Source of the DNA: Sphingomonas sp. RIT328
GTDB taxonomy: Bacteria > Pseudomonadota > Alphaproteobacteria > Sphingomonadales > Sphingomonadaceae
Assembly (NCBI RefSeq): GCF_000632225.1
Contig: NZ_JFYV01000034.1
Location: 124,001 to 188,000, forward strand
Reading direction: 5' to 3'
DNA length: 64,000 bases
A program made the translations under genes and the position numbers. The notes beneath the pieces are model-generated. The model saw only the letters and a program-made list of their open reading frames with translations. It did no database searches and had not been told where the DNA came from. The number at the start of each line of letters is the position of its first letter. Position 1 is the stretch's first letter. Positions 1 to 64,000 of the stretch are shown piece by piece.

Positions 1-1
1 G

Positions 2-328
2 CTCGCCGCGATCAACGTCTGGACGATGACGCTCGACGTCTTCGCGATCGGCCTCGGCGGCGCGCTCGGCACGGTGTTGCAGACGCGGCTGATGGACGTC
101 GCCGGCGACGCCCAGTCGCTCGCCGCCGCGCTCAACCATTCGGCGTTCAACACCGCCAATGCGATCGGCCCGTTGCTCGGCGGCCTCGCCATCGCGGCGG
201 GCTATGGCTGGACCGCGACGGGAGTGGTCGGCAGCGGTCTGGCGCTCGCCGGCCTGGCGATCTGGGCGGTATCGCTGGCGGTCGAACGCGGCATGCCGAT
301 CGCCGGGCGGCGTCATGCCCGGCAGTGA
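2..328 (+). CDS. MFS transporter, C-terminal part (gene begins before window)
   Basis: This is the 3' end of a major-facilitator exporter; the reading frame is open from the first bases of the window. The visible 108 residues contain about three hydrophobic helices and the pattern N-x-SAFNTANAIGPLLGG, typical of late helices in the AraJ-type drug/sugar efflux group, which exports small molecules by proton antiport across the inner membrane. The stop codon overlaps the next MFS gene, which begins at 315, so the two are probably co-transcribed. The substrate cannot be told from this part. Confidence 0.8.
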   Translation, partial: LAAINVWTMTLDVFAIGLGGALGTVLQTRLMDVAGDAQSLAAALNHSAFNTANAIGPLLGGLAIAAGYGWTATGVVGSGLALAGLAIWAVSLAVERGMPIAGRRHARQ

Positions 329-1544
329 GGCACCGCTCGCCAAGGGGACGCCCGCCTATCGCCGGCTGACGCTGGCGATGCTGTTCGCGGGCTTTTCGAC
401 CTTTTCGCTGCTCTATTCGGTGCAGCCGCTGCTGCCGCTGTTCGCCGCCGATTACCATCTCACCGCCGAAGCGGCGTCGCTCGCCGTCTCGCTCGCCACC
501 GGGCCGCTCGCGATCGGCATCCTGTTCGCCGGCATTCTGTCCGACCGGATCGGGCGGCGGCCGCTGATGGTCGCCGCGATGTTCGCCGCCGGCGCGCTGA
601 CGCTCGCTGCGGCGCTGGTCCCCGGCTGGAGCGGGTTGCTCGCGTTACGGCTGCTAACCGGGATCGCGCTCGCCGGCGTGCCCGCGGTGGCGATGGCCTA
701 TGTCGCCGAAGAGGTCGACGCCGCCTCGGTCGGCGCGGCGATGGGCCTCTATATCGCCGGCAGCGCGATCGGCGGCATGGGCGGCCGGCTCGTCGCCAGC
801 CTCGTCGCCGATGTCGCCGACTGGCGCTGGGCGCTCGGCAGCGTCGGGCTGACCGGACTAGTGATGGCCGAGGCGTTCCGCCGGCTCGCGCCGCCGTCGC
901 GCCGGTTCATCGCCGGCGCGGGCGCGAGTCCGCTTGCCGGCGTCGCGACGCTGTTCGCCGACCGCGCGCTGCCGCTGCTCTATGCCGAAGCGTTCGTACT
1001 GATGGGCATCTTCGTCACCATCTACAATTATGCCGGCTTCCGCCTGCTTGCGCCGCCCTATGGCCTCAGTCAGGCGGCGGTCGGCGCGGTCTTCCTGCTC
1101 TACATCCTCGGCTCGGCGAGTTCGGCGCTGTTCGGTTCGGTCGCCGGATCGGTCGGACGGCGACGCATCTTCTGGCTGCCGATCGTGCTGCTGCTCGCCG
1201 GCGTCGGCGTCACCGCGGCGCATCCGCTGGCGCTGGTGATCCTCGGCATCGCGCTGGTGACGATCGGCTTCTTCGGCGCGCATTCGATCGCCAGCGCCTG
1301 GGTCGGCCGCCGCGCGCGCAGCAACCGCGGCCAGGGCGCGGCCTTCTACCTGTTCTTCTACTATCTCGGCTCGAGCGTGCTCGGCTCGGCCGGCGGCATC
1401 GCCTGGACGCGGGGCGGCTGGCCCGGCGTCACCGGCTTCTGCCTCGCGCTCGGCGTGGTGGCGTTGCTGCTCGCGCTGCGCCTCGCGCAGATCGCGCCGC
1501 TCGCCGATCCCGAGACACCGCCGGTCGCACCGGTCGCCCCCTGA
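315..1544 (+). CDS. MFS transporter (YnfM-like, 12 TM)
   Basis: A full-length, 409-residue inner-membrane transporter with about twelve hydrophobic segments. The MFS signature A loop, GILSDRIGRRP, is at residues 73-83 after the second helix, and a second charged loop (GSVGRRR) sits mid-protein as expected for the pseudo-twofold repeat. The N-terminal YSVQPLLP and the overall pattern resemble the YnfM/YdhP arabinose-efflux group. I chose the ATG at 315, which overlaps the previous MFS stop by 14 bases; the frame stays open further upstream but that stretch is the coding region of the first gene. Two adjacent exporters suggest a duplicated or paired efflux unit. Substrate unknown. Confidence 0.85.
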   Translation: MPGSEAPLAKGTPAYRRLTLAMLFAGFSTFSLLYSVQPLLPLFAADYHLTAEAASLAVSLATGPLAIGILFAGILSDRIGRRPLMVAAMFAAGALTLAAALVPGWSGLLALRLLTGIALAGVPAVAMAYVAEEVDAASVGAAMGLYIAGSAIGGMGGRLVASLVADVADWRWALGSVGLTGLVMAEAFRRLAPPSRRFIAGAGASPLAGVATLFADRALPLLYAEAFVLMGIFVTIYNYAGFRLLAPPYGLSQAAVGAVFLLYILGSASSALFGSVAGSVGRRRIFWLPIVLLLAGVGVTAAHPLALVILGIALVTIGFFGAHSIASAWVGRRARSNRGQGAAFYLFFYYLGSSVLGSAGGIAWTRGGWPGVTGFCLALGVVALLLALRLAQIAPLADPETPPVAPVAP

Positions 1545-1596
1545 CCGCGAGCCGCGCTTGCCGGCGGACAAGCTTTTCTTCATTCTCCTACTGATC

Positions 1597-1613
1597 CGAT
1601 AGGATATCTATCG
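1597..1613. promoter_or_regulatory. Inverted repeat upstream of the serine acetyltransferase gene
   Basis: CGATAG and CTATCG form perfect 6-base arms around a 5-base centre. A second overlapping symmetry, CCTA...TAGG, lies at 1587-1603. The element sits just upstream of a strong Shine-Dalgarno (GGAGG at 1618-1622) and covers TAGGAT, a possible -10 box. It therefore looks like an operator at the promoter of the serine acetyltransferase unit. Rrf2-family or LysR-type control of cysteine synthesis would be a reasonable guess, but I cannot name the regulator. Confidence 0.4.
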
Positions 1614-1626
1614 TCTCGGAGGTCGG

Positions 1627-1674
1627 ATGATGACGCAGCAGGCCGCGCAACGATCAGACAGGCACGCGCGGTGA
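1627..1674 (+). CDS. Possible 15-residue leader peptide before epsC
   Basis: An ATG at 1627 follows GGAGG by four bases and opens a 15-codon frame reading MMTQQAAQRSDRHAR. Its TGA at 1672-1674 overlaps the GTG of the serine acetyltransferase (GTGA). The good ribosome-binding site belongs to this small frame and not to the GTG, so the downstream gene may be translated by coupling. It contains no cysteine, so classical cysteine attenuation is not indicated. It may also be only the chance translation of the ribosome landing site. Confidence 0.35.
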   Translation: MMTQQAAQRSDRHAR

Positions 1675-2633
1675 CGCAGCCGGCGCCCCTGCCCGCGCCC
1701 ACCGGCGCGGCGATCGGCGATGCGGTCGACGCGCTGCGCAGCGCCCGCGCGGCATGGCGGCAGCGGCAGAGCCCGGCGCGCGCCGCCGCCAGCTTCCCGT
1801 CGCGCGGTGCGATCGAGCGGATCGTCCTGCTGCTCGCCGGGGCGCTCTATCCGCGCCGGCTCGGCGAGCAGAGGGTCGCCCCGGCGGAGGAGGATCGCCT
1901 CGTCGCCGCCAAGCTCGCCGCCGCCTTCACCGAGCTGGAGCGGGAGATCGGCCACGAGCTCGGCTATTGGCAGGCGGAGGCGCAGACTGCCTTCGCGCCC
2001 GATCAGGCCGCGACCATCGTCCGCCTGTTCGCCGCGTCGCTCGGCGATATCCGCCGGCTGATCGACAGCGATGTCGACGCCGCCTTCCTCGGCGATCCGG
2101 CGGCGCAGAGCACCGACGAGATCCTCGTTTGCTATCCCGGCGCGATCGCCAGCCTGCATCACCGGATCGCGCACCCGCTCTACACGCTCGGCGCACCGAT
2201 CGTCGCCCGGCTGATCTCCGAACTCGCCAACGAACGCACCGGGATCGACATCCATCCCGGCGCGACGATCGGCGAGCGATTCTTCATCGATCACGGCACC
2301 GGCGTCGTCATCGGCGAGACCGCGGTGGTCGGCGACGGCGTCCGCCTCTATCAGCACGTCACGCTCGGCGCCCGCAGCCCGCTCGGCGCGGCCCGGCATG
2401 GCCCGCGCGATCGCTATGCGCGGCATCCGGTCATCGGCGACGATGTCGTCATCTATGCCGGCGCGACGATCCTCGGCCGCGTCACGATCGGCCGCGGCGC
2501 GACGATCGGCGGCAACGTCTGGCTGCTCCGCGACGTGCCGCCGGGCGGCGTCGTCGTCCAGCCCGAGGCGACGCTGCTCGCGCCCGCCGCGGGCCATGCG
2601 CTGCGCGACACGCTCGTCGCGGCGGAAGCATGA
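1671..2633 (+). CDS. epsC: Serine O-acetyltransferase, EpsC type
   Basis: Transfers acetyl from acetyl-CoA to L-serine, giving O-acetylserine for cysteine synthesis in the cytoplasm. The 320-residue protein has the long helical N-terminal region of the EpsC branch and a C-terminal left-handed beta-helix of hexapeptide repeats. The CysE signature is visible as DIHPGA at 193-198 and DHGTGVVIGET at 207-217, with a later RHP at 251-253. The start is a GTG with no good ribosome site of its own; it overlaps a small upstream frame by GTGA. Its stop overlaps the next gene by ATGA. No cysK is nearby. Confidence 0.9.
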   Translation: MTQPAPLPAPTGAAIGDAVDALRSARAAWRQRQSPARAAASFPSRGAIERIVLLLAGALYPRRLGEQRVAPAEEDRLVAAKLAAAFTELEREIGHELGYWQAEAQTAFAPDQAATIVRLFAASLGDIRRLIDSDVDAAFLGDPAAQSTDEILVCYPGAIASLHHRIAHPLYTLGAPIVARLISELANERTGIDIHPGATIGERFFIDHGTGVVIGETAVVGDGVRLYQHVTLGARSPLGAARHGPRDRYARHPVIGDDVVIYAGATILGRVTIGRGATIGGNVWLLRDVPPGGVVVQPEATLLAPAAGHALRDTLVAAEA

Positions 2634-3406
2634 TGGCGCGCGCCGCCGCCCCGCGCCCGGTGATCGGCGTGCTCTGCTGCAACGAGGTCGCGGACCGGCC
2701 GGTGCAGGCGGTGGCGAGCCGCTTCATCGCGCCGCTGACGCATGTCTCCGACGCGACCGTGCTGCTCGTCCCCGCCCTGCCCGAGGCGGTCGACGTGGCG
2801 ACGCTGGGCCGGCTGCTCGACGGACTGTTGCTCACCGGGTCGCGCTCGCATGTCGCGCCGTCGCGCTACGGTGCGCCGCCGCTCGCCGCCGATGCGACGC
2901 TGGACGCCGGGCGTGACGAGGTCGCGCTCGCCCTCGCCGGCGCGATGATCGAGGCGGGCAAGCCGGTGTTCGGCATTTGCCGCGGGTTGCAGGAGATCAA
3001 CGTCCTGTTCGGCGGCTCGCTCTGCGCCGCGGCGCATCCCGATCGCCATCATCGCGGCGGCTGGGACGGCGACTATGACGCGATGTTCCGCCATGGCCAT
3101 GACGTCGACCTGCGCGCCTGCGGTCGCCTCGCCGATGCGACCGGGCAGCGGCGCGTGCACGTCAATTCGGTGCATCAGCAGGGCATCGACCGGCTCGGCA
3201 CCGGACTGACCGTCGAGGCGGTGGCGGCCGACGACGGGCTGATCGAGGCGATCTCCGCCCGCCCGTGCGGCGCCGACGTGCTCTGCGTGCAATGGCATCC
3301 CGAATGGGATGCGGCGGATGCGCCCGCGAGCCGCGCCTTCTTTTCGCTGATCGGCGCCGGTCTGCGCGGCGACGACGCATGGGTTTCACCACGGAGGACT
3401 GCATGA
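2630..3406 (+). CDS. Class I glutamine amidotransferase-like hydrolase (PuuD family)
   Basis: The 258-residue protein belongs to the gamma-glutamyl-gamma-aminobutyrate hydrolase (peptidase C26) group. The triad is visible: the nucleophile Cys117 in FGICRG, and His223 and Glu225 in QWHPEWD. NSVHQQG at 179-185 is also characteristic. PuuD releases GABA from gamma-glutamyl-GABA in putrescine breakdown, but no other puu gene is here, so the true substrate is open. It begins at ATG 2630, overlapping the epsC stop (ATGA); a second ATG follows at 2633. Its own stop overlaps the next gene the same way, so the three genes look like one operon. Confidence 0.85.
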   Translation: MMARAAAPRPVIGVLCCNEVADRPVQAVASRFIAPLTHVSDATVLLVPALPEAVDVATLGRLLDGLLLTGSRSHVAPSRYGAPPLAADATLDAGRDEVALALAGAMIEAGKPVFGICRGLQEINVLFGGSLCAAAHPDRHHRGGWDGDYDAMFRHGHDVDLRACGRLADATGQRRVHVNSVHQQGIDRLGTGLTVEAVAADDGLIEAISARPCGADVLCVQWHPEWDAADAPASRAFFSLIGAGLRGDDAWVSPRRTA

Positions 3407-3636
3407 AGATCACCACCCTCGCCCCCGCGCTGGCGCTCGCCGCGCTCAGCCTCGCGGCGTGCACGCCGAAGACCGACGCCGCGAACAACGACAGGGCAGC
3501 CGACACGCTGACGCTCAACGAGGAGGGGGATGCCGCCTTCGACAATGGCGACGATGGCGCGGCGGGCAATTCGCTCGCGGGCGACCCTGCCGTCGACGGC
3601 AACGCGCTCGCTCCGGCCGCGGGTAACGCGCTCTAG
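3403..3636 (+). CDS. Small lipoprotein, hypothetical
   Basis: A 77-residue secreted lipoprotein. The signal peptide runs MKITTLAPALALAALSLAAC, with LAAC as the lipobox and Cys20 as the predicted lipidated residue. The mature part is short, acidic and rich in Asn, Asp, Ala and Gly, with no fold I recognise. The residue after the cysteine is Thr, so outer-membrane sorting would be expected under the enterobacterial rule. A GGAGG (3393-3397) lies five bases before the ATG, inside the end of the preceding gene, and the ATG overlaps that gene's stop. Function unknown. Confidence 0.75.
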   Translation: MKITTLAPALALAALSLAACTPKTDAANNDRAADTLTLNEEGDAAFDNGDDGAAGNSLAGDPAVDGNALAPAAGNAL

Positions 3637-3682
3637 CGCCTGCTTTTCGAGACACGCCAGGTCAGCTCCCTAGGCGTAGACT

Positions 3683-3717
3683 GCGGTCCGGCATTGCTGT
3701 GTCGGGCCGCTTTTTTT
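3683..3717 (+). terminator. Rho-independent terminator after the epsC operon
   Basis: GCGGTCCG (3683-3690) pairs with CGGGCCGC (3703-3710), eight pairs including one G-U, around a 12-base loop, followed directly by seven T residues (3711-3717). It lies 46 bases after the lipoprotein stop codon and closes the epsC-amidotransferase-lipoprotein unit. Confidence 0.85.
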
Positions 3718-3741
3718 GGTCGAGGTTGAGGCCCAGTCTCA

Positions 3742-3834
3742 CAGTATTCCCGCGACCGCGGGAATCCGGTAGCCAAGCAGAGCAACAGTTGTGGGAAACA
3801 GAACACTGGGCTCCCGCCTTCGCGGGAGCACTAT
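3742..3834. repeat. Palindromic intergenic repeat, family A (copy 1)
   Basis: Two hairpins bracket a spacer of about 50 bases. The first is TTCCCGC...GCGGGAA; the second is GCTCCCGC...GCGGGAGC. Between them lies a variant of the conserved core CCAGTGGCCAAGCAG, here CCGGTAGCCAAGCAG. The same layout recurs at 30194-30294 (opposite orientation), 32121-32200 (shortened) and 58363-58454. It fills most of the 3637-3981 gap, in which I see no gene. Confidence 0.8.
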
Positions 3835-3981
3835 GGCGGGTTATAGCGGGACTTGCGCATCGACCGGCCTCAACGCCCGGTCATGCCGCCTTTATTCCTC
3901 CCGCGCGGCGCAGGCCACCTCGAACCATCCCGCAGGCAGACGGGCGGCAGCACCATCCGGCGCCGCCGCCCGCCCCGTGCA

Positions 3982-4911
3982 TTACAGCTTTTCGGTCAGC
4001 TCCGGCACCACCTTGAACAGATCGCCGACCAGGCCGACGTCCGCGACCTGGAAGATCGGTGCGTCCTCGTCCTTGTTGATCGCGACGATGACCTTCGAAT
4101 CCTTCATCCCGGCGAGGTGCTGGATCGCGCCCGAGATGCCGACCGCGATATAAACTTCCGGCGCGACGATCTTGCCGGTCTGGCCGACCTGATAGTCGTT
4201 CGGCACATAGCCCGCATCCACCGCCGCGCGGCTCGCGCCGACGCCCGCACCGAGCTTGTCGGCGAGCGGCTCGATCAGCGCGTGGAAGTTCTCGCCGCTC
4301 TGCAGCGCGCGGCCGCCCGAGACGATGATCTTGGCGCTGGTCAGTTCGGGCCGGGCATTGGCGGCGATCTCGGCGTCGACGAAGCGCGACTTGCCGGTGT
4401 CGCCCTGCGACGCCACCGCCTCGATCGTGCCCGAGCCGCCCTCGGTCGCGGCCTTGTCGAAGGCGGTGCCGCGGACGGTGATCACCTTCTTCGCGTCCGA
4501 CGTCCGCACCGTCGCGATCGCATTGCCGGCGTAGATCGGGCGGGTGAAGGTATCCTCGCTCTCGACCGAGAGGATGTCGCTGATCTGCATCACGTCGAGC
4601 AGCGCGGCGACGCGCGGCGCGACGTTCTTGCCGGTGGTGGTCGAGGGCGCGACGAAGGCGTCGTGATCGGCCATCAGCGCGACGACGAGCGGCGCGACAT
4701 TCTCGGCAAGCGCATGCGCATAAGCGGCGTCGTCGGCGACGTGGACCTTGCCGACACCGGCGATCTTCGCCGCCGCCTGCGCGACACCGTCGACGCCCTG
4801 GCCGGCGACGAGCAGATGCACCTCACCCAGTTTCGACGCGGCGGTGACCGCGGCGAGCGTGGCGTCCTTGACGGACTTGCCGTCATGTTCGACCCAGACG
4901 AGCGTCTTCAC
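3982..4911 (-). CDS. etfA: Electron transfer flavoprotein, alpha subunit
   Basis: The 309-residue FAD-carrying subunit of ETF takes electrons from acyl-CoA and other matrix-type dehydrogenases and passes them to ETF-ubiquinone oxidoreductase. The C-terminal FAD domain is clear: [12 protein letters not shown], then [20 protein letters not shown] and [20 protein letters not shown], ending in DLFKVVPEL. Length matches the family. The start codon is GTG, overlapping the etfB stop as GTGA, so the two subunits are translationally coupled. The oxidoreductase gene is not in the window. Confidence 0.96.
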
Positions 4912-5654
4912 TTGGCAATCCCCATCGCGTGCAGCTTCATGACGAGTTCGTCGACATCGGCGACCTTGACGCCCGCCTGGCGCTTGCCCGGCTCGACGAC
5001 CTTGAGCGTGGTCAGCCGCGGCGTGACGTCGACGCCGTAATCGGCGGCGGTCTTCTGCGCGAGCGGCTTGGACTTGGCCTTCATGATGTTGGGCAGCGAG
5101 GCATAGCGCGGCTCGTTGAGGCGCAGGTCGGTGGTGACGATCGCGGGCAGCGGGAAGGCGTCGGTCTCGAGGCCGCCGTCGACCTCGCGCGTCACGGTGA
5201 CGCCGTCGGCGGTCAGCTCGACCTTCGACGCGAACGTGCCCTGGCCCCAGCCGAGCAGGCCGGCGAGCATCTGGCCGGTCTGGTTGTTGTCGTCGTCGAT
5301 CGCCTGCTTGCCGAGGATGACGAGGCTGGGCTGTTCCTCCTCGACGATCTTGGCGAGGATCTTGGCGACGCCGAGCGGCTCGACCTTCGTGTCGCTGGTG
5401 ACGAGGATGCCGCGATCCGCGCCCATCGCGAGCGCGGTGCGGATCGTCTCCTGCGCCTTGGGTTCGCCGATCGAGACGACGACGATCTCGGTCACGCCCT
5501 TGTCCTTCAGGCGGATGGCTTCCTCGACCGCGATCTCGTCGAACGGGTTCATGCTCATCTTGACGTTCGCCAGATCGACGCCCGTCCCGTCCGCCTTCAC
5601 GCGGGGCTTCACGTTATAGTCAAGCACACGCTTGACCGGCACCAGCACCTTCAT
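4908..5654 (-). CDS. etfB: Electron transfer flavoprotein, beta subunit
   Basis: The 248-residue partner of EtfA, binding AMP and shaping the docking surface for dehydrogenases. It begins [14 protein letters not shown], which is the usual N-terminus. The frame is open for another 51 codons upstream, but those residues have no family match. [13 protein letters not shown], the nucleotide-binding [16 protein letters not shown] and [10 protein letters not shown] are family hallmarks. It is the first gene of the etfBA pair; a strong hairpin at 5794-5822 separates it from sucC upstream, so it probably has its own promoter in 5655-5793. Confidence 0.96.
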
Positions 5655-5793
5655 CAGCTTCCTTCCGATTGCGCCGTCGACGCGGCGTTGCGGCATCGTA
5701 TCGGCGGGTGAGATGGCTGTTTCGCGCGCCTTTCGCAAGTCCGGTACGGGAAACGCCGCTTGCCGTAACGGCATTCGCACGAGGGGAAACGAA

Positions 5794-5822
5794 TCGGGCC
5801 CGGACATGATGCCCGGGCCCGA
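5794..5822 (-). terminator. Strong hairpin between sucC and etfB
   Basis: TCGGGCCCGG (5794-5803) and CCGGGCCCGA (5813-5822) are a perfect ten-base inverted repeat around a nine-base loop. Read on the minus strand, the stem is followed by TTCGTTTCC, a weak T-rich tail. The position, about 45 bases after the sucC stop, fits a terminator for sucC; partial read-through into etfBA is possible. Confidence 0.65.
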
Positions 5823-5865
5823 AAAGAATCAGCGAGTCACCCCCGGCATGGGGGCGGGAGCCGGC

Positions 5866-7065
<1,200 letters not shown>

Positions 7066-7163
7066 GGCCTGCCTCGCGTTATGCTATGAAGAGGAGATTG
7101 CTGCGGCCTTTTGCACAGCCGGCGCGATGAATCCACCCCGGATCGACATCGGAACGGGACGGT

Positions 7164-7184
7164 TATTGCAAACGCATCGCAATA
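7164..7184. promoter_or_regulatory. Inverted repeat TATTGC-N9-GCAATA between sucC and the PilZ gene
   Basis: Perfect six-base arms with a nine-base spacer, lying about 100 bases from both divergent start codons. The AT-rich element stands out in GC-rich DNA. Its TTGCAA-containing layout is reminiscent of alphaproteobacterial Fur-type boxes, and TCA-cycle genes are often iron-regulated, but this link is my inference only. Confidence 0.3.
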
Positions 7185-7278
7185 TCTTCATGACGATGGG
7201 GTGGTGCGCGGGGGGGGGCGTGCCCGGCCCGTCGCAGCGTTGGCAGAAAAGTAACCAATCCCTGCGAGGGTCGTCGGC

Positions 7279-7614
7279 ATGGAACAGCCGTCTTTCACGC
7301 CGCCCTATGATGCGGTCGAACCGACCGAGGAAGCGCGGCAGGCGCTGCGCAAGTCGGTCAAGATGCGCGCGCACCTGCGCGACCGCGGCCAGACCCGGTT
7401 CGAGATCGAGGTGACCGACCTGTCGCTGTCCGGCTTCCGCGCCGAAACCAGCTTCACGCTCTGGCCGGGTACCGTCGTGTGGCTGACGCTGCCGGGACTC
7501 GCCGGGCTCGAGGCGGTGGTCGCGTGGCGCGACAAGTTCAAATACGGCTGCGCCTTCGCCAAGCCGCTGCATCCCGCCGTCTTCGATCATATCGTCGCGC
7601 TGTCGCAGCGTTAG
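7279..7614 (+). CDS. PilZ domain protein
   Basis: A 111-residue single-domain cytoplasmic protein. The PilZ fold is suggested by the RRK-like basic N-terminal stretch (RKSVKMRAHLRDRG), then VTDLSLSGFRAE and the closing LPGLAGLEAVVAWRDKFKYGCAF. PilZ domains bind cyclic di-GMP through an RxxxR motif and a (D/N)xSxxG motif. Here DLSLSG supplies the second motif, while the first is only partly recognisable, so binding is uncertain. Small PilZ proteins of this type are numerous in sphingomonads. A run of nine G residues (7210-7218) lies about 60 bases upstream of the ATG. It is transcribed away from sucC. Confidence 0.8.
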   Translation: MEQPSFTPPYDAVEPTEEARQALRKSVKMRAHLRDRGQTRFEIEVTDLSLSGFRAETSFTLWPGTVVWLTLPGLAGLEAVVAWRDKFKYGCAFAKPLHPAVFDHIVALSQR

Positions 7615-7630
7615 GCGCGCGCCCTCCGGC

Positions 7631-7780
7631 TCAGTCGGCGCGGTCGGGATCGTCCGCCTCGGCGACCGGATCGCCCGGCTCCGCATCGCCCAGCAACGCG
7701 CGCCGGATCTCTTCCAGAATCGCCGCCGTCTCCTGCTCATCGGGGATCCCGTCGGGATCGTCGATCGCACGCATGTCCAT
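7631..7780 (-). CDS. Small acidic protein downstream of prs, hypothetical
   Basis: A 49-residue frame, MDMRAIDDPDG... to ...DPDRAD, very rich in Asp and Glu with one short amphipathic helix (ETAAILEEIRRALLGDAEP). It starts nine bases after the prs stop on the same strand, so it is probably translated from the prs message. I do not recognise a family. It is too short to be certain, but its position, coding-like third-base GC bias and lack of overlap with anything else support a real gene. Confidence 0.5.
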   Translation of the reverse strand: MDMRAIDDPDGIPDEQETAAILEEIRRALLGDAEPGDPVAEADDPDRAD

Positions 7781-7789
7781 GGCTCAACC

Positions 7790-8725
7790 TCAATCGAACA
7801 AAGATGACACGCTGGTTTCGTCGGCGATCCGCTTGATCGCCTCGCCGAGCAGCGGCGCGATCGGCAGATGGCGAATCCGGTCGGCCTTGCCGATCGATTC
7901 GTGATTGCCGATCGAGTCGGTGATCACCAGCTCGCGCAACGCCGACCCCTCGACCCGTGCGACCGCGCCGCCCGACAGCACGCCGTGCGTGACATAGGCG
8001 ACGACATCCTCCGCCCCCGCCTCGCGCAGCGCCGCCGCGGCGTTGCACAGCGTCCCCGCCGAATCGACGATGTCGTCGATCAGGATGCAGAAGCGGCCCT
8101 CGACATCGCCGATGATGTTCATCACCTCCGATTCGCCGGCGCGCTCGCGACGCTTGTCGACGATCGCCAGCGGCGCATTGTCGAGTCGCTTGGCGAGTTG
8201 CCGGGCGCGCACCACGCCGCCGACGTCGGGCGAGACGACCATCAGGTTCTTGCCCTTGAAGCGCGCGTTGATATCGGCGCTCATCACCGGCGCGGCATAG
8301 AGATTGTCGGTCGGGATATCGAAAAAGCCCTGGATCTGACCGGCATGCAGGTCGACCGAGAGCACGCGGTCGGCGCCGGCGACGGTAATCAGATTGGCGA
8401 CCAGCTTGGCCGAGATCGGCGTGCGCGGACCCGGTTTCCGGTCCTGCCGCGCATAGCCCATATAGGGGATCACCGCGGTGATCCGCCGCGCCGACGCGCG
8501 CTTGAGCGCGTCGATCATGATGAGCAATTCCATCAGGTTGTCGTTGGCCGGAAAGCCGGTCGACTGGAGCACGAAGACGTCCTCGCCGCGTACGTTCTCC
8601 TGGATCTCGACGAAGATCTCCTCGTCGGCGAAGCGGCGGACCAGCGCATCGGTCAACGGAATCTCGAGATAGGCCGCGACCGCGCGGGCAAGCGGCAGGT
8701 TCGAATTGCCGGTCATCAATTTCAT
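7790..8725 (-). CDS. prs: Ribose-phosphate pyrophosphokinase (PRPP synthetase)
   Basis: Makes PRPP from ribose 5-phosphate and ATP for purine, pyrimidine, NAD, His and Trp synthesis. The 311-residue protein has the class I layout: [10 protein letters not shown] near residues 32-41, [20 protein letters not shown] (ATP flexible loop), [19 protein letters not shown] (PRPP-synthetase signature) and the PRPP-binding loop [17 protein letters not shown] near 220. The start is ATG at 8725, opposite gltX. The short divergent region 8726-8847 must hold promoters for both genes. Confidence 0.97.
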
Positions 8726-8847
8726 TGCTCTGCTCCCGCGGCCGTTGCGTGACGCGCCTTAGAGCCGCCGTCACAAAACCGAAAGCCGGGAAGACGCACG
8801 GCGGGGGACGCTTGTCGCACCGCGGGCGACTGACTAGGCCTGCCGCG

Positions 8848-10182
8848 ATGACCGTCACCACCCGTTTCGCCCCCTCGCCCACCGGCCTGCTGCACGTCGG
8901 CAACATCCGGGCGGCGCTGCACAATTGGCTGTTCGCGCGGCAGCAGTCGGGGCGGTTCGTGCTGCGCATCGACGATACCGATGCGGAGCGTTCGGAGGAA
9001 CGGTACGTCGCGGCGATCCGCGCCGATCTCGCCTGGCTCGGGCTGACGCCCGATGCCGAGGTGCGCCAGTCCGAGCGATTCGCGCTCTACCAGCAACGGT
9101 TCGACGCGCTCGTCGCCGCGGGGCGGATCTACCCCGCCTATGAGACGGCGCAAGAGCTCGACCTCAAGCGCAAGATCCTGCTCGGCCGCGGCCTGCCGCC
9201 GGTCTACGACCGCGCCGCGCTGACGATGGGCGACGCCGCGCGCGCCGCGCTGGAGGCGGAGGGCGTGCGGCCGCACTGGCGCTTCAAGCTCGATCATGAC
9301 GCGCCGATCGCCTGGGACGACCTGATCCGCGGGCCGCAGAGCTTCGATCCGCGCACGATGAGCGATCCCGTCGTCCGCCGCGCCGACGGCTCCTGGCTAT
9401 ATATGCTGCCCTCGGCGATCGACGATGCCGACCTCGGCATCAGCCATGTCGTCCGCGGCGAGGATCACGTCTCCAACACCGCGCTGCAATTGCAGATGTT
9501 CGCGGCGATGGACGCGGCGCCGCCGCGCTTCGCGCATGCCGCGCTGCTCACCGGCGCGGAAGGCAAATTGTCGAAGCGCCTCGGCTCGCTCGGCGTCGAT
9601 CATTTCCGCGCCGAGGGGATCGAGCCGCAGGCGGTGGTCGCCCTGCTCGCGCGGATCGGCACCAGCGATCCGGTCGAGCCCGTCGCCGACCCGGCGCCGC
9701 TGATCGCCGCCTTCGACTTCGCCCGCTTCGGCCGCGCGCCGGCGCGATTCGACGAGGGCGAGCTGGCGCAGCTCAACGCGCGGATCGTCCATCACCTGCC
9801 CTATGCGGCGGTCGCCGATCGATTGCCGACGGGCATGGGCGAGGCGGAATGGCAGGCGGTGCGGCCCAATCTGACCCGCGTCGCCGAAGCCGCGGACTGG
9901 TGGCAGGTGATCGAGGGGCCGATCGACGCGCCCGCGCAGGACGAGGCGACGCAAGCCTATCTCGCCGAGGCGGCCGCGGTCGCCGCGACGATCGACTGGT
10001 CGGGCGACGCCTGGCACGCGCTGACCAACGCGCTGAAGACGAGCAGCGGGCGCAAGGGCAAGGCCTTGTTCCTGCCGCTGCGCCAGGCGCTGACCGGGCG
10101 CGATCATGGCCCCGACATGGCGGCGCTGCTGCCGCTGATCGGCCGCGAGGCGGCGCTGGCGCGGCTGACCGCCGGACGCTGA
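8848..10182 (+). CDS. gltX: Glutamate--tRNA ligase
   Basis: Class I aminoacyl-tRNA synthetase charging tRNA-Glu, and probably tRNA-Gln for the GatCAB route, since alphaproteobacteria usually lack GlnRS. The HIGH motif is at residues 9-19 (PSPTGLLHVGN) and the KMSKS motif at 240-244 reads KLSKR. At 444 residues it is slightly short for GluRS. Many alphaproteobacteria carry two GltX copies, and this may be one of the pair; which tRNA it prefers cannot be read from sequence. The ATG at 8848 is followed at once by the conserved TVTTRFAPSPTG, so the longer open frame upstream is not needed. Confidence 0.93.
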   Translation: MTVTTRFAPSPTGLLHVGNIRAALHNWLFARQQSGRFVLRIDDTDAERSEERYVAAIRADLAWLGLTPDAEVRQSERFALYQQRFDALVAAGRIYPAYETAQELDLKRKILLGRGLPPVYDRAALTMGDAARAALEAEGVRPHWRFKLDHDAPIAWDDLIRGPQSFDPRTMSDPVVRRADGSWLYMLPSAIDDADLGISHVVRGEDHVSNTALQLQMFAAMDAAPPRFAHAALLTGAEGKLSKRLGSLGVDHFRAEGIEPQAVVALLARIGTSDPVEPVADPAPLIAAFDFARFGRAPARFDEGELAQLNARIVHHLPYAAVADRLPTGMGEAEWQAVRPNLTRVAEAADWWQVIEGPIDAPAQDEATQAYLAEAAAVAATIDWSGDAWHALTNALKTSSGRKGKALFLPLRQALTGRDHGPDMAALLPLIGREAALARLTAGR

Positions 10183-10225
10183 TCCCGTCGATGATCGAGC
10201 GTCCCGGCGATTCCGTCCCAGCCGC

Positions 10226-10253
10226 TTGACGTGGTGACGATACAACGTACCAT
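10226..10253 (+). promoter_or_regulatory. Candidate sigma-70 promoter for the TonB-like gene
   Basis: TTGACG (10226-10231) and TACCAT (10248-10253) are spaced by 16 bases, about 50 bases before the TonB-like start codon. The preceding gltX gene ends at 10182, so this would give the gene its own transcript. Confidence 0.45.
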
Positions 10254-10301
10254 CTCCGTACCTGCAGGAGAATGTTCGAGTCGCACCAGAGGAGACGGAC
10301 C

Positions 10302-10973
10302 ATGTACGCTGATCGCTACGCCCGCCCGACCCGCTTCAATCCCGGCGGCCTTACCGCCGCCGTGGCGATCAACGTGGCGCTCGTCGCCGCGCTGATGTTC
10401 GCCGGACCCAAGATCCTGCCCAATGGGCCTGAACATGTCCTGATCACCGACAATATCCCGATCGATCCGCCGCCGCCCGAACCACCGCTGCCACAGCCGC
10501 CCGCGCCGGCCGCCCGGGCGCCGGTGGAACGGATCGTTGCGCCGATCCCGCCGATCACCGTGCCGACCGAAGCCACCTTCACCACCAGCACCACCGAATC
10601 GCCGCCGGTCGCCGGCCCGCTCATCGGCACCGACCCCGGCCCCGCCACGCCCGCCGCCGATCCCGCGCCGCCGCTGCCGCCGCTGGTCGGTCCGCAGATC
10701 GATCCGCGCTATGCCGCGCAGTTCCAGCCGGTCTATCCCGCCGCCGAACGCCGCGCCAATCACGACGGCCGGGTGACGGTACGCGTGCTGGTCGGCACCG
10801 ACGGCCGGGTCAAGCAGATCGAGCGGGTCAACGCGACCAGCGACGCCTTCTGGCAGGCGACGATGGAGCGGGCGACGCGGGCGTGGCGCTTCACCCCGGC
10901 GACGCGCGGCGGCGTGCCGGTCGAGGCGTGGCGATCGCTGACGCTGACCTTCCGCATGGAGGATGCCGACTGA
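10302..10973 (+). CDS. TonB-family energy transducer
   Basis: A 223-residue envelope protein with one membrane helix (about residues 14-35), then a proline-rich periplasmic stretch (IDPPPPEPPLPQPPAP) and a C-terminal TonB domain with YPAAERRANHDGRVTVRVLV, DGRVKQIE and AWRFTPATRGGVPVEAW. Such proteins couple ExbBD-driven proton flow to TonB-dependent receptors. No exbB, exbD or receptor gene is nearby. I chose ATG 10302, with GGAG seven bases upstream; another ATG at 10272 is in frame but its ribosome site is too close. Confidence 0.85.
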   Translation: MYADRYARPTRFNPGGLTAAVAINVALVAALMFAGPKILPNGPEHVLITDNIPIDPPPPEPPLPQPPAPAARAPVERIVAPIPPITVPTEATFTTSTTESPPVAGPLIGTDPGPATPAADPAPPLPPLVGPQIDPRYAAQFQPVYPAAERRANHDGRVTVRVLVGTDGRVKQIERVNATSDAFWQATMERATRAWRFTPATRGGVPVEAWRSLTLTFRMEDAD

Positions 10974-11028
10974 GGCACGACGGCGGGAAGGGCTGGCTTC
11001 GCGGCGACGCGTTTCCTATCTTCCCGCC

Positions 11029-11376
11029 ATGCAGTTCTTTCGCCGCTTCTCGCCGCTCCACGCCTTTCGCGACCTGCGCTTCTTCCTGTCGCAGCGCGAA
11101 CCGCGCGACCTGGGGTTCCTGGTGGCGGCGATGGCGATCACCGGCTTCTTCGTCTACGCCTTCATGCGCAACGATATCCCGCCCGAGCCCTATCAGCCCA
11201 ACATCATCTACTTCAAGAATTACGCTGCCAACCGCACCGACGCGCAGATCAAGGCGCAGCAGGCGCTCGACAAGGTCGATCAGGACAAGAGAATCGCCGC
11301 GCAAAAGGCGCGCGAGGAAAAATTGCGCAGCCAGTTCAAGTCGGTCGACGACGCGATGACCAAGTGGGGGCTGTAA
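11029..11376 (+). CDS. Single-pass membrane protein, hypothetical
   Basis: A 115-residue protein that begins MQFFRRFSPLHAFRDLRFFL, has one membrane helix (GFLVAAMAITGFFVYAFM, about residues 29-46), and ends in a charged helical tail rich in Lys, Gln, Ala and Glu. I do not recognise a named domain. Its end overlaps ribD by 13 bases, so it is translated together with the riboflavin operon, but nothing in it points to flavin chemistry. Confidence 0.65.
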   Translation: MQFFRRFSPLHAFRDLRFFLSQREPRDLGFLVAAMAITGFFVYAFMRNDIPPEPYQPNIIYFKNYAANRTDAQIKAQQALDKVDQDKRIAAQKAREEKLRSQFKSVDDAMTKWGL

Positions 11377-12419
11377 CCGCCACATCGGACGACCGGCGCT
11401 GGATGGCGGCGGCGCTCGCGCTGGCCGAGCGGACGCGCGGGCGCACCGCGCCCAACCCCAATGTCGGCTGCGTCCTCGTCGCGGCCGGGCGCGTCGTCGG
11501 GCGCGGCTGGACGCAGCCCGGCGGCCGTCCGCATGCCGAGGCGATGGCGCTCGCCGCGGCGGGGCCGGCGGCGCGCGGCGGTTGCGCCTATGTCACGCTC
11601 GAACCCTGCGCGCATGTCTCGCCGCGCGGTCCCGCCTGTGCCGACCTGCTGATCGCCGCCGGGGTGGCGCGCGTCGTGATTGCCCTGCGCGACCCCGATC
11701 CGCGGACCGACGGCAGCGGCATCGCCCGGCTGCGCGCCGCCGGCATTACCGTCGTCACCGATGTCGCCGGCGACGCGGCACGGCGGAGCATGGTCGGCTT
11801 TCTCACCCGCCGCGAACGGTCGCGCCCGTCGGTGACGCTCAAGCTCGCCACCTCCCTCGACGGACAAATCGCCCTGCCCGACGGCAGCAGCCGCTGGATC
11901 ACCGGCGCGGCGGCGCGCGCGCACGTCCACCTCGAACGCAGCCGCCACGATGCGATCCTCGTGGGCCGCGGAACGTGGGAGGCGGACGCGCCGCGCCTCG
12001 ACGTGCGGCTGCCGGGGCTGTCCGATCGCAGCCCGATGCGGGCGGTCCTGTCGACCCGCCCTCCCCCTTCCGCGTCTGCGGCGCTCCCTTCCTCTCTCAT
12101 TGGGAGAGGGAATGACCCACAGGGGGCGCGCGACCCGCTGTGGATCGACTCGCCCGCGGGTATCGCCACCCTCCCCGCCGACCATGTCTTCGTCGAGGGC
12201 GGTGCGGCGACCGCCGCCGCCTTCCTGCGCGCCGACCTCGTCGACCGGCTGCTGCTCTATCGCGCGCCGATCCTGATCGGCGCGGGCAAGGCGGCGATCG
12301 GCGACTTCGGCCTCGGGGATCTCGCCGCGGCGCACGGGCGCTGGCGGCTGCTCGATGCGCGCGACCTTGGCACCGACCGTCTCGAGGTCTACGAGCGCAC
12401 CCCATGTTCACCGGCATAG
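11364..12419 (+). CDS. ribD: Bifunctional pyrimidine deaminase/reductase of riboflavin synthesis
   Basis: Catalyses the second and third steps of riboflavin synthesis. The N-terminal deaminase has the zinc site HAEA (57-60) and PCAHVSPRGPAC (81-92). The C-terminal reductase has TLKLATSLDGQIA and ends FVEGGAATAAAFL...APILIGAGK. The start is GTG at 11364, overlapping the upstream gene. Residues about 233-257, between VLST and LWIDSP, form a low-complexity insert absent from the usual fold and matching an intergenic palindrome at DNA level (12060-12134). It is in frame and the domain continues normally afterwards. First of four rib genes on this strand. Confidence 0.93.
   Translation: MGAVTATSDDRRWMAAALALAERTRGRTAPNPNVGCVLVAAGRVVGRGWTQPGGRPHAEAMALAAAGPAARGGCAYVTLEPCAHVSPRGPACADLLIAAGVARVVIALRDPDPRTDGSGIARLRAAGITVVTDVAGDAARRSMVGFLTRRERSRPSVTLKLATSLDGQIALPDGSSRWITGAAARAHVHLERSRHDAILVGRGTWEADAPRLDVRLPGLSDRSPMRAVLSTRPPPSASAALPSSLIGRGNDPQGARDPLWIDSPAGIATLPADHVFVEGGAATAAAFLRADLVDRLLLYRAPILIGAGKAAIGDFGLGDLAAAHGRWRLLDARDLGTDRLEVYERTPCSPA
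12060..12134. repeat. Repeat-like palindromic insert inside ribD
   Basis: This stretch encodes the extra residues of RibD and contains TTCCTCTCTC-ATT-GGGAGAGGGAA, an imperfect hairpin preceded by CCCTCCCCCTTCCG. The same opening, CCCTCCCCCTTCCGGCGCTG, recurs in the polA-flippase gap at 28240. I read it as a short intergenic repeat that landed in frame in the reductase domain. Confidence 0.55.
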
Positions 12420-13009
12420 TCTCCGACATCGGCACCATCGAAGCGGTCGAGGCGCGCGGCGATACGCGCATCCGCATCGCCACCGCCTATGACACCGCCG
12501 GGATCGATCTCGGCGCGTCGATCGCCTGTTCAGGCGTGTGCCTGACCGTGATCGACACAGGCCCCGGCTGGTTCGCGGTCCAGGTGTCGGGCGAGACGAT
12601 CGCCCGCACCGCCCGCGACCAGTGGACGCAGGGCCGCCGCCTCAACCTCGAACGCGCGATGAAGCTCGGCGACGAACTCGGCGGGCATATCGTCACCGGC
12701 CATGTCGACGGCATCGCCGATACGATCGCGATCACGCCCGAGGGCGATTCGCACCGCGTCGTCTTCGCTCTGCCCGCGGCGCTCGCCCCCTTCGTCGCCA
12801 CCAAGGGTTCGATCACGATCGACGGCGTCTCGCTCACCGTCAACGGCGTCGAGGATGACGGCGCGACGACGCGATTCTGGGTCAATATCATTCCGCATAC
12901 GCAGGCGGTCACCACGCTCGGCGGCCTTGCCGAGGGGCAGGCGGTCAATATCGAGATCGACGTGCTCGCCCGCTATCTGCAACGCATGGAGCATTATCGT
13001 GGCCGCTAA
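12404..13009 (+). CDS. ribE: Riboflavin synthase, alpha subunit
   Basis: Dismutates two 6,7-dimethyl-8-ribityllumazine molecules to riboflavin and a pyrimidine. The 201-residue protein shows the two tandem barrel repeats of the family: MFTGIVSDIGTIEA with CSGVCLTV in the first, and VATKGSITIDGVSLTVNG in the second, ending in the trimerisation tail IDVLARYLQRM. The ATG overlaps the end of ribD by 16 bases and its stop overlaps ribBX by 11, so it is embedded in the rib operon. Confidence 0.95.
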   Translation: MFTGIVSDIGTIEAVEARGDTRIRIATAYDTAGIDLGASIACSGVCLTVIDTGPGWFAVQVSGETIARTARDQWTQGRRLNLERAMKLGDELGGHIVTGHVDGIADTIAITPEGDSHRVVFALPAALAPFVATKGSITIDGVSLTVNGVEDDGATTRFWVNIIPHTQAVTTLGGLAEGQAVNIEIDVLARYLQRMEHYRGR

Positions 13010-14138
13010 AGCCGAACTCGGACGCCTTCGCCACGCGTTCCTGTCGTCGCCCGAGGAGATCATCGACGAGGCGCGCAACGGCCGCATGTTCATCCTCGTC
13101 GACGACGAGGATCGCGAGAACGAGGGCGACCTCGTCGTGCCGGCACAGATGGCGACGCCCGAGAAGATCAACTTCATGGCCAAGCACGGCCGCGGCCTGA
13201 TCTGCCTCGCGCTGACCAAGCAGCGCGTCGACGAACTCGGCCTGACGCTGATGAGCCGCAATAACGGCACGCGCTACGAGACCGCCTTCACCACCTCGAT
13301 CGAGGCGCGCGACGGCGTGACGACCGGCATCTCCGCCGCCGACCGCGCCCGCACCATCGCCGTGGCGATCGATTCGTCGAAGAGCCGCGACGAGATCGTC
13401 ACCCCCGGCCACGTCTTCCCACTGGTCGCGCGCGACGGCGGCGTGCTGGTGCGCACCGGCCATACCGAGGCGGCGGTCGACGTGTCGCGGCTCGCCGGCC
13501 TCAACCCCTCGGGCGTGATCTGCGAGATCATGAACGAGGACGGGACGATGGCGCGGTTGGACGACCTCGTCACCTTCGCGCAATTCCACAACCTCAAGAT
13601 CGGCACGATCCGCGACCTGATCGCCTATCGCCGCCGCTACGACCATCTCGTCGAGAAGCGCGCCGAGGCGCGGTTCACCAGCGAATGGGGCGGCGAATGG
13701 ACCGCACTCACCTTCTGGAACAAGGCGACGGGCACCGAACAGATCGCGCTGGTCAAGGGCAGGGTCGATCCCGCCAAGCCGACCCTCGTGCGGATGCATG
13801 CGCTCTCGCCCTTTGCCGACATCTTCGGCGAGGGCGGCGGCCGCGCCGGGCTGCTGCGCCGGTCGATGGAGATCATTGCGGAGGAAGGCGCCGGCGTGAT
13901 CGTCGTCATCAACCGCCCGCGCGCCGACCAGTTCACCGTCGCGCTCCAGGCGCGCGCCGGCACGCTGCCGGCTGCGGACATGGAGGAATTGCGCGACTAT
14001 GGCGTCGGCGCGATGATCCTGACCGAGCTCGGCGTCGAAGAGATGGTGCTGCTCACCAACACCCACCACACGCTCATCGGGCTCGACGGCTACGGCCTGT
14101 CGATCGTCGGCGAACGTGCCATCGAATCGGACGACTGA
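12999..14138 (+). CDS. ribB: 3,4-Dihydroxy-2-butanone 4-phosphate synthase with degenerate RibA domain (RibBX)
   Basis: The N-terminal half forms the four-carbon precursor of the lumazine from ribulose 5-phosphate. [11 protein letters not shown] (35-45) and [16 protein letters not shown] are the RibB signatures. The C-terminal half (about 210-379) has the outline of GTP cyclohydrolase II but lacks the zinc cysteines and the EGRGIG-type GTP loop: where C-x2-G-x8-C-x-C is expected it reads [17 protein letters not shown]. It therefore cannot be a working RibA. This matches the RibBX variant known in proteobacteria, and a separate RibA should exist elsewhere. Start is GTG 12999, overlapping ribE. 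Confidence 0.9.
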
Positions 14139-14139
14139 C

Positions 14140-14559
14140 ATGGCGCATATCCTCATCGTCGAAGCGCGCTTCTACGATCATCTCAACGACATGCTGCTCG
14201 CCGGCGCGCGTGCGGCGATCGAGGCGGCAGGGCATAGTCACGAGACGGTGACGGTCCCCGGCGCGCTCGAAGTGCCGGGCGCGATCGCGCTCGCCTCCGA
14301 CACCGACCGGTTCGACGCCTTCGTCGCGCTCGGCGTCGTGATCCGCGGCGAGACCTATCATTTCGAGATCGTCTCCAACGAAAGCGCGCGCGGCATCATG
14401 GCGCTGACGCTCGACGGACTGGCGATCGGCAACGGCATCCTCACCACCGAGACCGAGGCGCAGGCGATCGTCCGCGCCGACCCCGCCCAGCTCGACAAGG
14501 GCGCAGGCGCGGCGCAGGCGGCGCTGACGATGCTGGCGCTGCGCGACCGGCTGGGGTGA
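14140..14559 (+). CDS. ribH: 6,7-Dimethyl-8-ribityllumazine synthase
   Basis: Condenses the RibB product with the RibD product to form lumazine, the substrate of RibE. The 139-residue protein has the family landmarks [36 protein letters not shown] and the late GNGILTTET. The ATG at 14140 begins one base after the ribBX stop. With ribD, ribE and ribBX it makes a nearly complete pathway, missing only GTP cyclohydrolase II and the phosphatase. No nusB follows, unlike many bacteria. Confidence 0.95.
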
Positions 14560-14939
14560 TCGCTTAGGGTCACGCAGAGGCGCGAACGGGTACGCCTGCC
14601 GCGAGGGTCTCTTTCGCCGGCGGGCGAGATGCGGATGCCCGCCCTTCGACAAGCTCAGGGCTAACGGGAGGGAGAGCGGGAGGCGAACCCCTTCCGCTTG
14701 CAGCTCACTGGCGAGCGATCTCCCCCGCCCCATCCGTTCGTGCTGAGCCTGTCGAAGCACATTTCGCCCCACGTCGCCGGCCGGCTCAAGCCTTGCCATA
14801 GCCCGAACCCCTCCGCGTCCTCCGCGCCTCCGCGCGAGCGCCACAAAAAAGACCCGGTACGTCGCCGCACCGGGTCAGGGTCGTCCGCAGGAGGAACGTC
14901 GTGGGGAGCGGAGGTCTGCGGCCCCCGCGCCCGATAGGA
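14560..14939. repeat. Intergenic stretch of mixed repeats (families B and C)
   Basis: No gene is visible here. From left to right it holds a CACGCAGAGGCGCG fragment of family C, a family B inverted pair (CCCTTCGACAAGCTCAGGG at 14642 and GCTGAGCCTGTCGAAG at 14743-14758), and a family C run CCTCCGCGCCTCCGCG (about 14818-14833). It then contains the minus-strand terminator of amtB at 14845-14876. Confidence 0.7.
14845..14876 (-). terminator. Rho-independent terminator of glnK-amtB
   Basis: GACCCGGT (14851-14858) and ACCGGGTC (14869-14876) pair perfectly. On the minus strand the stem is followed by six T residues (A run at 14845-14850). It lies about 65 bases after the amtB stop codon. Confidence 0.9.
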
Positions 14940-16307
14940 TCAATTATAGGCGCGTTCGCCATGCTCGCCGAGGTCGAGGCCTTCCTGCTCGACTTCGGGA
15001 GCGACGCGCAGCCCGGTCACCGCCTTGGCGATCAGGATCGCGATCACCGTGCCGATCGACGCCCAGATCACGGTGGTCACCACCGCCTCGATCTGGACGA
15101 GCAGCTTGGCGCCCATCGCATAATCCGCCGCGCCGGGTCCGCCGAGCGACGGCGCATAGACGATGCCGGTGCCGATCGCGCCGATCATGCCGCCGACGCC
15201 ATGGACGCCGAAGGCATCGAGCGCATCGTCATAGCCGAGCCGCGGCTTGAGCACCGACACCGCGAAGAAGCAGACCACCGAGGCGACCGCGCCGAGCACG
15301 ATCGCGCCGAACGGCCCCGAATTGCCCGCCGCCGGCGTCACCGCGACGAGGCCGGCGATGATGCCCGAGCAAAAGCCCAGCGCCGAACCCTTGTGGCCGC
15401 GGGCGCGCTCGACCAGCATCCAGAACAGGCCGCCCGATGCGGTGGCGACGAAGGTGTTGAGCATCGCCAGCGCCGCCGAGCCATTGGCTTCCAGCGCCGA
15501 GCCGGCGTTGAAGCCGAACCAGCCGACCCACAGCAGGCCGGTGCCGACGCCGGTCAGGGTCAGCGAATGCGGTGGCATCGGCGTGGTCGGATAGCCCATC
15601 CGCTTGCCGAGCATGATCGACGCGACCAGCGCCGAGACGCCGGCGTTGATGTGCACCACCGTTCCGCCGGCGAAATCGAGCGCGCCCAGCTTGAAGAACA
15701 CGCCCGACGACGCCCAGACCATGTGTGCGATCGGAAAATAGACGATCGTCAGCCACACCGCGCCGAACACCATCACCGCGGAAAACTTCATCCGCTCGAC
15801 CACCGATCCCAGCACCAGCGCGACGGTGATCGCGGCGAAGGTCATCTGGAAGCAGATGAAGACATATTCGGGGATCTCGACACCGGCGGTGAACGTCGCC
15901 GCCTGCGACGCCGAGGTAACGCCGCTCAGGAACGCCTTGTCGAAGCTGCCGATGAAGTTGGTGAGAAAGCCGCCGCCCGCCAGATCCGGACCGAAGGCGA
16001 GGGTGTAGCCGTACATCACCCACAACAGCATCGCGAGGCAGGCGACCGCGCCGATCTGCGTCATCGTCGACAGCATGTTCTTGGCGCGGGTGAGGCCGCC
16101 GTAGAACAGCGCGAGGCCGGGCAGGATCATCATCATGACGAGGACCGTCGAGGTCATCATCCAGGCGGTATCGCCCTTGTTGACGGTCGCCGCGGTCTTG
16201 GCGGCGGCGGGGGCCTGCAGCGCGGCATCCTGCGCCCAGGCGGGCAGTGCGGCGAACGCAAGGGCGGTCAGCCCCGCGGCGCCGGCGATCTTCACAGCGT
16301 GTTTCAT
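14940..16307 (-). CDS. amtB: Ammonium transporter
   Basis: A 455-residue inner-membrane Amt/Rh channel with an N-terminal signal peptide (ending PAWAQ) and eleven predicted helices. The pore twin histidines are visible in VVHINAGVSALV and VHGVGGMIGAIG; FNAGSALEANGSAALAMLNT is a family signature. A GTG at 16322 overlaps the glnK stop, and ATGs occur at 16313 and 16307; I prefer 16307 because AGGGGG lies six bases before it and the signal peptide begins there. Paired with glnK, it imports or retains ammonium under nitrogen limitation and is blocked by GlnK when nitrogen returns. Confidence 0.94.
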   Translation of the reverse strand: MKHAVKIAGAAGLTALAFAALPAWAQDAALQAPAAAKTAATVNKGDTAWMMTSTVLVMMMILPGLALFYGGLTRAKNMLSTMTQIGAVACLAMLLWVMYGYTLAFGPDLAGGGFLTNFIGSFDKAFLSGVTSASQAATFTAGVEIPEYVFICFQMTFAAITVALVLGSVVERMKFSAVMVFGAVWLTIVYFPIAHMVWASSGVFFKLGALDFAGGTVVHINAGVSALVASIMLGKRMGYPTTPMPPHSLTLTGVGTGLLWVGWFGFNAGSALEANGSAALAMLNTFVATASGGLFWMLVERARGHKGSALGFCSGIIAGLVAVTPAAGNSGPFGAIVLGAVASVVCFFAVSVLKPRLGYDDALDAFGVHGVGGMIGAIGTGIVYAPSLGGPGAADYAMGAKLLVQIEAVVTTVIWASIGTVIAILIAKAVTGLRVAPEVEQEGLDLGEHGERAYN

Positions 16308-16318
16308 CTCCATCCCCC

Positions 16319-16657
16319 TCACAGCGCCGAATCGTCGGTTTCGCCGGTGCGGATGCGCACCGCCTGACCGACGTCGAGCACGAAGATCTTGCCGTCGCCG
16401 ATCGCGCCGGTGTTCGCCGAAGCCTGCACCGCCTCGACCACCCGGTCGGCGAGGTCGGCCGCGCAGACCACCTCGATCTTGATCTTGGGCACCATGTTGG
16501 TGCTGTATTCGGCACCGCGGTAGATTTCAGTCTGGCCCTTCTGCCGGCCGAACCCCTTGACCTCGGTCACCGTCATCCCCGCGACCCCCAACGAGGTGAG
16601 CGCTTCCCTCACCTCGTCGAGCTTGAACGGTTTGATGATCGCAATGATCAGCTTCAT
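16319..16657 (-). CDS. glnK: Nitrogen regulatory protein P-II
   Basis: A 112-residue trimeric signal protein that binds ATP, ADP and 2-oxoglutarate and is modified by uridylylation. It begins MKLIIAIIKPFKLDEVREAL. The T-loop reads YRGAEYST (46-53), with Tyr51 as the modified residue, and the C-terminal signature is TGAIGDGKIFV. The start at 16657 follows an AGGG-rich ribosome site. Located directly before amtB under a probable sigma-54 promoter, it is the GlnK paralogue that gates the ammonium channel. Confidence 0.95.
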   Translation of the reverse strand: MKLIIAIIKPFKLDEVREALTSLGVAGMTVTEVKGFGRQKGQTEIYRGAEYSTNMVPKIKIEVVCAADLADRVVEAVQASANTGAIGDGKIFVLDVGQAVRIRTGETDDSAL

Positions 16658-16688
16658 CCCTGCCCCCTCGATTGTCCGAAGCAGGCAT

Positions 16689-16704
16689 CGCAACGATCAT
16701 GCCA
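16689..16704 (-). promoter_or_regulatory. Sigma-54 promoter of glnK-amtB
   Basis: On the minus strand the sequence TGGCATGATCGTTGCG has GG and GC separated by exactly ten bases, the -24/-12 pattern. Transcription would start near 16679, about 20 bases before the glnK ATG. Nitrogen control through NtrC is expected; I found no convincing NtrC site. Confidence 0.7.
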
Positions 16705-16719
16705 TTTCCATGATCGTTG
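16691..16719. promoter_or_regulatory. Perfect inverted repeat overlapping the sigma-54 promoter
   Basis: CAACGATCAT (16691-16700) and ATGATCGTTG (16710-16719) are perfect ten-base arms with a nine-base centre. One arm lies over the region between the -24 and -12 boxes. It could be an operator or an upstream DNA-bending site; it lies outside the expected message, so it is not an mRNA hairpin. Confidence 0.55.
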
Positions 16720-16790
16720 CTTTCCAAACGATTTATGTTTGTCGGAGCAGCCTATCGCGACAGATTATTGTGCAGCTGCGAACATCTGCC

Positions 16791-16997
16791 TCAAATTTGG
16801 GCAGCATCGACGATCGTCTGCGCGGCCGTCAGATCGTCCCCATCCACCATCACCCGCACGGGAATGAGGAGATAGCTGCCATCGGCGATGCTCGCCCCGC
16901 CGTCAAAGGCGATCGCGTCGATCCCTTCGGCATCGAGTCGCCCGACGATGATGTTGGCAAGGTTACGATCGTAACGACCCAGTTCGACGAGGCTCAT
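16791..16997 (-). CDS. DUF2007 family small protein
   Basis: A 68-residue protein, MSLVELGRYDRNLANIIVGR..., with the ferredoxin-like DUF2007 pattern: an N-terminal strand, LANIIVGRLDAEGIDAIAFDGG, then LIPVRVMVDGDDLTAAQTIV. Members are often called putative signal-transducing proteins, and their partner is unknown. It stands alone upstream of glnK on the same strand. The ATG is preceded by GAAGGAGAAG, a good ribosome site. Confidence 0.7.
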   Translation of the reverse strand: MSLVELGRYDRNLANIIVGRLDAEGIDAIAFDGGASIADGSYLLIPVRVMVDGDDLTAAQTIVDAAQI

Positions 16998-17036
16998 CGA
17001 CTTCTCCTTCTCGTTGGCCGACTTGGCAGCGGCGCG

Positions 17037-17066
17037 TTGACCCGGGGGCGGGGGCGACCTTATCGT
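17037..17066 (+). promoter_or_regulatory. Candidate promoter of ccdA (leaderless)
   Basis: TTGACC (17037-17042) and TATCGT (17061-17066) are 18 bases apart. The ATG of ccdA is only six bases beyond the -10 box, so transcription would start at or next to the start codon. There is no Shine-Dalgarno sequence before the ATG. Confidence 0.5.
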
Positions 17067-17072
17067 TCCATT

Positions 17073-17309
17073 ATGGCCCAGACGCTCGAATTGTCTGCAA
17101 AGAGCACGCGCGACATGAGCGCCAGAGAAATCCGCGCAGAGGCTGCGCGCTTCGGTATTTCGCCGAATGACGATATCGAGGTCTTACGTGCGGCCTTGAA
17201 GACTGAGCTCGAACGACGGTGGCAAGAGGAAAATCGGGATACGATCGCAGCCTGGAACCGGTGGATTGAAATAAACGGCCTGCCGCTTGAAAGATATCGC
17301 TGCTGGTAA
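17073..17309 (+). CDS. ccdA: CcdA-family antitoxin
   Basis: A 78-residue protein ending RRWQEENRDTIAAWNRWIEI plus NGLPLERYRCW, the characteristic toxin-binding tail of CcdA antitoxins. The first part would form the ribbon-helix-helix DNA-binding dimer that represses the operon. It lies three bases before the ccdB remnant. Base composition is lower in GC than the neighbours, suggesting horizontal arrival. With the toxin disrupted, it is now an orphan antitoxin, possibly retained as a regulator or protection against other CcdB toxins. Confidence 0.8.
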   Translation: MAQTLELSAKSTRDMSAREIRAEAARFGISPNDDIEVLRAALKTELERRWQEENRDTIAAWNRWIEINGLPLERYRCW

Positions 17310-17312
17310 GCG

Positions 17313-17605
17313 ATGCAATACGACGTCTACACCCTCCCTGACGGGCGACGGTCGTCAGCCTGCAATCCGATCTACTGTTCGGTTATCCGATAACGTTAGT
17401 CGCCCCACTCCTTCGGGAAGATCGAATGCCAGTCGACCGCTCACGGATGCACCCGGCATTTCAATTTCGCAATGAAGTGCTCATGCTTGCGCCACAGTTG
17501 ACGACCGCGGTGCCGTCCCGTTTGCTGCAGAAGGCCATAACATCGCTCAGCAACCGTGATATCGCGATCAAAGACGCGAGCGACATGGTCATCAGCGGCG
17601 TCTAG
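17313..17605 (+). pseudogene. ccdB: CcdB toxin, frameshifted
   Basis: The ATG at 17313 starts MQYDVYTLPDGR, a typical CcdB N-terminus, but this frame stops at 17391. From 17351 another frame continues VVSLQSDLLFGYPITLVAPL, then PAFQFRNEVLMLAPQL and ends SNRDIAIKDASDMVISGV at 17605, the normal CcdB C-terminus. One missing base (or two extra) around 17345-17352 explains it. CcdB poisons DNA gyrase through its last residues. The C-terminal part is otherwise intact, so the lesion may be recent, a sequencing error, or programmed frameshifting. Confidence 0.8.
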
Positions 17606-19029
17606 GTCGCCGTCCCGCCCACCGTCAGCCCGTCGATCAGCAGCGTCGGCTGCCCGACGCCCGCCGGCACGCTCTGCCCGCCCTTGCCGCAGACGCCGAT
17701 GCCCTCGTCGAGCGCGAAGTCGTTGCCGATGCCGGCGACCTTGGTCAGCACGGTCGGGCCGTCGCCGATCAGCGTCGCGCCCTTGATTGGCGCGCCGATC
17801 CGGCCGTTCTCGATTCGATAGGCCTCGGTGCACGAGAAGACGAACTTGCCCGAGACGATGTCGACCTGCCCGCCGCCGAAGCTCTTGGCAAAGATGCCGC
17901 TCTTCACCCGCGACAGCAGTTCGGCGGGATCGTCGGTGCCGCCCTTCATGAAGGTGTTGGTCATCCGCGGCATCGGCGCGTGCGCGAAGCTTTCGCGGCG
18001 GCCGTTGCCGGTCGGCGCGACGCCCATCAGCCGCGCGTTGAGCCGGTCCTGCATATAGCCTTTGAGGATGCCGTCCTCGATCAGCACGGTCTCCGACGTC
18101 GGCGTGCCCTCGTCGTCAATCGACAGCGACCCGCGCCGGTCGGCGATCGAGCCGTCGTCGACCACCGTCACGCCGGGGGCGGCGACGCGCTCGCCGATCC
18201 GGCCGGAGAAGGCACTCGTACCCTTGCGGTTGAAGTCGCCCTCCAGACCGTGGCCGATCGCTTCGTGCAGCACGATGCCCGGCCAGCCCGGCCCGAGCAG
18301 CACGGTCATCTCGCCCGCCGGCGCCGCGACCGAATCGAGGTTGACGAGGGCGTGCGCCAGCGCCTCGTCGATGCCGCGGTTCCACACCGCCGGGTCAAAC
18401 AGCCGATCGTAGAGGTAGCGGCCGCCGGTGCCATAGGTGCCGGTCTCGCGACGCCCGTTCTGCTCGACGACGATCTGGATGTTGAGCCGCACCAGCGGCC
18501 GCACGTCGGTGGCGACGAAGCCGTCGGGGCGGACGATCTCGACCACGCTCCACGTCCCCGACAGGCCGACCGAGACCTGCGCGACCCGCGGATCGCGCGC
18601 CCGCGCGGCGGCGTCGATCGTCTGGCACAGGTTCACCTTGTCGGCGAAGGGCACCAGGTCGAGCGGGTCGGCATCGGTATAGAGATGACGGTTGTTGCCC
18701 TGCGGCGGCGGCGCCTTGGCGCTGGTCGTCGGGTCGATCAGCGCCATCGTCTCGCCGGCGCGGCGGATCGCCGCCTCGGACAGCTCGTTGGCATGGGCGA
18801 AGGCGGTCATCTCACCCGACACCGCGCGCAGGCCGAAGCCGGCGTTGGTGTCGTAGCTCGCCGTCTTCAGCCGGCCGTCGTCGAAGCCGAACGCCTCGGC
18901 CTTGCGATATTGCAGGAACAGCTCGCCGTCATCGGCGCGACCGAGCGCGTCCGCGGTGAGGCGAAGCGCGGCGTCGGGCGAGAGCTGGTCGCGATAGAGG
19001 AACGAGCGGGGATCGGCGGCTACTGTCAT
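17602..19029 (-). CDS. tldD: Metalloprotease TldD
   Basis: The 475-residue subunit of the TldD/TldE protease, which trims unfolded peptides and matures some modified peptides. The zinc motif HEAIGH is at 255-260, within GIVLHEAIGHGLEGDFNRKG. The C-terminal GKFVFSCTEAYRIENG and DFALDEGIGVCGKGGQSVP are also standard. In E. coli TldD/TldE take part in microcin B17 maturation and CcdA degradation. Here tldD lies tail to tail with a ccdA-ccdB pair, the two stop codons sharing CTAG at 17602-17605. The tldE partner is not in the window. Confidence 0.94.
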   Translation of the reverse strand: MTVAADPRSFLYRDQLSPDAALRLTADALGRADDGELFLQYRKAEAFGFDDGRLKTASYDTNAGFGLRAVSGEMTAFAHANELSEAAIRRAGETMALIDPTTSAKAPPPQGNNRHLYTDADPLDLVPFADKVNLCQTIDAAARARDPRVAQVSVGLSGTWSVVEIVRPDGFVATDVRPLVRLNIQIVVEQNGRRETGTYGTGGRYLYDRLFDPAVWNRGIDEALAHALVNLDSVAAPAGEMTVLLGPGWPGIVLHEAIGHGLEGDFNRKGTSAFSGRIGERVAAPGVTVVDDGSIADRRGSLSIDDEGTPTSETVLIEDGILKGYMQDRLNARLMGVAPTGNGRRESFAHAPMPRMTNTFMKGGTDDPAELLSRVKSGIFAKSFGGGQVDIVSGKFVFSCTEAYRIENGRIGAPIKGATLIGDGPTVLTKVAGIGNDFALDEGIGVCGKGGQSVPAGVGQPTLLIDGLTVGGTAT

Positions 19030-19047
19030 GCCCCCGATATAGGGCGC

Positions 19048-19281
19048 CTAAACGCTGGCGCCATCCGGATGATCGGGCAATTTCGACTGGTCGGCGCCAT
19101 CCGCCGGGCCGCCGATCAGCACGAAGCGCCGGTCGCAATAGCCGCAGTCGACATAGCCTTCCTCGTCGATCTGCAGGAAGACGCGCGGATGCCCCAGCGC
19201 GGCACCGCCGGGAATGTCGGTAGCGCCGTCGCAGGCGACACGGCGTTGCGAGACGCGGATGGTTTCGGGCGGCGGGATCAT
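19048..19281 (-). CDS. CHCC-type zinc-finger protein
   Basis: A 77-residue protein of the zf-CHCC family, related to the zinc-binding NDUFS6-like subunit of complex I. The probable zinc ligands are Cys17, His31 (in ALGHPRVFL), Cys46 and Cys49 (CGYC), followed by DRRFVL. I chose ATG 19281; a TTG at 19299 gives six more residues with no support. It lies just upstream of tldD on the same strand. Its role in the cell is not established. Confidence 0.75.
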
Positions 19282-19379
19282 GGTCGCGCCGGATAGCAAG
19301 ACGGAGGGCGCCCTTCAATCCTTCCCGCGCGCGGAGGATTGTGTTGCGTGTTTCTGCGGGCGGCCTATGCCCCTCGCGC

Positions 19380-20303
19380 ATGACCGAGGCCGCGATCCGC
19401 ATCCAGAACCTCTGCAAGACCTATCAGGGCGGCAAGCGCGCGCTCGACGGGGTCAGCTTCGACGTCCCGCGGGGCACGATCTTCGGCCTGCTCGGGCCCA
19501 ATGGCGCGGGCAAGTCGACGCTGATCAACATCCTCGCCGGCCTTGTCAACAAGACGGACGGCAGCGCCGAGATCTGGGGATTCGACATCGACGCGCATCC
19601 GCGCAACGCCAAGGCGTCGATCGGCATCGTCAATCAGGAGATCCTGTTCGACCCCTTCTTCACGCCGATCGAGACGCTGGAGATCCAGGCCGGGCTGTAC
19701 GGCGTTCCCAAGGCGGCGCGGCGCAGCCTCGACCTGCTGCGCGCGGTGCATCTGGAAGACAAGGCCAATGCCTATGCGCGCACGCTGTCGGGCGGCATGA
19801 AGCGGCGGCTGATGGTCGCCAAGGCGATGGTCCATTCGCCGCCGGTGCTGGTGCTCGACGAGCCGACCGCGGGCGTCGACATCGAATTGCGCCAGCAGCT
19901 CTGGGCCTACGTCCGCCAGCTCAACGACGCCGGCGTGACGGTGGTGCTGACGACGCATTATCTCGAAGAGGCCGAGGAATTGTGCGACCGGATCGCGATC
20001 ATCAACCACGGCCGGCTGATCGCCAACGAACCGACGCGCGAGCTGGTCGGCAAGGCACAGGAAAAGGTGGTGGCGGTGACGGTCGACCGCGATGTCGCGG
20101 CGCTCCCCGACAACGGCTGCTTCGGCAAGATCGTCCTCAAGGGCACGCGCACGCTCGAGATCACCTATGCCAAGGACCGGGTCAACGCCGGCGAGGTGCT
20201 CGCCGCGGTACAGCGCGACGGCTATGGCATCGTCGACGTCTCGACCAAGGAGCCCGATCTCGAGGACGTGTTCCTCAGCCTGACCCGCGCGACCAACGCG
20301 TGA
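19380..20303 (+). CDS. ABC transporter ATP-binding protein
   Basis: A 307-residue ATPase of the ABC-2/drug exporter type. Walker A is GPNGAGKST at 39-47, the signature is LSGGMKRR, and Walker B is VLVLDEPTAGVD followed by the H-loop TTHYLEEAEE. The C-terminal extension is of the YadG kind. YadG normally pairs with an ABC-2 permease (YadH), but no permease gene is beside it; nadB follows with a GTGA overlap. The permease is presumably encoded elsewhere. ATG 19380 is directly before the conserved N-terminal strand. Confidence 0.9.
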   Translation: MTEAAIRIQNLCKTYQGGKRALDGVSFDVPRGTIFGLLGPNGAGKSTLINILAGLVNKTDGSAEIWGFDIDAHPRNAKASIGIVNQEILFDPFFTPIETLEIQAGLYGVPKAARRSLDLLRAVHLEDKANAYARTLSGGMKRRLMVAKAMVHSPPVLVLDEPTAGVDIELRQQLWAYVRQLNDAGVTVVLTTHYLEEAEELCDRIAIINHGRLIANEPTRELVGKAQEKVVAVTVDRDVAALPDNGCFGKIVLKGTRTLEITYAKDRVNAGEVLAAVQRDGYGIVDVSTKEPDLEDVFLSLTRATNA

Positions 20304-21892
20304 GCGACGCCGCGCGACAGTCCGACGTCCTCATCGTCGGTTCGGGCGCGGCGGGGCTGACCGCGGCGCTCAATCTCGCCGAGCGGTTCCGCGTCACCGT
20401 CCTCGCCAAGGGCGCGCTCAACGAGGGGTCGACCGCCTGGGCGCAGGGCGGGATCGCCGCGGTGCTCGAACCCGGCGACACGTTCGAGCATCATGTCGAG
20501 GATACGATGGTCGCCGGCGCCGGCCTCAACGACCGCGACATCGTCGAATGCGTGGTCGAGGGCGCGCCCGCCGCGATCGAGCGGCTGACCCGGCTCGGCG
20601 TGCCGTTCGCGACCGAAGGGAATGCGCTCCACCTCACCCGCGAGGGCGGGCACAGCCATCGCCGCATCGTCCATGTCGCCGACGCGACCGGCTGGGCGGT
20701 GCAGGAGGCGTTGCAGCGCGCCGCCGAGGCGCATCCCAACATCACGCTCGTCCCCGATCAGGTCGCGATCGACCTCGCCACCAGCCGGCACGAGCAGCGC
20801 TATTCGGGCGCGGGCAACGTCTGGGGCGTCTATGCGGTCGATCGCGGCACCGGCCGGGTCAACCTCTACACCGCGAGGGCGACGATCCTCGCCACCGGCG
20901 GCGCGGGGCGCACCTATCTCTTCTCGACCGCGCCGCGCGGCGCGACCGGCGACGGCATCGCGATGGCGTGGCGGGCGGGCGCGCGCGTCTCCAACATGGA
21001 GATGATGCAGTTCCACCCGACCTGCCTCTACCACCTCGAGGTCAAGAACTTCCTGATCACCGAGGCGGTGCGCGGCGAGGGCGGGCGGCTGATCAACCCG
21101 ACCACCGGCAAGCGCTTCATGTCCTATTACGACGCCGAGCGGATGGAGCTGGCGCCGCGCGACGTCGTGGCGCGGGCGATCGACGCCGAGATCAAGCGCT
21201 ACGGCCTCGACTATGTCCACCTCGACATCAGCCATCAGCCCGCCGACTTCATCCGCGGCCATTTTCCCAACATCTACGACAAGCTGCTCGGCCTCGGCAT
21301 CGACATGACGACGCAGCCGATTCCGGTGGTGCCGGCGCAGCATTATACCTGCGGCGGCATCATCATCGACCGCGACGGGCGCACCGACCTGCCGGGCCTC
21401 TACGCGGCGGGCGAGTGCACTGAAAGCGGGCTGCACGGCGCCAACCGTCTCGCCTCGAACAGCCTGCTCGAATGTTTCGTGTTCGGCGAGGCCTGCGCCG
21501 GCCATATCGCCGCGCATTGGGACACGCTGCCGCCGGTGCCGGTGATCCGGCCGTGGGACGAGAGCCGCGTCACCGATTCCGACGAGGAGGTGGTGATCAA
21601 GCAGAACTGGACCGAGATCCGCCGCTTCATGTGGAATTACGTCGGCATCGTCCGCACCACCAAGCGGCTCGAGCGCGCGCAGCACCGTATCCAGATGCTG
21701 ACCGAGGAAGTGGCCGATTATTACGGCCATTTCCGCGTCACCCCCGACCTGATCGAGTTGCGCAATTTGTTGCAGACCGCCGAGCTGATCGTCCGTTCGG
21801 CGCTGCACCGGCACGAAAGCCGCGGGCTGCATTATACGCTGGATTATCCCGAGACGCTGGCCGAGGCGGTGGATACGGTGCTGGTGCCGTGA
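20300..21892 (+). CDS. nadB: L-aspartate oxidase
   Basis: Oxidises L-aspartate to iminoaspartate, the first step of de novo NAD synthesis, with FAD. The 530-residue protein opens with the dinucleotide motif VLIVGSGAAGLTAALNLAER (about 10-29), then GSTAWAQGGIAAV, ATGGAGRTYLFST, MEMMQFHPTCLY and ECTESGLHGANRLASNSLLE, all NadB/Sdh-flavoprotein landmarks. The start is GTG, overlapping the ABC ATPase stop (GTGA). nadA and nadC are not adjacent. It is followed by a palindromic repeat and then a convergent gene. Confidence 0.94.
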   Translation: MSDAARQSDVLIVGSGAAGLTAALNLAERFRVTVLAKGALNEGSTAWAQGGIAAVLEPGDTFEHHVEDTMVAGAGLNDRDIVECVVEGAPAAIERLTRLGVPFATEGNALHLTREGGHSHRRIVHVADATGWAVQEALQRAAEAHPNITLVPDQVAIDLATSRHEQRYSGAGNVWGVYAVDRGTGRVNLYTARATILATGGAGRTYLFSTAPRGATGDGIAMAWRAGARVSNMEMMQFHPTCLYHLEVKNFLITEAVRGEGGRLINPTTGKRFMSYYDAERMELAPRDVVARAIDAEIKRYGLDYVHLDISHQPADFIRGHFPNIYDKLLGLGIDMTTQPIPVVPAQHYTCGGIIIDRDGRTDLPGLYAAGECTESGLHGANRLASNSLLECFVFGEACAGHIAAHWDTLPPVPVIRPWDESRVTDSDEEVVIKQNWTEIRRFMWNYVGIVRTTKRLERAQHRIQMLTEEVADYYGHFRVTPDLIELRNLLQTAELIVRSALHRHESRGLHYTLDYPETLAEAVDTVLVP

Positions 21893-21921
21893 AAACGGTT
21901 TGGCCGCCGCGTTGATCTCTG

Positions 21922-22015
21922 ATGTCATCCCCGCGCAGGCGGGGATTCATATACGCTGACGCTTCGACTCTTGCCTGAACCTGCGCGTTTGGATCCCCGC
22001 CTGCGCGGGGATCAC
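21922..22015. repeat. Palindromic repeat related to family A
   Basis: TCATCCCCGCGCAGGCGGGGAT near the left end and ATCCCCGCCTGCGCGGGGATCA at the right are near-perfect mirror images about 50 bases apart, and each also folds on itself. It resembles family A in its pair of hairpins but lacks the core CCAGTGGCCAAGCAG. It lies between the convergent ends of nadB and the TPP enzyme, so it may also act as a bidirectional terminator. Confidence 0.7.
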
Positions 22016-22073
22016 AGTAGGTGGCGAGGATGACGAATGATTGCGGGATGCCGAGCGCTATGGCGAGCCTCCC

Positions 22074-23858
22074 CTACCCCGTCACCTCTTTGAACAACTG
22101 CCGCGCGGTTTCGGCGATCACCCGGCCCGCGCCGCGGTCGCCCTTCGCCATCGCGCCCATTAACGCCTTAGCCTCGGCAAGCGTCAGATGCGGCGGCAGC
22201 GGCGCGACTTCGGGATCGGTCTTCACCTCGAGGACCACCGGCCGGTCGGAAGCGAGCGCCGCCGCCCAGGCGGGCGCGAGATCCTCCGGCCGGTCGACGT
22301 AAATGCCTTTCAGCCCGATCAGCTCGGCGAACCGCGCATAGGGCACGTCGGGCAGGTCCTGCGTCGTCGGGAAGCGCGGATTGCCCTCCATCACGCGCTG
22401 CTCCCACGTCACCTCGTTGAGATCCTGGTTGTTGAACACGCAGACGACGAAGCGCGGATCGGCCCAGCGCTGCCAGTATTTCTGCACGGTGATCATCTCG
22501 GCGAGATTGTTCATCTGCATCGCGCCGTCGCCGACCAGCGCCACCACCGGCCGCTCCGGATGCGCGAACTTCGCCGCGATCGCATAGGGCACCGCCGCCC
22601 CCATCGAGGCGAGCCCGCCGGACAGCGACGCGCGCTGCCCCTGTTTGAGCTTGAAGTCGCGCGCATACCAGTTGCAGCACGATCCACTGTCCGAGGTGAC
22701 GATCGCGTCGGCGGGAAGCTGCGGCGACATTTCCCAGACGACACGCTGCGGGTTGACCGGTTTGGCCTCGGCCATCGCGCGCGCCTCCAGCGTCTGCCAC
22801 CAGTCGGCGACGCCGGCCTCGATCTGCTCGCGCCAGCCGCGGTCCGCCTTGCGCTGGAGCAGCGGGATCAGCGCCTCCAGCGTCTCGCGCGCGCCGCCGT
22901 GCAGATTGACCTCGGTCGGGTAGCGCAGCCCGAGCATGCCGGCGTCGATGTCGATCTGCACCGCGCGCACCTTGCCGTCGGGCGGCAGGAACTCGGCCCA
23001 GGGGAAGCCGGTGCCGATCATCAGCAGCGTATCGGCGCCCTGCATCATGTCCCATGACGGCTTGGTGCCGAGCAGCCCGATCGCGCCGGTGACGAAGGGC
23101 AGTTCGTCGGACAGCACGTCCTTGCCGAGCAGCGCCTTGGCGACGCCCGCCCCGAGCAGATCGGCGACGCGCACCACCGCCTCGGCGCCGTCGCGCGCGC
23201 CCGCGCCGATCAGGATCGCGACCTTCTCGCCCGCGTTGAGCAGCTCGGCGGCACGGGCGAGATCGCGCGGCTGCGGCACGACCAGCGGCCGGCTGTAGCC
23301 GACGCCCGAGCGGGTGAAGCCGTGCGAGACCTTGGGCGCCTGATAGGGCTCGTCCTGCACGTCCTTGGGCAGCACGATCACGCCGACGCCGTTGTTCGCC
23401 ACCGCGATGCGGATCGACCGGTCGGTGACGTGGCGCACCTGCGCCGGCGCGGTCGCCTCCTGAACGTAATCGGCGACGTCGGCGAAGATGCGGTCGAGGT
23501 TGAGCTCCTGCTGATAGCTGCCGCCGCGCACCGTCGTCTCCGCCTGGCCGGCGATCGCCAGCACCGGCGCATGGTCGAGCTTGGCGTCGTAGAGACCGGT
23601 GAGCAGATGCGTCGCGCCCGGCCCGCCGGTCGCCAGGCAGACGCCGAGCTCGCCGGTGAACTTGGCATGCGCGCTCGCCATGAATGCCGCCATCTCCTCA
23701 TGGCGGACCTGGATGAACTCGATGCCTTCCCCGGCCTGATCCGCCCGCTGCAGCGCCCCGAGCACGCCGTTGATGCCGTCGCCCGAATAGCCGTAGATGC
23801 GCGTCACCCCCCACGCCTTCAGCCTTTCCACGAAAAAGTCGCTGGTCATCGTCGCCAT
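22074..23858 (-). CDS. Thiamine pyrophosphate-dependent enzyme (pyruvate oxidase-like)
   Basis: A 594-residue protein with the three-domain layout of the acetolactate synthase/pyruvate oxidase family: N-terminal pyrimidine-binding domain (RHEEMAAFMASAHAKFTGE, holding the catalytic Glu), a central FAD/nucleotide domain, and a C-terminal diphosphate-binding domain with GDGAMQMNNLAEM and the Asn metal ligand (FNNQDLNEVTWEQRV). It resembles PoxB-type enzymes decarboxylating pyruvate to acetate, but the substrate is not certain. I chose ATG 23858, eight bases after AGGA. ATGs at 23864 and 23849 are alternatives, and the much longer upstream frame is not coding. Confidence 0.85.
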   Translation of the reverse strand: MATMTSDFFVERLKAWGVTRIYGYSGDGINGVLGALQRADQAGEGIEFIQVRHEEMAAFMASAHAKFTGELGVCLATGGPGATHLLTGLYDAKLDHAPVLAIAGQAETTVRGGSYQQELNLDRIFADVADYVQEATAPAQVRHVTDRSIRIAVANNGVGVIVLPKDVQDEPYQAPKVSHGFTRSGVGYSRPLVVPQPRDLARAAELLNAGEKVAILIGAGARDGAEAVVRVADLLGAGVAKALLGKDVLSDELPFVTGAIGLLGTKPSWDMMQGADTLLMIGTGFPWAEFLPPDGKVRAVQIDIDAGMLGLRYPTEVNLHGGARETLEALIPLLQRKADRGWREQIEAGVADWWQTLEARAMAEAKPVNPQRVVWEMSPQLPADAIVTSDSGSCCNWYARDFKLKQGQRASLSGGLASMGAAVPYAIAAKFAHPERPVVALVGDGAMQMNNLAEMITVQKYWQRWADPRFVVCVFNNQDLNEVTWEQRVMEGNPRFPTTQDLPDVPYARFAELIGLKGIYVDRPEDLAPAWAAALASDRPVVLEVKTDPEVAPLPPHLTLAEAKALMGAMAKGDRGAGRVIAETARQLFKEVTG

Positions 23859-24033
23859 GAACATCGTCCTGTTGGGGGTGTCGTCGGCGTCAACGGGTGG
23901 ACGGGCGCAATGGTGCCTCGCATTTCGCCGTACCGGTGCCGCGGTTCGTCGCAGCCGGCATCGATCGTTGTTTCGTCGCTCCGGTGCTGGGATAAGGATA
24001 GCGATCCAGCCAGTTGAGGCCCAAATCTCCAGT

Positions 24034-25143
24034 ATGACAGCGTATGGCCGTCCGGCCCGATCGATCCTGATGATCGCCAGTTGCGCGGCGCTCGCCGGCT
24101 GCGGCTCGACCTCGCGCCCGATCGGCAGCGGCCCCGCGCCGAGCGAGACGCCGGCGCTCGCGGTGTCGATCCCGATCCCCTCCGCCGCGCCCGCGCCGCG
24201 CCGCGTCGCCCCTGCGCAGCTGACCAGCGCGATCGACGCGCTGGCGCGCGATTTCGACGGCAAGTTCGGCATCGCGATCCGCGCGGTCGACGGCGGCTGG
24301 ACGGTGACCTCGCCGGGCGCGCGCACCCGCCTGCCGCAGCAGTCGGTGAGCAAATTGTGGGTCGCGATGACGCTGATGGACCTGCGCGACCAGGGCAAGG
24401 CACGGCTCGACGATCCCGTCGTCGTCCGGCCCGAGGATCTGACGCTGTTCCACCAGCCGATCGCGATGCTGGTCAAGGGCGACGGCTATCACACCACGGT
24501 CGGCGAGCTGCTCACCCGCGCGCTGACGCATAGCGACAACACCGCCAACGACCGGCTGCTCACCTATGTCGGCGGCCCCGCCGCGGTGCGCGCGATGATC
24601 GAGCGCAAGCGGCTCGGCGACATCCGCTTCGGTCCCGGCGAGCGGCTGCTCCAGTCGCGGACCGCGGGCCTGACCTGGAATCAGGCGATGGCGGTCGGCG
24701 GCGGCTTCGAGGCGGCGCGCTCGCGCCTGTCACCCGAGGCGCGCGCCGCCGCGCTCGACGCCTATGTCAACGATCCGCCCGACGGCGCCGCACCGCTCGC
24801 CATCGCCGACGCGCTGTCGCGGCTCGCGCGCGGCGAGCTGTTCAGCGAGACCTCGACGCGCATCCTGCTCGATACGATGGCGGCCTCGGTCACCGGCCGT
24901 GCCCGGCTGCGCGCGGCGCTGCCCGCCGGCTGGCAGATCGCGCACAAGACCGGCACCGGGCAGGATCTCGGCGGCCGCAACGCCGGCTTCAACGACGTCG
25001 GCCTGCTCACCGCGCCCGACGGCCGTCGCTATGCGATCGCGGTGATGATCGGCGATTCCCGCCGCCCGATCCAGGAACGCCAGCGGCTGATCCAGTCGGT
25101 CGCCGCGGCGGTGGCGATGTATGGGGGTGGCCCGACGGGGTGA
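24034..25143 (+). CDS. Serine hydrolase, class A beta-lactamase-like lipoprotein
   Basis: A 369-residue secreted lipoprotein (lipobox LAGC, Cys23) with a class A beta-lactamase fold. The three catalytic signatures are present: SVSK at 104-107, SDN at 167-169 and KTG at 305-307. The omega-loop ExxLN motif, which carries the deacylating Glu166 of true lactamases, is not evident; the region reads GPGERLLQSRTAGLTW. It may thus act on peptidoglycan or another ester, or be a weak lactamase. It is divergent from the TPP-enzyme gene, sharing a 175-base upstream region. Confidence 0.8.
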   Translation: MTAYGRPARSILMIASCAALAGCGSTSRPIGSGPAPSETPALAVSIPIPSAAPAPRRVAPAQLTSAIDALARDFDGKFGIAIRAVDGGWTVTSPGARTRLPQQSVSKLWVAMTLMDLRDQGKARLDDPVVVRPEDLTLFHQPIAMLVKGDGYHTTVGELLTRALTHSDNTANDRLLTYVGGPAAVRAMIERKRLGDIRFGPGERLLQSRTAGLTWNQAMAVGGGFEAARSRLSPEARAAALDAYVNDPPDGAAPLAIADALSRLARGELFSETSTRILLDTMAASVTGRARLRAALPAGWQIAHKTGTGQDLGGRNAGFNDVGLLTAPDGRRYAIAVMIGDSRRPIQERQRLIQSVAAAVAMYGGGPTG

Positions 25144-25462
25144 AGCGGGCATAGGGCACGGCGTCCCGCCCGACCCTCCTTCTCGTCACGCTTCCGTCGG
25201 TCGCCACCTCCGCCACCGCCACCCTCGCCCCCGCCACCTCGTCATCCCGGCCTGCGCAAGGATGACGAATGGGAGGGGAGCGTCCCGCTCCCCGACTGTC
25301 TCGTATCGAGCGCCGTCATCCACAGGTATTCTGTGAGGCGACGGCCGCGGTTCGCCAAACCGCCGCTCGCCATAGTCACCTGAAAGCCACACTCCGCCAA
25401 AGCCTGCCGCCGCCCCACGCAGAGGTTGGTGCCGCCCGGCCGATCGGCTAAGTGCTGCAAGG
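25144..25462. other. Gap before polA
   Basis: No gene is visible. A short family A-like fragment, GTCATCCCGGCCTGCGCAAG followed by GATGACGA, lies near 25238-25268 and could form one hairpin. The polA promoter must lie between here and 25462, but no convincing box pair stands out. Confidence 0.5.
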
Positions 25463-28219
25463 ATGCCCCATCTCTATCTCGTCGACGGCTCGGGCTATAT
25501 CTTCCGCGCCTATCATCGCCTGCCGCCGCTCACCAACAAGCATGGCGAACCGGTCGGTGCCGTCTATGGCTATACCGCGATGCTGTGGAAGCTCGCCGAC
25601 GAGCTGCATGCGGCGGAAGGGCCGACGCATATGGCGGTGATCCTCGACAAATCGTCGAAGACCTTCCGCAACGACCTGTACGATCAGTACAAGGCGCACC
25701 GGCCGCCGCCGCCCGAAGATCTCGTGCCGCAATTCCCGATGATCCGCGACGCGACCCGCGCCTTCTCGCTGCCGTGCATCGAGACCGAGGGTCTGGAGGC
25801 GGACGACATCATCGCCTGCTATGCCAAGGCGGCGCTGGCGCAGGGCTGGTCGGTGACCATCGTCAGTTCCGACAAGGACCTGATGCAGCTGATCGAGCCG
25901 GGGCTCGACCTGTACGACACGATGAACAACCGGCGGCTCGGCGCGGAGCATGTCGCCGAGAAGTTCTTCGGCATCGCGCCGACGCAATTGGGCGACGTGC
26001 TCGCGCTGATGGGCGACAGCGTCGACAACGTCCCCGGCGTGCCCGGCGTCGGCCCGAAGACCGCAGCCAAGCTGATCCTCGAACATGGCGATCTCGAATC
26101 CGTCCTCGCCGCCGCGGAGGGGATGAAGAAGGGCAAGCTGCGCGACAATCTGATCGAACATGCCGGCATGGCGCGGCTCAGCCGCGAACTCGTGTCGCTG
26201 CGCTGCGACGTCGCCCTGCCCGAACCGCTCGAGGATCTCGAGCTCAAGGGCATCCCTGACGCGCCGCTGCGCGCCTTCCTGGAACATCACGGCTTCCGCA
26301 CCTTGCTCGCCAAACTGGGCCAGGTCGCCGACGCACCCTTCGCCGCGCCCGTCGCGGTCCCCTATGAGGCCGACCCGCCGTGCGAGCACGACGCCTATGA
26401 GACGGTGGTCGACGTCGAGACGCTCGACCGCTGGATCGCGCAGGCGCAGCATCAGGGCTGGGTGGCGATCGACACCGAGACGACCGGCACCGATGCGACC
26501 CGCGTCGATCTGGTCGGCGTCAGCCTCGCGCTCGGCGCCAACAAGGCCTGCTACATCCCGCTCGGCCATGGCGGCAGCGACCTGTTCGGCGAGACGCCGC
26601 CGCAGATCGATCAGGGCGAGGCGCTCGCCCGGCTCAAGATCCTCTGCGAGGACGCCTCGGTGCTCAAGATCGGGCACAATCTCAAGTTCGACATGATCGT
26701 GCTCGGCCTGCACGGCATCGCCGTCGCGCCGCATGACGATACGATCGTGATGAGCTTCGACCTCGACGCCGGGCTGCACGGCCACGGCATGGACGAACTC
26801 GCCGCAACTCATCTGTCGCACAGCTGCATCGCCTTCAAGGACGTGGTCGGCACCGGCAAGACGCAGCGCGGCTTCCACGAGGTCGATCTCAAGGCCGCCA
26901 CCCGCTACGCCGCCGAGGATGCCGACGTCACCTATCGGCTGTGGAAGCGCTTCAAGGCGCGGCTGCCCGCCGAAGAGGCGACGCGCGTCTATGAGATGGT
27001 CGACCGGCCGCTGGTGCCGGTGGTCGCGCGGATGGAAATGCGCGGGATCAAGGTCGATCGCGAGCGCCTGTCCGCCCTGTCCGCCGGGTTCAGCGAGCAG
27101 ATCGCCGGGCTCGAAACGGTGATCCACGGCCTCGCCGGCGCGCCGTTCACGATCGGCAGCCCCAAGCAATTGGGCGACGTCCTGTTCGAGAAGATGGGCA
27201 TCAAGGGCGGCCGCAAGGGCAAGTCCGGCGTCTATTCGACCGACGTCACCGAACTCGAACGGATCGCCGCCGACAAGGATTCGCCCGGTGCCGAGATTGC
27301 CGCGCGGGTGCTCGACTGGCGACAGCTCACCAAGCTCAAGAACACCTATACCGATGCGTTGCAGGCGCAGATCAATCCGCGCACCGGCCGCGTCCACACC
27401 AGTTACTCGCTGACCGGCGCGCAGACCGGCCGCCTGTCGTCGACCGAGCCCAACCTGCAGAACATCCCGATCCGCACCGAGGTCGGGCGGCAGATCCGCG
27501 ACGCCTTCGTCGCCGAGCCGGGCAACGTCATCCTCGCCGCCGACTATTCGCAGATCGAGCTCCGGCTGGCGGCGCATATGGCCGACGTGCCGGCGCTGCG
27601 CGACGCCTTCGCCAACGGCGACGACATCCACAGCCTGACCGCGATGGAGCTGTTCGGCGAGGTCAACCGCGATACGCGCGGGCGGGCCAAGACGATCAAC
27701 TTCGCGATCCTCTACGGCATCAGCCGCTGGGGCCTCGCCGGGCGGCTCGACGTCTCCGCCGAAGAGGCGCAGGCGATGATCGACCGCTATTTCGAGCGCT
27801 TCCCGGGCATCAACACCTATATCGCCGAGACGACGCAGAGCGTGCGCGAGCGCGGCTTCACCACCACCCTGTTCGGGCGCAAGACGCATTTCCCGCGCAT
27901 CCGCAGCAAGGTGCAGCACGAACGACAGGGCGCCGAGCGCGCGGCGATCAACGCGCCGATCCAGGGGACCAGCGCCGACATCATCAAGCGCGCGATGGTC
28001 CGCATGGAACCCGCGCTGCTCGCCGCGGGGCTGCCCGACGTGCAGATGCTGTTGCAGGTGCACGACGAACTCGTCTTCGAACTGCCCGAGGGCGACGTCG
28101 CGGCGGCGAAGCCGGTGATCGAACGGGTGATGGCGGAAGCCGCCGCACCGGCGGTGACGCTGTCGGTGCCGCTCGGGATCGAGATCGGCACGGGTGCGAG
28201 CTGGGGGGCGGCGCATTGA
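25463..28219 (+). CDS. polA: DNA polymerase I
   Basis: A 918-residue repair and Okazaki-fragment-processing polymerase with all three domains. The 5'-3' exonuclease spans about 1-290 (VDGSGYIFRAYH, SSDKDLMQL, GVPGVGPKTA). The 3'-5' exonuclease follows (AIDTETTGTD near 335, GHNLKFD, YAAEDADVTYRL), with its acidic residues intact, so proofreading is likely active. The polymerase domain (530-918) has TGRLSSTEPNLQNIP, ADYSQIELRLAAH near 694 and VHDELVFE near 866. The gene reads into a repeat-containing gap before the flippase gene. Confidence 0.97.
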   Translation: MPHLYLVDGSGYIFRAYHRLPPLTNKHGEPVGAVYGYTAMLWKLADELHAAEGPTHMAVILDKSSKTFRNDLYDQYKAHRPPPPEDLVPQFPMIRDATRAFSLPCIETEGLEADDIIACYAKAALAQGWSVTIVSSDKDLMQLIEPGLDLYDTMNNRRLGAEHVAEKFFGIAPTQLGDVLALMGDSVDNVPGVPGVGPKTAAKLILEHGDLESVLAAAEGMKKGKLRDNLIEHAGMARLSRELVSLRCDVALPEPLEDLELKGIPDAPLRAFLEHHGFRTLLAKLGQVADAPFAAPVAVPYEADPPCEHDAYETVVDVETLDRWIAQAQHQGWVAIDTETTGTDATRVDLVGVSLALGANKACYIPLGHGGSDLFGETPPQIDQGEALARLKILCEDASVLKIGHNLKFDMIVLGLHGIAVAPHDDTIVMSFDLDAGLHGHGMDELAATHLSHSCIAFKDVVGTGKTQRGFHEVDLKAATRYAAEDADVTYRLWKRFKARLPAEEATRVYEMVDRPLVPVVARMEMRGIKVDRERLSALSAGFSEQIAGLETVIHGLAGAPFTIGSPKQLGDVLFEKMGIKGGRKGKSGVYSTDVTELERIAADKDSPGAEIAARVLDWRQLTKLKNTYTDALQAQINPRTGRVHTSYSLTGAQTGRLSSTEPNLQNIPIRTEVGRQIRDAFVAEPGNVILAADYSQIELRLAAHMADVPALRDAFANGDDIHSLTAMELFGEVNRDTRGRAKTINFAILYGISRWGLAGRLDVSAEEAQAMIDRYFERFPGINTYIAETTQSVRERGFTTTLFGRKTHFPRIRSKVQHERQGAERAAINAPIQGTSADIIKRAMVRMEPALLAAGLPDVQMLLQVHDELVFELPEGDVAAAKPVIERVMAEAAAPAVTLSVPLGIEIGTGASWGAAH

Positions 28220-28234
28220 TCGCCGGCGTTTCCC

Positions 28235-28325
28235 TCCTGCCCTCCCCCTTCCGGCGCTGTGCGCCTCCGTCCCTGTCCCGATGCGAGCGGGAGACGACAC
28301 CGCAGGCGGCGCAGGGTGAGGGTGG
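28235..28325. repeat. Palindromic repeat between polA and the flippase gene
   Basis: CTGCCCTCCCCCTTCCGGCG opens the stretch, and CGGCGCAGGGTGAGGGTGG closes it; inside are TGTCCCGATGCGAGCGGGA and other complementary runs, giving a long imperfect hairpin. Its opening matches the insert within ribD at 12060. The flippase ATG directly follows the element. Confidence 0.55.
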
Positions 28326-29867
28326 ATGCGGCGCGCCCGTGATCGCCCGCCCGTGACGCAATCCAAGGACATCGACGCCCTCGCCAAGGGGGGGCGCACC
28401 AATATCGCCGGCTTCGTGCTGCGGCTGGCCGCGCGCATCCCGTTCCTGTTCATCGCCGGGCGACTGTACGGGCCGGACCTCGTCGGCCGCTTCGCGCTCG
28501 CCGTGGTGGTGGTCGAGCTCGCCGCGCTGGTTGCGACGCTCGGGCTCAAGCGCGGGCTGGCGCAGGCGCTGTCCTCTTCGGATCAGCCGCACGTCTGCGT
28601 CGTCTGGGATGCGCTGGCGCTCGCCTTCATCCTGTCGATCGCGGCGAGCGCGGTGCTGATCGCCTTTCCGGAGGTGATGTACGCCAATACGCAGGTGACC
28701 GGGCTCGACCGGTTCCTGCCGTGCATCATCGTCGCGGTGGCCTGGTCCGACGTCAGTTTGTCGGCGCTCGCCTATCGCCATGACGTCAAGGCGGCGGTGA
28801 CCGCGCGCGCGGTGGTCGAGCCGTGGACGATCTCGATCGCCGCCTGGGTCTTCTCCTTCTTCACGATCAAGGACGGGCTGGTGCTCTCCTATGTCGCGTC
28901 GATGACCGCGGCGCTGATCGCCAGCTTCGTGCCCTTCCTGCGCAGCTACGGCCTGCCGCGCGGCTGGTCGCCGCATCCGGGGCAATTGTTCGCGCTCGCC
29001 CGCGCCAATGCGCCGCTCGCCGGCGCCGATGCGCTCGAATGGGGCAGCCGCAACGTCGATCGCTTCATCCTCGGCGTGATGTTCGAACCGAAGATCGTCG
29101 GCATCTATTACATGGCGCAGCAGGTCGCGAGCCTGCCGCAGAAGCTCAAGACCAGCTTCGACCCGATCCTCGGCCCGGTCATCACGCGCAGCCTCGCGAT
29201 CGACGACCGCGCCGCAATCGCGCAGCAGGTGCGGCAGGTGGCGTTCTGGATCATGGCGGCGCAGGCGGGCCTCGCGCTGATGGGTTCGATCCCGGCGGGC
29301 GCGGTGATGGGCGTGGTCGGGCCGCAGTTCGTCGCGGGCAGTGCGGCGCTCGGCTTCCTGCTCGCCGCCGAGGTGCTCGCCTCGACCGGGGCGGTGTGCG
29401 AATCGGCGCTGGTCTACACGGCGCGGCACCGCAACCTGATGATCTCGATCGTCATGCTCGCGGTGCAGATCACGCTCAGCTTCGCGCTGATCGTCGGCAT
29501 GCGACGGCTCGGCTGGCCGACGATGTGGCAGGCGGCGGGGCCGGCGGTGGCGCTGATGATCAGCGTCGCGCTGACTTCGGTGGTCAAGGCGGGGCTGCTC
29601 GGACGGATCCTCGCCGCACCGGTCTCGCCGTGGCGCTGGCCGCTGCTCGCCGCGATCCTCGCCGCCGCGGCGGTCGGCGGCCTGTTCACCGCGCTGCCGC
29701 CGCGCTTCGAATGGCTCGAACTGATTGGCGGCGAGCCGGCGATCGCGGCGACCTATCTGTTCGTGCTGTGGCGCTGGGCGTTCGGCCCCGCCGACCGCGC
29801 GCTGTTCGGCAAGATGCCGAAAGCGGAGGAGGCCACGCTGCCCAATGTCGGATCGCCGGTCCGCTGA
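28326..29867 (+). CDS. Polysaccharide flippase (Wzx-like, MATE/MVF superfamily)
   Basis: A 513-residue membrane protein with about twelve to fourteen helices and the oligosaccharide-flippase pattern: GGRTNIAGFVLRLAARIPFL at the start, YGPDLVGRFALA, and WGSRNVDRFILGVMFEPKIV mid-protein. Such proteins move lipid-linked glycan units across the inner membrane. No glycosyltransferase or polymerase gene is directly adjacent, so the polysaccharide is unknown. The ATG at 28326 has GAGGG nearby; a GTG at 28353, nine codons later, is an equally good start. Confidence 0.82.
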   Translation: MRRARDRPPVTQSKDIDALAKGGRTNIAGFVLRLAARIPFLFIAGRLYGPDLVGRFALAVVVVELAALVATLGLKRGLAQALSSSDQPHVCVVWDALALAFILSIAASAVLIAFPEVMYANTQVTGLDRFLPCIIVAVAWSDVSLSALAYRHDVKAAVTARAVVEPWTISIAAWVFSFFTIKDGLVLSYVASMTAALIASFVPFLRSYGLPRGWSPHPGQLFALARANAPLAGADALEWGSRNVDRFILGVMFEPKIVGIYYMAQQVASLPQKLKTSFDPILGPVITRSLAIDDRAAIAQQVRQVAFWIMAAQAGLALMGSIPAGAVMGVVGPQFVAGSAALGFLLAAEVLASTGAVCESALVYTARHRNLMISIVMLAVQITLSFALIVGMRRLGWPTMWQAAGPAVALMISVALTSVVKAGLLGRILAAPVSPWRWPLLAAILAAAAVGGLFTALPPRFEWLELIGGEPAIAATYLFVLWRWAFGPADRALFGKMPKAEEATLPNVGSPVR

Positions 29868-30328
29868 GCGGCTGCCGGGCGTTTCCCGCGAAGCGGCGAA
29901 GCCGCAAAGCCGCGAAGAGGGCGTGGATGCGGGGCCCTGCTCTCTCTGAATTTGAGGGTAGAGACGGCATCCCCCGAACACCTTCTCCGCGCCTCCGCGC
30001 CTCCGCGTGAACTCTGGTCTTCGCGCCTTCGCGTCTTCGCGTGACCCTTCGTCCTTCTGCGAATGAAGCCGACGACGTTGGTTCACGCGGAGGCGCGGAG
30101 GCGCGGAGAGTTGCTTGCGGAAGCGGCGTGGCTCATGCGGGCGCACGGCCAAGACCAGTCCTCGGCCGGTAAGATGTCTGCAGAGCCATATTCGTGCTCC
30201 CGCACAGGCGGGAGCCCAGTGTTCTTCGTGCCGCAGACCGTCGCCCTGCTTGGCCACTGGATCCCCGCCTGCGCGGGGATATGGCTTTGGCTTGGACTAT
30301 CGCGCCACCGCCGGCGGCGCGCCCGCGA
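29868..30328. repeat. Long gap filled with repeat families A and C
   Basis: No gene is visible. CGAAGCGGCGAAGCCGC-type tracts (29886-29915) and CCTCCGCGCCTCCGCGTGAA (about 29992-30011) face GTTCACGCGGAGGCGCGGAG (about 30082-30101), so family C forms a large inverted pair with 70 bases between. A family A element follows at 30194-30294. The gap lies between the convergent flippase and purH genes. Confidence 0.7.
30194..30294. repeat. Palindromic intergenic repeat, family A (copy 2, inverted)
   Basis: Reading in the opposite sense to copy 1: GTGCTCCCGCACAGGCGGGA, then CCAGTGTTC, a variable spacer, CTGCTTGGCCACTGG (reverse complement of the core) and ATCCCCGCCTGCGCGGGGAT. Both terminal hairpins and the inverted CCAGTG/CACTGG pair are preserved. 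Confidence 0.8.
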
Positions 30329-31891
30329 TCAGTGGCGGAAGTGGCGCATGCCGGTGAAGACCATCGCCAGCCCCGCGGCGTCGGCGGCGGCGATCACCTC
30401 CTCGTCGCGGATCGAGCCGCCCGGCTGGATCACCGCCGTCGCCCCCGCCTCGACCGCGGCGAGCAGACCGTCCGCGAAGGGGAAAAAGGCATCCGACGCC
30501 ACCGCCGAACCGATCGTGCGCGGGCTCGCCCAGCCGGCCTTGTCGGCGGCGTCCTTCGCCTTCCACGCGGCGATGCGCGCCGATTCGAGTCGGTTCATCT
30601 GGCCCGCGCCGACGCCGGCGGTCGCGCCATCCTTCGCATAGACGATCGCGTTCGACTTGACGTGCTTGGCCACCGTCCAGGCGAAGCGGCAGTCGGCGAG
30701 CTCCTGCGCGCTCGGCTGGCGCTTGGTCACGACCTGGAGATCGCCCGGCACGCCCGCGTCGCGATCCTGCACAAGCCATCCGCCGGCGATCGCCTTGGCG
30801 AATAGGCCGGCGCGGTGGGGATCGGGCAGCTCGCCGGTGAGCAGCAGGCGCAGGTTCTTCTTGGCGGCGAAGGCGGCGAGCGCCTCCTCGTCGGCATCGG
30901 GCGCGACCACCACTTCGGTGAAGATGCCGGCGATCGCCCGCGCGGTCGCGCCGTCGAGCGGGCGGTTGACCGCGATGATGCCGCCGAATGCCGACACCGT
31001 GTCGCAGGCGAAGGCCTCGGCATAGGCCTGTTCGAGGCTGTCGGCGGTGGCGACGCCGCAGGGATTGGCATGTTTGACGATGACGCAGGTCGGCGCGGCG
31101 TCGCGGAATTCGGCGACCAGCTCGAGCGCGGCGTCGGCGTCGTTGAGGTTGTTGTAGCTCAGCTCCTTACCCTGCACCTGCCGCGCCTGGCCGATGCCGC
31201 GCACGCCGTCACTGGCGGTATAGAAGGCGGCGGACTGATGCGGATTCTCGCCATAGCGGAGGGACGCGGCGCGCTTCAGCGTCAGCGGCAATACCGGCGG
31301 GAAGGTCTCGCCCTGATCAACCGTGCCGAACCAGCGCGCGATCGCGCCGTCATAGGCGGCGGTGGCGGCGAACGCCTTGGCGGCGAATCCACGACGCTGG
31401 TCGAGCGTCGTCTCGCCGCTGGCGAGGCTCGCATAATCGGCGGGATCGGTGACGATCGCGACATAGGCGTGGTTCTTGGCGGCGGAGCGGACCATCGACG
31501 GGCCGCCGATGTCGATATTCTCGATCACCGTGTCGCGATCGGCACCGCGCGCGACGGTCGCCTCGAACGGGTAGAGATTGCCGACGACGAGGTCGATCGC
31601 GCCGATGCCGTGTTCCTGCATCGCCTTGGCATGGTCGGCATCGTCGCGCACCGCGAGCAGGCCGCCGTGCACCATCGGGTGGAGCGTCTTGACGCGGCCG
31701 TCCATCATCTCGGGGAAGCCGGTGAGGTCCGACACGTCGCGCACCGTCAGCCCGGCATCGCGCAGCGCCTTGGCGGTGCCACCGGTCGACACCAGCTCGA
31801 CGCCCTTGTCCGCGAGCGTGCGCGCGAGATCGACGATGCCGGTCTTGTCGGAGACGGAGAGCAGGGCGCGGCGGATGGCGATCGTCGACAT
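30329..31891 (-). CDS. purH: Bifunctional AICAR formyltransferase / IMP cyclohydrolase
   Basis: Performs the last two steps of IMP synthesis. The 520-residue protein begins with the MGS-like cyclohydrolase domain ([51 protein letters not shown]) and continues with the formyltransferase domain ([60 protein letters not shown]). ATG 31891. It stands alone, with repeats on both sides. The C-terminal end is complete (FTGMRHFRH). Confidence 0.97.
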
Positions 31892-32373
31892 GGGGACTCC
31901 TTGGCTGTCGCGCGTCCCCCTAGCCGGGGATGCCGGCCGGGAACAGGGCGATCAGACACTTGGCGACGCGGATCGGCGTCCCGGTGCGAGGCAGGCGGTG
32001 ACGCAAGGCACGCCGGTGCCGGTGGGGAGGGAGCGCGTCTGCGCCGCGCCGCGGGTTCGCTTGAAGCCTGACCCTCAAACCCGCCCGGAAGCCCTGACCG
32101 GCCCGCACGGTTTCCAACAGCACCGGTATGCCCGCGCGGGTGGGAATCCAGTGGCCAAGCAGGGCACCGGCTTGCGAGAAAAAGCACTCCCCGCTCTCGG
32201 AAGACCTTTGCAACCGTTCCGGCCTCTCCCCGAAACGAGCCGTCACCCCGGACGTGATCCGGGGTCCACAATACCGCTAGATCAACGACTTACACCGCTG
32301 CGGAACGGTGGATGCCGGATCAAGTCCGGCATGACGAAGGAGACTTTACTGGGGTCCCACGCAGCGCCCCCCC
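31892..32373. repeat. Gap upstream of purH with families A and D
   Basis: No gene is visible. A shortened family A element at 32121-32200 keeps the left hairpin and the core CCAGTGGCCAAGCAG, then ends in GCACTCCCCGCTCTCGG. Family D follows: CCCCGGACGTGATCCGGGG (about 32247-32265) and GCCGGATCAAGTCCGGC (about 32311-32327), two self-complementary blocks near the end of the heparinase-like gene. The purH promoter should lie near 31892-31960. Confidence 0.65.
32121..32200. repeat. Palindromic intergenic repeat, family A (copy 3, right hairpin lost)
   Basis: CACCGGTATGCCCGCGCGGG, then TGGGAATCCAGTGGCCAAGC and a spacer, ending in AAGCACTCCCCGCTC. The right-hand hairpin is only half present, consistent with decay or truncation. 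Confidence 0.65.
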
Positions 32374-34110
32374 TCAAATCGCCCGCTTCAGCGCCCAGCT
32401 CACATTGGCGCCGCCCGCCGGCGCCTCGCCGCTCACCACCAGCTGTTGGGTGGCGATCGGCCGGCCCTCGCCGTCGATCCACAGCGAATCCTCGATGGTC
32501 AGCGAGCCGCCGCGGCAGCGGAACTGCCACAGGGCGCCGCCGGGCAGGCGCAGCAGGGCGGCGAGCCCGTCGGCGGTGGGCGAGGCCTCGACCTCCGCGC
32601 CGAGGTGGAAGCGCACCGCGAAGGGGACCACGCCGAGCTTGCGGCGGCGCCCCTGCGGCAGCAGCGCATCCTCGCCGCGCAGCTCCTTGCCGTCGCCGGT
32701 CAGCATCAGCTGGCGGCGGTGGATGAAGCCCCAGCGGCGGACATAGCCGTCGTGGCTCGCCTCGATCCGGCTGGCGACATCCGATTCCTGGCGCGACAGC
32801 TCGACCTCGGCGACGCCGCGGCCGAGCGTGCCGTCGGCGAGGATCGCGGTCGAATTCGAATCGCCGACGGTCAGCGTCGAATGCGCCGCGGTGGTGCGCA
32901 GCGCCTCGGCATAAGCGGCGGGCAGCTGCGGCACCGCGGCGCGCGCGCCGCCGCAATTGACGATCAGCCGCGTCGCGCCGTCGGAGAATTCGAACGCCAG
33001 CGTCGAGGCGCAGCCGCCCTCGACCAGCCGTGCGACCGGCGGCGGCGCGGCGTCGACGATCAGCACCGCGCCACCGGCGGCGAGCCGCTGATAGCCCCAG
33101 TCGCGCGCCTGGCGCAGCGGCCGTGTCCGCACGCCGCTCGCGGCGATCACCGCGGCGAGCGCATCGGGGGTCGCCGGGCCACCGCCCTGCCAGCTCGCCA
33201 CCATGCCGTCGCCATGCATCACGCCGAGCAGCGCCGGCACCGCGCGGGTCAGCGCCGCGGTGACGCCCGCCGGCATCTCCTCGCGCCGCGCCGCATAGGT
33301 TTCGCGCAGCATCGCCAGCAGCATGATCGTGTCGAGCAGCATCGCCGGGCTGCGCGACACCGACCCGCCATCCTCGCTGAGGCCGCTCGCCAGCGCGCGC
33401 GCCAGCCCCGCCTCGCCGAAGCTGCGGCGCGGATCGCCGCCGGGAATGAGCAGCCCCGCCGCGACGACGCCGCACCAGGCGGCGATGCGCGGCGCGCCGG
33501 CGGGCGCCTTGTCGGCACCGCGGTCGAGATGCCGCGCGCCGCGCGCCAGCGTGTTGAGCACGCTCGACCGGTAGACGAGATCGGTCGACGACAGGATCAG
33601 CGGCGCATGCGCGGTCCAGAACAGCATGCGCCGGCCCCACAGGTCGGGCCGCCACGCCAGCGCATCGACGCGCTCGGCATAATCGCCCAGCCAGCGCGCC
33701 ATCAGCGCCTCGGCGATCGGCGCACCCTGCGCCCGCGTCGCGACCGTCGACAGGTCGCGCAGCCAGGCGAAGCTGTGGACGTAATCGGCGAACGGCCGGC
33801 CCCATTCGCCGCGCTTGAAGGCGAGCGTGTCGATCGGATGCGTCTCGCCGCGGAAGCTCAGCTCGCCGCCGAGCAGCGCGCGGCCGCGGCCGACGTCACC
33901 GATCACCGGATCGTCGGGCACCGCGATCAGCTTGAGCGGATAGCGGCCCTTCAGCCGCATGCCGTGGATCGGCGTGCGCCAGGTCAGCCGGTGCAGCCGT
34001 TCGGCGAGGCGCTCGGCGAGGCTGAGCCCGCGGTCGCCGCCGACGCGCATCAGCCGCTTGCCCTCCTCCACCCCGTCCTGGGGCGGTTCGATCGGCGCGA
34101 TCTCGTTCAT
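32374..34110 (-). CDS. Heparinase II/III-like protein
   Basis: A 578-residue protein with an all-alpha N-terminal half ([40 protein letters not shown]) and a beta-sandwich C-terminal half ([36 protein letters not shown]), the arrangement of heparinase II/III-family lyases. No signal peptide is evident. Such genes occur next to rpe and rsmB in alphaproteobacteria, but the substrate is unknown. The ATG overlaps the rpe stop (ATGA), indicating coupling to rpe. I would not assume that it degrades heparin. Confidence 0.75.
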
Positions 34111-34778
34111 CCCGCCGCCGGCACGCCGCGCAGCGCGGCGATATTGGCGGCATAATGGTCCGGCCCGCCGCGGAAGACGGCGGTGCCGGCGACGAGCGCG
34201 TCGGCGCCCGCGGCGATGCAGCGCGCGGCGTGCGCGGGATCGACGCCGCCGTCGACCTCCAGGTCGATCGCACGGCCGGTCTGGTCGATCATCTTGCGGA
34301 TCGCGGCGATCTTCTTGAGCTGGCTATCGATGAACGTCTGCCCGCCGAAGCCCGGATTGACGCTCATCACCAGCACCAGATCAACCATGTCGATGAGATA
34401 GTCGAGCATCTTGGCCGGCGTGCCGGGATTGAGCACGACCCCGGCGCGCTTGCCCAGCCCCTTGATATGCTGGATCGTGCGGTGGATGTGCGGCCCCGCC
34501 TCGGGATGGACGGTCATCCCGTCCGCCCCCGCCTCGGCGAAGGCGTCGAGATAGGCGTCGACCGGCGAGATCATCAGATGGACGTCGAACGGCTTGGTGG
34601 TGTGCGGGCGCAGCGCCTTCACCACCGCCGGGCCGATCGTGATATTGGGGACGAAATGGCCGTCCATCACGTCGATGTGGATCCAGTCCGCGCCCGCCGC
34701 GTCGATCGCCCGCACCTCCTCGCCCAGTCTGGCGAAGTCGGCGGAAAGGATCGAGGGGGCGATGCGGACCGGTTGCAT
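34107..34778 (-). CDS. rpe: Ribulose-phosphate 3-epimerase
   Basis: Interconverts ribulose 5-phosphate and xylulose 5-phosphate in the pentose phosphate pathway. The 223-residue TIM barrel opens [20 protein letters not shown], then [19 protein letters not shown] (metal-binding His and Asp), [25 protein letters not shown] and [11 protein letters not shown]. All catalytic residues appear intact. It lies between rsmB (upstream) and the heparinase-like gene (overlapping), on the minus strand. Confidence 0.96.
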
Positions 34779-34852
34779 GGCCTTTCTCTCTAACCGCCTG
34801 CCACTCTATTACAATGCGCTTAAGGATTGACGCCGGAGCGCAATTTCCCGCC

Positions 34853-36157
34853 TCAGCCCTGCCGCCGCAGGCGCACCATGAAGAAGCCGTCGCAACCGCC
34901 CGCCGCGGCGAGCATCCCCGGCAGCGTGCGGACATAGCCCTCGGCATGAACCGGAATCCCCTCGGGCAGCAGCGCTGCGGCGGGTGCATCGATCGCATAA
35001 TCGGGCCGGTCGGCGAGGAAGCGGGCGAGCTGCGCCTCGCCCTCGGCGGGTTCGAGGCTGCACGTCGCGAAGACGAGCGATCCGCCGGGGCGGACCCAGT
35101 CGGCGGCACGCGCCCACAGTCGCGCCTGCAGCGCCGCCATCTCCTCGATGATCGGCGGATGGACGCGGTGGAGCACGTCGGGATGACGGCGGAAGATGCC
35201 GGTGGCGCTGCACGGCGCGTCGATCAGCAGCGCGTCGGCGGGCGCCTCGGGCTGCCAGCGCAACACGTCGCCGGCGATCACCTCGGCCTTGAGCCGGGTG
35301 CGGAACAGGTTCTCGCGCAGCCGCTTGATCCGCGCGTTCGACACGTCGACCGCGGCGACGGTGAAGCCGGCGGCGGCGAGCTGGAGCGTCTTGCCGCCCG
35401 GCGCGGCGCACAGATCGATCGCGCGCGCCGGCGCCTCGCCCTGCTGGCGCACCGCATCGGCGAGCAGCCGCGCCGGCAGCGAGGCGGCGATGTCCTGCAC
35501 CCACCAGCGCCCCTCGGCAAAGCCGGGCAGCTCGGTCACCGATCCCGCATCGGCGACGCGGACGTGGCCGGGCAGCAGGCTGGTGCCGCCGAGCGCGACG
35601 CGCCACTGTTCGGTCTCCGCCGGATCGGCGAGCGTGATGTCGAGCGGCGGCGGTGCGGCGATCGCCTGCGCCGCGCCGTCGGTCATCGCCGGCCCCCAGG
35701 CCGCCTCCCAGCGCGCCTCGACGAGCGGCGGCAGCGCCGGCAGCTCGGGAAGCAGCACGCCCGACCGGACGATCGCGCCGAACACGCCATGGACGAGCTT
35801 GCGCGGGCCGCCGTCGACCAGCGGCAGCACGGTGGCGATCGCGGCATGATGCGGGGTGCCGAGCACCAGCGCCTGGACGAGCGCGATACGCAGCGCCATC
35901 CGCGCCTTGGCATCGTCGGGCAGCGGCCGTTCGGTGACCGAATCGATCAGCGCGTCGAGGTCCGGCAGCCGCCGCAACACCTCCGCGGCGATCGCATGGG
36001 CGAGGCCGCGGTCGGGGCCGTAGACATGGCGCGTCGCCGCGACCAGCGCCTGTTCGAGCGGCTCGCCCCGCCGCAGCACCGCATCGAGCAGGCGCAGCGC
36101 AGCGCGGCGCGATGGGGTGCCGAGGGCATCGGAATCGCTATTCGGAGATCGGGGCAA
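34853..36157 (-). CDS. rsmB: 16S rRNA m5C967 methyltransferase
   Basis: Methylates cytosine 967 of 16S rRNA using SAM. The 434-residue protein has a NusB-like RNA-binding N-terminal domain (RRAALRLLDAVLRRGEPLE, GLAHAIAAEVLRR) and a Rossmann methyltransferase domain with IDLCAAPGGKTLQLAAAG, the motif IV cysteine in DAPCSATG and the catalytic cysteine in FATCSLEPAEGE. Length matches the family. It is the first gene of the rsmB-rpe-heparinase-like cluster and is divergent from the small DUF1674 gene. Confidence 0.93.
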   Translation of the reverse strand: MPRSPNSDSDALGTPSRRAALRLLDAVLRRGEPLEQALVAATRHVYGPDRGLAHAIAAEVLRRLPDLDALIDSVTERPLPDDAKARMALRIALVQALVLGTPHHAAIATVLPLVDGGPRKLVHGVFGAIVRSGVLLPELPALPPLVEARWEAAWGPAMTDGAAQAIAAPPPLDITLADPAETEQWRVALGGTSLLPGHVRVADAGSVTELPGFAEGRWWVQDIAASLPARLLADAVRQQGEAPARAIDLCAAPGGKTLQLAAAGFTVAAVDVSNARIKRLRENLFRTRLKAEVIAGDVLRWQPEAPADALLIDAPCSATGIFRRHPDVLHRVHPPIIEEMAALQARLWARAADWVRPGGSLVFATCSLEPAEGEAQLARFLADRPDYAIDAPAAALLPEGIPVHAEGYVRTLPGMLAAAGGCDGFFMVRLRRQG

Positions 36158-36217
36158 ACTTGTCTTACCTGCGGCTGATGACGATATGAATTCCTCCCCT
36201 TAGACCGGAGAGCCGCG

Positions 36218-36379
36218 ATGGGCCAACGTCCTGCGCATGTGAAGCCGCCCGCCTACCTCAGCCGCAACCCGCCGGTCCCGACACCGGAGGCCAAGCCGTC
36301 GACCCAGCCCGATCCGCTCGGGCTCAACCCGACGCGCTACGGCGACTGGGAGCTGAAGGGCATCGCGGTCGATTTCTGA
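36218..36379 (+). CDS. DUF1674 protein, SdhAF4-like assembly factor
   Basis: A 53-residue protein beginning MGQRPAHVKPPAYLSRNPP and ending NPTRYGDWELKGIAVDF, the hallmark C-terminus of the DUF1674/SDHAF4 family. In mitochondria and some bacteria these proteins help flavinylated succinate dehydrogenase subunit A during assembly. GGAG lies seven bases before the ATG. It is short but the C-terminal match is clear. The sdh genes are not in the window. Confidence 0.85.
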   Translation: MGQRPAHVKPPAYLSRNPPVPTPEAKPSTQPDPLGLNPTRYGDWELKGIAVDF

Positions 36380-36459
36380 CCGTCGGGCGGACGCACGGGG
36401 GGGGGGGCGCCGTTTCGGACCGTCCCCGGATCGGAACAATCGTTCGCGCATATGCGTCC

Positions 36460-38343
36460 ATGATCGATGTTAATTTTTGGCAGCGCCCGGAGCGTGTCTT
36501 GACGATCGGACGCGGCGCGCGGCGCGGCCTTGCCGCGGGTGGTATCGGCCTGATCGTGCTGCTGCTCGCCGTCGCCGCCTTTCCGTTCGGGCTGCTCAAG
36601 CCGATCGTCGCCGACCGGCTCGGCAAACGGTTCGGGCGGGCGGTGAGCATCGAATCGATGACGCGGATCGACACGATCGGCTTCACCCCGACGATCGCGG
36701 TGCGCGGCGTCCGCATCGCGCAGGCGGACTGGGCAGGATCGGGAGAATTCCTGCGCCTGCGCGAAGCGCGCGTCCGCTTCCCGCTCTGGCCGCTGCTCAC
36801 CGGCACCTTCCGCCCTCGCGATATCGTCGTCGAGGGGCTGCAGCTCGCGCTGGTCCGCGCCGCCGATGGCCGCACCAACTGGTCGCGCCCGGGCGAGCCC
36901 GAGCGCGGCGGTGCGTCGACCGATCTGCGCGGCCTCACCGTGCGCGACAGCCGCATCTCCTATCGCGACGCCAAGCGGCAGCGGACCGCCGATGTCGCCT
37001 TCACCTCGGATGCCAACGGACTGCACGCCGCCGGCAGCGGCACGGTGCGCGGCACCGCGGTGCGGATCGCGGTCGACGGCGCCTCGGTCGCGCAGCCGGT
37101 GGCGGGGCCGTGGCCGTTCACCGCGACGATCACCGGCACCGCGCTGTCGCTGCACGCGCGCGGCAGCACCGACCGGCCGCTCGATACCGATGCGATGACG
37201 CTCGACGTCACCGCGCGCGCCGCCGACCTGCGGCTGATCGATGCGGTGATTGAGGCGGGGCTGTTCGGCACGCAGCCGGTCGCGCTCACCGCGCATGTCC
37301 GCCACCAGGCTCCGCGCTGGATCGTCACCGACCTCAAAGGCACGATCGGACGCTCCGACCTGTCCGGCCATGTCACCGTCGACAAGCAGGACGGGCGCAC
37401 CAGGCTGGACGGCGCGATCGCATCGCGCCGGTTCGACTTCGACGATCTGTCGTCGGACGAGGGCAAGGCGGCGGGCGCCGCGCTCGAACGTCGGATCGGC
37501 CCGCGGCTGGTGCCGGACACGCGCATCAACCTCGCCAACGTCGCACGCACCGACGGGCGGATCGCGGTGCGCGTCGCGCGCGTGTTCAGCCATGGCGGCA
37601 GCACTTCGGTGACGGGGATCGACGGCGTGCTGACGCTCGACCGGTCGCGGCTGCGCGTCGCGCCGCTGACCATCCGCCTCGCCGGCGGAACGGCGCGCGG
37701 CACGGTGACGGTCGACCAGCGGGGTGGCGCGAAGACGCCGCGGCTCGGTGTCGACCTGCGCCTCGTCGGCACGCGGATCGAGGCGCTGGCCGGCGATGCG
37801 GGCGCGTTCACCGGGCGCGTCGCCGCTTTGGCGCGGCTGAGCGGGCGCGGCGATACGATCCGCAGCGCGATCGGCCGGTCCGACGGGCGGATCGGCCTCA
37901 CCATCCGCGACGGCTCGCTGCCGGCGCGCTATGCCGCCGCGCTCGGTTTCGACGCGGGGCGGGCGCTGCTCGCGGGCGGGGCGGACAGCGCGCGGCTGCG
38001 CTGTCTGGTGCTCGCGCTGCCGGTGCACGGCGGGCGGGGCGAGGCCGCGCCGCTGGTCGTCGACACCAGCGCCAGCCAGCTCCACGGCAGCGGCACGATC
38101 CGCTTTCCCGACGAACGGATCGACCTGCGGCTGACCGGCGCACCCAAGGGGCACAGCCTGCTGCGGCTGCCCGGATCGGCCTATGTCACCGGCAGCCTCA
38201 GCGATCCGGTGCTGACCGTGCCGCCCGAGGTCAAATCGGTCGGCAACATCTTCAAGGCGATCGGCCGCGCGATCACCGGCCGGCAGGGGCCGAGCGCGAC
38301 CGACGCCGATTGCGCCGGGCTGGTGGCGCGCGCGCTGCGGTGA
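36460..38343 (+). CDS. AsmA family protein
   Basis: A 627-residue envelope protein with one N-terminal membrane helix (GGIGLIVLLLAVAAFPFGLL, about residues 27-46) and a long periplasmic beta-rich region with repeated AsmA-type units (VRGVRIAQADWAGSGEF, LTGTFRPRDIVVEGLQLALV, near the C-terminus LHGSGTIRFPDERIDLRLTG). AsmA-like proteins bridge the periplasm and are implicated in phospholipid transport to the outer membrane. Eleven consecutive G residues (36397-36407) lie about 50 bases before the ATG. It stands alone on its strand. Confidence 0.85.
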   Translation: MIDVNFWQRPERVLTIGRGARRGLAAGGIGLIVLLLAVAAFPFGLLKPIVADRLGKRFGRAVSIESMTRIDTIGFTPTIAVRGVRIAQADWAGSGEFLRLREARVRFPLWPLLTGTFRPRDIVVEGLQLALVRAADGRTNWSRPGEPERGGASTDLRGLTVRDSRISYRDAKRQRTADVAFTSDANGLHAAGSGTVRGTAVRIAVDGASVAQPVAGPWPFTATITGTALSLHARGSTDRPLDTDAMTLDVTARAADLRLIDAVIEAGLFGTQPVALTAHVRHQAPRWIVTDLKGTIGRSDLSGHVTVDKQDGRTRLDGAIASRRFDFDDLSSDEGKAAGAALERRIGPRLVPDTRINLANVARTDGRIAVRVARVFSHGGSTSVTGIDGVLTLDRSRLRVAPLTIRLAGGTARGTVTVDQRGGAKTPRLGVDLRLVGTRIEALAGDAGAFTGRVAALARLSGRGDTIRSAIGRSDGRIGLTIRDGSLPARYAAALGFDAGRALLAGGADSARLRCLVLALPVHGGRGEAAPLVVDTSASQLHGSGTIRFPDERIDLRLTGAPKGHSLLRLPGSAYVTGSLSDPVLTVPPEVKSVGNIFKAIGRAITGRQGPSATDADCAGLVARALR

Positions 38344-38472
38344 CGGTGACGGCCGCGCCAGCGCGCGGCTGCCCCGCCGTTCCGACGGCCGGCCGCGGCA
38401 AATCCGCCCAACACCGGATGACGAGGCGCTTTCTGCTCGCCGCGCGGCGGCTGCGCCGGTAGGATCGCCGTC

Positions 38473-39132
38473 ATGAATGATACCGCCACCGCCGGCGGCG
38501 CCTCCGGTGCCAGCCTGATCCCCGACACCACCGGCGCTTTCACCATCGCGCATCTCGCGGTGATCGCGCTGTTTGCGATCGCGGTGATCGTCGCCATCGT
38601 CTGGGGCGCGCGCCTCAAGCGCCAGCGCAAGGCCGCCGAGCGCGAGATCGCCAGCCACAATGCCGAGGTCGCCGCACCGCCCGAGCCGACCCCCGCCCCT
38701 GCTCCTGCTCCTGCTCCTGCTCCGCGCGTCGTGCCCGCCGCACCGGCGGCGCCCGTTCAGCCCGTGACGCCGCCCGCACCCGCCGAAGCGATCGCCGCGC
38801 CCGATCCGATCGCGAACGAGCCGATCGCCGCCGCCGCGCCGCTCGATGCCGCGCCCGCGATGGAGGCCGCCTCCGCGCCGGCCGATTCGCCCGCCGACGC
38901 ACCGGTCGGCACGCTCAAGGGCCTCGGGCCCAAGCTCGCCGCGCGCCTTGGCGAACTCGGTATCACCACGGTCGGCCAGATCGCCGCGCTCACCGACGAC
39001 GAGGCGGCGCGGCTCGATGCGCAGCTCGGGCCGTTCTCCGGCCGGATCGCGCGCGATCGCTGGATCGAACAGGCGCGCTTCCTCGCCGCGGGCGATCGTG
39101 CCGGGTTCGAGGCGGTGTTCGGCCGGCTGTAA
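38473..39132 (+). CDS. Membrane-anchored helix-hairpin-helix protein
   Basis: A 219-residue protein with one membrane helix (IAHLAVIALFAIAVIVAIVW, about 25-44), a long Pro-Ala linker and a C-terminal domain GTLKGLGPKLAARLGELGIT, then TVGQIAALTDDEAARLDAQL and WIEQARFLAAG. That domain is the helix-hairpin-helix form seen fused to NuoE-like and ribosomal proteins; it may bind nucleic acid or protein. The linker contains four APs encoded by a CCTGCT tandem repeat (about 38696-38722), so its length could vary between strains. Function unknown. Confidence 0.75.
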   Translation: MNDTATAGGASGASLIPDTTGAFTIAHLAVIALFAIAVIVAIVWGARLKRQRKAAEREIASHNAEVAAPPEPTPAPAPAPAPAPRVVPAAPAAPVQPVTPPAPAEAIAAPDPIANEPIAAAAPLDAAPAMEAASAPADSPADAPVGTLKGLGPKLAARLGELGITTVGQIAALTDDEAARLDAQLGPFSGRIARDRWIEQARFLAAGDRAGFEAVFGRL

Positions 39133-39138
39133 TGCCGG

Positions 39139-39534
39139 TCAGCGGGACAGGAACGGCGCGGCGAGCTCGGGCCGCACCCGCAGCAGCCGCCCGGTGGCGC
39201 GATCGAGCAACGCCCAGGTCGTCACCGCCTCCACCTTGACCCGGCCGTCGGCGCCGGTGAAGCGGACGTGGCGGTCGAAGCGCGCGCCCTTGGGCGGCTC
39301 GGGCACCCACGTCTCGCCGGTCACCGTCTCGCCCGCCGCGACGTTGCCGCGATAGTCGATCGCGTGGCGCGTCACGACCCAGACCAAGGCGGCCTGATCC
39401 GCTTCGCTTGCCACCGCCGCCCAATGCGCGACGGCGATGTCCTGGATCCAGCGCACCCACACCGCATTGTTGACATGGCCGAGCTCGTCGATGTCGTCCG
39501 CCGTGGCGGTGATCGACAAAGTGAAGCGGCTCAT
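39139..39534 (-). CDS. Acyl-CoA thioesterase (hot-dog fold, 4HBT-like)
   Basis: A 131-residue hot-dog enzyme with the active-site segment DDIDELGHVNNAVWVRWI (14-31); the aspartate of the D-x-x-GHVNN motif is the likely catalytic base or nucleophile. ETVTGETWVPEPP and RFTGADGRVKVEAVTTWAL complete the fold. It releases free acids from CoA, but the preferred acyl group is unknown. The ATG at 39534 overlaps the DedA stop (ATGA), so it is the last gene of an oligopeptidase-DedA-thioesterase run. Confidence 0.85.
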   Translation of the reverse strand: MSRFTLSITATADDIDELGHVNNAVWVRWIQDIAVAHWAAVASEADQAALVWVVTRHAIDYRGNVAAGETVTGETWVPEPPKGARFDRHVRFTGADGRVKVEAVTTWALLDRATGRLLRVRPELAAPFLSR

Positions 39535-40100
39535 GCCTGCCGCCGCCGTCGCCACCAGCGGACCGCGGCGACCACGGTCCCCAGCACCAGCGCGGCGAGC
39601 GCCACCCACAGCCACTGCCGCCCGTGCGGGCGATAGCGACCGAGCAATTCGGCGATGCCGGTGCCGAACACATAGCCGAGGCCGGTGAACAGCACGCCCC
39701 ACACCGCCGCGGCGACCGCGTTGATCCACAGGAAGGTGCGCGCCGGCACCTGCGTCGTGCCGATCGCGATCGGGCTGACCGTGCGCAGCCCGTAAAGGAA
39801 GCGGAACACGAAGATGAAGCCGATCGGATGGCGTTCGAGCGTGTCGAGCGCCTTGGCGAAGGCGGGCTTGGCCTGCGCGCGCTGCACCCAGCGATGGTTG
39901 CGGAAGCGGCGCCCGGCGGCGAAGAACGCCTGGTCCGCGACGAACGAACCGGTCGCGGCGGCGATCATCGCACCGGGCAGCGACAGCATCCCCTCATGCG
40001 CGAACAGACCGCCGGCGAGCACCATCGTCTCGCCCTCGATCCCCGCGCCGAGGAATACCGCAGCGAGCCCGTATTCGGCGATGAGCGCCTCGATACTCAG
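39531..40100 (-). CDS. DedA-family membrane protein (apparent CTG start)
   Basis: A 189-residue inner-membrane protein of the DedA/VTT group, implicated in undecaprenyl-phosphate or phospholipid recycling. The conserved opening LIAEYGLAAVFLGAGIEGET, then MVLAGGLFAHEGML, is followed by FRFLYGLRTVSPIAIGTTQV, the family signature. The first ATG in frame (40025) would remove the essential IEGET segment; the only start-like codon upstream that fits is CTG at 40100, which overlaps the preceding stop as CTGA. That mirrors the NTGA junctions elsewhere in this window. Start therefore inferred, not certain. Confidence 0.8.
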   Translation of the reverse strand: MSIEALIAEYGLAAVFLGAGIEGETMVLAGGLFAHEGMLSLPGAMIAAATGSFVADQAFFAAGRRFRNHRWVQRAQAKPAFAKALDTLERHPIGFIFVFRFLYGLRTVSPIAIGTTQVPARTFLWINAVAAAVWGVLFTGLGYVFGTGIAELLGRYRPHGRQWLWVALAALVLGTVVAAVRWWRRRRQA

Positions 40101-42157
40101 CGGTCGATCCCGAGCTGCCAGAGCACGAAGGCATGTTCCTCCGCCGCCTCGCGCAGCGATTCGAACCGGCCCGACTTGCCGCCGTGGCCCGCGCCCATAT
40201 TGGTCTTGAGCAGCAGCACGTTATCGTCGGTCTTGGTGGCGCGCAGCCTGGCCGCCCATTTCGCCGGCTCCCAATAGGTGACGCGCGGATCGTTGAGCCC
40301 GCCCGAGATGAACAGCGGCGGATAGGCCTGCGCGACGACATTGTCGTAGGGGCTGTAGCTGCGGATCAGCTCGAACGCGGCCTTGTCCTCGATCGGATTG
40401 CCCCATTCGGGCCATTCGCCCGGCGTCAGCGGCAGATCGGCGTCCATCATCGTATTGAGCACGTCGACGAACGGCACGTCGGCGATCACCGCGCCCCACA
40501 GAGCGGGATCGGAATTGACGATCGCCCCCATCAGCTCGCCGCCCGCCGACCGGCCGGCGGTGGCGATGCGTCCGGCGCTGGTCCACCCGCCCGCGATCAG
40601 GCCGCGCGCGACATCGACGAAGTCGTTGAACGTGTTGGTGCGCTTGTCGAGCTTGCCGTCGTGATACCATTGCTGGCCAAGATCGTCGCCGCCGCGGATA
40701 TGTGCGATCGCATAAGCGAACCCCCGATCGAGCAGCGACAGCCGCCCGGTCGAGAAGCCCGGCGGGATCGCATAGCCGTAGGCGCCATAAGCGTAGAGGA
40801 ACACGGGCTGCGACCCGTCGCGCTGGAAGCCGGCGGGGTAGACGATCGACACCGGAATCTCGGTGCCGTCACGCGCGGCGATCTTGAGCCGCTCGGTACG
40901 ATAGCCGGCGGCGTCATAGCCGGCGGGGATCTCCTGCACCTTGCGCACGGTCAGCGCGCCGGTCGCGACGTCATAGTCGTAGACGGTGCCGGGCGTCACC
41001 ATCGACTCATAGCCGAGGCGCAGCGTGTCGACCGCATATTCGGGATTGTCGCCGAGGCCCGCGGCATAGCTCGCTTCCGGAAAGGCGATCGGCTGCGGTT
41101 CGCGCGGCGCGTCGTAGCGGTGCACCGCGATCTGATCGAGCCCGTCGAGCCGGCCTTCGACGACGAAGAAGTCGCGATAGCATTCGACGCCGGTCATGTA
41201 GAAATGCGGGTCGGCGGGGATCAGCTCCTGCCACTCACCCGGCGCGTCGATACGCGCGGTGCACAGCCGCCACATCGGATCGGTGTCGTTGGTGTGGATG
41301 AACAGCGTGCCGTCATGCGCGTCGACGTCATATTCGCGCCCCGGCCGGCGCGGCGCGACGAGGATCGGTGTCGCCAGCGGGTCGTGCGCGGGGAGCAGCC
41401 GCACCTCGCTGGTGACGTGATCGCCGGTGCTGATCACCAGCCACTGCCGGTCGCTTGTCTCGCCGACCGCGACGCGATAGCCCTCGTCCGCCTCGTGGAA
41501 CAGCTCGATATCCGTCTCGACCGGCGTGCTGAGCCGGTGGAAGCGGGCATTGTCGGTCCGCCATTGGTCGTTGGCGAGGCCGTAGAGGAAGCCGGCATCG
41601 TCGCTCGTCCAGACGATGTCGGAGAGCATGCCGGGAATGACCTCGGGCAGATGCTCGCCGGTATCGAGATTCTTGACGCGCACCTCGAACCGCTCGGCGC
41701 CGCTGTCGTCGATCGCATAGGCGAGGTGACGGCCGTCATTGCTCACCGCAAAGGCGCCGAGGCGGAAATATTCCTTGCCCTCGGCAAGCGCCGGCTCGTC
41801 GAGCAGCAACTCATCGTCGCCGCCGGTGACGGGCTTGCGCCACCATTTGCGATACTGGCCGCCGGTCTCGTACGCGGTCCAGTAGAGCCAGTCGCCGTCC
41901 TTTTGCGGCACCGAGGATTCGTCTTCCTTGATGCGCGCCTTCATCTCTTCGTACAGCCGGTCGACCAGCGGCTGGTGCGGCGCCATCACCTGTTCGAAAT
42001 AGGCGTTTTCCGCTTCCAGATAGGCGAGCACGTCGGGGTCGCCGACGTCGGGATAGTCCGGGTCCTTGAGCCAGGCATAGGGATCTTCGATGGTGATGCC
42101 GTGCGCGGTGAAGCTGTGCGGGCGCCGGGCGGCGACGGGCGGGGTAGGTACGGTCAT
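40097..42157 (-). CDS. ptrB: Oligopeptidase B (S9 family)
   Basis: A 686-residue cytoplasmic serine peptidase cutting short peptides, usually after Arg or Lys. The N-terminal beta-propeller is visible (EDPYAWLKDPDYPDV, VPQKDGDWLYWTAYETGGQY). The catalytic domain has the nucleophile Ser near 536 in GRSAGGELMGAI, the acid in SGGLNDPRV and the His in GAGHGGKSGRF. PYDNV and YPPLFI are also typical. It heads the run oligopeptidase-DedA-thioesterase. No signal peptide. Confidence 0.93.
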   Translation of the reverse strand: MTVPTPPVAARRPHSFTAHGITIEDPYAWLKDPDYPDVGDPDVLAYLEAENAYFEQVMAPHQPLVDRLYEEMKARIKEDESSVPQKDGDWLYWTAYETGGQYRKWWRKPVTGGDDELLLDEPALAEGKEYFRLGAFAVSNDGRHLAYAIDDSGAERFEVRVKNLDTGEHLPEVIPGMLSDIVWTSDDAGFLYGLANDQWRTDNARFHRLSTPVETDIELFHEADEGYRVAVGETSDRQWLVISTGDHVTSEVRLLPAHDPLATPILVAPRRPGREYDVDAHDGTLFIHTNDTDPMWRLCTARIDAPGEWQELIPADPHFYMTGVECYRDFFVVEGRLDGLDQIAVHRYDAPREPQPIAFPEASYAAGLGDNPEYAVDTLRLGYESMVTPGTVYDYDVATGALTVRKVQEIPAGYDAAGYRTERLKIAARDGTEIPVSIVYPAGFQRDGSQPVFLYAYGAYGYAIPPGFSTGRLSLLDRGFAYAIAHIRGGDDLGQQWYHDGKLDKRTNTFNDFVDVARGLIAGGWTSAGRIATAGRSAGGELMGAIVNSDPALWGAVIADVPFVDVLNTMMDADLPLTPGEWPEWGNPIEDKAAFELIRSYSPYDNVVAQAYPPLFISGGLNDPRVTYWEPAKWAARLRATKTDDNVLLLKTNMGAGHGGKSGRFESLREAAEEHAFVLWQLGIDR

Positions 42158-42316
42158 GCCAGAGCCTTAGCCGCGCGTATCCGAGCCGTCATGCCCTTAC
42201 CCGCGCGGCCGGGCAGCTGAGCAACGAAGCGGAAACACGTTGGTCATTGAACCGTTCCGCTGCCCCGGTCATGGCCAATCCGGGAAGGCGTCCGAACGAC
42301 ATAAGGGGGATAGACG

Positions 42317-43249
42317 ATGGCCGGCGGACTGGTGGCGTTGCTCGACGATATCGCGGCGATGGCGAAGCTTGCGGCGGCGAGCCTCGACGACGTCGCCGGC
42401 GCGGCGGGCAAGGCGGGCGCCAAGGCGGCGGGCGTGGTGATCGACGATACGGCGGTGACGCCGACCTATGTCGTCGGCCTCAGCCCGGCACGTGAGCTGC
42501 CGATCATCGGCAAGATCGCGCTCGGGTCGCTGCGCAACAAATTGCTGTTCCTGCTTCCGGCCGCGCTGGTGCTGAGCGCGCTCGCGCCCTGGGCGATCAC
42601 GCCGATCCTGATGCTCGGCGGCGCCTATCTGTGCTTCGAGGCGGCGGAGAAGATCGTCGGTGCGCTCACCGGCCACGGCCATGACGCCGCGGCGGCGGTC
42701 GCGACCGATGCCAAGACGCTGGAGGACCGGCAGGTATCGGGCGCGGTGCGCACCGACCTGATCCTGTCCGGCGAGATCATGGCGATCGCGCTCGGCGAAT
42801 TGGGCGACCAGACATTGCTCAACCAGGCGATCGCGCTGGCGGTGGTCGGGATCGCGATCACGATCGGCGTCTATGGCATCGTCGCGCTGATCGTGAAGAT
42901 GGACGACATCGGCCTGCATCTTGCCCGACGGCCCGGCGCGGGCGTGCAGGCGTTCGGGCGCGGGCTGGTCGCGGCGATGCCGGTGGTGCTCGACGCGCTG
43001 TCGCTGATCGGCACCGCGGCGATGGTCTGGGTCGGCGGCGGCATCATCGTTCATGGGCTGGAGGCGTTCGGCCTGACCGGCCTGCCCCATGCGCTCCACG
43101 CCGCGGCCGAAGGTGCCGCGGCGGCGGTCGGCGTGCTGCCGGGCGTGGTGTCGTGGCTGGTGACCGCGGTAGGATCGGGGATCGTTGGGCTGATCGTCGG
43201 CAGCGCGATCGTCGGCGCGCTGCACCTGCTGCCGCGCAAGACGCATTGA
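42317..43249 (+). CDS. DUF808 family membrane protein (YedI-like)
   Basis: A 310-residue inner-membrane protein starting MAGGLVALLDDIAAMAKLAA, with DDVAGAAGKAGAKAAGVVID, TPTYVVGLSPARELPI and a series of six or so helices ending in a long Gly/Ala-rich tail. This is the DUF808/YedI family, whose function is not known. AAGGGGG lies a few bases before the ATG. It is a single gene between the divergent oligopeptidase and a repeat. Confidence 0.9.
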   Translation: MAGGLVALLDDIAAMAKLAAASLDDVAGAAGKAGAKAAGVVIDDTAVTPTYVVGLSPARELPIIGKIALGSLRNKLLFLLPAALVLSALAPWAITPILMLGGAYLCFEAAEKIVGALTGHGHDAAAAVATDAKTLEDRQVSGAVRTDLILSGEIMAIALGELGDQTLLNQAIALAVVGIAITIGVYGIVALIVKMDDIGLHLARRPGAGVQAFGRGLVAAMPVVLDALSLIGTAAMVWVGGGIIVHGLEAFGLTGLPHALHAAAEGAAAAVGVLPGVVSWLVTAVGSGIVGLIVGSAIVGALHLLPRKTH

Positions 43250-43280
43250 GGCGCGCCGACATGAAGGTGGCGATCGGGGA

Positions 43281-43382
43281 CGGGCGGGCTTCGACAGGTT
43301 CAGCCCGAACGGTGGGAAAGCGGGGGGTGCGCTCATCTCCCACACCGTTAGCCCTAAGCCCGTCGACGGGCGGGCCTCGATG
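43281..43382. repeat. Inverted repeat of family B
   Basis: CGGGCTTCGACAGGTTCAGC near the left and GCCCGTCGACGGGCGGGCC near the right bracket CGAACGGTGGG...CCCACACCGTTAG, complementary halves of a long imperfect stem. It occupies the gap between the convergent DUF808 and HerA-like genes. Confidence 0.65.
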
Positions 43383-43385
43383 CCC

Positions 43386-44852
43386 CTACCCCGCCTCGCT
43401 CGCCGCCGTCGTCCAGCCGAGCCGCGGGATGGTGATCGAGCGCTTGCCCGACAGGTCCACCCGCGCGACGAACAATTCGCGGCTCTCGATATAGCCGATC
43501 AGCCGCCGCACGCGGCCGAGCGAGCTGGTGCCATAGGTCTCCGCCAGCGCCGTGTCCGACGGGCAGGGCTCGCCGTTCTTCGCGGCGCGCGCGACGAGCA
43601 GGAAGGCGCCGAGCATGTCGTCGGGCAGCGAATAGGCGAGCTCCATCGCCTCCGCCCATTGCGGGTCGGTGACGTCGAAGATGCCGGCCCGTGCCGCCGA
43701 CAGCCGACGGGTGAAGCCGGGCAGGTCGAGCGGCGGCTTTGCGAGGCCGGCCATCCGGCAGCGCACCTGGAAATCCTGGAACAGCACCGACGGCGGGCGC
43801 AGCGCCGAATCGCGATCGGCGACGATCGCCTCCAGCACCGCGGCATAGATCGCCTCGACCTCCTCGTCGGTCTTGTCGGGCAGCGGCGCGAGCGTCGTCG
43901 GCTGCGTCGCCGGCCGCTCGATCGTGTCGAGCAGCTCGTCCGCGGGGACGCGGCGCGGGCGCGATTCGAACGCCATCGGCAGCTGCGGCGCCTCCTCGGG
44001 CGGCGGCGCGAAGATGAGTTGCTGGAGATTTTCCGCCGGGGCGCTCGGCAGCGGCGTCAATTTGGGGCTGCCGCTGCGCGCCGAGGTGGCGACCTGGCCG
44101 ATCTTCACGGTCAGCGGCCGTCGCGACACCGCCGGCCCCAAGGCGAGGAAGGTGCCGCGCGCCAGATCGCGGATCACGTCCGCCTGCCGCCGCTCCATGC
44201 CGAGCAGATCGGCGGCGCGCGCCATGTCGATGTCGAGGAAGGTGCGCCCCATCAGGAAGTTGCTCGCCTCCGCCGCGACGTTCTTGGCGAGCTTCGCCAG
44301 CCGCTGCGTCGCGATCACCCCGGCGAGCCCGCGCTTGCGCCCGCGGCACATCAGATTGGTCATCGCCGACAGCGAGGCGCGGCGCACCTCCTCGGCGACC
44401 TCGCCGCCGGTGACGGGAGCGAACAATTGCGCCTCGTCGACGACGACCAGCGCCGGATACCAATGTTCGCGCGGCGCGTCGAACAGCGCCGACAGGAAGG
44501 CGGCGGCGCAGCGCATCTGCCCCTCCGCCTCGAGCCCTTCGAGGCTGAGCACCACCGACGCGCGATGTTCGCGCAGGCGGGTGGCGATGCGTGCGATCTC
44601 GGGCACCGAATAATCCGCCGCCTCGATCACGACGTGGCCATATGGTCCGGCGAGCGTGACGAAATCGCCCTCCGGATCGATCACCACCTGTTGCACCTGC
44701 CCCGCCGATCCTTCGAGCAGGCGGCGCAGCAGATGCGACTTGCCCGACCCGGAATTGCCCTGGACGAGCAGACGGGTGGCGAGCAGTTCTTCGAGGTCCA
44801 TGGTCACGGGCGCGCCGCGTTCGTCGCTGCCCATGTCTACGCTGACGGTCAT
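43386..44852 (-). CDS. HerA-like ATPase (VirB4/FtsK-superfamily helicase-like)
   Basis: A 488-residue ATPase with Walker A GNSGSGKSHLLRRL at 32-45, a beta-strand DVVQQVVIDPEGD-like segment, Walker B ALVVVDEAQLF near 140 and an arginine-rich TNLMCRGRKRGLAGVIATQR, the pattern of HerA/DUF853 chromosomally encoded helicases. The C-terminal half (after about 270) is variable and ends in a winged-helix-like region (DTALAETYGTSSLGRVRRLI). HerA usually works with a NurA nuclease or another effector; none is adjacent. I chose ATG 44852 before DMGSDERG; the frame is open for another 96 codons. Confidence 0.78.
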   Translation of the reverse strand: MTVSVDMGSDERGAPVTMDLEELLATRLLVQGNSGSGKSHLLRRLLEGSAGQVQQVVIDPEGDFVTLAGPYGHVVIEAADYSVPEIARIATRLREHRASVVLSLEGLEAEGQMRCAAAFLSALFDAPREHWYPALVVVDEAQLFAPVTGGEVAEEVRRASLSAMTNLMCRGRKRGLAGVIATQRLAKLAKNVAAEASNFLMGRTFLDIDMARAADLLGMERRQADVIRDLARGTFLALGPAVSRRPLTVKIGQVATSARSGSPKLTPLPSAPAENLQQLIFAPPPEEAPQLPMAFESRPRRVPADELLDTIERPATQPTTLAPLPDKTDEEVEAIYAAVLEAIVADRDSALRPPSVLFQDFQVRCRMAGLAKPPLDLPGFTRRLSAARAGIFDVTDPQWAEAMELAYSLPDDMLGAFLLVARAAKNGEPCPSDTALAETYGTSSLGRVRRLIGYIESRELFVARVDLSGKRSITIPRLGWTTAASEAG

Positions 44853-44954
44853 TGCCGGCAGCGTGTGGCGTATCCGGGGGCCTCGGGGCAAGCGCTTTGC
44901 GGCGGACGCCGGCCGGACGTGCCGCAGTGATTGCCGGACGGTCGAACGACAGGT

Positions 44955-45533
44955 ATGACCAAATTGGACTATACCACGAAGGACGACCATTTGATGCACC
45001 AAACCCCGCTCGCCGACCTCGCCCAGCGCCTGCTCCGCAAATCGCCGCATGCGCTCGATCCCGAGGAACGGCGTGTGCTCAGCAGTATCGACGCCGGCAC
45101 GATCGTCAGCCGCGACGCCGCCGACGAGGCCGACGCCCACGCCAGCATCGGCGACCAGCTCGCCGACCGGGTGGCGGCGGTGGGCGGATCATGGGGCTTC
45201 ATCATCGCCTTCACCGTCGTGCTGCTCGGCTGGATGCTGCTCAACACCGACGTGCTGGCGCATGTCGGCATGGCGTTCGATCCCTATCCCTACATCTTCC
45301 TCAACCTGATGCTGTCGACGCTCGCCGCGATCCAGGCGCCGGTGATCATGATGAGCCAGAACCGGCAGGCGTCGAAGGACCGGCTCGCCGCCAGCCTCGA
45401 CTACGAGACCAATTTGCGCGCCGAGCTCGACATCCTGCGGCTGCACCAGAAGCTCGACGGACTGGTGCTCGACCGGCTCGCCGCAATCGAGGCGAAGATC
45501 GACGGACTGGCGAAAACCATGCCTTCGGCTTAA
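44955..45533 (+). CDS. DUF1003 membrane protein
   Basis: A 192-residue protein with two membrane helices (SWGFIIAFTVVLLGWMLLNT and PYIFLNLMLSTLAAIQAPVI) and the DUF1003 core LADRVAAVGGSWGFI, then NRQASKDRLAASLDYETNLRAE. The C-terminal part forms a coiled helix ending DGLAKTMPSA. Function unknown. I chose ATG 44955; an ATG at 44994 has AAGGA ten bases upstream and is possible. It is divergent from the HerA-like gene. Confidence 0.82.
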   Translation: MTKLDYTTKDDHLMHQTPLADLAQRLLRKSPHALDPEERRVLSSIDAGTIVSRDAADEADAHASIGDQLADRVAAVGGSWGFIIAFTVVLLGWMLLNTDVLAHVGMAFDPYPYIFLNLMLSTLAAIQAPVIMMSQNRQASKDRLAASLDYETNLRAELDILRLHQKLDGLVLDRLAAIEAKIDGLAKTMPSA

Positions 45534-45563
45534 GGGCCAGGGATTATCGGTTAGAGGCAGTCC

Positions 45564-46307
45564 ATGGCAGGCCATTCCAAGTTCAAGAACATCATGCATC
45601 GCAAGGGCGCGCAGGATAAGAAGCGCTCGGGCATGTTCTCCAAGCTCAGCCGCGAAATCACCGTCGCGGCGAAGATGGGTCTGCCCGACCCCGACATGAA
45701 CCCGCGGCTGCGCGCCGCGGTCAACGCCGCCAAGGCGCAGTCGATGCCCAAGGACAATATCCAGCGCTCGATCGACAAGGCGAGCCGCAGCGATACCGAA
45801 AGCTACGAGGAGATCCGCTACGAGGGCTTCGGCCCCGGCGGCGTGTCGCTTATCATCGAGGCGCTGACCGACAATCGCAACCGCACCGCGACCAACGTGC
45901 GCACCGCGGTCAGCAAGAACGGCGGCAACCTCGGCGCGAGCGGATCGGTCAGCCATGCGTTCGACCGGATGGGCCTGATCAGCTATCCCGCCAGCGCCGG
46001 CGACGCCGAGACGGTGTTCGAGGCGGCGCTGGAAGCGGGCGCGGAGGATGTCTCCTCGTCCGAGGACGGGCATGAGATCTGGACCGCGGTCGGCGACCTG
46101 CACGAAGTCGCCAAGGCGCTCGAGCCGGTGCTCGGCGAACCCGAAGGCGCCAAGCTCGCCTGGCGGCCGCAGACGATGGTGTCGGTCGACGAAGCCGATG
46201 CGGCGACGCTGTTCAAGCTGATCGACACGCTCGACGACGACGACGACGTGCAGACCGTCTGGGGCAATTACGAGGTCTCCGACGAGGTGATGGAGAAGCT
46301 CGGCTGA
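45564..46307 (+). CDS. yebC: YebC/PmpR family protein
   Basis: A 247-residue protein beginning [20 protein letters not shown], the invariant YebC start, with [39 protein letters not shown] and [17 protein letters not shown] following. YebC homologues act as transcription regulators and, in recent work, as factors relieving ribosome stalling. In many bacteria yebC lies directly before ruvCAB, as here, separated by a long repeat-bearing gap. Confidence 0.95.
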
Positions 46308-46695
46308 TCCTGTCGGGTTCACGCGGAGGCGCGGAGGCGCGGAGGGTCGCGCCCGCGGCTGCGGTGTCCCGCGCCAGCGGGCCGCACTCTTCGTCTGCCG
46401 GATCACGGATTGCGCGTACCGGGCGAAGCCGTCTCGCGTCTTCGCGTCGTCGCGCGAATCCCCCCTGCCCGCCGCAGACTGCCGGGGAGAAGATCCACGC
46501 AGAGCCGCGAAGACGCGAAGAGGTGTCGCGCGCAGAGGCGCAGAGAGCGCAGAGGATCGCCCGGTCCGGGCAAGCGTCTCGCCCGCATCGCGATCGCAAT
46601 GCTGCCGCGCGCCAGAGGAACGCTCCGCGTCCTCTGCGCCTCTGCGCGCCAAACCCTTTCTTCTCCGCGCCTCCGCGCCTCCGCGTGACCATGAT
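46308..46695. repeat. Gap between yebC and ruvC filled with family C repeats
   Basis: No gene is visible. GTTCACGCGGAGGCGCGGAG (from 46318) faces CCGCGCCTCCGCGCCTCCGC followed by GTGACC (ending about 46690), an inverted pair about 330 bases apart. Between them are further short blocks (CGTCTTCGCGTCGTCGCGCG, GCAGAGGCGCAGAGAGCGCA) of the same kind. The right arm ends a few bases before the ruvC start codon. Confidence 0.7.
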
Positions 46696-47202
46696 ATGAT
46701 CATCCTCGGCCTCGATCCCGGGCTCGGCACCACCGGCTGGGGCGTCATCCACGCGGACGGCAACCGGTTGCGGCATATCGCCAACGGCCAGATCAAGACC
46801 GATCCGTCGATGGTGCTGCCGCGCCGGCTGTCCAACCTGCACGCCGCGCTGATCGACGTGATCCTCACCGAACGGCCCGACAGCGCCGCGGTCGAGGAGG
46901 TGCTCGGCAACACCAATGCGCAGTCGACGCTGAAGCTCGGCCAGGCGCGCGGCGTGGTGCTGCTCGCCGCGGCGGGCAGCGGACTGCATATCGGCGAATA
47001 TCATCCCTCGACCGTCAAGAAGGCGGTGGTCGGCACCGGCGGCGCGGAGAAGCGGCAGATCCAGGCGATGATGGCGGTGCTGCTGCCCGGCGCCAAGCTC
47101 GCCGGCCCCGATGCGGCGGATGCGCTGGCGGTGGCGATCACGCATGCGCATCATCTCGCCTCGGCGCAGGGCATGGCACGACGGGCAAGGGTGACGGCAT
47201 GA
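46696..47202 (+). CDS. ruvC: Holliday junction resolvase RuvC
   Basis: A 168-residue endonuclease that cuts four-way junctions in the RuvABC pathway. It starts [18 protein letters not shown], with the first catalytic Asp at residue 7, then [20 protein letters not shown] (catalytic Glu) and [15 protein letters not shown] (C-terminal Asp pair). The stop overlaps ruvA (ATGA). The ATG immediately follows a family C repeat, and no Shine-Dalgarno is evident. Confidence 0.95.
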
Positions 47203-47810
47203 TCGCGCATCTCAAGGGACGACTCGAATCGACCGGGATCGATCACGCGGTGATCGATGTCGGCGGCGTCGGTTATTTCGTCGGCGCCTCGGCGCGCACG
47301 CTCGCGGCGATCGGCCCGGTCGGCGAGGCGGCGATGCTGCATACCGAGATGCTGGTCGCCGAGGATTCGATCCGCCTCGTCGGCTTCGCCCGCGCCGAGG
47401 AGCGCGACTGGTTCCGGCTGCTCACCGGCGTGCAGGGGGTGGGATCGCGCGTCGCGCTCGCCATCCTCTCGGCGCTCGACACGGCGGAGATCGCGCGCGC
47501 GGTGTCGGCGCAGGACAAGGCGATGGTGGCGCGGGCGAACGGCGTCGGGCCGAAGCTCGCCGAGCGGATCGTCCGCGAACTCAAGGACAAGGTCGGCGCG
47601 CTCGCCTTTGGCGGGGGCGCGCTCGGTCCGGCGGCGGCGGCGCAGGTGATCCCGGTCGGCGCGGGCGCGGATGCGGTGTCGGCGCTGCTCAACCTCGGCT
47701 TCCGCCCCGCCGAGGCGGCGAGCGCGGTGGGGGCCGCGGAGGAGGATCTCGGCCCCGGCGCGACGCTCGACGCGCTGGTGCGGCTGGCGCTGCGCAAGGC
47801 GGCGAAGTAG
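47199..47810 (+). CDS. ruvA: Holliday junction helicase subunit RuvA
   Basis: A 203-residue junction-binding protein with an N-terminal OB fold ([26 protein letters not shown]), two helix-hairpin-helix motifs ([19 protein letters not shown] and [19 protein letters not shown]) and the C-terminal RuvB-contact domain ([18 protein letters not shown]). It overlaps ruvC by ATGA. The next genes are parD and parE, not ruvB, which is unusual. Confidence 0.95.
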
Positions 47811-47812
47811 CG

Positions 47813-47841
47813 TTGGCGATCTGGCCGGCACGCGCTATCTT
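47813..47841 (+). promoter_or_regulatory. Candidate promoter of parDE (leaderless)
   Basis: TTGGCG (47813-47818) and TATCTT (47836-47841) are 17 bases apart, starting three bases after the ruvA stop. The parD ATG lies six bases after the -10 box, so transcription should start at the start codon. No Shine-Dalgarno precedes it. The geometry is the same as at ccdA. Confidence 0.55.
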
Positions 47842-47847
47842 GGCGGC

Positions 47848-48090
47848 ATGACTCAACTCACCATCTCGATGCCGGACGCATTGCAGGAATGGGTGAACAC
47901 GCGTGTCGCTCAAGGCCGCTACGTCGATGCGGCCGATTATTTACGCGACCTCGTCCGACTCGACCAGCAATCGGACGACCGACTATGGCTGAAGGCGATG
48001 ATTGACGAAGGGCTGGCGTCCGGTGTGCTGGATCAGGATCCGCGTGACGTTATCGCTGAGATTATTGCCGAAGATCCAGACTTTGCGTGA
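47848..48090 (+). CDS. parD: ParD-family antitoxin
   Basis: An 80-residue protein. The N-terminal ribbon-helix-helix segment reads TQLTISMPDALQEWVNTRVA, then QGRYVDAADYLRDLVRLDQQ, the classic ParD/CopG DNA-binding pattern; the C-terminal acidic tail would wrap the toxin. It lies between ruvA and ruvB on the same strand. Its stop overlaps parE (GTGA). ParD normally represses its own promoter. Confidence 0.85.
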   Translation: MTQLTISMPDALQEWVNTRVAQGRYVDAADYLRDLVRLDQQSDDRLWLKAMIDEGLASGVLDQDPRDVIAEIIAEDPDFA

Positions 48091-48389
48091 CTAGATTACG
48101 CACCGCGCCCGCAACGCGACAGGACATTCGTGATATCCGGGGCTATGGCAAGGCCCGCTTTGGCGTTGCGGTGGGGCGGCAGTATCTCGAAGGTCTGATC
48201 ACATCCTTCGATCGATTGGCAGAACGGCCGCAAGTCGGTGTCGCCGAAGCCGGTTTGGGCAACGGTATACGTAGTTTCCCCTATCGCTCGCATCGAATCT
48301 ACTATCGTCTGGAAGGTGAAGATCTGCTCGTGGTTCGCATTCTCCATCATTCCCAGCATGTGCCGAGCGCATTCGGCCTTCACCATTGA
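48087..48389 (+). CDS. parE: ParE-family toxin
   Basis: A 100-residue basic protein of the RelE/ParE superfamily. Landmarks are [19 protein letters not shown] near the start, [16 protein letters not shown], then [20 protein letters not shown] and [10 protein letters not shown] at the end. ParE toxins inhibit gyrase, but some members have other targets. The frame is intact. Start is GTG, overlapping parD; its TGA overlaps the ruvB TTG start (TTGA). Expression of ruvB is therefore tied to the toxin's translation. Confidence 0.85.
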
Positions 48390-49411
48390 CTGACGACCGC
48401 CTCCTGTCCGCCAGCCGCCGTCCCGAGGATGTCGATGCCGCCCTGCGCCCGCGCAGCCTCGACGAGTTCGTCGGGCAGGCGGCGGCGCGCGAGAATCTGC
48501 GTGTGTTCATCGAGGCGGCGCGGGGACGCGGCGATGCGCTCGACCATGTGCTGTTCTTCGGGCCGCCGGGGCTCGGCAAGACGACGCTCGCGCAGATCAT
48601 TGCGCGTGAGATGGGCGTCGGCTTTCGCGCCACCTCCGGCCCGGTGATCGCCAAATCGGGCGATCTCGCCGCGCTGCTCACCAATCTCGAGGACGGCGAC
48701 GTGCTGTTCATCGACGAGATCCACCGGCTGCAACCCGCGGTCGAGGAGGTGCTCTATCCGGCGATGGAGGATCGCGCGCTCGATCTGATGATCGGCGAAG
48801 GGCCGTCGGCGCGCAGCGTGCGGATCGATCTGCCCAAGTTCACGCTGGTCGGCGCGACGACGCGGCAGGGGCTGCTCACCACGCCGCTGCGCGACCGGTT
48901 CGGCATCCCGGTGCGGCTGCAATTCTATACCGTCGAGGAGCTGACGCGCGTCGTCACCCGCGCGGCGGGGCTGCTCGATCTCGGCATCGCTCCCGACGGT
49001 GCGAGCGAGATCGCGCGGCGCGCGCGCGGTACGCCGCGGATCGCCGGACGTCTGCTGCGCAGGGTGCGCGACTTCGCCAATGTCGCCGGCACCGCGATCG
49101 TCGATCGCGCCGCCGCGGATCGCGCGCTCAACCGGCTGGAGGTCGATTCGCTCGGACTCGACGCGATGGACCGGCGCTATCTCCACATGATCGCCGACAT
49201 CTACCGCGGCGGTCCGGTCGGGGTGGAGACGCTCGCCGCCGGCCTGTCCGAACCGCGCGACACGATCGAGGAAGTGATCGAACCCTATCTCATCCAGCTC
49301 GGCCTCGTCGCGCGCACCGCGCGCGGGCGGGTGCTCAATGCCGGCGGCTGGAAGCATCTCGGCCTCAACCCGCCGGTCGGATCGCAGGACGGCCTGTTCG
49401 ACGCGCCCTGA
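48386..49411 (+). CDS. ruvB: Holliday junction helicase motor RuvB
   Basis: A 341-residue AAA+ motor driving branch migration. It has Walker [16 protein letters not shown], Walker [11 protein letters not shown], sensor [20 protein letters not shown] and the C-terminal winged helix. The start is TTG at 48386, overlapping the parE stop; no Shine-Dalgarno is visible, so it depends on translational coupling with the toxin or on a distant ribosome. The [13 protein letters not shown]-terminus is complete. Confidence 0.95.
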
Positions 49412-49453
49412 ACCGGCTAGGTCGCAGGTCAGCTATTTTTCCCGGAGCCTCGC

Positions 49454-49765
49454 GTGATCGCCCTCACCCTCATCCAGATCATCCAGGTGCTGCTCGACGT
49501 CGTCTGGTGGATCATCATGGTCCAGTTCGTGCTGTCGCTGCTGATCGTCTTCAACGTCATCAACACCTCGAACGGCTTCGTCAGCTCGCTCCACTACGGG
49601 CTCGATCGGCTGACCGAGCCGATGTACCGGCCGCTGCGCCGGATCCTGCCCAATATCAGCGGCATCGATCTCGCGCCGCTCGCCGTGCTGGTGATCATCC
49701 GCATCCTCAGCAGCATCATCCTGCCCAATATCGCGGTCAGCCTGATGGCCAACGGCGCGGTCTGA
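49454..49765 (+). CDS. YggT family membrane protein
   Basis: A 103-residue inner-membrane protein with two helices, beginning with GTG and reading MIALTLIQIIQVLLDVVWWI. The central YGLDRLTEPMYRPLRRILPN matches the YggT family, which is loosely linked to cell division and osmotic tolerance in other groups. It is followed sixteen bases later by a DUF167 gene, the same pair seen in many proteobacteria. Confidence 0.88.
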   Translation: MIALTLIQIIQVLLDVVWWIIMVQFVLSLLIVFNVINTSNGFVSSLHYGLDRLTEPMYRPLRRILPNISGIDLAPLAVLVIIRILSSIILPNIAVSLMANGAV

Positions 49766-49780
49766 TCCGCCGGTAAAGCC

Positions 49781-50083
49781 GTGGCGGCCTGGACGATCCG
49801 CGACGATGGTCTGGTGATCGCGATCCGCGTCACGCCGCGCGGCGGGCGCGATGCGATCGCCGCGGGGACCGAGGCGCATCTCGCCGCCCGGCTCGCCGCC
49901 GCGCCGGTCGACGGCAAGGCCAATGCCGCGCTGATTGCGCTGGTCGCCCGGACGTTCGGCGTGGCGAAGCGCGACGTCACGCTGGTCGGCGGCGATACCG
50001 CGCGGCTCAAACGCCTGCATGTCGCGGGCGATGCCGCCGCGCTGGCGAAGATCGCCGCTTCGCTCTATGAGGCCGCGGCATGA
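49781..50083 (+). CDS. DUF167 family protein (YggU-like)
   Basis: A 100-residue cytoplasmic protein with the DUF167 pattern: [17 protein letters not shown], then [20 protein letters not shown] and [20 protein letters not shown]. Function unknown. GTG start at 49781. Its stop overlaps folD (ATGA). Confidence 0.88.
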
Positions 50084-50946
50084 CCGCCACGATCATCGAC
50101 GGCAAGGCGCACGCCCTCGCCCTGCGCACCCGTATCGCCAGCCATGTCGCCAGTTTCCGCGCGGCCGCCGGTCGCGCCCCCGGCCTCGCCGTCGTGCTGG
50201 TCGGCGAGGACCCCGCCTCCGCCGTCTACGTCCGCAACAAGGGCAAGGCGACGCGCGACGCCGGCATGGAGAGTTTCGAACATCGCCTGCCCGCCGATAC
50301 CGATGCGGCGACGCTGCTCGCCTTGGTCGCGCAGCTCAACGCCGATCCGGCGGTCGACGGCATCCTCGTCCAGCTGCCGCTGCCCGCACATATCGATGCC
50401 GGCGCGGTGCTGCTCGCGATCGATCCCGACAAGGATGTCGACGGCTTCCACCCGGTCAACGCCGGCCGGCTGGCGATCGGTGCCGACGGCTTCGTGCCGT
50501 GCACGCCGCTCGGCTGCCTGATGCTGCTCCAGGACCTCCACCCGTCGCTGTCGGGGATGGAGGCGGTGGTGGTCGGCCGCTCGAACATCGTCGGCAAGCC
50601 GATGGCGCAATTGCTGCTCCAGCAGAGCTGCACCGTCACCATCGTCCACAGCCGCACGCGCGACGTCGCCGCGCATCTGCGCCGCGCCGATATCGTCGTC
50701 GCCGCGGTCGGCATCCCCCACTTCATCCAGGGCGACTGGATCAAGCCGGGCGCGAGCGTGATCGACGTCGGCATCAACCGCACCGACACCGGGCTGGTCG
50801 GCGACGTCGACTTCGCCGCGGCGCGCGCGGTGGCGGGGGCGATCACGCCGGTACCGGGCGGCGTCGGGCCGATGACGATCGCCTGCCTGATCCGCAACAC
50901 CTATGTCTCGGCCTGCCGCCGCGAGGGTATCGAGGCGGCGCTGTGA
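50080..50946 (+). CDS. folD: Methylenetetrahydrofolate dehydrogenase / cyclohydrolase
   Basis: A 288-residue bifunctional enzyme that interconverts 5,10-methylene- and 10-formyl-tetrahydrofolate with NADP. Hallmarks are [20 protein letters not shown] (catalytic Lys in the YVxxK segment), [23 protein letters not shown], the dinucleotide loop [12 protein letters not shown] and [12 protein letters not shown]. The ATG overlaps DUF167, and the stop overlaps marC (GTGA). Confidence 0.96.
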
Positions 50947-51563
50947 TCGAGCTGTTCGTCTCGACGCTGATCACCTTCTTCGTCATCATCGATCCGCTCG
51001 GCTGCGCGCCGATCTACGCCGGCCTGTCGGCGGGCGCCTCGCCGGTGCAGCGGCGGGCGATGGCGTTCCGCGCGGTCGGCGTTGCGACCGTCATCCTGCT
51101 GGTCTTCGCGCTGGCGGGCGAGGCGTTGCTCCGCGGGCTCGGCATCAGCCTGGCGAGCTTCCGCATCGCCGGCGGCATCATGCTGTTCCTGATCGCGCTC
51201 GAAATGGTGTTCGAGAAGCGCACGCAGCGCCGCGAGGACCGCGCCGCCAAGGTCGCGCACGATCCCGAGGCGGACGACGTGTCGATCTTCCCGATGGCGA
51301 TGCCGATGATCGCCGGGCCGGGCTCGATCGCCTCGGTGATGCTGCTCGTCGCGCGCACCAACGGCATCGAGGCGACGTTGGTGGTGCTCGCCGCGATGGG
51401 CGTGATCCTCGCGCTGACGCTGGTCGCGCTGCTCGCCGCGGGGCCGCTGATGCGGCTGCTCGGCGCGCGGATCGAGGCGGTGATCACGCGGCTGCTCGGC
51501 GTGCTGCTCGCGGCGCTGGCAGTGCAGTTCGTGATGGACGGGTTGCAGGTGAGCCTGCACTGA
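50943..51563 (+). CDS. MarC family inner-membrane protein
   Basis: A 206-residue protein with about six helices. It reads [20 protein letters not shown] near the start, then [20 protein letters not shown] and [19 protein letters not shown], the MarC pattern. Members were once linked to multiple antibiotic resistance, but the role is unproven. GTG start overlapping the folD stop. It ends the yggT-DUF167-folD-marC run. Confidence 0.9.
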
Positions 51564-51865
51564 TTCTGCCGGGAGCGGTGCCGCTTCCTTCGGTACCGTT
51601 CGGGCTGGGTCTGTCCGAGCCGTCCTTCCCCATACCGGACGCCGGCGTAGACCTGCCCTTCGACAAGCTCAGGGCGAACGGAGCAGGTTCATGCCCCAAT
51701 CTCCGTTCGGCCTCAGGGCAACGGCCGAGAGATAAGCGCGCACCATCCCGCCGTTCGGGCTGAGTCTGTCGAAGCCCGCCTCTCCCCATGCCGGACGTTT
51801 GTGGAGGCCTGCCCTTCGACCGGCTCAGGGCGAACGGTGGGGCTATGCGCCTGCCCGGGCAACCC
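51564..51865. repeat. Gap with two tandem copies of family B
   Basis: No gene is visible. Unit 1 (51596-51681) runs from CCGTTCGGGCTGGGTCTGTC to CAGGGCGAACGG; unit 2 (51751-51840) from CCGTTCGGGCTGAGTCTGTC to CAGGGCGAACGGTGG. Both also share CCCCATRCCGGACG and GCCCTTCGAC in the middle. Each unit is a long imperfect palindrome. The gap is between the convergent marC and the GT-C-like gene. Confidence 0.75.
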
Positions 51866-53668
51866 TCACCGCTGCTCCGCGATGCCCGCATCCACCCGAA
51901 ACAGGCGCAACGGCGAATCCTTCGGCAGCGGCAGCGGCGTCAGCCACGCCGGCACCTCGCCATGCGCGAGCTGGTCATAGAAGCCGCCCGGATCGCGCGC
52001 GCGATAATTGGTCGATTCCGAATGATTGGGGCAGAGCAGCAGCATCGTCGCACCATGGCGGCGGATGATCGCATGCGCCTGATCGGCGCTGCCGCCGAAG
52101 GCGTGCTGGACGTCGAGGATCGCCGCGCCGTTGCGATGATAAGGCCCCGCGATCGCGTCGTGATGCGTCACGGTGATCAGCCGCGGGCCGAGATCGACGA
52201 AGGTGAAGATCGTCTGCGCCGGATAGCGATCGAGCGCCTTCAGCACCGTGTAGCGCACGCAGCTGCCGGTCGAGCGGTTGACCCGCTTGGTATAGGCATT
52301 GGGCCGGTCGACCGGCAGATATTTGATGATCAGCCCGGCGAACAGCCCCGACACGATCAGGAACGCCGCCACCGTGCCGACGACGCGCACCGCGAGCAGG
52401 CGATGGTTGAGCAGCCACGGCAGCACGATCCAGCCGAGCAACGTCGCTCCCGGTACCGCGAGCAATTGCGCCGCCGGCCCGGCGCGCACCTGCCACAGCA
52501 GCATCAGGCAGGCGAAGGTGACGAACAGCGCCACCGCGCTCCAGCCGATCAGCGCCGGCGAGCGCCGCGCCCGCCACGCGCCGAGGATCACCCCGAAGAC
52601 GCCGACGATCGGCAGCGCCGCGATCGGAAAGCCGAGGCGGAACGGGTGTTTGTAGATCGGCTTGGCCTCGCGGACATTGTCCAGCCAGTTCTTCTGCAGC
52701 TCGGGCGAGACGCCCTCCGGCCGGCCGAGGCATTGCGGGAAGAAATGCACGAACCCCGCCGCGATCGCCGCCCCGGCCAGCACCGCCAGTCCGGCGCGGA
52801 TCGCGCGGGCCTGCGGGTTGACCCAGGCGAGCAGGAACAGCAGCGCCCCCGCCGCGACCATCACCGCCAGCCACACCGGCGTCAGCGCATCGCAGCGCAT
52901 CGCATAATTGGCATAGGAGGCGAAGGCCGCGAAGCCGATCGCGCTGCCGCCGCCAAGGCTGAGCGCATAGGCCTGCAACCGCGGCGCCTCGCTGCGGTCC
53001 CACACCCAGCGGAGCGCCAGGATCGCCCCCGCCATCGCGCAATAGGGCAGCATCTCCAGCCCGATCGCGAGGCTGACCGCGCTCGCCAGCCCAACCATCA
53101 GCCCGCCGCGCACGCCCTTGCCGTCGCACAGGCCGGCGACGGTGAGGCTGAGCATCGCGAGCTGCCAGCCGTGGTGATCGATCCGTTCGGGCAGGAACAT
53201 CAGCATCGTCGCCGAGGTGCCGAGCAGGAAGACCAGCGCCAGCGGCCAGGCGCGCGGATCGATCAGCCGCCGCACCGTCGCGGCGACGCCGAGCATCGCG
53301 ATCGACAGCGGCAGCAGCGGCGCGATCCCGCACGCCAGCCGCTCCGCCCAGGCGTTGCTGGTGAACAGGCGGAAGAACAGGATCAGCCCGGCGATCGGCA
53401 GATCGACGATCCGGCTCCAGTGAATGTCGAATCCCTGCGGCGGGTTGAGCCGGTAATTGCGCAGATCGTACCAGCCTTGCCCGCCCAGCCAGGCGCGCAC
53501 CTGCATCAGCCGCATATTGTCGTCGGTATCGCCGAGCGACAGCCAGCGGACGAGGTTCCAGTCGCTCCACACGTACCAGATCGTCACGCCGAGCCAGACG
53601 GCGAGCGTCAGTGCGACCCAATGACGGACGATCGCGTCGTCGAGCCGACCGCGGGGAGCTTTGTTCAC
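51866..53668 (-). CDS. Polytopic membrane protein, GT-C glycosyltransferase-like
   Basis: A 600-residue membrane protein with about a dozen helices. The first periplasmic loop contains LSLGDTDDNMRLMQVRAWLG, an acidic motif of the kind used by GT-C enzymes such as STT3/PglB and GtrC, followed by RIVDLPIAGLI. The C-terminal 120 residues are soluble and periplasmic (TVLKALDRYPAQTIFTFVDL, RHGATMLLLCPNHSES). GT-C enzymes use polyprenyl-phosphate sugars. Neighbouring GtrA, GT2 and methyltransferase genes support a glycan-modification role. I cannot name the acceptor. Confidence 0.65.
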   Translation of the reverse strand: MNKAPRGRLDDAIVRHWVALTLAVWLGVTIWYVWSDWNLVRWLSLGDTDDNMRLMQVRAWLGGQGWYDLRNYRLNPPQGFDIHWSRIVDLPIAGLILFFRLFTSNAWAERLACGIAPLLPLSIAMLGVAATVRRLIDPRAWPLALVFLLGTSATMLMFLPERIDHHGWQLAMLSLTVAGLCDGKGVRGGLMVGLASAVSLAIGLEMLPYCAMAGAILALRWVWDRSEAPRLQAYALSLGGGSAIGFAAFASYANYAMRCDALTPVWLAVMVAAGALLFLLAWVNPQARAIRAGLAVLAGAAIAAGFVHFFPQCLGRPEGVSPELQKNWLDNVREAKPIYKHPFRLGFPIAALPIVGVFGVILGAWRARRSPALIGWSAVALFVTFACLMLLWQVRAGPAAQLLAVPGATLLGWIVLPWLLNHRLLAVRVVGTVAAFLIVSGLFAGLIIKYLPVDRPNAYTKRVNRSTGSCVRYTVLKALDRYPAQTIFTFVDLGPRLITVTHHDAIAGPYHRNGAAILDVQHAFGGSADQAHAIIRRHGATMLLLCPNHSESTNYRARDPGGFYDQLAHGEVPAWLTPLPLPKDSPLRLFRVDAGIAEQR

Positions 53669-53727
53669 TGACGCGACTTTCGTTTTGGCCGTTTCGTTCC
53701 CGGCGCATTGCCTTTAGGGCGGAGCGG

Positions 53728-54159
53728 ATGGCGATGGAAGCACCGGCACGGTTGGCAGCGATGCGCGACAGCGGCATGCTGGGGCAGATGATCCGCTTCG
53801 GCATCGCCGGCGGCATCTCGACGCTGATCTATTCGGCGGTCTACCTGCCGCTCACCGCCTTCGTCTTCCCGCGCGCGCAGGCGGTCTATGCCGTCCCCTT
53901 CGCCTTTGCGGTGGCGGTGACCGCGGGCTTCTTCCTGCACAGCCGGTGGAGCTTCAGGGGCCATGGCACGCGCCGCCGCGGCGGCTGGCAGCAGGCGCAG
54001 TTCGTCGCGGTGCAGGCGAGCGGCATGGCGCTCAACGCGCTCATCACCTGGATCGGCACCGCGCATTTCGGCCTGCCCGCCTGGGCGCCGTTGCTCCCCG
54101 CGGTGGCGCTGGCGACCATCCTCACCTTCATTCTCAATCGCTGGCTGGTGTTCGCCTGA
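53728..54159 (+). CDS. GtrA-like flippase
   Basis: A 143-residue protein with four membrane helices: MIRFGIAGGISTLIYSAVYL opens the domain, then FAFAVAVTAGFFLHSRWSFR and ILTFILNRWLVFA, all GtrA landmarks. GtrA moves polyprenyl-phosphate-linked sugars across the inner membrane. GGAG at 53721-53724 is three bases before ATG 53728 and nine before ATG 53734; either may be used. The gene is divergent from the GT-C-like gene. Confidence 0.85.
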   Translation: MAMEAPARLAAMRDSGMLGQMIRFGIAGGISTLIYSAVYLPLTAFVFPRAQAVYAVPFAFAVAVTAGFFLHSRWSFRGHGTRRRGGWQQAQFVAVQASGMALNALITWIGTAHFGLPAWAPLLPAVALATILTFILNRWLVFA

Positions 54160-54177
54160 TATGGCCAAGGACTAAAG

Positions 54178-54909
54178 ATGGATCGCATCGTCTACGATCG
54201 TATGGCCGCCCATGATTCCACCCATTGGTGGTATCGCGCGCGCCGCGACATCCTCAGCGACTATCTGACGCGCTACGCGGCCCTCCCCGCGGGCGCGCGC
54301 ATCCTCGAGATCGGCTGCGGCACCGGCCACAATCTGCCGATGCTGGCGCAATTCGGTGCGGTCGAGGCGATCGAGATCGATCCCGCCGCGCGGGCGATCG
54401 CCAGCGAGCGGCTCGGCCGCCCGGTCGGCGACGCGCCGCTGCCCGAGCTGCCCGGCGTCGCGCGCGGCGCCTATGATCTGGTCGCGGTGCTCGACGTGGT
54501 CGAGCATATCGCCGACGACGTCGCCGCGCTGCGCGCGATGGCGAGCCTGCTCAAGCCCGGCGGCAAGATCCTGATCGCGGTGCCCGCGCACCAATGGCTG
54601 TGGAGCGCGCACGACGTCGTCAACCACCACCACCGCCGCTATTCGAAGGCGACGCTGGCCAAGGCGATCACCGCCGCCGGGCTCGCCCCGCGCAAGCTCA
54701 CCTATTTCAACTCGCTGCTCTTCCCGCTCGCCGCGGCGGCACGGATCGCCGGGCGCCTGACCGGCCGCGACGACAGCGACGATTCGCCCCCCGCCAAGCC
54801 CCTCAACGCGCTGTTCGAAACGATCTTCCGGCTGGAGCGGCACGCGGTCGGCCGCGTACCGATGACGCCGGGCGTATCGATCGTGACGCTGGCTGTGCCG
54901 CAGCGCTGA
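54178..54909 (+). CDS. SAM-dependent methyltransferase
   Basis: A 243-residue class I methyltransferase. Motif I is ARILEIGCGTGHNLPML, followed by VLDVVEHIADD and the post-motif LLKPGGKILIAVPAHQWLWS. The N-terminal AAHDSTHWWYRARRDIL is typical of enzymes beside glycan genes. It may methylate a sugar or lipid-linked glycan. It follows gtrA by 18 bases on the same strand. No membrane anchor. Confidence 0.82.
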   Translation: MDRIVYDRMAAHDSTHWWYRARRDILSDYLTRYAALPAGARILEIGCGTGHNLPMLAQFGAVEAIEIDPAARAIASERLGRPVGDAPLPELPGVARGAYDLVAVLDVVEHIADDVAALRAMASLLKPGGKILIAVPAHQWLWSAHDVVNHHHRRYSKATLAKAITAAGLAPRKLTYFNSLLFPLAAAARIAGRLTGRDDSDDSPPAKPLNALFETIFRLERHAVGRVPMTPGVSIVTLAVPQR

Positions 54910-54916
54910 GGGACGC

Positions 54917-55936
54917 TTATTCCGCCGCCTTGCGCTCCGCCGGCACTTCGAACTCGGGCGAGGGTTCGGCGGCGTTGAAGCCGAGGGTCGAATGGCCCTT
55001 CACCGGGCCAGCGATGTCGGCGACGAGGTAAAGCGGACGGCGTTTCGATTCGATGTAGAGCCGGCCGAGATATTCGCCGATCATGCCGAGCACGAACATC
55101 TGCGCCGCCGACAGCACCGTCACGACCAGCATCGTCGAGGTCCAGCCCTGCACCGGCGATCCTTCGAAGAATCCCCACAGGATGTAGAAGAGCAGCAGCA
55201 GCGACGCGCCGGCGAGGATCACCGAGGCATGGCTGGCGAAGCGCAGCGGCGCGGTCGAGAAGCCGGTGACCGCGTCGAAGGCGAGCCGCACCATCTTGCC
55301 GAGCGGATAATTGGTCTCGCCGGCATGGCGCTCGGCGCGGTCATAGGGAAACGGCACCTGGCGGAAGCCGACCCAGGCGACCATGCCGCGGATGAAGCGC
55401 GCCTGTTCGGGCAACGACAGCAGCGCATCGAGCGCCCGCCGGCTCATCAGCCGGAAATCGCCGGTATCGAGCGGGATCGGCGTGTCGGTGACGCGATCGA
55501 GCACGCGATAGAAAGCGGCGGCGGTCGCCTTCTTGAAGATCGTCTCGCCCTCGCGCTTGCGGCGCACCGCATAGACGACGTCGGCCTGCTGCGCCGCCAT
55601 CGTCGCGCGCATGTCGGCGAGCAGTTCGGGCGGGTCCTGCAGATCGGCGTCGATGATCAGGATCTGCTCGCCCGAACACAGATCGAGCCCGGCGGTCAGC
55701 GCCAGCTGATGGCCGTGGTTGCGCGACAGGTTGATCGCCACCAGCCGCGGATCGGCGGCGCTGAGCCGCTGCATCACCGCCCAGCTGTCATCGCGACTGC
55801 CGTCGTTGATCAGCACGATCTCGTGATCGTCCCCCACCGCGGCCCGCGCCGCCGCCGCGACGCGGGCGTGCAACAGCTCGAGGCAGGCCGCCTCGTTGTA
55901 GCACGGGATGACGACGGAGAGCGCGGGGCGATACAT
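54917..55936 (-). CDS. Polyprenyl-phosphate glycosyltransferase (GtrB/DPM1-like, GT2)
   Basis: A 339-residue GT2 enzyme with a cytoplasmic catalytic domain and two C-terminal membrane helices. The opening LSVVIPCYNEAACLELLHAR, the metal motif ILIIDADLQDPPELL and RFIRGMVAWVGFRQVPFPYD are GtrB/DPM1-type signatures. It would load a sugar on polyprenyl phosphate for the GtrA flippase and the GT-C enzyme nearby. It is convergent with the methyltransferase gene. Substrate not known. Confidence 0.88.
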   Translation of the reverse strand: MYRPALSVVIPCYNEAACLELLHARVAAAARAAVGDDHEIVLINDGSRDDSWAVMQRLSAADPRLVAINLSRNHGHQLALTAGLDLCSGEQILIIDADLQDPPELLADMRATMAAQQADVVYAVRRKREGETIFKKATAAAFYRVLDRVTDTPIPLDTGDFRLMSRRALDALLSLPEQARFIRGMVAWVGFRQVPFPYDRAERHAGETNYPLGKMVRLAFDAVTGFSTAPLRFASHASVILAGASLLLLFYILWGFFEGSPVQGWTSTMLVVTVLSAAQMFVLGMIGEYLGRLYIESKRRPLYLVADIAGPVKGHSTLGFNAAEPSPEFEVPAERKAAE

Positions 55937-55998
55937 GATGCGCCGGCTTTAGCGGCTCGCGCGTCCGTCATCCACACGTAACATCGTGTGCCGCGCCG

Positions 55999-57453
55999 TC
56001 AGCTATAGTCGTTCAGCTCGTCGCCGATGATCCGCACCACATGCAGCACGTTGGTCGACCCCGGCGTGCGGAACGGCACGCCCGCCATGACGATGACGCG
56101 GTCGCCGGCCTTGGCGATGCCGGTGCGCAGCGCCATCCGCTTGGCCTTGCCGACCATGTCCTCGAACGATTCGACGTCGCGGGTGTGCACCGCATGCGTG
56201 CCCCACAGCAGGCCGAGCCGGCGCGCCGTATCCTTGTTGGGGGTGAGCACGAGGATCGGCACCGACGGCCGCTCGCGCGCGATGCGGCGCGCGGTCGAGC
56301 CCGAGGTGGTGAAGCAGATGATCGCCGTCGCCGAGGTGGTCTTGGCGATCTGCTTGGCCGCTTCCGACAGGGCGTCGGCGGTGGTCGGGTCGGGGCGCGT
56401 CACGGTGAAGTGGACGCGGTCGCCGTGCATCGGATCGCTCTCGACCGAGATGCCGATCGAATTCATCATCGCCACCGATTCGACCGGCCAGGCGCCCGCC
56501 GCGCTTTCCGCCGACAGCATGATCGCATCGGCGCCGTCGTAGATGGCGGTGGCGACGTCGGACACCTCGGCGCGGGTCGGCGACGGGCTCTGGATCATCG
56601 ATTCGAGCATCTGCGTCGCCACCACCACCGGCCGGCCGAGCCGGCGCGAGGTCTCGACGATCCGCTTCTGCAACGGCGGCACGCTCTGCGGCGGCAGCTC
56701 GACGCCGAGATCGCCGCGCGCGACCATCACGCCGTCGCACATCTCGACGATTTCCTCGAGCCGGTCGATCGCCGCGGGCTTCTCGATCTTGGCGAGCAGC
56801 GCCGCCTTGCCCTGGATCAGCTTGCGCGCCTCGGCGAGATCCTCGGGCCGCTGCACGAAGGACAAGGCGATCCAGTCGACGCCCTGTTCGACCGCGAAGG
56901 CGAGGTCGCTGCGGTCCTTCTCGGTCAGCGCCGCCATCGGCAGCACGACGTCGGGAACGTTGAGCCCCTTGTTGTTCGACAGCGGGCCGCCGACCTCGAC
57001 CAGAGTCTCGATCCGGTCGGGGCCGTGATCGGTGACGCGCAGCACCAGCTTGCCGTCGTCGAGCAGCAGGCGCGCGCCCGGCTCGATCGCGGCGAAGATC
57101 TCCTTGTGCGGCAGCTCGACGCGCGTCGCATCGCCCGGCGTCGGATCGCGGTCGAGCACGAAGGTGCTGCCATGGTCGAGCACCACCTTGCCGCCCTCGA
57201 ACTTGCCGACGCGCAGCTTGGGGCCCTGCAGATCGGCGAGGATCGTCGTCGGCCGCCGAAACTTGGTTTCGAGCGCGCGAATCGCCTCGATCACCGCGAC
57301 CTTGGATTGCTGGTCGCCGTGGCTCATGTTGACGCGGAAGGCGTCCGCGCCGGCCTGGAACAGCGTCGCGATCATCTCGGGTGAGTTGCTCGCCGGACCG
57401 AGGGTGGCGAGCACGCGCACTTTCCGCGAACGGGGCGCAATGGCAATGGTCAT
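55999..57453 (-). CDS. pyk: Pyruvate kinase
   Basis: A 484-residue glycolytic enzyme making pyruvate and ATP from phosphoenolpyruvate. It contains VRVLATLGPASNSPEMIATL, FRVNMSHGD, the active-site LLAKIEKPAAIDRLEEI and MVARGDLGVELPPQ, and ends with a regulatory domain (TTSGSTARRIARERPSVPIL). Length and landmarks match the family. ATG 57453. It is divergent from the DUF1244 gene. Confidence 0.97.
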   Translation of the reverse strand: MTIAIAPRSRKVRVLATLGPASNSPEMIATLFQAGADAFRVNMSHGDQQSKVAVIEAIRALETKFRRPTTILADLQGPKLRVGKFEGGKVVLDHGSTFVLDRDPTPGDATRVELPHKEIFAAIEPGARLLLDDGKLVLRVTDHGPDRIETLVEVGGPLSNNKGLNVPDVVLPMAALTEKDRSDLAFAVEQGVDWIALSFVQRPEDLAEARKLIQGKAALLAKIEKPAAIDRLEEIVEMCDGVMVARGDLGVELPPQSVPPLQKRIVETSRRLGRPVVVATQMLESMIQSPSPTRAEVSDVATAIYDGADAIMLSAESAAGAWPVESVAMMNSIGISVESDPMHGDRVHFTVTRPDPTTADALSEAAKQIAKTTSATAIICFTTSGSTARRIARERPSVPILVLTPNKDTARRLGLLWGTHAVHTRDVESFEDMVGKAKRMALRTGIAKAGDRVIVMAGVPFRTPGSTNVLHVVRIIGDELNDYS

Positions 57454-57527
57454 CGAAAGGCTCCTGGGGAATGGCCGCGCCCCCCTCTAGTCCCTATCTA
57501 TGGCCGATCAACGTTTGAAAGACCCGC

Positions 57528-57848
57528 ATGACCGACAAACTTGACGCGCTGCCCGATGCGGTCGCCGCCGCGGCCTTCCGCCGGCTGGTCCGCCACCTGC
57601 GCCATCGTACCGACGCGCAGAACGTCGATCTGATGGGCCTGTCCGGATTCTGCCGCAACTGCCTGTCCGACTGGATCGAGGAAGCGGGCGATCTGCCCAA
57701 GGCCGAGGCGCGCGAGACGGTCTACGGCATGCCGCAGGCAGAGTGGAAGGCGCGCTACCAGACCGAGGCGACGCCCGAACAGCTCGCGCGCATGGCGGAC
57801 AGCGTAGCGCGCAACGCCCCCGCCACCGAAGCCGCCGCACGGGGTTGA
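57528..57848 (+). CDS. DUF1244 family protein
   Basis: A 106-residue helical protein. The DUF1244 centre reads AAAFRRLVRHLRHRTDAQNV, then DLMGLSGFCRNCLSDWI with two conserved cysteines, and EARETVYGMPQAEWKARYQ. Function unknown. It is conserved in alphaproteobacteria. The next gene, GapR-like, is on the same strand about 100 bases later. Confidence 0.88.
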   Translation: MTDKLDALPDAVAAAAFRRLVRHLRHRTDAQNVDLMGLSGFCRNCLSDWIEEAGDLPKAEARETVYGMPQAEWKARYQTEATPEQLARMADSVARNAPATEAAARG

Positions 57849-57954
57849 GCCCGGCGGACGAACCGCCTAGACGCCCGCCCCTACCGGCACGCGGCCGGTA
57901 TCCTTTTTGGCGAATCATACAAGGACCGCAGGGCGCCTGCGGCGGGGTGGGACA

Positions 57955-58221
57955 ATGGCGGAAGAACGGCAAGACGGCATGGGCGGCGGCCAGGTCGCGG
58001 CGGACGAGCTGCGCCTGCTGATCGAGCGCGCGGAACGGCTCGAGGAAGAGAAGAAGGGCATCTCGGACGACATCAAGGACGTGATGGCCGAGGCCAAGGG
58101 CCGTGGCTACGACCCCAAGGCGATCCGCAAGATCCTCTCCATCCGCAAGAAGAAGAAGGAAGAGTATCAGGAAGAGGAAGCCATCCTCGAAGTCTATATG
58201 CAGGCGCTCGGCATGATCTGA
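57955..58221 (+). CDS. gapR: GapR-like DNA-binding protein (DUF2312)
   Basis: An 88-residue helical, basic protein of the DUF2312 family. It reads [20 protein letters not shown], then [20 protein letters not shown] and [20 protein letters not shown], closely paralleling Caulobacter GapR, which clamps over-twisted AT-rich DNA ahead of replication and transcription. ATG 57955; the longer frame upstream has no conserved residues. A GC hairpin (58228-58254) follows without a T tract. Confidence 0.88.
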
Positions 58222-58625
58222 TCGACCGGGGCGGCCTGTGGTCCACGCCGCCCCGCCGGTGACATCGCCGCGATCGGATCCGTCGACGTCGCCGTGGTGC
58301 GACGTCGCGGCATCTAGGCCGTGTCCACAGTCTCGGGGGAGTCACCGCGCTTGCCAAATCCCCAGTATTCCCGCGCAGGCGGGAATCCAGTGGCCAAGCA
58401 GACCGACGGCTTCCGAAGAAGAAACACTAGGCTCCCGCCTCCGCGGGAGCACTGAAAACATCACATCGTCATGCCGGACCGGTTCCGGCATCCACGGCTC
58501 CGCCGGAGCTTGCAGCCGTTGCTTTTGCGGCACTGTGACCCCGGAACACGTCAGGGGTAAGACTGCCCTCGACCAGGGCCGCTACCCGCCGGCGCGGCCG
58601 CAACGGGCCCTGGCCGCACCCGATC
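58222..58625. repeat. Gap with families A and D and a hairpin
   Basis: No gene is visible. GGGGCGGC (58228-58235) and GCCGCCCC (58247-58254) form a perfect hairpin just after the GapR-like gene, without a T tract. A family A element is at 58363-58454, and a family D block, GCCGGACCGGTTCCGGC, is near 58472. The rest shows no structure I can interpret. Confidence 0.65.
58363..58454. repeat. Palindromic intergenic repeat, family A (copy 4)
   Basis: CAGTATTCCCGCGCAGGCGG, then GAATCCAGTGGCCAAGCAG, spacer, CACTAGGCTCCCGCC and TCCGCGGGAGCACTG. This is the best-preserved copy, with both hairpins and the complete core. Confidence 0.85.
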
Positions 58626-59297
58626 TCACCCCCGATCCAGCCGCCGTCCCAGTCCGACGAACACGTAGATCAGCGACGGCACCAGGATCGCCGAGAGCAG
58701 CACCTTGGCGATCATCTGGCCGAGCAGCAGCTCGCCGATCGGGAAGACGCCGGCGAAGGCGATCGTCACGAACAGCAAGGTGTCGACGATCTGGCTGAGC
58801 ACGCTGGCGATACCGGCGCGCAGCCAGAGCAGCCCGCCGCCCTCGCGCCCCTTGAGCGCGGCGAAGATGGTGACGTTGAGCGTCTGCGAGATGCCATAGG
58901 CGACGATGCCGCCCAGCCAGATGCGCGGCGTGCCGCCCATCATCAGCGCAAAGGCGTCGCGCCGCGCCGGCTCCATGTCGGCGGCGGCGGGCACCGACAG
59001 CACGATCACCGACAGCAGGATCGAGACGATCAGCGGCACGAAGCCGATCTGCACCAGCCGCGTCGCGATGGTGCGGCCATGCAGCTCGGCGACCGCGCTC
59101 GACACGACGACGAGCAGCAGGAAGGCGAAGATCCCCGCCTCCACCGCGAGCGGCCCCAGCCCGACGAGCGGGCCGAGCGCCGACAGCGGCCCGAGCGCGA
59201 CCTGTTTGTTGCCGAGCACGCCGGCGATGCAGACCATGCCGCCGTAGAAGATCGAAAAGGCGAAGAGCGAGCGGCTTACGCGAACCTGATTGTCCAT
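58626..59297 (-). CDS. Queuosine precursor transporter (YhhQ-like)
   Basis: A 223-residue inner-membrane protein with about six helices. The YhhQ/QPTR pattern is visible in VVVSSAVAELHGRTIATRLV (a conserved Glu-containing helix), the central WLGGIVAYGISQTLNVTIF and QIVDTLLFVTIAFAGVFPIG. YhhQ imports preQ0 or preQ1 for queuosine modification of tRNA. ATG 59297. It is divergent from phaC, with the start regions about 100 bases apart. Confidence 0.85.
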   Translation of the reverse strand: MDNQVRVSRSLFAFSIFYGGMVCIAGVLGNKQVALGPLSALGPLVGLGPLAVEAGIFAFLLLVVVSSAVAELHGRTIATRLVQIGFVPLIVSILLSVIVLSVPAAADMEPARRDAFALMMGGTPRIWLGGIVAYGISQTLNVTIFAALKGREGGGLLWLRAGIASVLSQIVDTLLFVTIAFAGVFPIGELLLGQMIAKVLLSAILVPSLIYVFVGLGRRLDRG

Positions 59298-59394
59298 CGC
59301 CGCGACGCTAGCGGCTTTCGTCGGCGCTGCAAACCAATCGCCATTCCCACGGGCGCACGCGCCGGGTAGCATCGCGCGCAAAGCAGAGGATGCC

Positions 59395-61110
59395 ATGGCC
59401 GAACCCCATAACGATCCCGCCGGCGCGCCCGATCTGGCGACGTTGCAGCATTGGACCTGGCTGCTCGGCCGCGCGCAGCAGATGATGATGGAACAGGGCA
59501 TCGGCCTGCTCGGCGCGGGCGACGCATCGCCGCCGCTCGTCCGCCAGACGCAGGATTACTGGCGCGATCACCTCGCCTTGTGGCAGCGCTTCGTCGATCC
59601 CGCCGCCGATCTGCCGCCGCCGCCGCAGTCGGAGGGCGATTCGCGCGACCGGCGCTTCAAGGCCGCGGCGTGGCGCGAGGACCCGTGGTTCGACTGGATC
59701 CGGCGCAGCTACAATCTGATCGCCGACCATCTGCTGCGCGGCGTCGACGCGCTCGACGGCGTGCCCGAGGCGCAGCGCGAACAGCTCCGCTTCGCCGCGC
59801 GCGGGCTGATCGAGGCGATGAGCCCGTCCAACTTCCCGCTCACCCATCCCGAGGTGGTCGAGAAGACGATCGCCACCAAGGGGCAGAATCTGCTCGACGG
59901 CCTGCAGCATATGCTCGCCGACATCGCCAAGGGGCAGGTGACGCATACCGCCGAGGGCGCGTTCGAGGTCGGCCGCAATATCGCGACGACGCCGGGCAAG
60001 GTGATCAAGCGCACCCCGCTCTACGAGCTGATCCATTATGCCCCGACCACCGAGCGCGTGCTGGCGACACCGCTGGTGATCTTCCCGCCATGGATCAACC
60101 GCTTCTACATCCTCGATCTGTCGCCGGAGAAAAGCTTCATCCGCTGGGCGGTCGACCAGGGCCTGTCGGTGTTCATGGTGTCGTGGAAATCCGCCGACGC
60201 CTCGATGAGCGACGTGGTGTGGGACGATTACGTCGGCGCGCAGATCGATGCGATCGACACGGTGCGCGCGACCCTCGACGTGCCGGCGGTGCATACGATC
60301 GGCTATTGCGTCGCGGGGACGACGCTCGCCGCGACGCTGGCGGTGCTCGCCGCGCGCGGGCGGGACGATGCGGTGGCGAGCGCGACCTTCTTTACCGCAC
60401 AGGTGGACTTCACCGCCGCCGGCGAGTTGCGCCATTTCGTCACCGATGAGCAGCTCGCGCTGATCGGCAGCCTGTCGCCACAGGGCTTCCTCGACGGCCG
60501 CTACCTCGCCGCGACGTTCAACCTGTTGCGCGGGCGCGACCTGATCTGGAATTACGTCACCAACAATTATCTGCTCGGCGCGGATTACGCGCCGTTCGAC
60601 CTGCTCCACTGGAACGGCGACACCACCAACCTACCGGCGAAATGGCATTTGTCGTATCTCACCGATCTCTATCGCGACAACCGCCTCGTCCAGCCGGGCG
60701 CGATGACGATGGCCGGCGAATCGATCGATCTCGGCCGGGTGACGACGCCCGCCTATGTCCAGGCGGGGCGCGAGGATCATATCGCCCCGGCGGAGAGCGT
60801 CTGGCGGATCACCCATCATTTCCGCGGGCCGCTGCGCTTCGTGCTCGCCGGATCGGGGCATATCGCCGGCGTCGTCAATCCGCCTGCCGCGGGCAAATAC
60901 CAATATTGGACGAACGATGCGGCGGTGACGACGCTCGAGGATTTCGTCGCCGGCGCGTCCGAGACCAAGGGCAGCTGGTGGCCCGACTGGCGCGGCTGGA
61001 TCGAGTCGCGCGGCAGCGACACCGTCGCCGCCATCGGTGCGCGGCGCCCCGGCGAAGGCGCGCTGCCGGCGCTCGCCGACGCTCCGGGAGACTATGTCCG
61101 CGCGAGATAG
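59395..61110 (+). CDS. phaC: Poly(3-hydroxyalkanoate) synthase, class I
   Basis: A 571-residue enzyme polymerising hydroxyacyl-CoA on the surface of storage granules. The catalytic triad can be read as Cys305 in the lipase-like box GYCVAG, Asp461 in REDHIAP and His489 in GSGHIAG. The N-terminal PSNFPLTHPEV and PPWINRFYILDLSPEKSFI are class I landmarks. AGAGG lies about five bases before ATG 59395. It is followed by the phasin gene under its own promoter. Confidence 0.95.
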   Translation: MAEPHNDPAGAPDLATLQHWTWLLGRAQQMMMEQGIGLLGAGDASPPLVRQTQDYWRDHLALWQRFVDPAADLPPPPQSEGDSRDRRFKAAAWREDPWFDWIRRSYNLIADHLLRGVDALDGVPEAQREQLRFAARGLIEAMSPSNFPLTHPEVVEKTIATKGQNLLDGLQHMLADIAKGQVTHTAEGAFEVGRNIATTPGKVIKRTPLYELIHYAPTTERVLATPLVIFPPWINRFYILDLSPEKSFIRWAVDQGLSVFMVSWKSADASMSDVVWDDYVGAQIDAIDTVRATLDVPAVHTIGYCVAGTTLAATLAVLAARGRDDAVASATFFTAQVDFTAAGELRHFVTDEQLALIGSLSPQGFLDGRYLAATFNLLRGRDLIWNYVTNNYLLGADYAPFDLLHWNGDTTNLPAKWHLSYLTDLYRDNRLVQPGAMTMAGESIDLGRVTTPAYVQAGREDHIAPAESVWRITHHFRGPLRFVLAGSGHIAGVVNPPAAGKYQYWTNDAAVTTLEDFVAGASETKGSWWPDWRGWIESRGSDTVAAIGARRPGEGALPALADAPGDYVRAR

Positions 61111-61119
61111 CTCCATTCT

Positions 61120-61134
61120 TGCTGCACTGCACAA
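61120..61134. promoter_or_regulatory. Left arm of the phasin operator
   Basis: TGCTGCACTGCACAA is the exact reverse complement of the right arm at 61166-61180, 31 bases away. It lies just upstream of the -35 box and holds two CTGC half-sites. Known PhaR sites in Paracoccus use CTGC/GCAG half-sites, which makes PhaR a fair guess. Confidence 0.65.
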
Positions 61135-61140
61135 ACCGCG

Positions 61141-61169
61141 TTGATCTCGACCCCGAAAGCGGCTATTGT
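61141..61169 (+). promoter_or_regulatory. Sigma-70-like promoter of the phasin gene
   Basis: TTGATC (61141-61146) and TATTGT (61164-61169) are separated by exactly 17 bases. Transcription would start near 61176. The promoter lies between the two arms of a perfect inverted repeat, and the right arm covers the -10 box. Confidence 0.6.
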
Positions 61170-61180
61170 GCAGTGCAGCA
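61166..61180. promoter_or_regulatory. Right arm of the phasin operator
   Basis: TTGTGCAGTGCAGCA overlaps the -10 box and the expected start of transcription. It mirrors the left arm without mismatch. Binding by a repressor at both arms would block the promoter. Confidence 0.65.
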
Positions 61181-61200
61181 TGAAAGCTGGAGAAGGCCTG

Positions 61201-61851
61201 ATGGACGATCGTTTGTCCAAGCCCGCCAAACGCGGGTCGAACCGCCCGCGCGTCGACTCGCCGCCGCGTCCCCAGCGCTCCCGTGCCAAGCCGACCGGCA
61301 TCCAGCCGGCTCCGGTGCCTGCCGCCGATGCGGTGACGGCGCCGCTCCCCGTCGCGCCCGCCCCCGTCGTGGATGCGGCCGCACCGATTGCCACACCCGC
61401 AGCGAAGGAAGTCATCATGGAAACGATCGAGAACGTCACCGCCACGACCCAGACCGCGTTCACCGACGCGACCGACCGCGCCAAGGGTGCGGTCGACAAG
61501 AGCCAGAAGCTGCTCCAGGACGCCACCGAGTTCGGCAAGGGCAATATCGAAGCGCTGGTCGAATCGTCGAAGATCGCGGCACGCGGCCTCGAGTCGCTCG
61601 GCCAGGACGCCGCCGCCTATGCCAAGAAGTCGTTCGAGGACGCGACCACGGTCGCCAAGACGCTGAGCAGCGTCAAGTCGCCGACCGAATTCTTCAAGCT
61701 CCATGCCGATTACGTACGCGCCTCGTTCGACGCGCTCGTCCAGCAGAGCTCGCACAATACCGAGGCGGTGCTGAAGCTCGCCGGTGAGGTGGTGCAGCCG
61801 CTGTCGAACCGCGTCGCGCTCGCCGCCGAGAAGCTCAAGGTCGCGGCGTAA
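61201..61851 (+). CDS. phaP: Phasin family protein
   Basis: A 216-residue granule-coating protein. The phasin domain is the C-terminal 140 residues: METIENVTATTQTAFTDATD, then GNIEALVESSKIAARGLESL and SPTEFFKLHADYVRASFDAL. The first 72 residues are a Pro-, Ala- and Arg-rich extension (KRGSNRPRVDSPPRPQRSRA) unlike typical short phasins. ATG 61201 has AGAAGG five bases upstream. A second ATG at 61417, six bases after AAGGAA, would give a normal 144-residue phasin. Confidence 0.9.
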   Translation: MDDRLSKPAKRGSNRPRVDSPPRPQRSRAKPTGIQPAPVPAADAVTAPLPVAPAPVVDAAAPIATPAAKEVIMETIENVTATTQTAFTDATDRAKGAVDKSQKLLQDATEFGKGNIEALVESSKIAARGLESLGQDAAAYAKKSFEDATTVAKTLSSVKSPTEFFKLHADYVRASFDALVQQSSHNTEAVLKLAGEVVQPLSNRVALAAEKLKVAA

Positions 61852-61876
61852 CCCGCAGCCTTGCCTCGTTCGGGAA

Positions 61877-61906
61877 GGGCGGCCGCAGCGATGCGGTCGC
61901 CCTTTT
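61877..61906 (+). terminator. Rho-independent terminator of the phasin gene
   Basis: GGGCGGCCGCA (61877-61887) and TGCGGTCGCCC (61892-61902) pair over eleven bases with one G-U, closed by a GCGA tetraloop and followed by TTTT. It lies about 25 bases after the phasin stop and before clpS. Confidence 0.88.
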
Positions 61907-61980
61907 CCTTGCGTCAGGCCTTGCCCCCCGCCCCCGGCATGCCATATTTCCCCGATCACATGACAGTTGAAGCGATCACC

Positions 61981-62304
61981 ATGGCGGAACGCCGCGACGA
62001 TGGGTCGGACGAGGGCACCGGCCTCGCCACCAAGACGCGCACGCGGACCAAGCAGCCGACGCCCTATCGCGTGCTGATGCTGAACGACGACTACACGCCG
62101 ATGGAGTTCGTCGTGCTCTGCCTGCAACGCTTCTTCCGCATGAACATGGAGGAGGCGACTCGGGTGATGCTCCATGTCCACCAGAAGGGCGTCGGCGTCT
62201 GCGGCGTCTTCTCCTACGAGGTGGCGGAGACCAAGGTCGGCCAGGTGATCGACTTCGCCCGCCAGAACCAGCACCCGCTCCAGTGCACGCTGGAGAAGGC
62301 GTAA
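61981..62304 (+). CDS. clpS: ATP-dependent Clp protease adaptor ClpS
   Basis: A 107-residue adaptor that delivers N-end-rule substrates to ClpAP. The core reads [20 protein letters not shown], then [20 protein letters not shown] and [20 protein letters not shown]. The NDD-Y-T-P-M segment forms the N-degron pocket. I chose ATG 61981; longer open frames run into the phasin terminator and can be dismissed. clpA is not adjacent; a long repeat-filled gap follows. Confidence 0.93.
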
Positions 62305-62784
62305 CGCCGTAGCGGCCCGGGCGCCGAGGCGCTCGGCGATCTGTCGGACAGCGTCGGCGGCGCGCGGTGACGTCGCGCCTGCCGCGTCAGCGGTTCTTCC
62401 TGCAAATGGCAGAATGAACGACCGACATTACCACGGTCGGCCCATCCTCGCGTCTTAGCGTCTTCGCGTCTTCGCGTGACCAATCAACGCCCGGCTGACT
62501 CCGGCTCGGACCGGCTCATAGTCTCATCCTGGCGAAATGGGACGGAAGACAGCGCGCCGACCGCAACACCTCCGCGCCTCCGCGCCTCCGCGTGAACCAG
62601 ATTGCTTGCCGGTCGAAGCGCCGCGCGTGAACGCGGGAAGCTGTCGGCGAGCGCCCGACCCCATACGTCTCCGGCAAGAGGGTTTGCGCGGAGGCGCGGA
62701 GGGACAGTGTCTACCGCGGCCCCTCGCCTCCCCATGACGTCGGGAAGAAAGGGCTCCGCCAAGCCGTCCCGTCTTCCGGCCCGC
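62305..62784. repeat. Gap after clpS filled with family C repeats
   Basis: No gene is visible. CGCGTCTTAGCGTCTTCGCG plus TCTTCGCGTGACC (about 62449-62481) is a tract of family C. CCTCCGCGCCTCCGCGCCTC followed by CGCGTGAACC (about 62570-62599) is a second tract. GCGCGGAGGCGCGGAGGGA (about 62686-62704) faces it in the opposite sense, so the stretch 62570-62704 could form a long stem. The gap lies between the convergent clpS and Crp/Fnr genes. Confidence 0.65.
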
Positions 62785-63531
62785 TTATCGCGCCGGCGGC
62801 AGCCAGCTGAGGTCCACCCCCGCCGCTCGGGCGGAGTCGCGTGCGGTGTGATGCGCCGTGCGCAGCAGCGCCGCTTCGTTGACGAAGGTCATCCGGCCGC
62901 CGTCGCGCGCGATCAGACCCTCGTCCTGCAACTGGCGCAGCATGCGGTTGACGTGCACCGCCGTGAGGCCGGTGGCGTCGCCGATCTCCTCCTGCGTCAG
63001 CCCGAGGTGGAAGCTGTCCCCGCCGGTCCCGTCGACGACGCGCAGACGGTTGCGGATCTCGATCAGCAGCGCCGCGACGCGCGCCTTGGCGGAGGTGCGG
63101 CCGAGCCCGGCGAGGCGATCGGTCAACGCCACTCGCTCGATCTGATCGACCGCGATCAGCAGCGCGGCGAGGCGCGGATGCTCGACCGCGAGGCTGCCGA
63201 CCGCGGCGCGGTCGACCGAGGCGACGGCGCATTCGGTCAGCGCGATCACCGTCTCGGGCGACGTGCGATAGACCAGCCCCGCCATCGCGATCAGGTCGCC
63301 GCGGAACAGGAAGCGGACGATCTGACGGCTGCCGTCGGGCAGGATGACATAGCTCATCATCGTGCCGCGGCGGACGACGAACAGTTCGGAGGCCTTGTCA
63401 TGCTCGCGCAGCAGCACGACGCCGCGCCGCAGCGTCCGTTCACGCAGTTCGAGGCTGCCGAGCGCAGCCTTTTCCGAATCCGACAAATCGATCAATTCAC
63501 CGAGACGCTCGGCAAGGCAACTTGTCGTCAC
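62785..63531 (-). CDS. Crp/Fnr family transcription regulator
   Basis: A 248-residue regulator with an N-terminal cyclic-nucleotide-binding-like domain (REHDKASELFVVRRGTMMSY, then RFLFRGDLIAMAGLV) and a C-terminal winged helix, LTQEEIGDATGLTAVHVNRM. No cysteine cluster for an FNR iron-sulphur centre is present: only Cys5 (or so) and one other cysteine are seen. It resembles the CRP-like regulators of alphaproteobacteria that respond to other signals. A TTG at 63549 is also possible, but GGGGGA precedes GTG 63531. Confidence 0.85.
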   Translation of the reverse strand: MTTSCLAERLGELIDLSDSEKAALGSLELRERTLRRGVVLLREHDKASELFVVRRGTMMSYVILPDGSRQIVRFLFRGDLIAMAGLVYRTSPETVIALTECAVASVDRAAVGSLAVEHPRLAALLIAVDQIERVALTDRLAGLGRTSAKARVAALLIEIRNRLRVVDGTGGDSFHLGLTQEEIGDATGLTAVHVNRMLRQLQDEGLIARDGGRMTFVNEAALLRTAHHTARDSARAAGVDLSWLPPAR

Positions 63532-63698
63532 GCCTTTGAAATCCCCCAATTATTTGCGCAGGACCTAGGTCGGGGCCAGGAACGGTGCATTAAAGCCGAT
63601 CAACCGCTCGGGGATTAGTTGCACCGGCCCGACCGAGCCCGGCCATATCTGTGCCACTGGCCGCTTGCGTCGGCGCGGCGGCGCGTTAGACGGCGGGG

Positions 63699-64000
63699 AT
63701 GGACCGCATCCTTATCCGTGGCGGCAACCGCCTGTCCGGCCGTCTCCGCATCTCGGGCGCCAAGAACGCCGCCCTGACGCTGATGCCCTGTGCCCTGCTC
63801 ACCGACGAGCCGCTGACGCTGCGCAACCTGCCGCGGCTCGCCGACGTCGATGGCTTCGGCCATTTGCTCAACCAATTGGGTGCCTCGACGCGGATCGAGG
63901 GAACACGGCCGGAGGATTTCGGCCGGGTGATGACGATCCGCGCGGGCAAGCTGACCTCGACCGAGGCGCCCTATGACATCGTCCGCAAGATGCGCGCCTC
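63699..64000 (+). CDS. murA: UDP-N-acetylglucosamine 1-carboxyvinyltransferase (5' part)
   Basis: The first enzyme of peptidoglycan precursor synthesis, cut off by the window end. The visible 100 residues read [20 protein letters not shown], then [20 protein letters not shown] and [10 protein letters not shown], the standard MurA N-terminus with the KNA segment that contacts substrate. GGCGGGG just before ATG 63699 may serve as ribosome site. Confidence 0.95.

Follow-up and report, generated by a model that had tools for sequence, protein, structure and literature searches.

Two probable PhaR operators, conserved in sphingomonads, frame the promoter of the main phasin gene in Sphingomonas sp. 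RIT328

An inverted repeat surrounds the phasin promoter

The window, a 64,000-nucleotide stretch of the Sphingomonas sp. RIT328 draft genome, contains a PHA synthase gene (59395..61110, + strand) with a PhaC_N domain (PF07167, E 5.1e-60), for which the start codon is our own choice, and a phasin gene downstream (61201..61851, + strand; PF09361, E 3.9e-24). For the phasin gene we prefer the ATG at 61201, which is preceded by GGAGAAGG, while at another possible start, the in-frame ATG at 61180, each of the six named relatives (L036-L041) has ATA instead. Between the two genes, 9 bp past the end of the PHA synthase gene, begins an inverted repeat with the arms TGCTGCACTGCACAA (61120..61134) and TTGTGCAGTGCAGCA (61166..61180). 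The initial annotation had described a perfect 15-base repeat around a phasin promoter, with arm centres 46 bases apart, and this is what we found: the arms match in 15 of 15 bases and are separated by 31 bp, their centres (61127 and 61173) lie 46 bp apart, and the gene downstream is indeed a phasin gene. Extended to 19 nt, the arms are 95% complementary.

A promoter with a -35 element TTGATC (61141..61146, + strand) and a -10 element TATTGT (61164..61169, + strand) is predicted between the genes from the sequence, from the recurrence of TTGA/TTGC in relatives and from the recurrent position of the -10 element. The left arm lies just 5' of the -35 element, and the right arm, which had been noted to cover the -10 box, takes in the final four bases of TATTGT and extends over the likely start site. 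The promoter had been called a good one with 17-base spacing; the gap is indeed 17 bp and its elements recur in relatives, but it has 8 of 12 consensus positions and so is missing from our scan list, as the scan required 9 of 12.

By itself the perfect repeat is only moderately unusual, because among 100 dinucleotide-shuffled versions of the window, 7 contain exact 15-nt arms spaced 10-100 bp, and four further regions of the window (21927-22012, 29984-30109, 46528-46649 and 62571-62702), all G+C-rich, also contain such arms. Its weight comes from the location of both exact genome copies at the phasin locus and from its conservation in relatives. Words such as TCCGCGCCTCCGCGC are common to two of the four G+C-rich regions, and these two resemble dispersed repeats.

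Each arm resembles a PhaR binding site

Each arm is near-palindromic (TGCTGCA-C-TGCACAA, with the core TGCA-N-TGCA) and fits, on either strand, the PhaR consensus TGCRNYGCASMA, reported to have been deduced in Bradyrhizobium diazoefficiens by footprinting and by aligning promoters that PhaR binds (PMC6201568). Moreover, the right-arm 15-mer is contained letter for letter in the PhaR site of Sinorhizobium meliloti SMa1961, which is listed as efficiently bound (PMC12542648), and the arms have a single-base centre in common with the R. eutropha PhaR motif YTKNTGCRNYGCANMAR (PMC12849132). The genome encodes a single PhaR (PF07879, E 4.5e-31, on contig G000:C4).

The perfect inverted repeat was rejected as the functional unit, the inversion being exact in only 3 of the 90 family pairs and in none of the 59 pairs from other families. 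Because exact inversion is this rare in relatives, the arms are better read as two distinct operators, each a near-palindrome, than as a single repeat. The mean inverted likeness of the family pairs is 12.1 of 15 vs a direct likeness of 11.1 of 15 (inverted higher in 51, direct higher in 25, equal in 14); in other families the values are 10.5 and 10.7, so there is no inverted excess. The repeat most likely represents two PhaR binding sites flanking the promoter of the granule-coat gene.

The 15-mer is not scattered through the genome without relation to PHA genes. In the draft genome (4.34 Mb) only the two copies at the phasin locus are exact, and no other copy within two mismatches was found in the window. 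Ten further places in the genome match it with one or two mismatches: four lie before two mmgR/suhB sRNAs, a PF10503 esterase gene and a cyoA-like gene, three precede genes for an HspQ/YccV-like protein, a chemotaxis receptor and a TonB receptor, another follows a methyltransferase gene and two are unassigned. Places with up to three mismatches were dismissed as mostly background (95, vs 70 for the reversed pattern).

The operator pair is conserved before main phasin genes

A two-box pattern with boxes 22-52 bp apart matched at least 310 of the 396 genomes of the order, vs at least 8 for the reversed pattern; being strict, it overlooks weaker boxes, for example at locus L073. At the family level, a pair at 44-50 bp precedes the phasin gene in 93 of 97 regions, namely the window, the six named loci (L036-L041) and the 90 best-scoring other places, so that the regions were chosen by phasin score. 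The 93 comprise 90 found under the strict rule (sum threshold 27, up to 700 nt upstream), L075 and L078, in which the pair lies farther upstream than 700 nt, and L073, which scores 25 and was found under a looser rule. With the reversed consensus, the strict rule found a pair in 0 of 97 regions and the looser rule in 3 of 37. No pair at 44-50 bp was found in L079 and L081, which have only 215 and 363 nt of upstream sequence, nor in L083 and L251, where upstream sequence is present. Among 20 lower-scoring phasin places of the family, mostly second phasins, three have a pair (46, 47 and 58 bp), two of them at 44-50 bp. The pair thus marks the main phasin, given 93 of 97 better-scoring vs 3 of 20 lower-scoring places. 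The position relative to the promoter is also kept, with 85 of the 90 family pairs having TTGA or TTGC 13-17 bp past the left centre and 26 of 34 promoter calls placing the -10 element at offset -9 relative to the right centre. One box directly upstream of the -35 element and the other over the -10 element and start is therefore the arrangement both of this locus and of the family.

Two records deserve separate mention. The pair at 58 bp, a spacing of other families, belongs to L317 (G418:C1:2504573-2505423), from a family genome that may be deep-branching. L041 comes from a record named Arthrobacter sp. TPD3018, and its boxes and spacing are identical to those of Sphingomonas aquatilis (L040); judging from these sequences, the record name is probably wrong.

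PhaR is present in 56 of 68 chosen genomes. All 20 family genomes chosen with the two-box pattern encode it, but so do 16 of 18 chosen without it, and its presence does not closely follow the strict pattern; the genome of L251, for instance, has PhaR and lacks the pair. None of the 12 PhaR-less genomes has a phasin match, and at least three of them have two-box pattern matches, spaced 24-40 bp.

The left box is tied to the -35 element and the right box varies

In other families of the class, we found the pair in 63 of 88 phasin upstream regions and the reversed consensus in none; these regions include several per genome and leave out weak matches, some on small contigs, and the genus of the window. 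Spacings are 54-61 bp in 42 pairs, 63-68 bp in 8, 49 bp in one and elsewhere in 12. Of 24 phasin places in other families of the same order, 15 have the pair, spaced 57-65 bp in nine, 29-33 bp in five and 19 bp in one. The left box is tied to the -35 element both in the family and in the main spacing group of other families, for which 45 pairs with spacings of 40-72 bp were used: TTG starts on average 14.8 bp (85 usable of 90 pairs) and 14.9 bp, respectively, past the left centre. In contrast, TTG and the right centre are on average 32.4 bp apart in the family vs 42.8 bp in that group, a difference of 10.4 bp, and the mean pair spacing is 47.2 vs 57.7 bp. The right box thus lies about 10.5 bp, one helical turn, further downstream in most other alphaproteobacterial pairs; it covers the -10 element in the family and is placed about one turn lower, toward or over the start, in the main spacing group of the others. 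These distances hint, tentatively, at a shift of the right operator by one turn on the same helix face on the line to most Sphingomonadaceae, an event that we consider possible but doubtful. Were it true, PhaR action here would depend on its rotational position relative to RNA polymerase or to the upstream PhaR, and the site of the block would have shifted from past the start to the -10 element.

The spacing also bears on the looped repressor that the initial annotation derived from helical phasing. In such a model, PhaR oligomers on both boxes would touch, the 46 bp would be looped out and the contact would set the spacing. R. eutropha PhaR is reported to bind sigmoidally, dimer-dimer contacts and loops have been proposed for it (PMC12849132), and the spacing is tight in the family, with the commonest spacing of other families (54-61 bp) about one turn longer. 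However, at 10.5 bp per turn the 46 bp amount to 4.4 turns, which is no near-whole number and does not fit the four or five turns that had been suggested, so the box centres face nearly opposite sides. The spacings of 29-33 bp, as well as 18 and 28 bp in S. meliloti, are out of phase with 47 bp, and 18, 28, 29-33, 47 and 58 bp share no single phase; moreover, either box by itself is described as enough for in vitro binding in S. meliloti. The one-turn difference between spacing groups might seem to favour looping, a reading weakened by the 29-33 bp pairs of sister families. An apparent compensation between the box positions (0.018) proved to be an artefact of cutting the data at 54-61 bp, while a fair permutation on the pairs of other families gave 0.36 for spread and 0.18 for count, that is, no sign of boxes constraining each other. 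Because the two positions vary independently in other families, the spacing can be accounted for by promoter anchoring alone. With neither a whole-turn spacing nor a constraint beyond this anchoring, looping is left unsupported and we regard it as unlikely.

The remaining explanations fare worse. A different regulator that recognises TGCA-N-TGCA could be the one that binds the operators, as the near copies before the HspQ/YccV-like, chemotaxis receptor and TonB receptor genes might suggest, but the arms match experimentally determined PhaR sites, the target set fits PhaR, and PhaR is encoded in every chosen family genome with the pattern, although in most of the chosen ones without it as well; such a regulator is highly improbable. 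We give hardly any credence to a hairpin of both arms in a transcript that reads through from the PHA synthase gene: the perfect 15-bp arms would be able to pair, yet exact inverted copies are scarce in relatives. A terminator scan between the genes returned none, a result that is blind to a two-arm hairpin since the scan allows loops of 3-8 only. Finally, that the repeat is a chance product without function, which the frequency of comparable arms in shuffled windows might allow, has a negligible probability and is already contradicted by the conservation of sequence and position in nearly all family regions.

Proposed PhaR switch and comparison with known systems

We thus return to PhaR as the regulator, a reading that holds because of the fit to the consensus, the SMa1961 match, the PhaR gene, the near copies, the conservation in the family and a layout like that of R. 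eutropha phaP1; the resemblance of the half-sites to PhaR targets, proposed in the initial annotation, is borne out by much the same evidence. Very probably, the main phasin gene has a sigma-70-type promoter flanked by two PhaR operators and would be controlled by a switch between PhaR and the granule. In B. diazoefficiens, PHB is reported to nearly abolish PhaR binding in vitro (PMC6201568), and in the R. eutropha circuit, as reviewed, PhaR on the boxes keeps RNA polymerase away until the polymer draws it off, and phasin then accumulates to the point where PhaR is set free again (PMC9049629). More than one box may result in tighter binding, by analogy with multi-site fragments of R. eutropha phaP3, shifted by less PhaR (PMC12849132), and with the two-site phaP1 of B. 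diazoefficiens, described as the best-bound target (PMC6201568). Extrapolating binding, repression and release by the polymer from these species, free PhaR, encoded elsewhere in the genome, would occupy both boxes when no granule is present, and RNA polymerase would be unable to settle on or open a promoter with one box just 5' of its -35 element and the other over its -10 element and start. Once poly-3-hydroxybutyrate appears, PhaR would be pulled onto the granule, both operators would be vacated and phasin would be produced; phasin would then coat the granule and free PhaR again.

Ralstonia eutropha is not an alphaproteobacterium. In its strain H16, phaP1 is repressed by PhaR, with steric hindrance as the proposed means; of the two footprinted sites, one lies directly upstream of the -35 element and the other around the start, and both are reported to be degenerate palindromes that have one base at the centre (PMC12849132). 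The promoter in the window resembles this layout, with one box before the -35 element and the other at the start; a third site is predicted within the phaP1 reading frame (PMC12849132), unlike in the window, which lacks a further close copy. S. meliloti phaP1 and phaP2 are reported to have two palindromes each and mmgR a site, with binding in gel shifts, and SMa1961 one site between the -10 element and the start; by the table coordinates, the phasin pairs flank the -35 element at 18 or 28 bp (PMC12542648), unlike the pair in the window, at 46 bp with its second box on the -10 element. The two DNase I footprinted sites of B. diazoefficiens phaP1 share the consensus of the window arms and differ in place, 6 bp either side of the -35 element (PMC6201568) and, from the positions given (-101 and -72), about 29 bp apart (PMC10888616). 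The switch and the layout are hence already known, and the promoter in the window, on sequence grounds, is probably a conserved sphingomonad form of them. Among the matches listed in searches of open-access papers, neither a sphingomonad PhaR operator set nor a clade-specific place of the right box turned up. The predicted operators would extend an experimentally known granule-sensing switch to sphingomonads, and the natural series of operator spacings offers material for testing PhaR helical phasing. They also provide an operator definition for predicting the sphingomonad PHA regulon, with the main phasin, mmgR/suhB sRNAs, a depolymerase-type esterase and a cyo-type oxidase as likely members.

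Predicted boxes at other genes

A good box (16/18) at L010 1501-1515 is centred 27 nt before the HspQ/YccV-like gene, which is not known as a PhaR target. At the PF10503 gene (PHB-depolymerase-type esterase), the near copy is centred 50 nt upstream, again on TATTGT. The second phasin gene (G000:C1:179293-179574, L035) has no good PhaR box, the best score being 13/18. Before the gene that we provisionally name cyoA-like from its COX2 and COX_ARM domains (L011, G000:C27:24741-24802), the box lies on TATTTT and another, weaker one stands 47 bp farther upstream, a pair that repeats the phasin geometry; PhaR is reported to bind a cyoA fragment of B. diazoefficiens (PMC6201568).

Two of the near copies sit directly before suhB/mmgR sRNA genes (RF00519, 53.8 and 49.6 bits, gathering cut-off 41) at G000:C7:68057-68131 (L004) and G000:C30:23551-23624 (L012), each gene starting directly after its box, and in S. 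meliloti the mmgR promoter fragment is reported to be bound by PhaR (PMC12542648). The third copy above the cut-off (G000:C34:77091-77169) is without a good box, and only 2 of the 5 suhB-like matches in the genome have one. Among 30 family suhB loci, the best match of each of 30 genomes out of 50 with a match, 11 have a box of at least 13/18 within 60 nt upstream, 10 of them centred at -8, and the reversed consensus gave 0 of 30; given these 11 of 30 loci, the link between box and suhB is common, not universal. Of 30 suhB/mmgR loci (L139-L167, L106), 21 have GCANTTGCA, beginning between -31 and -33, within their upstream 50 nt; it may be a -35 region or a second operator.
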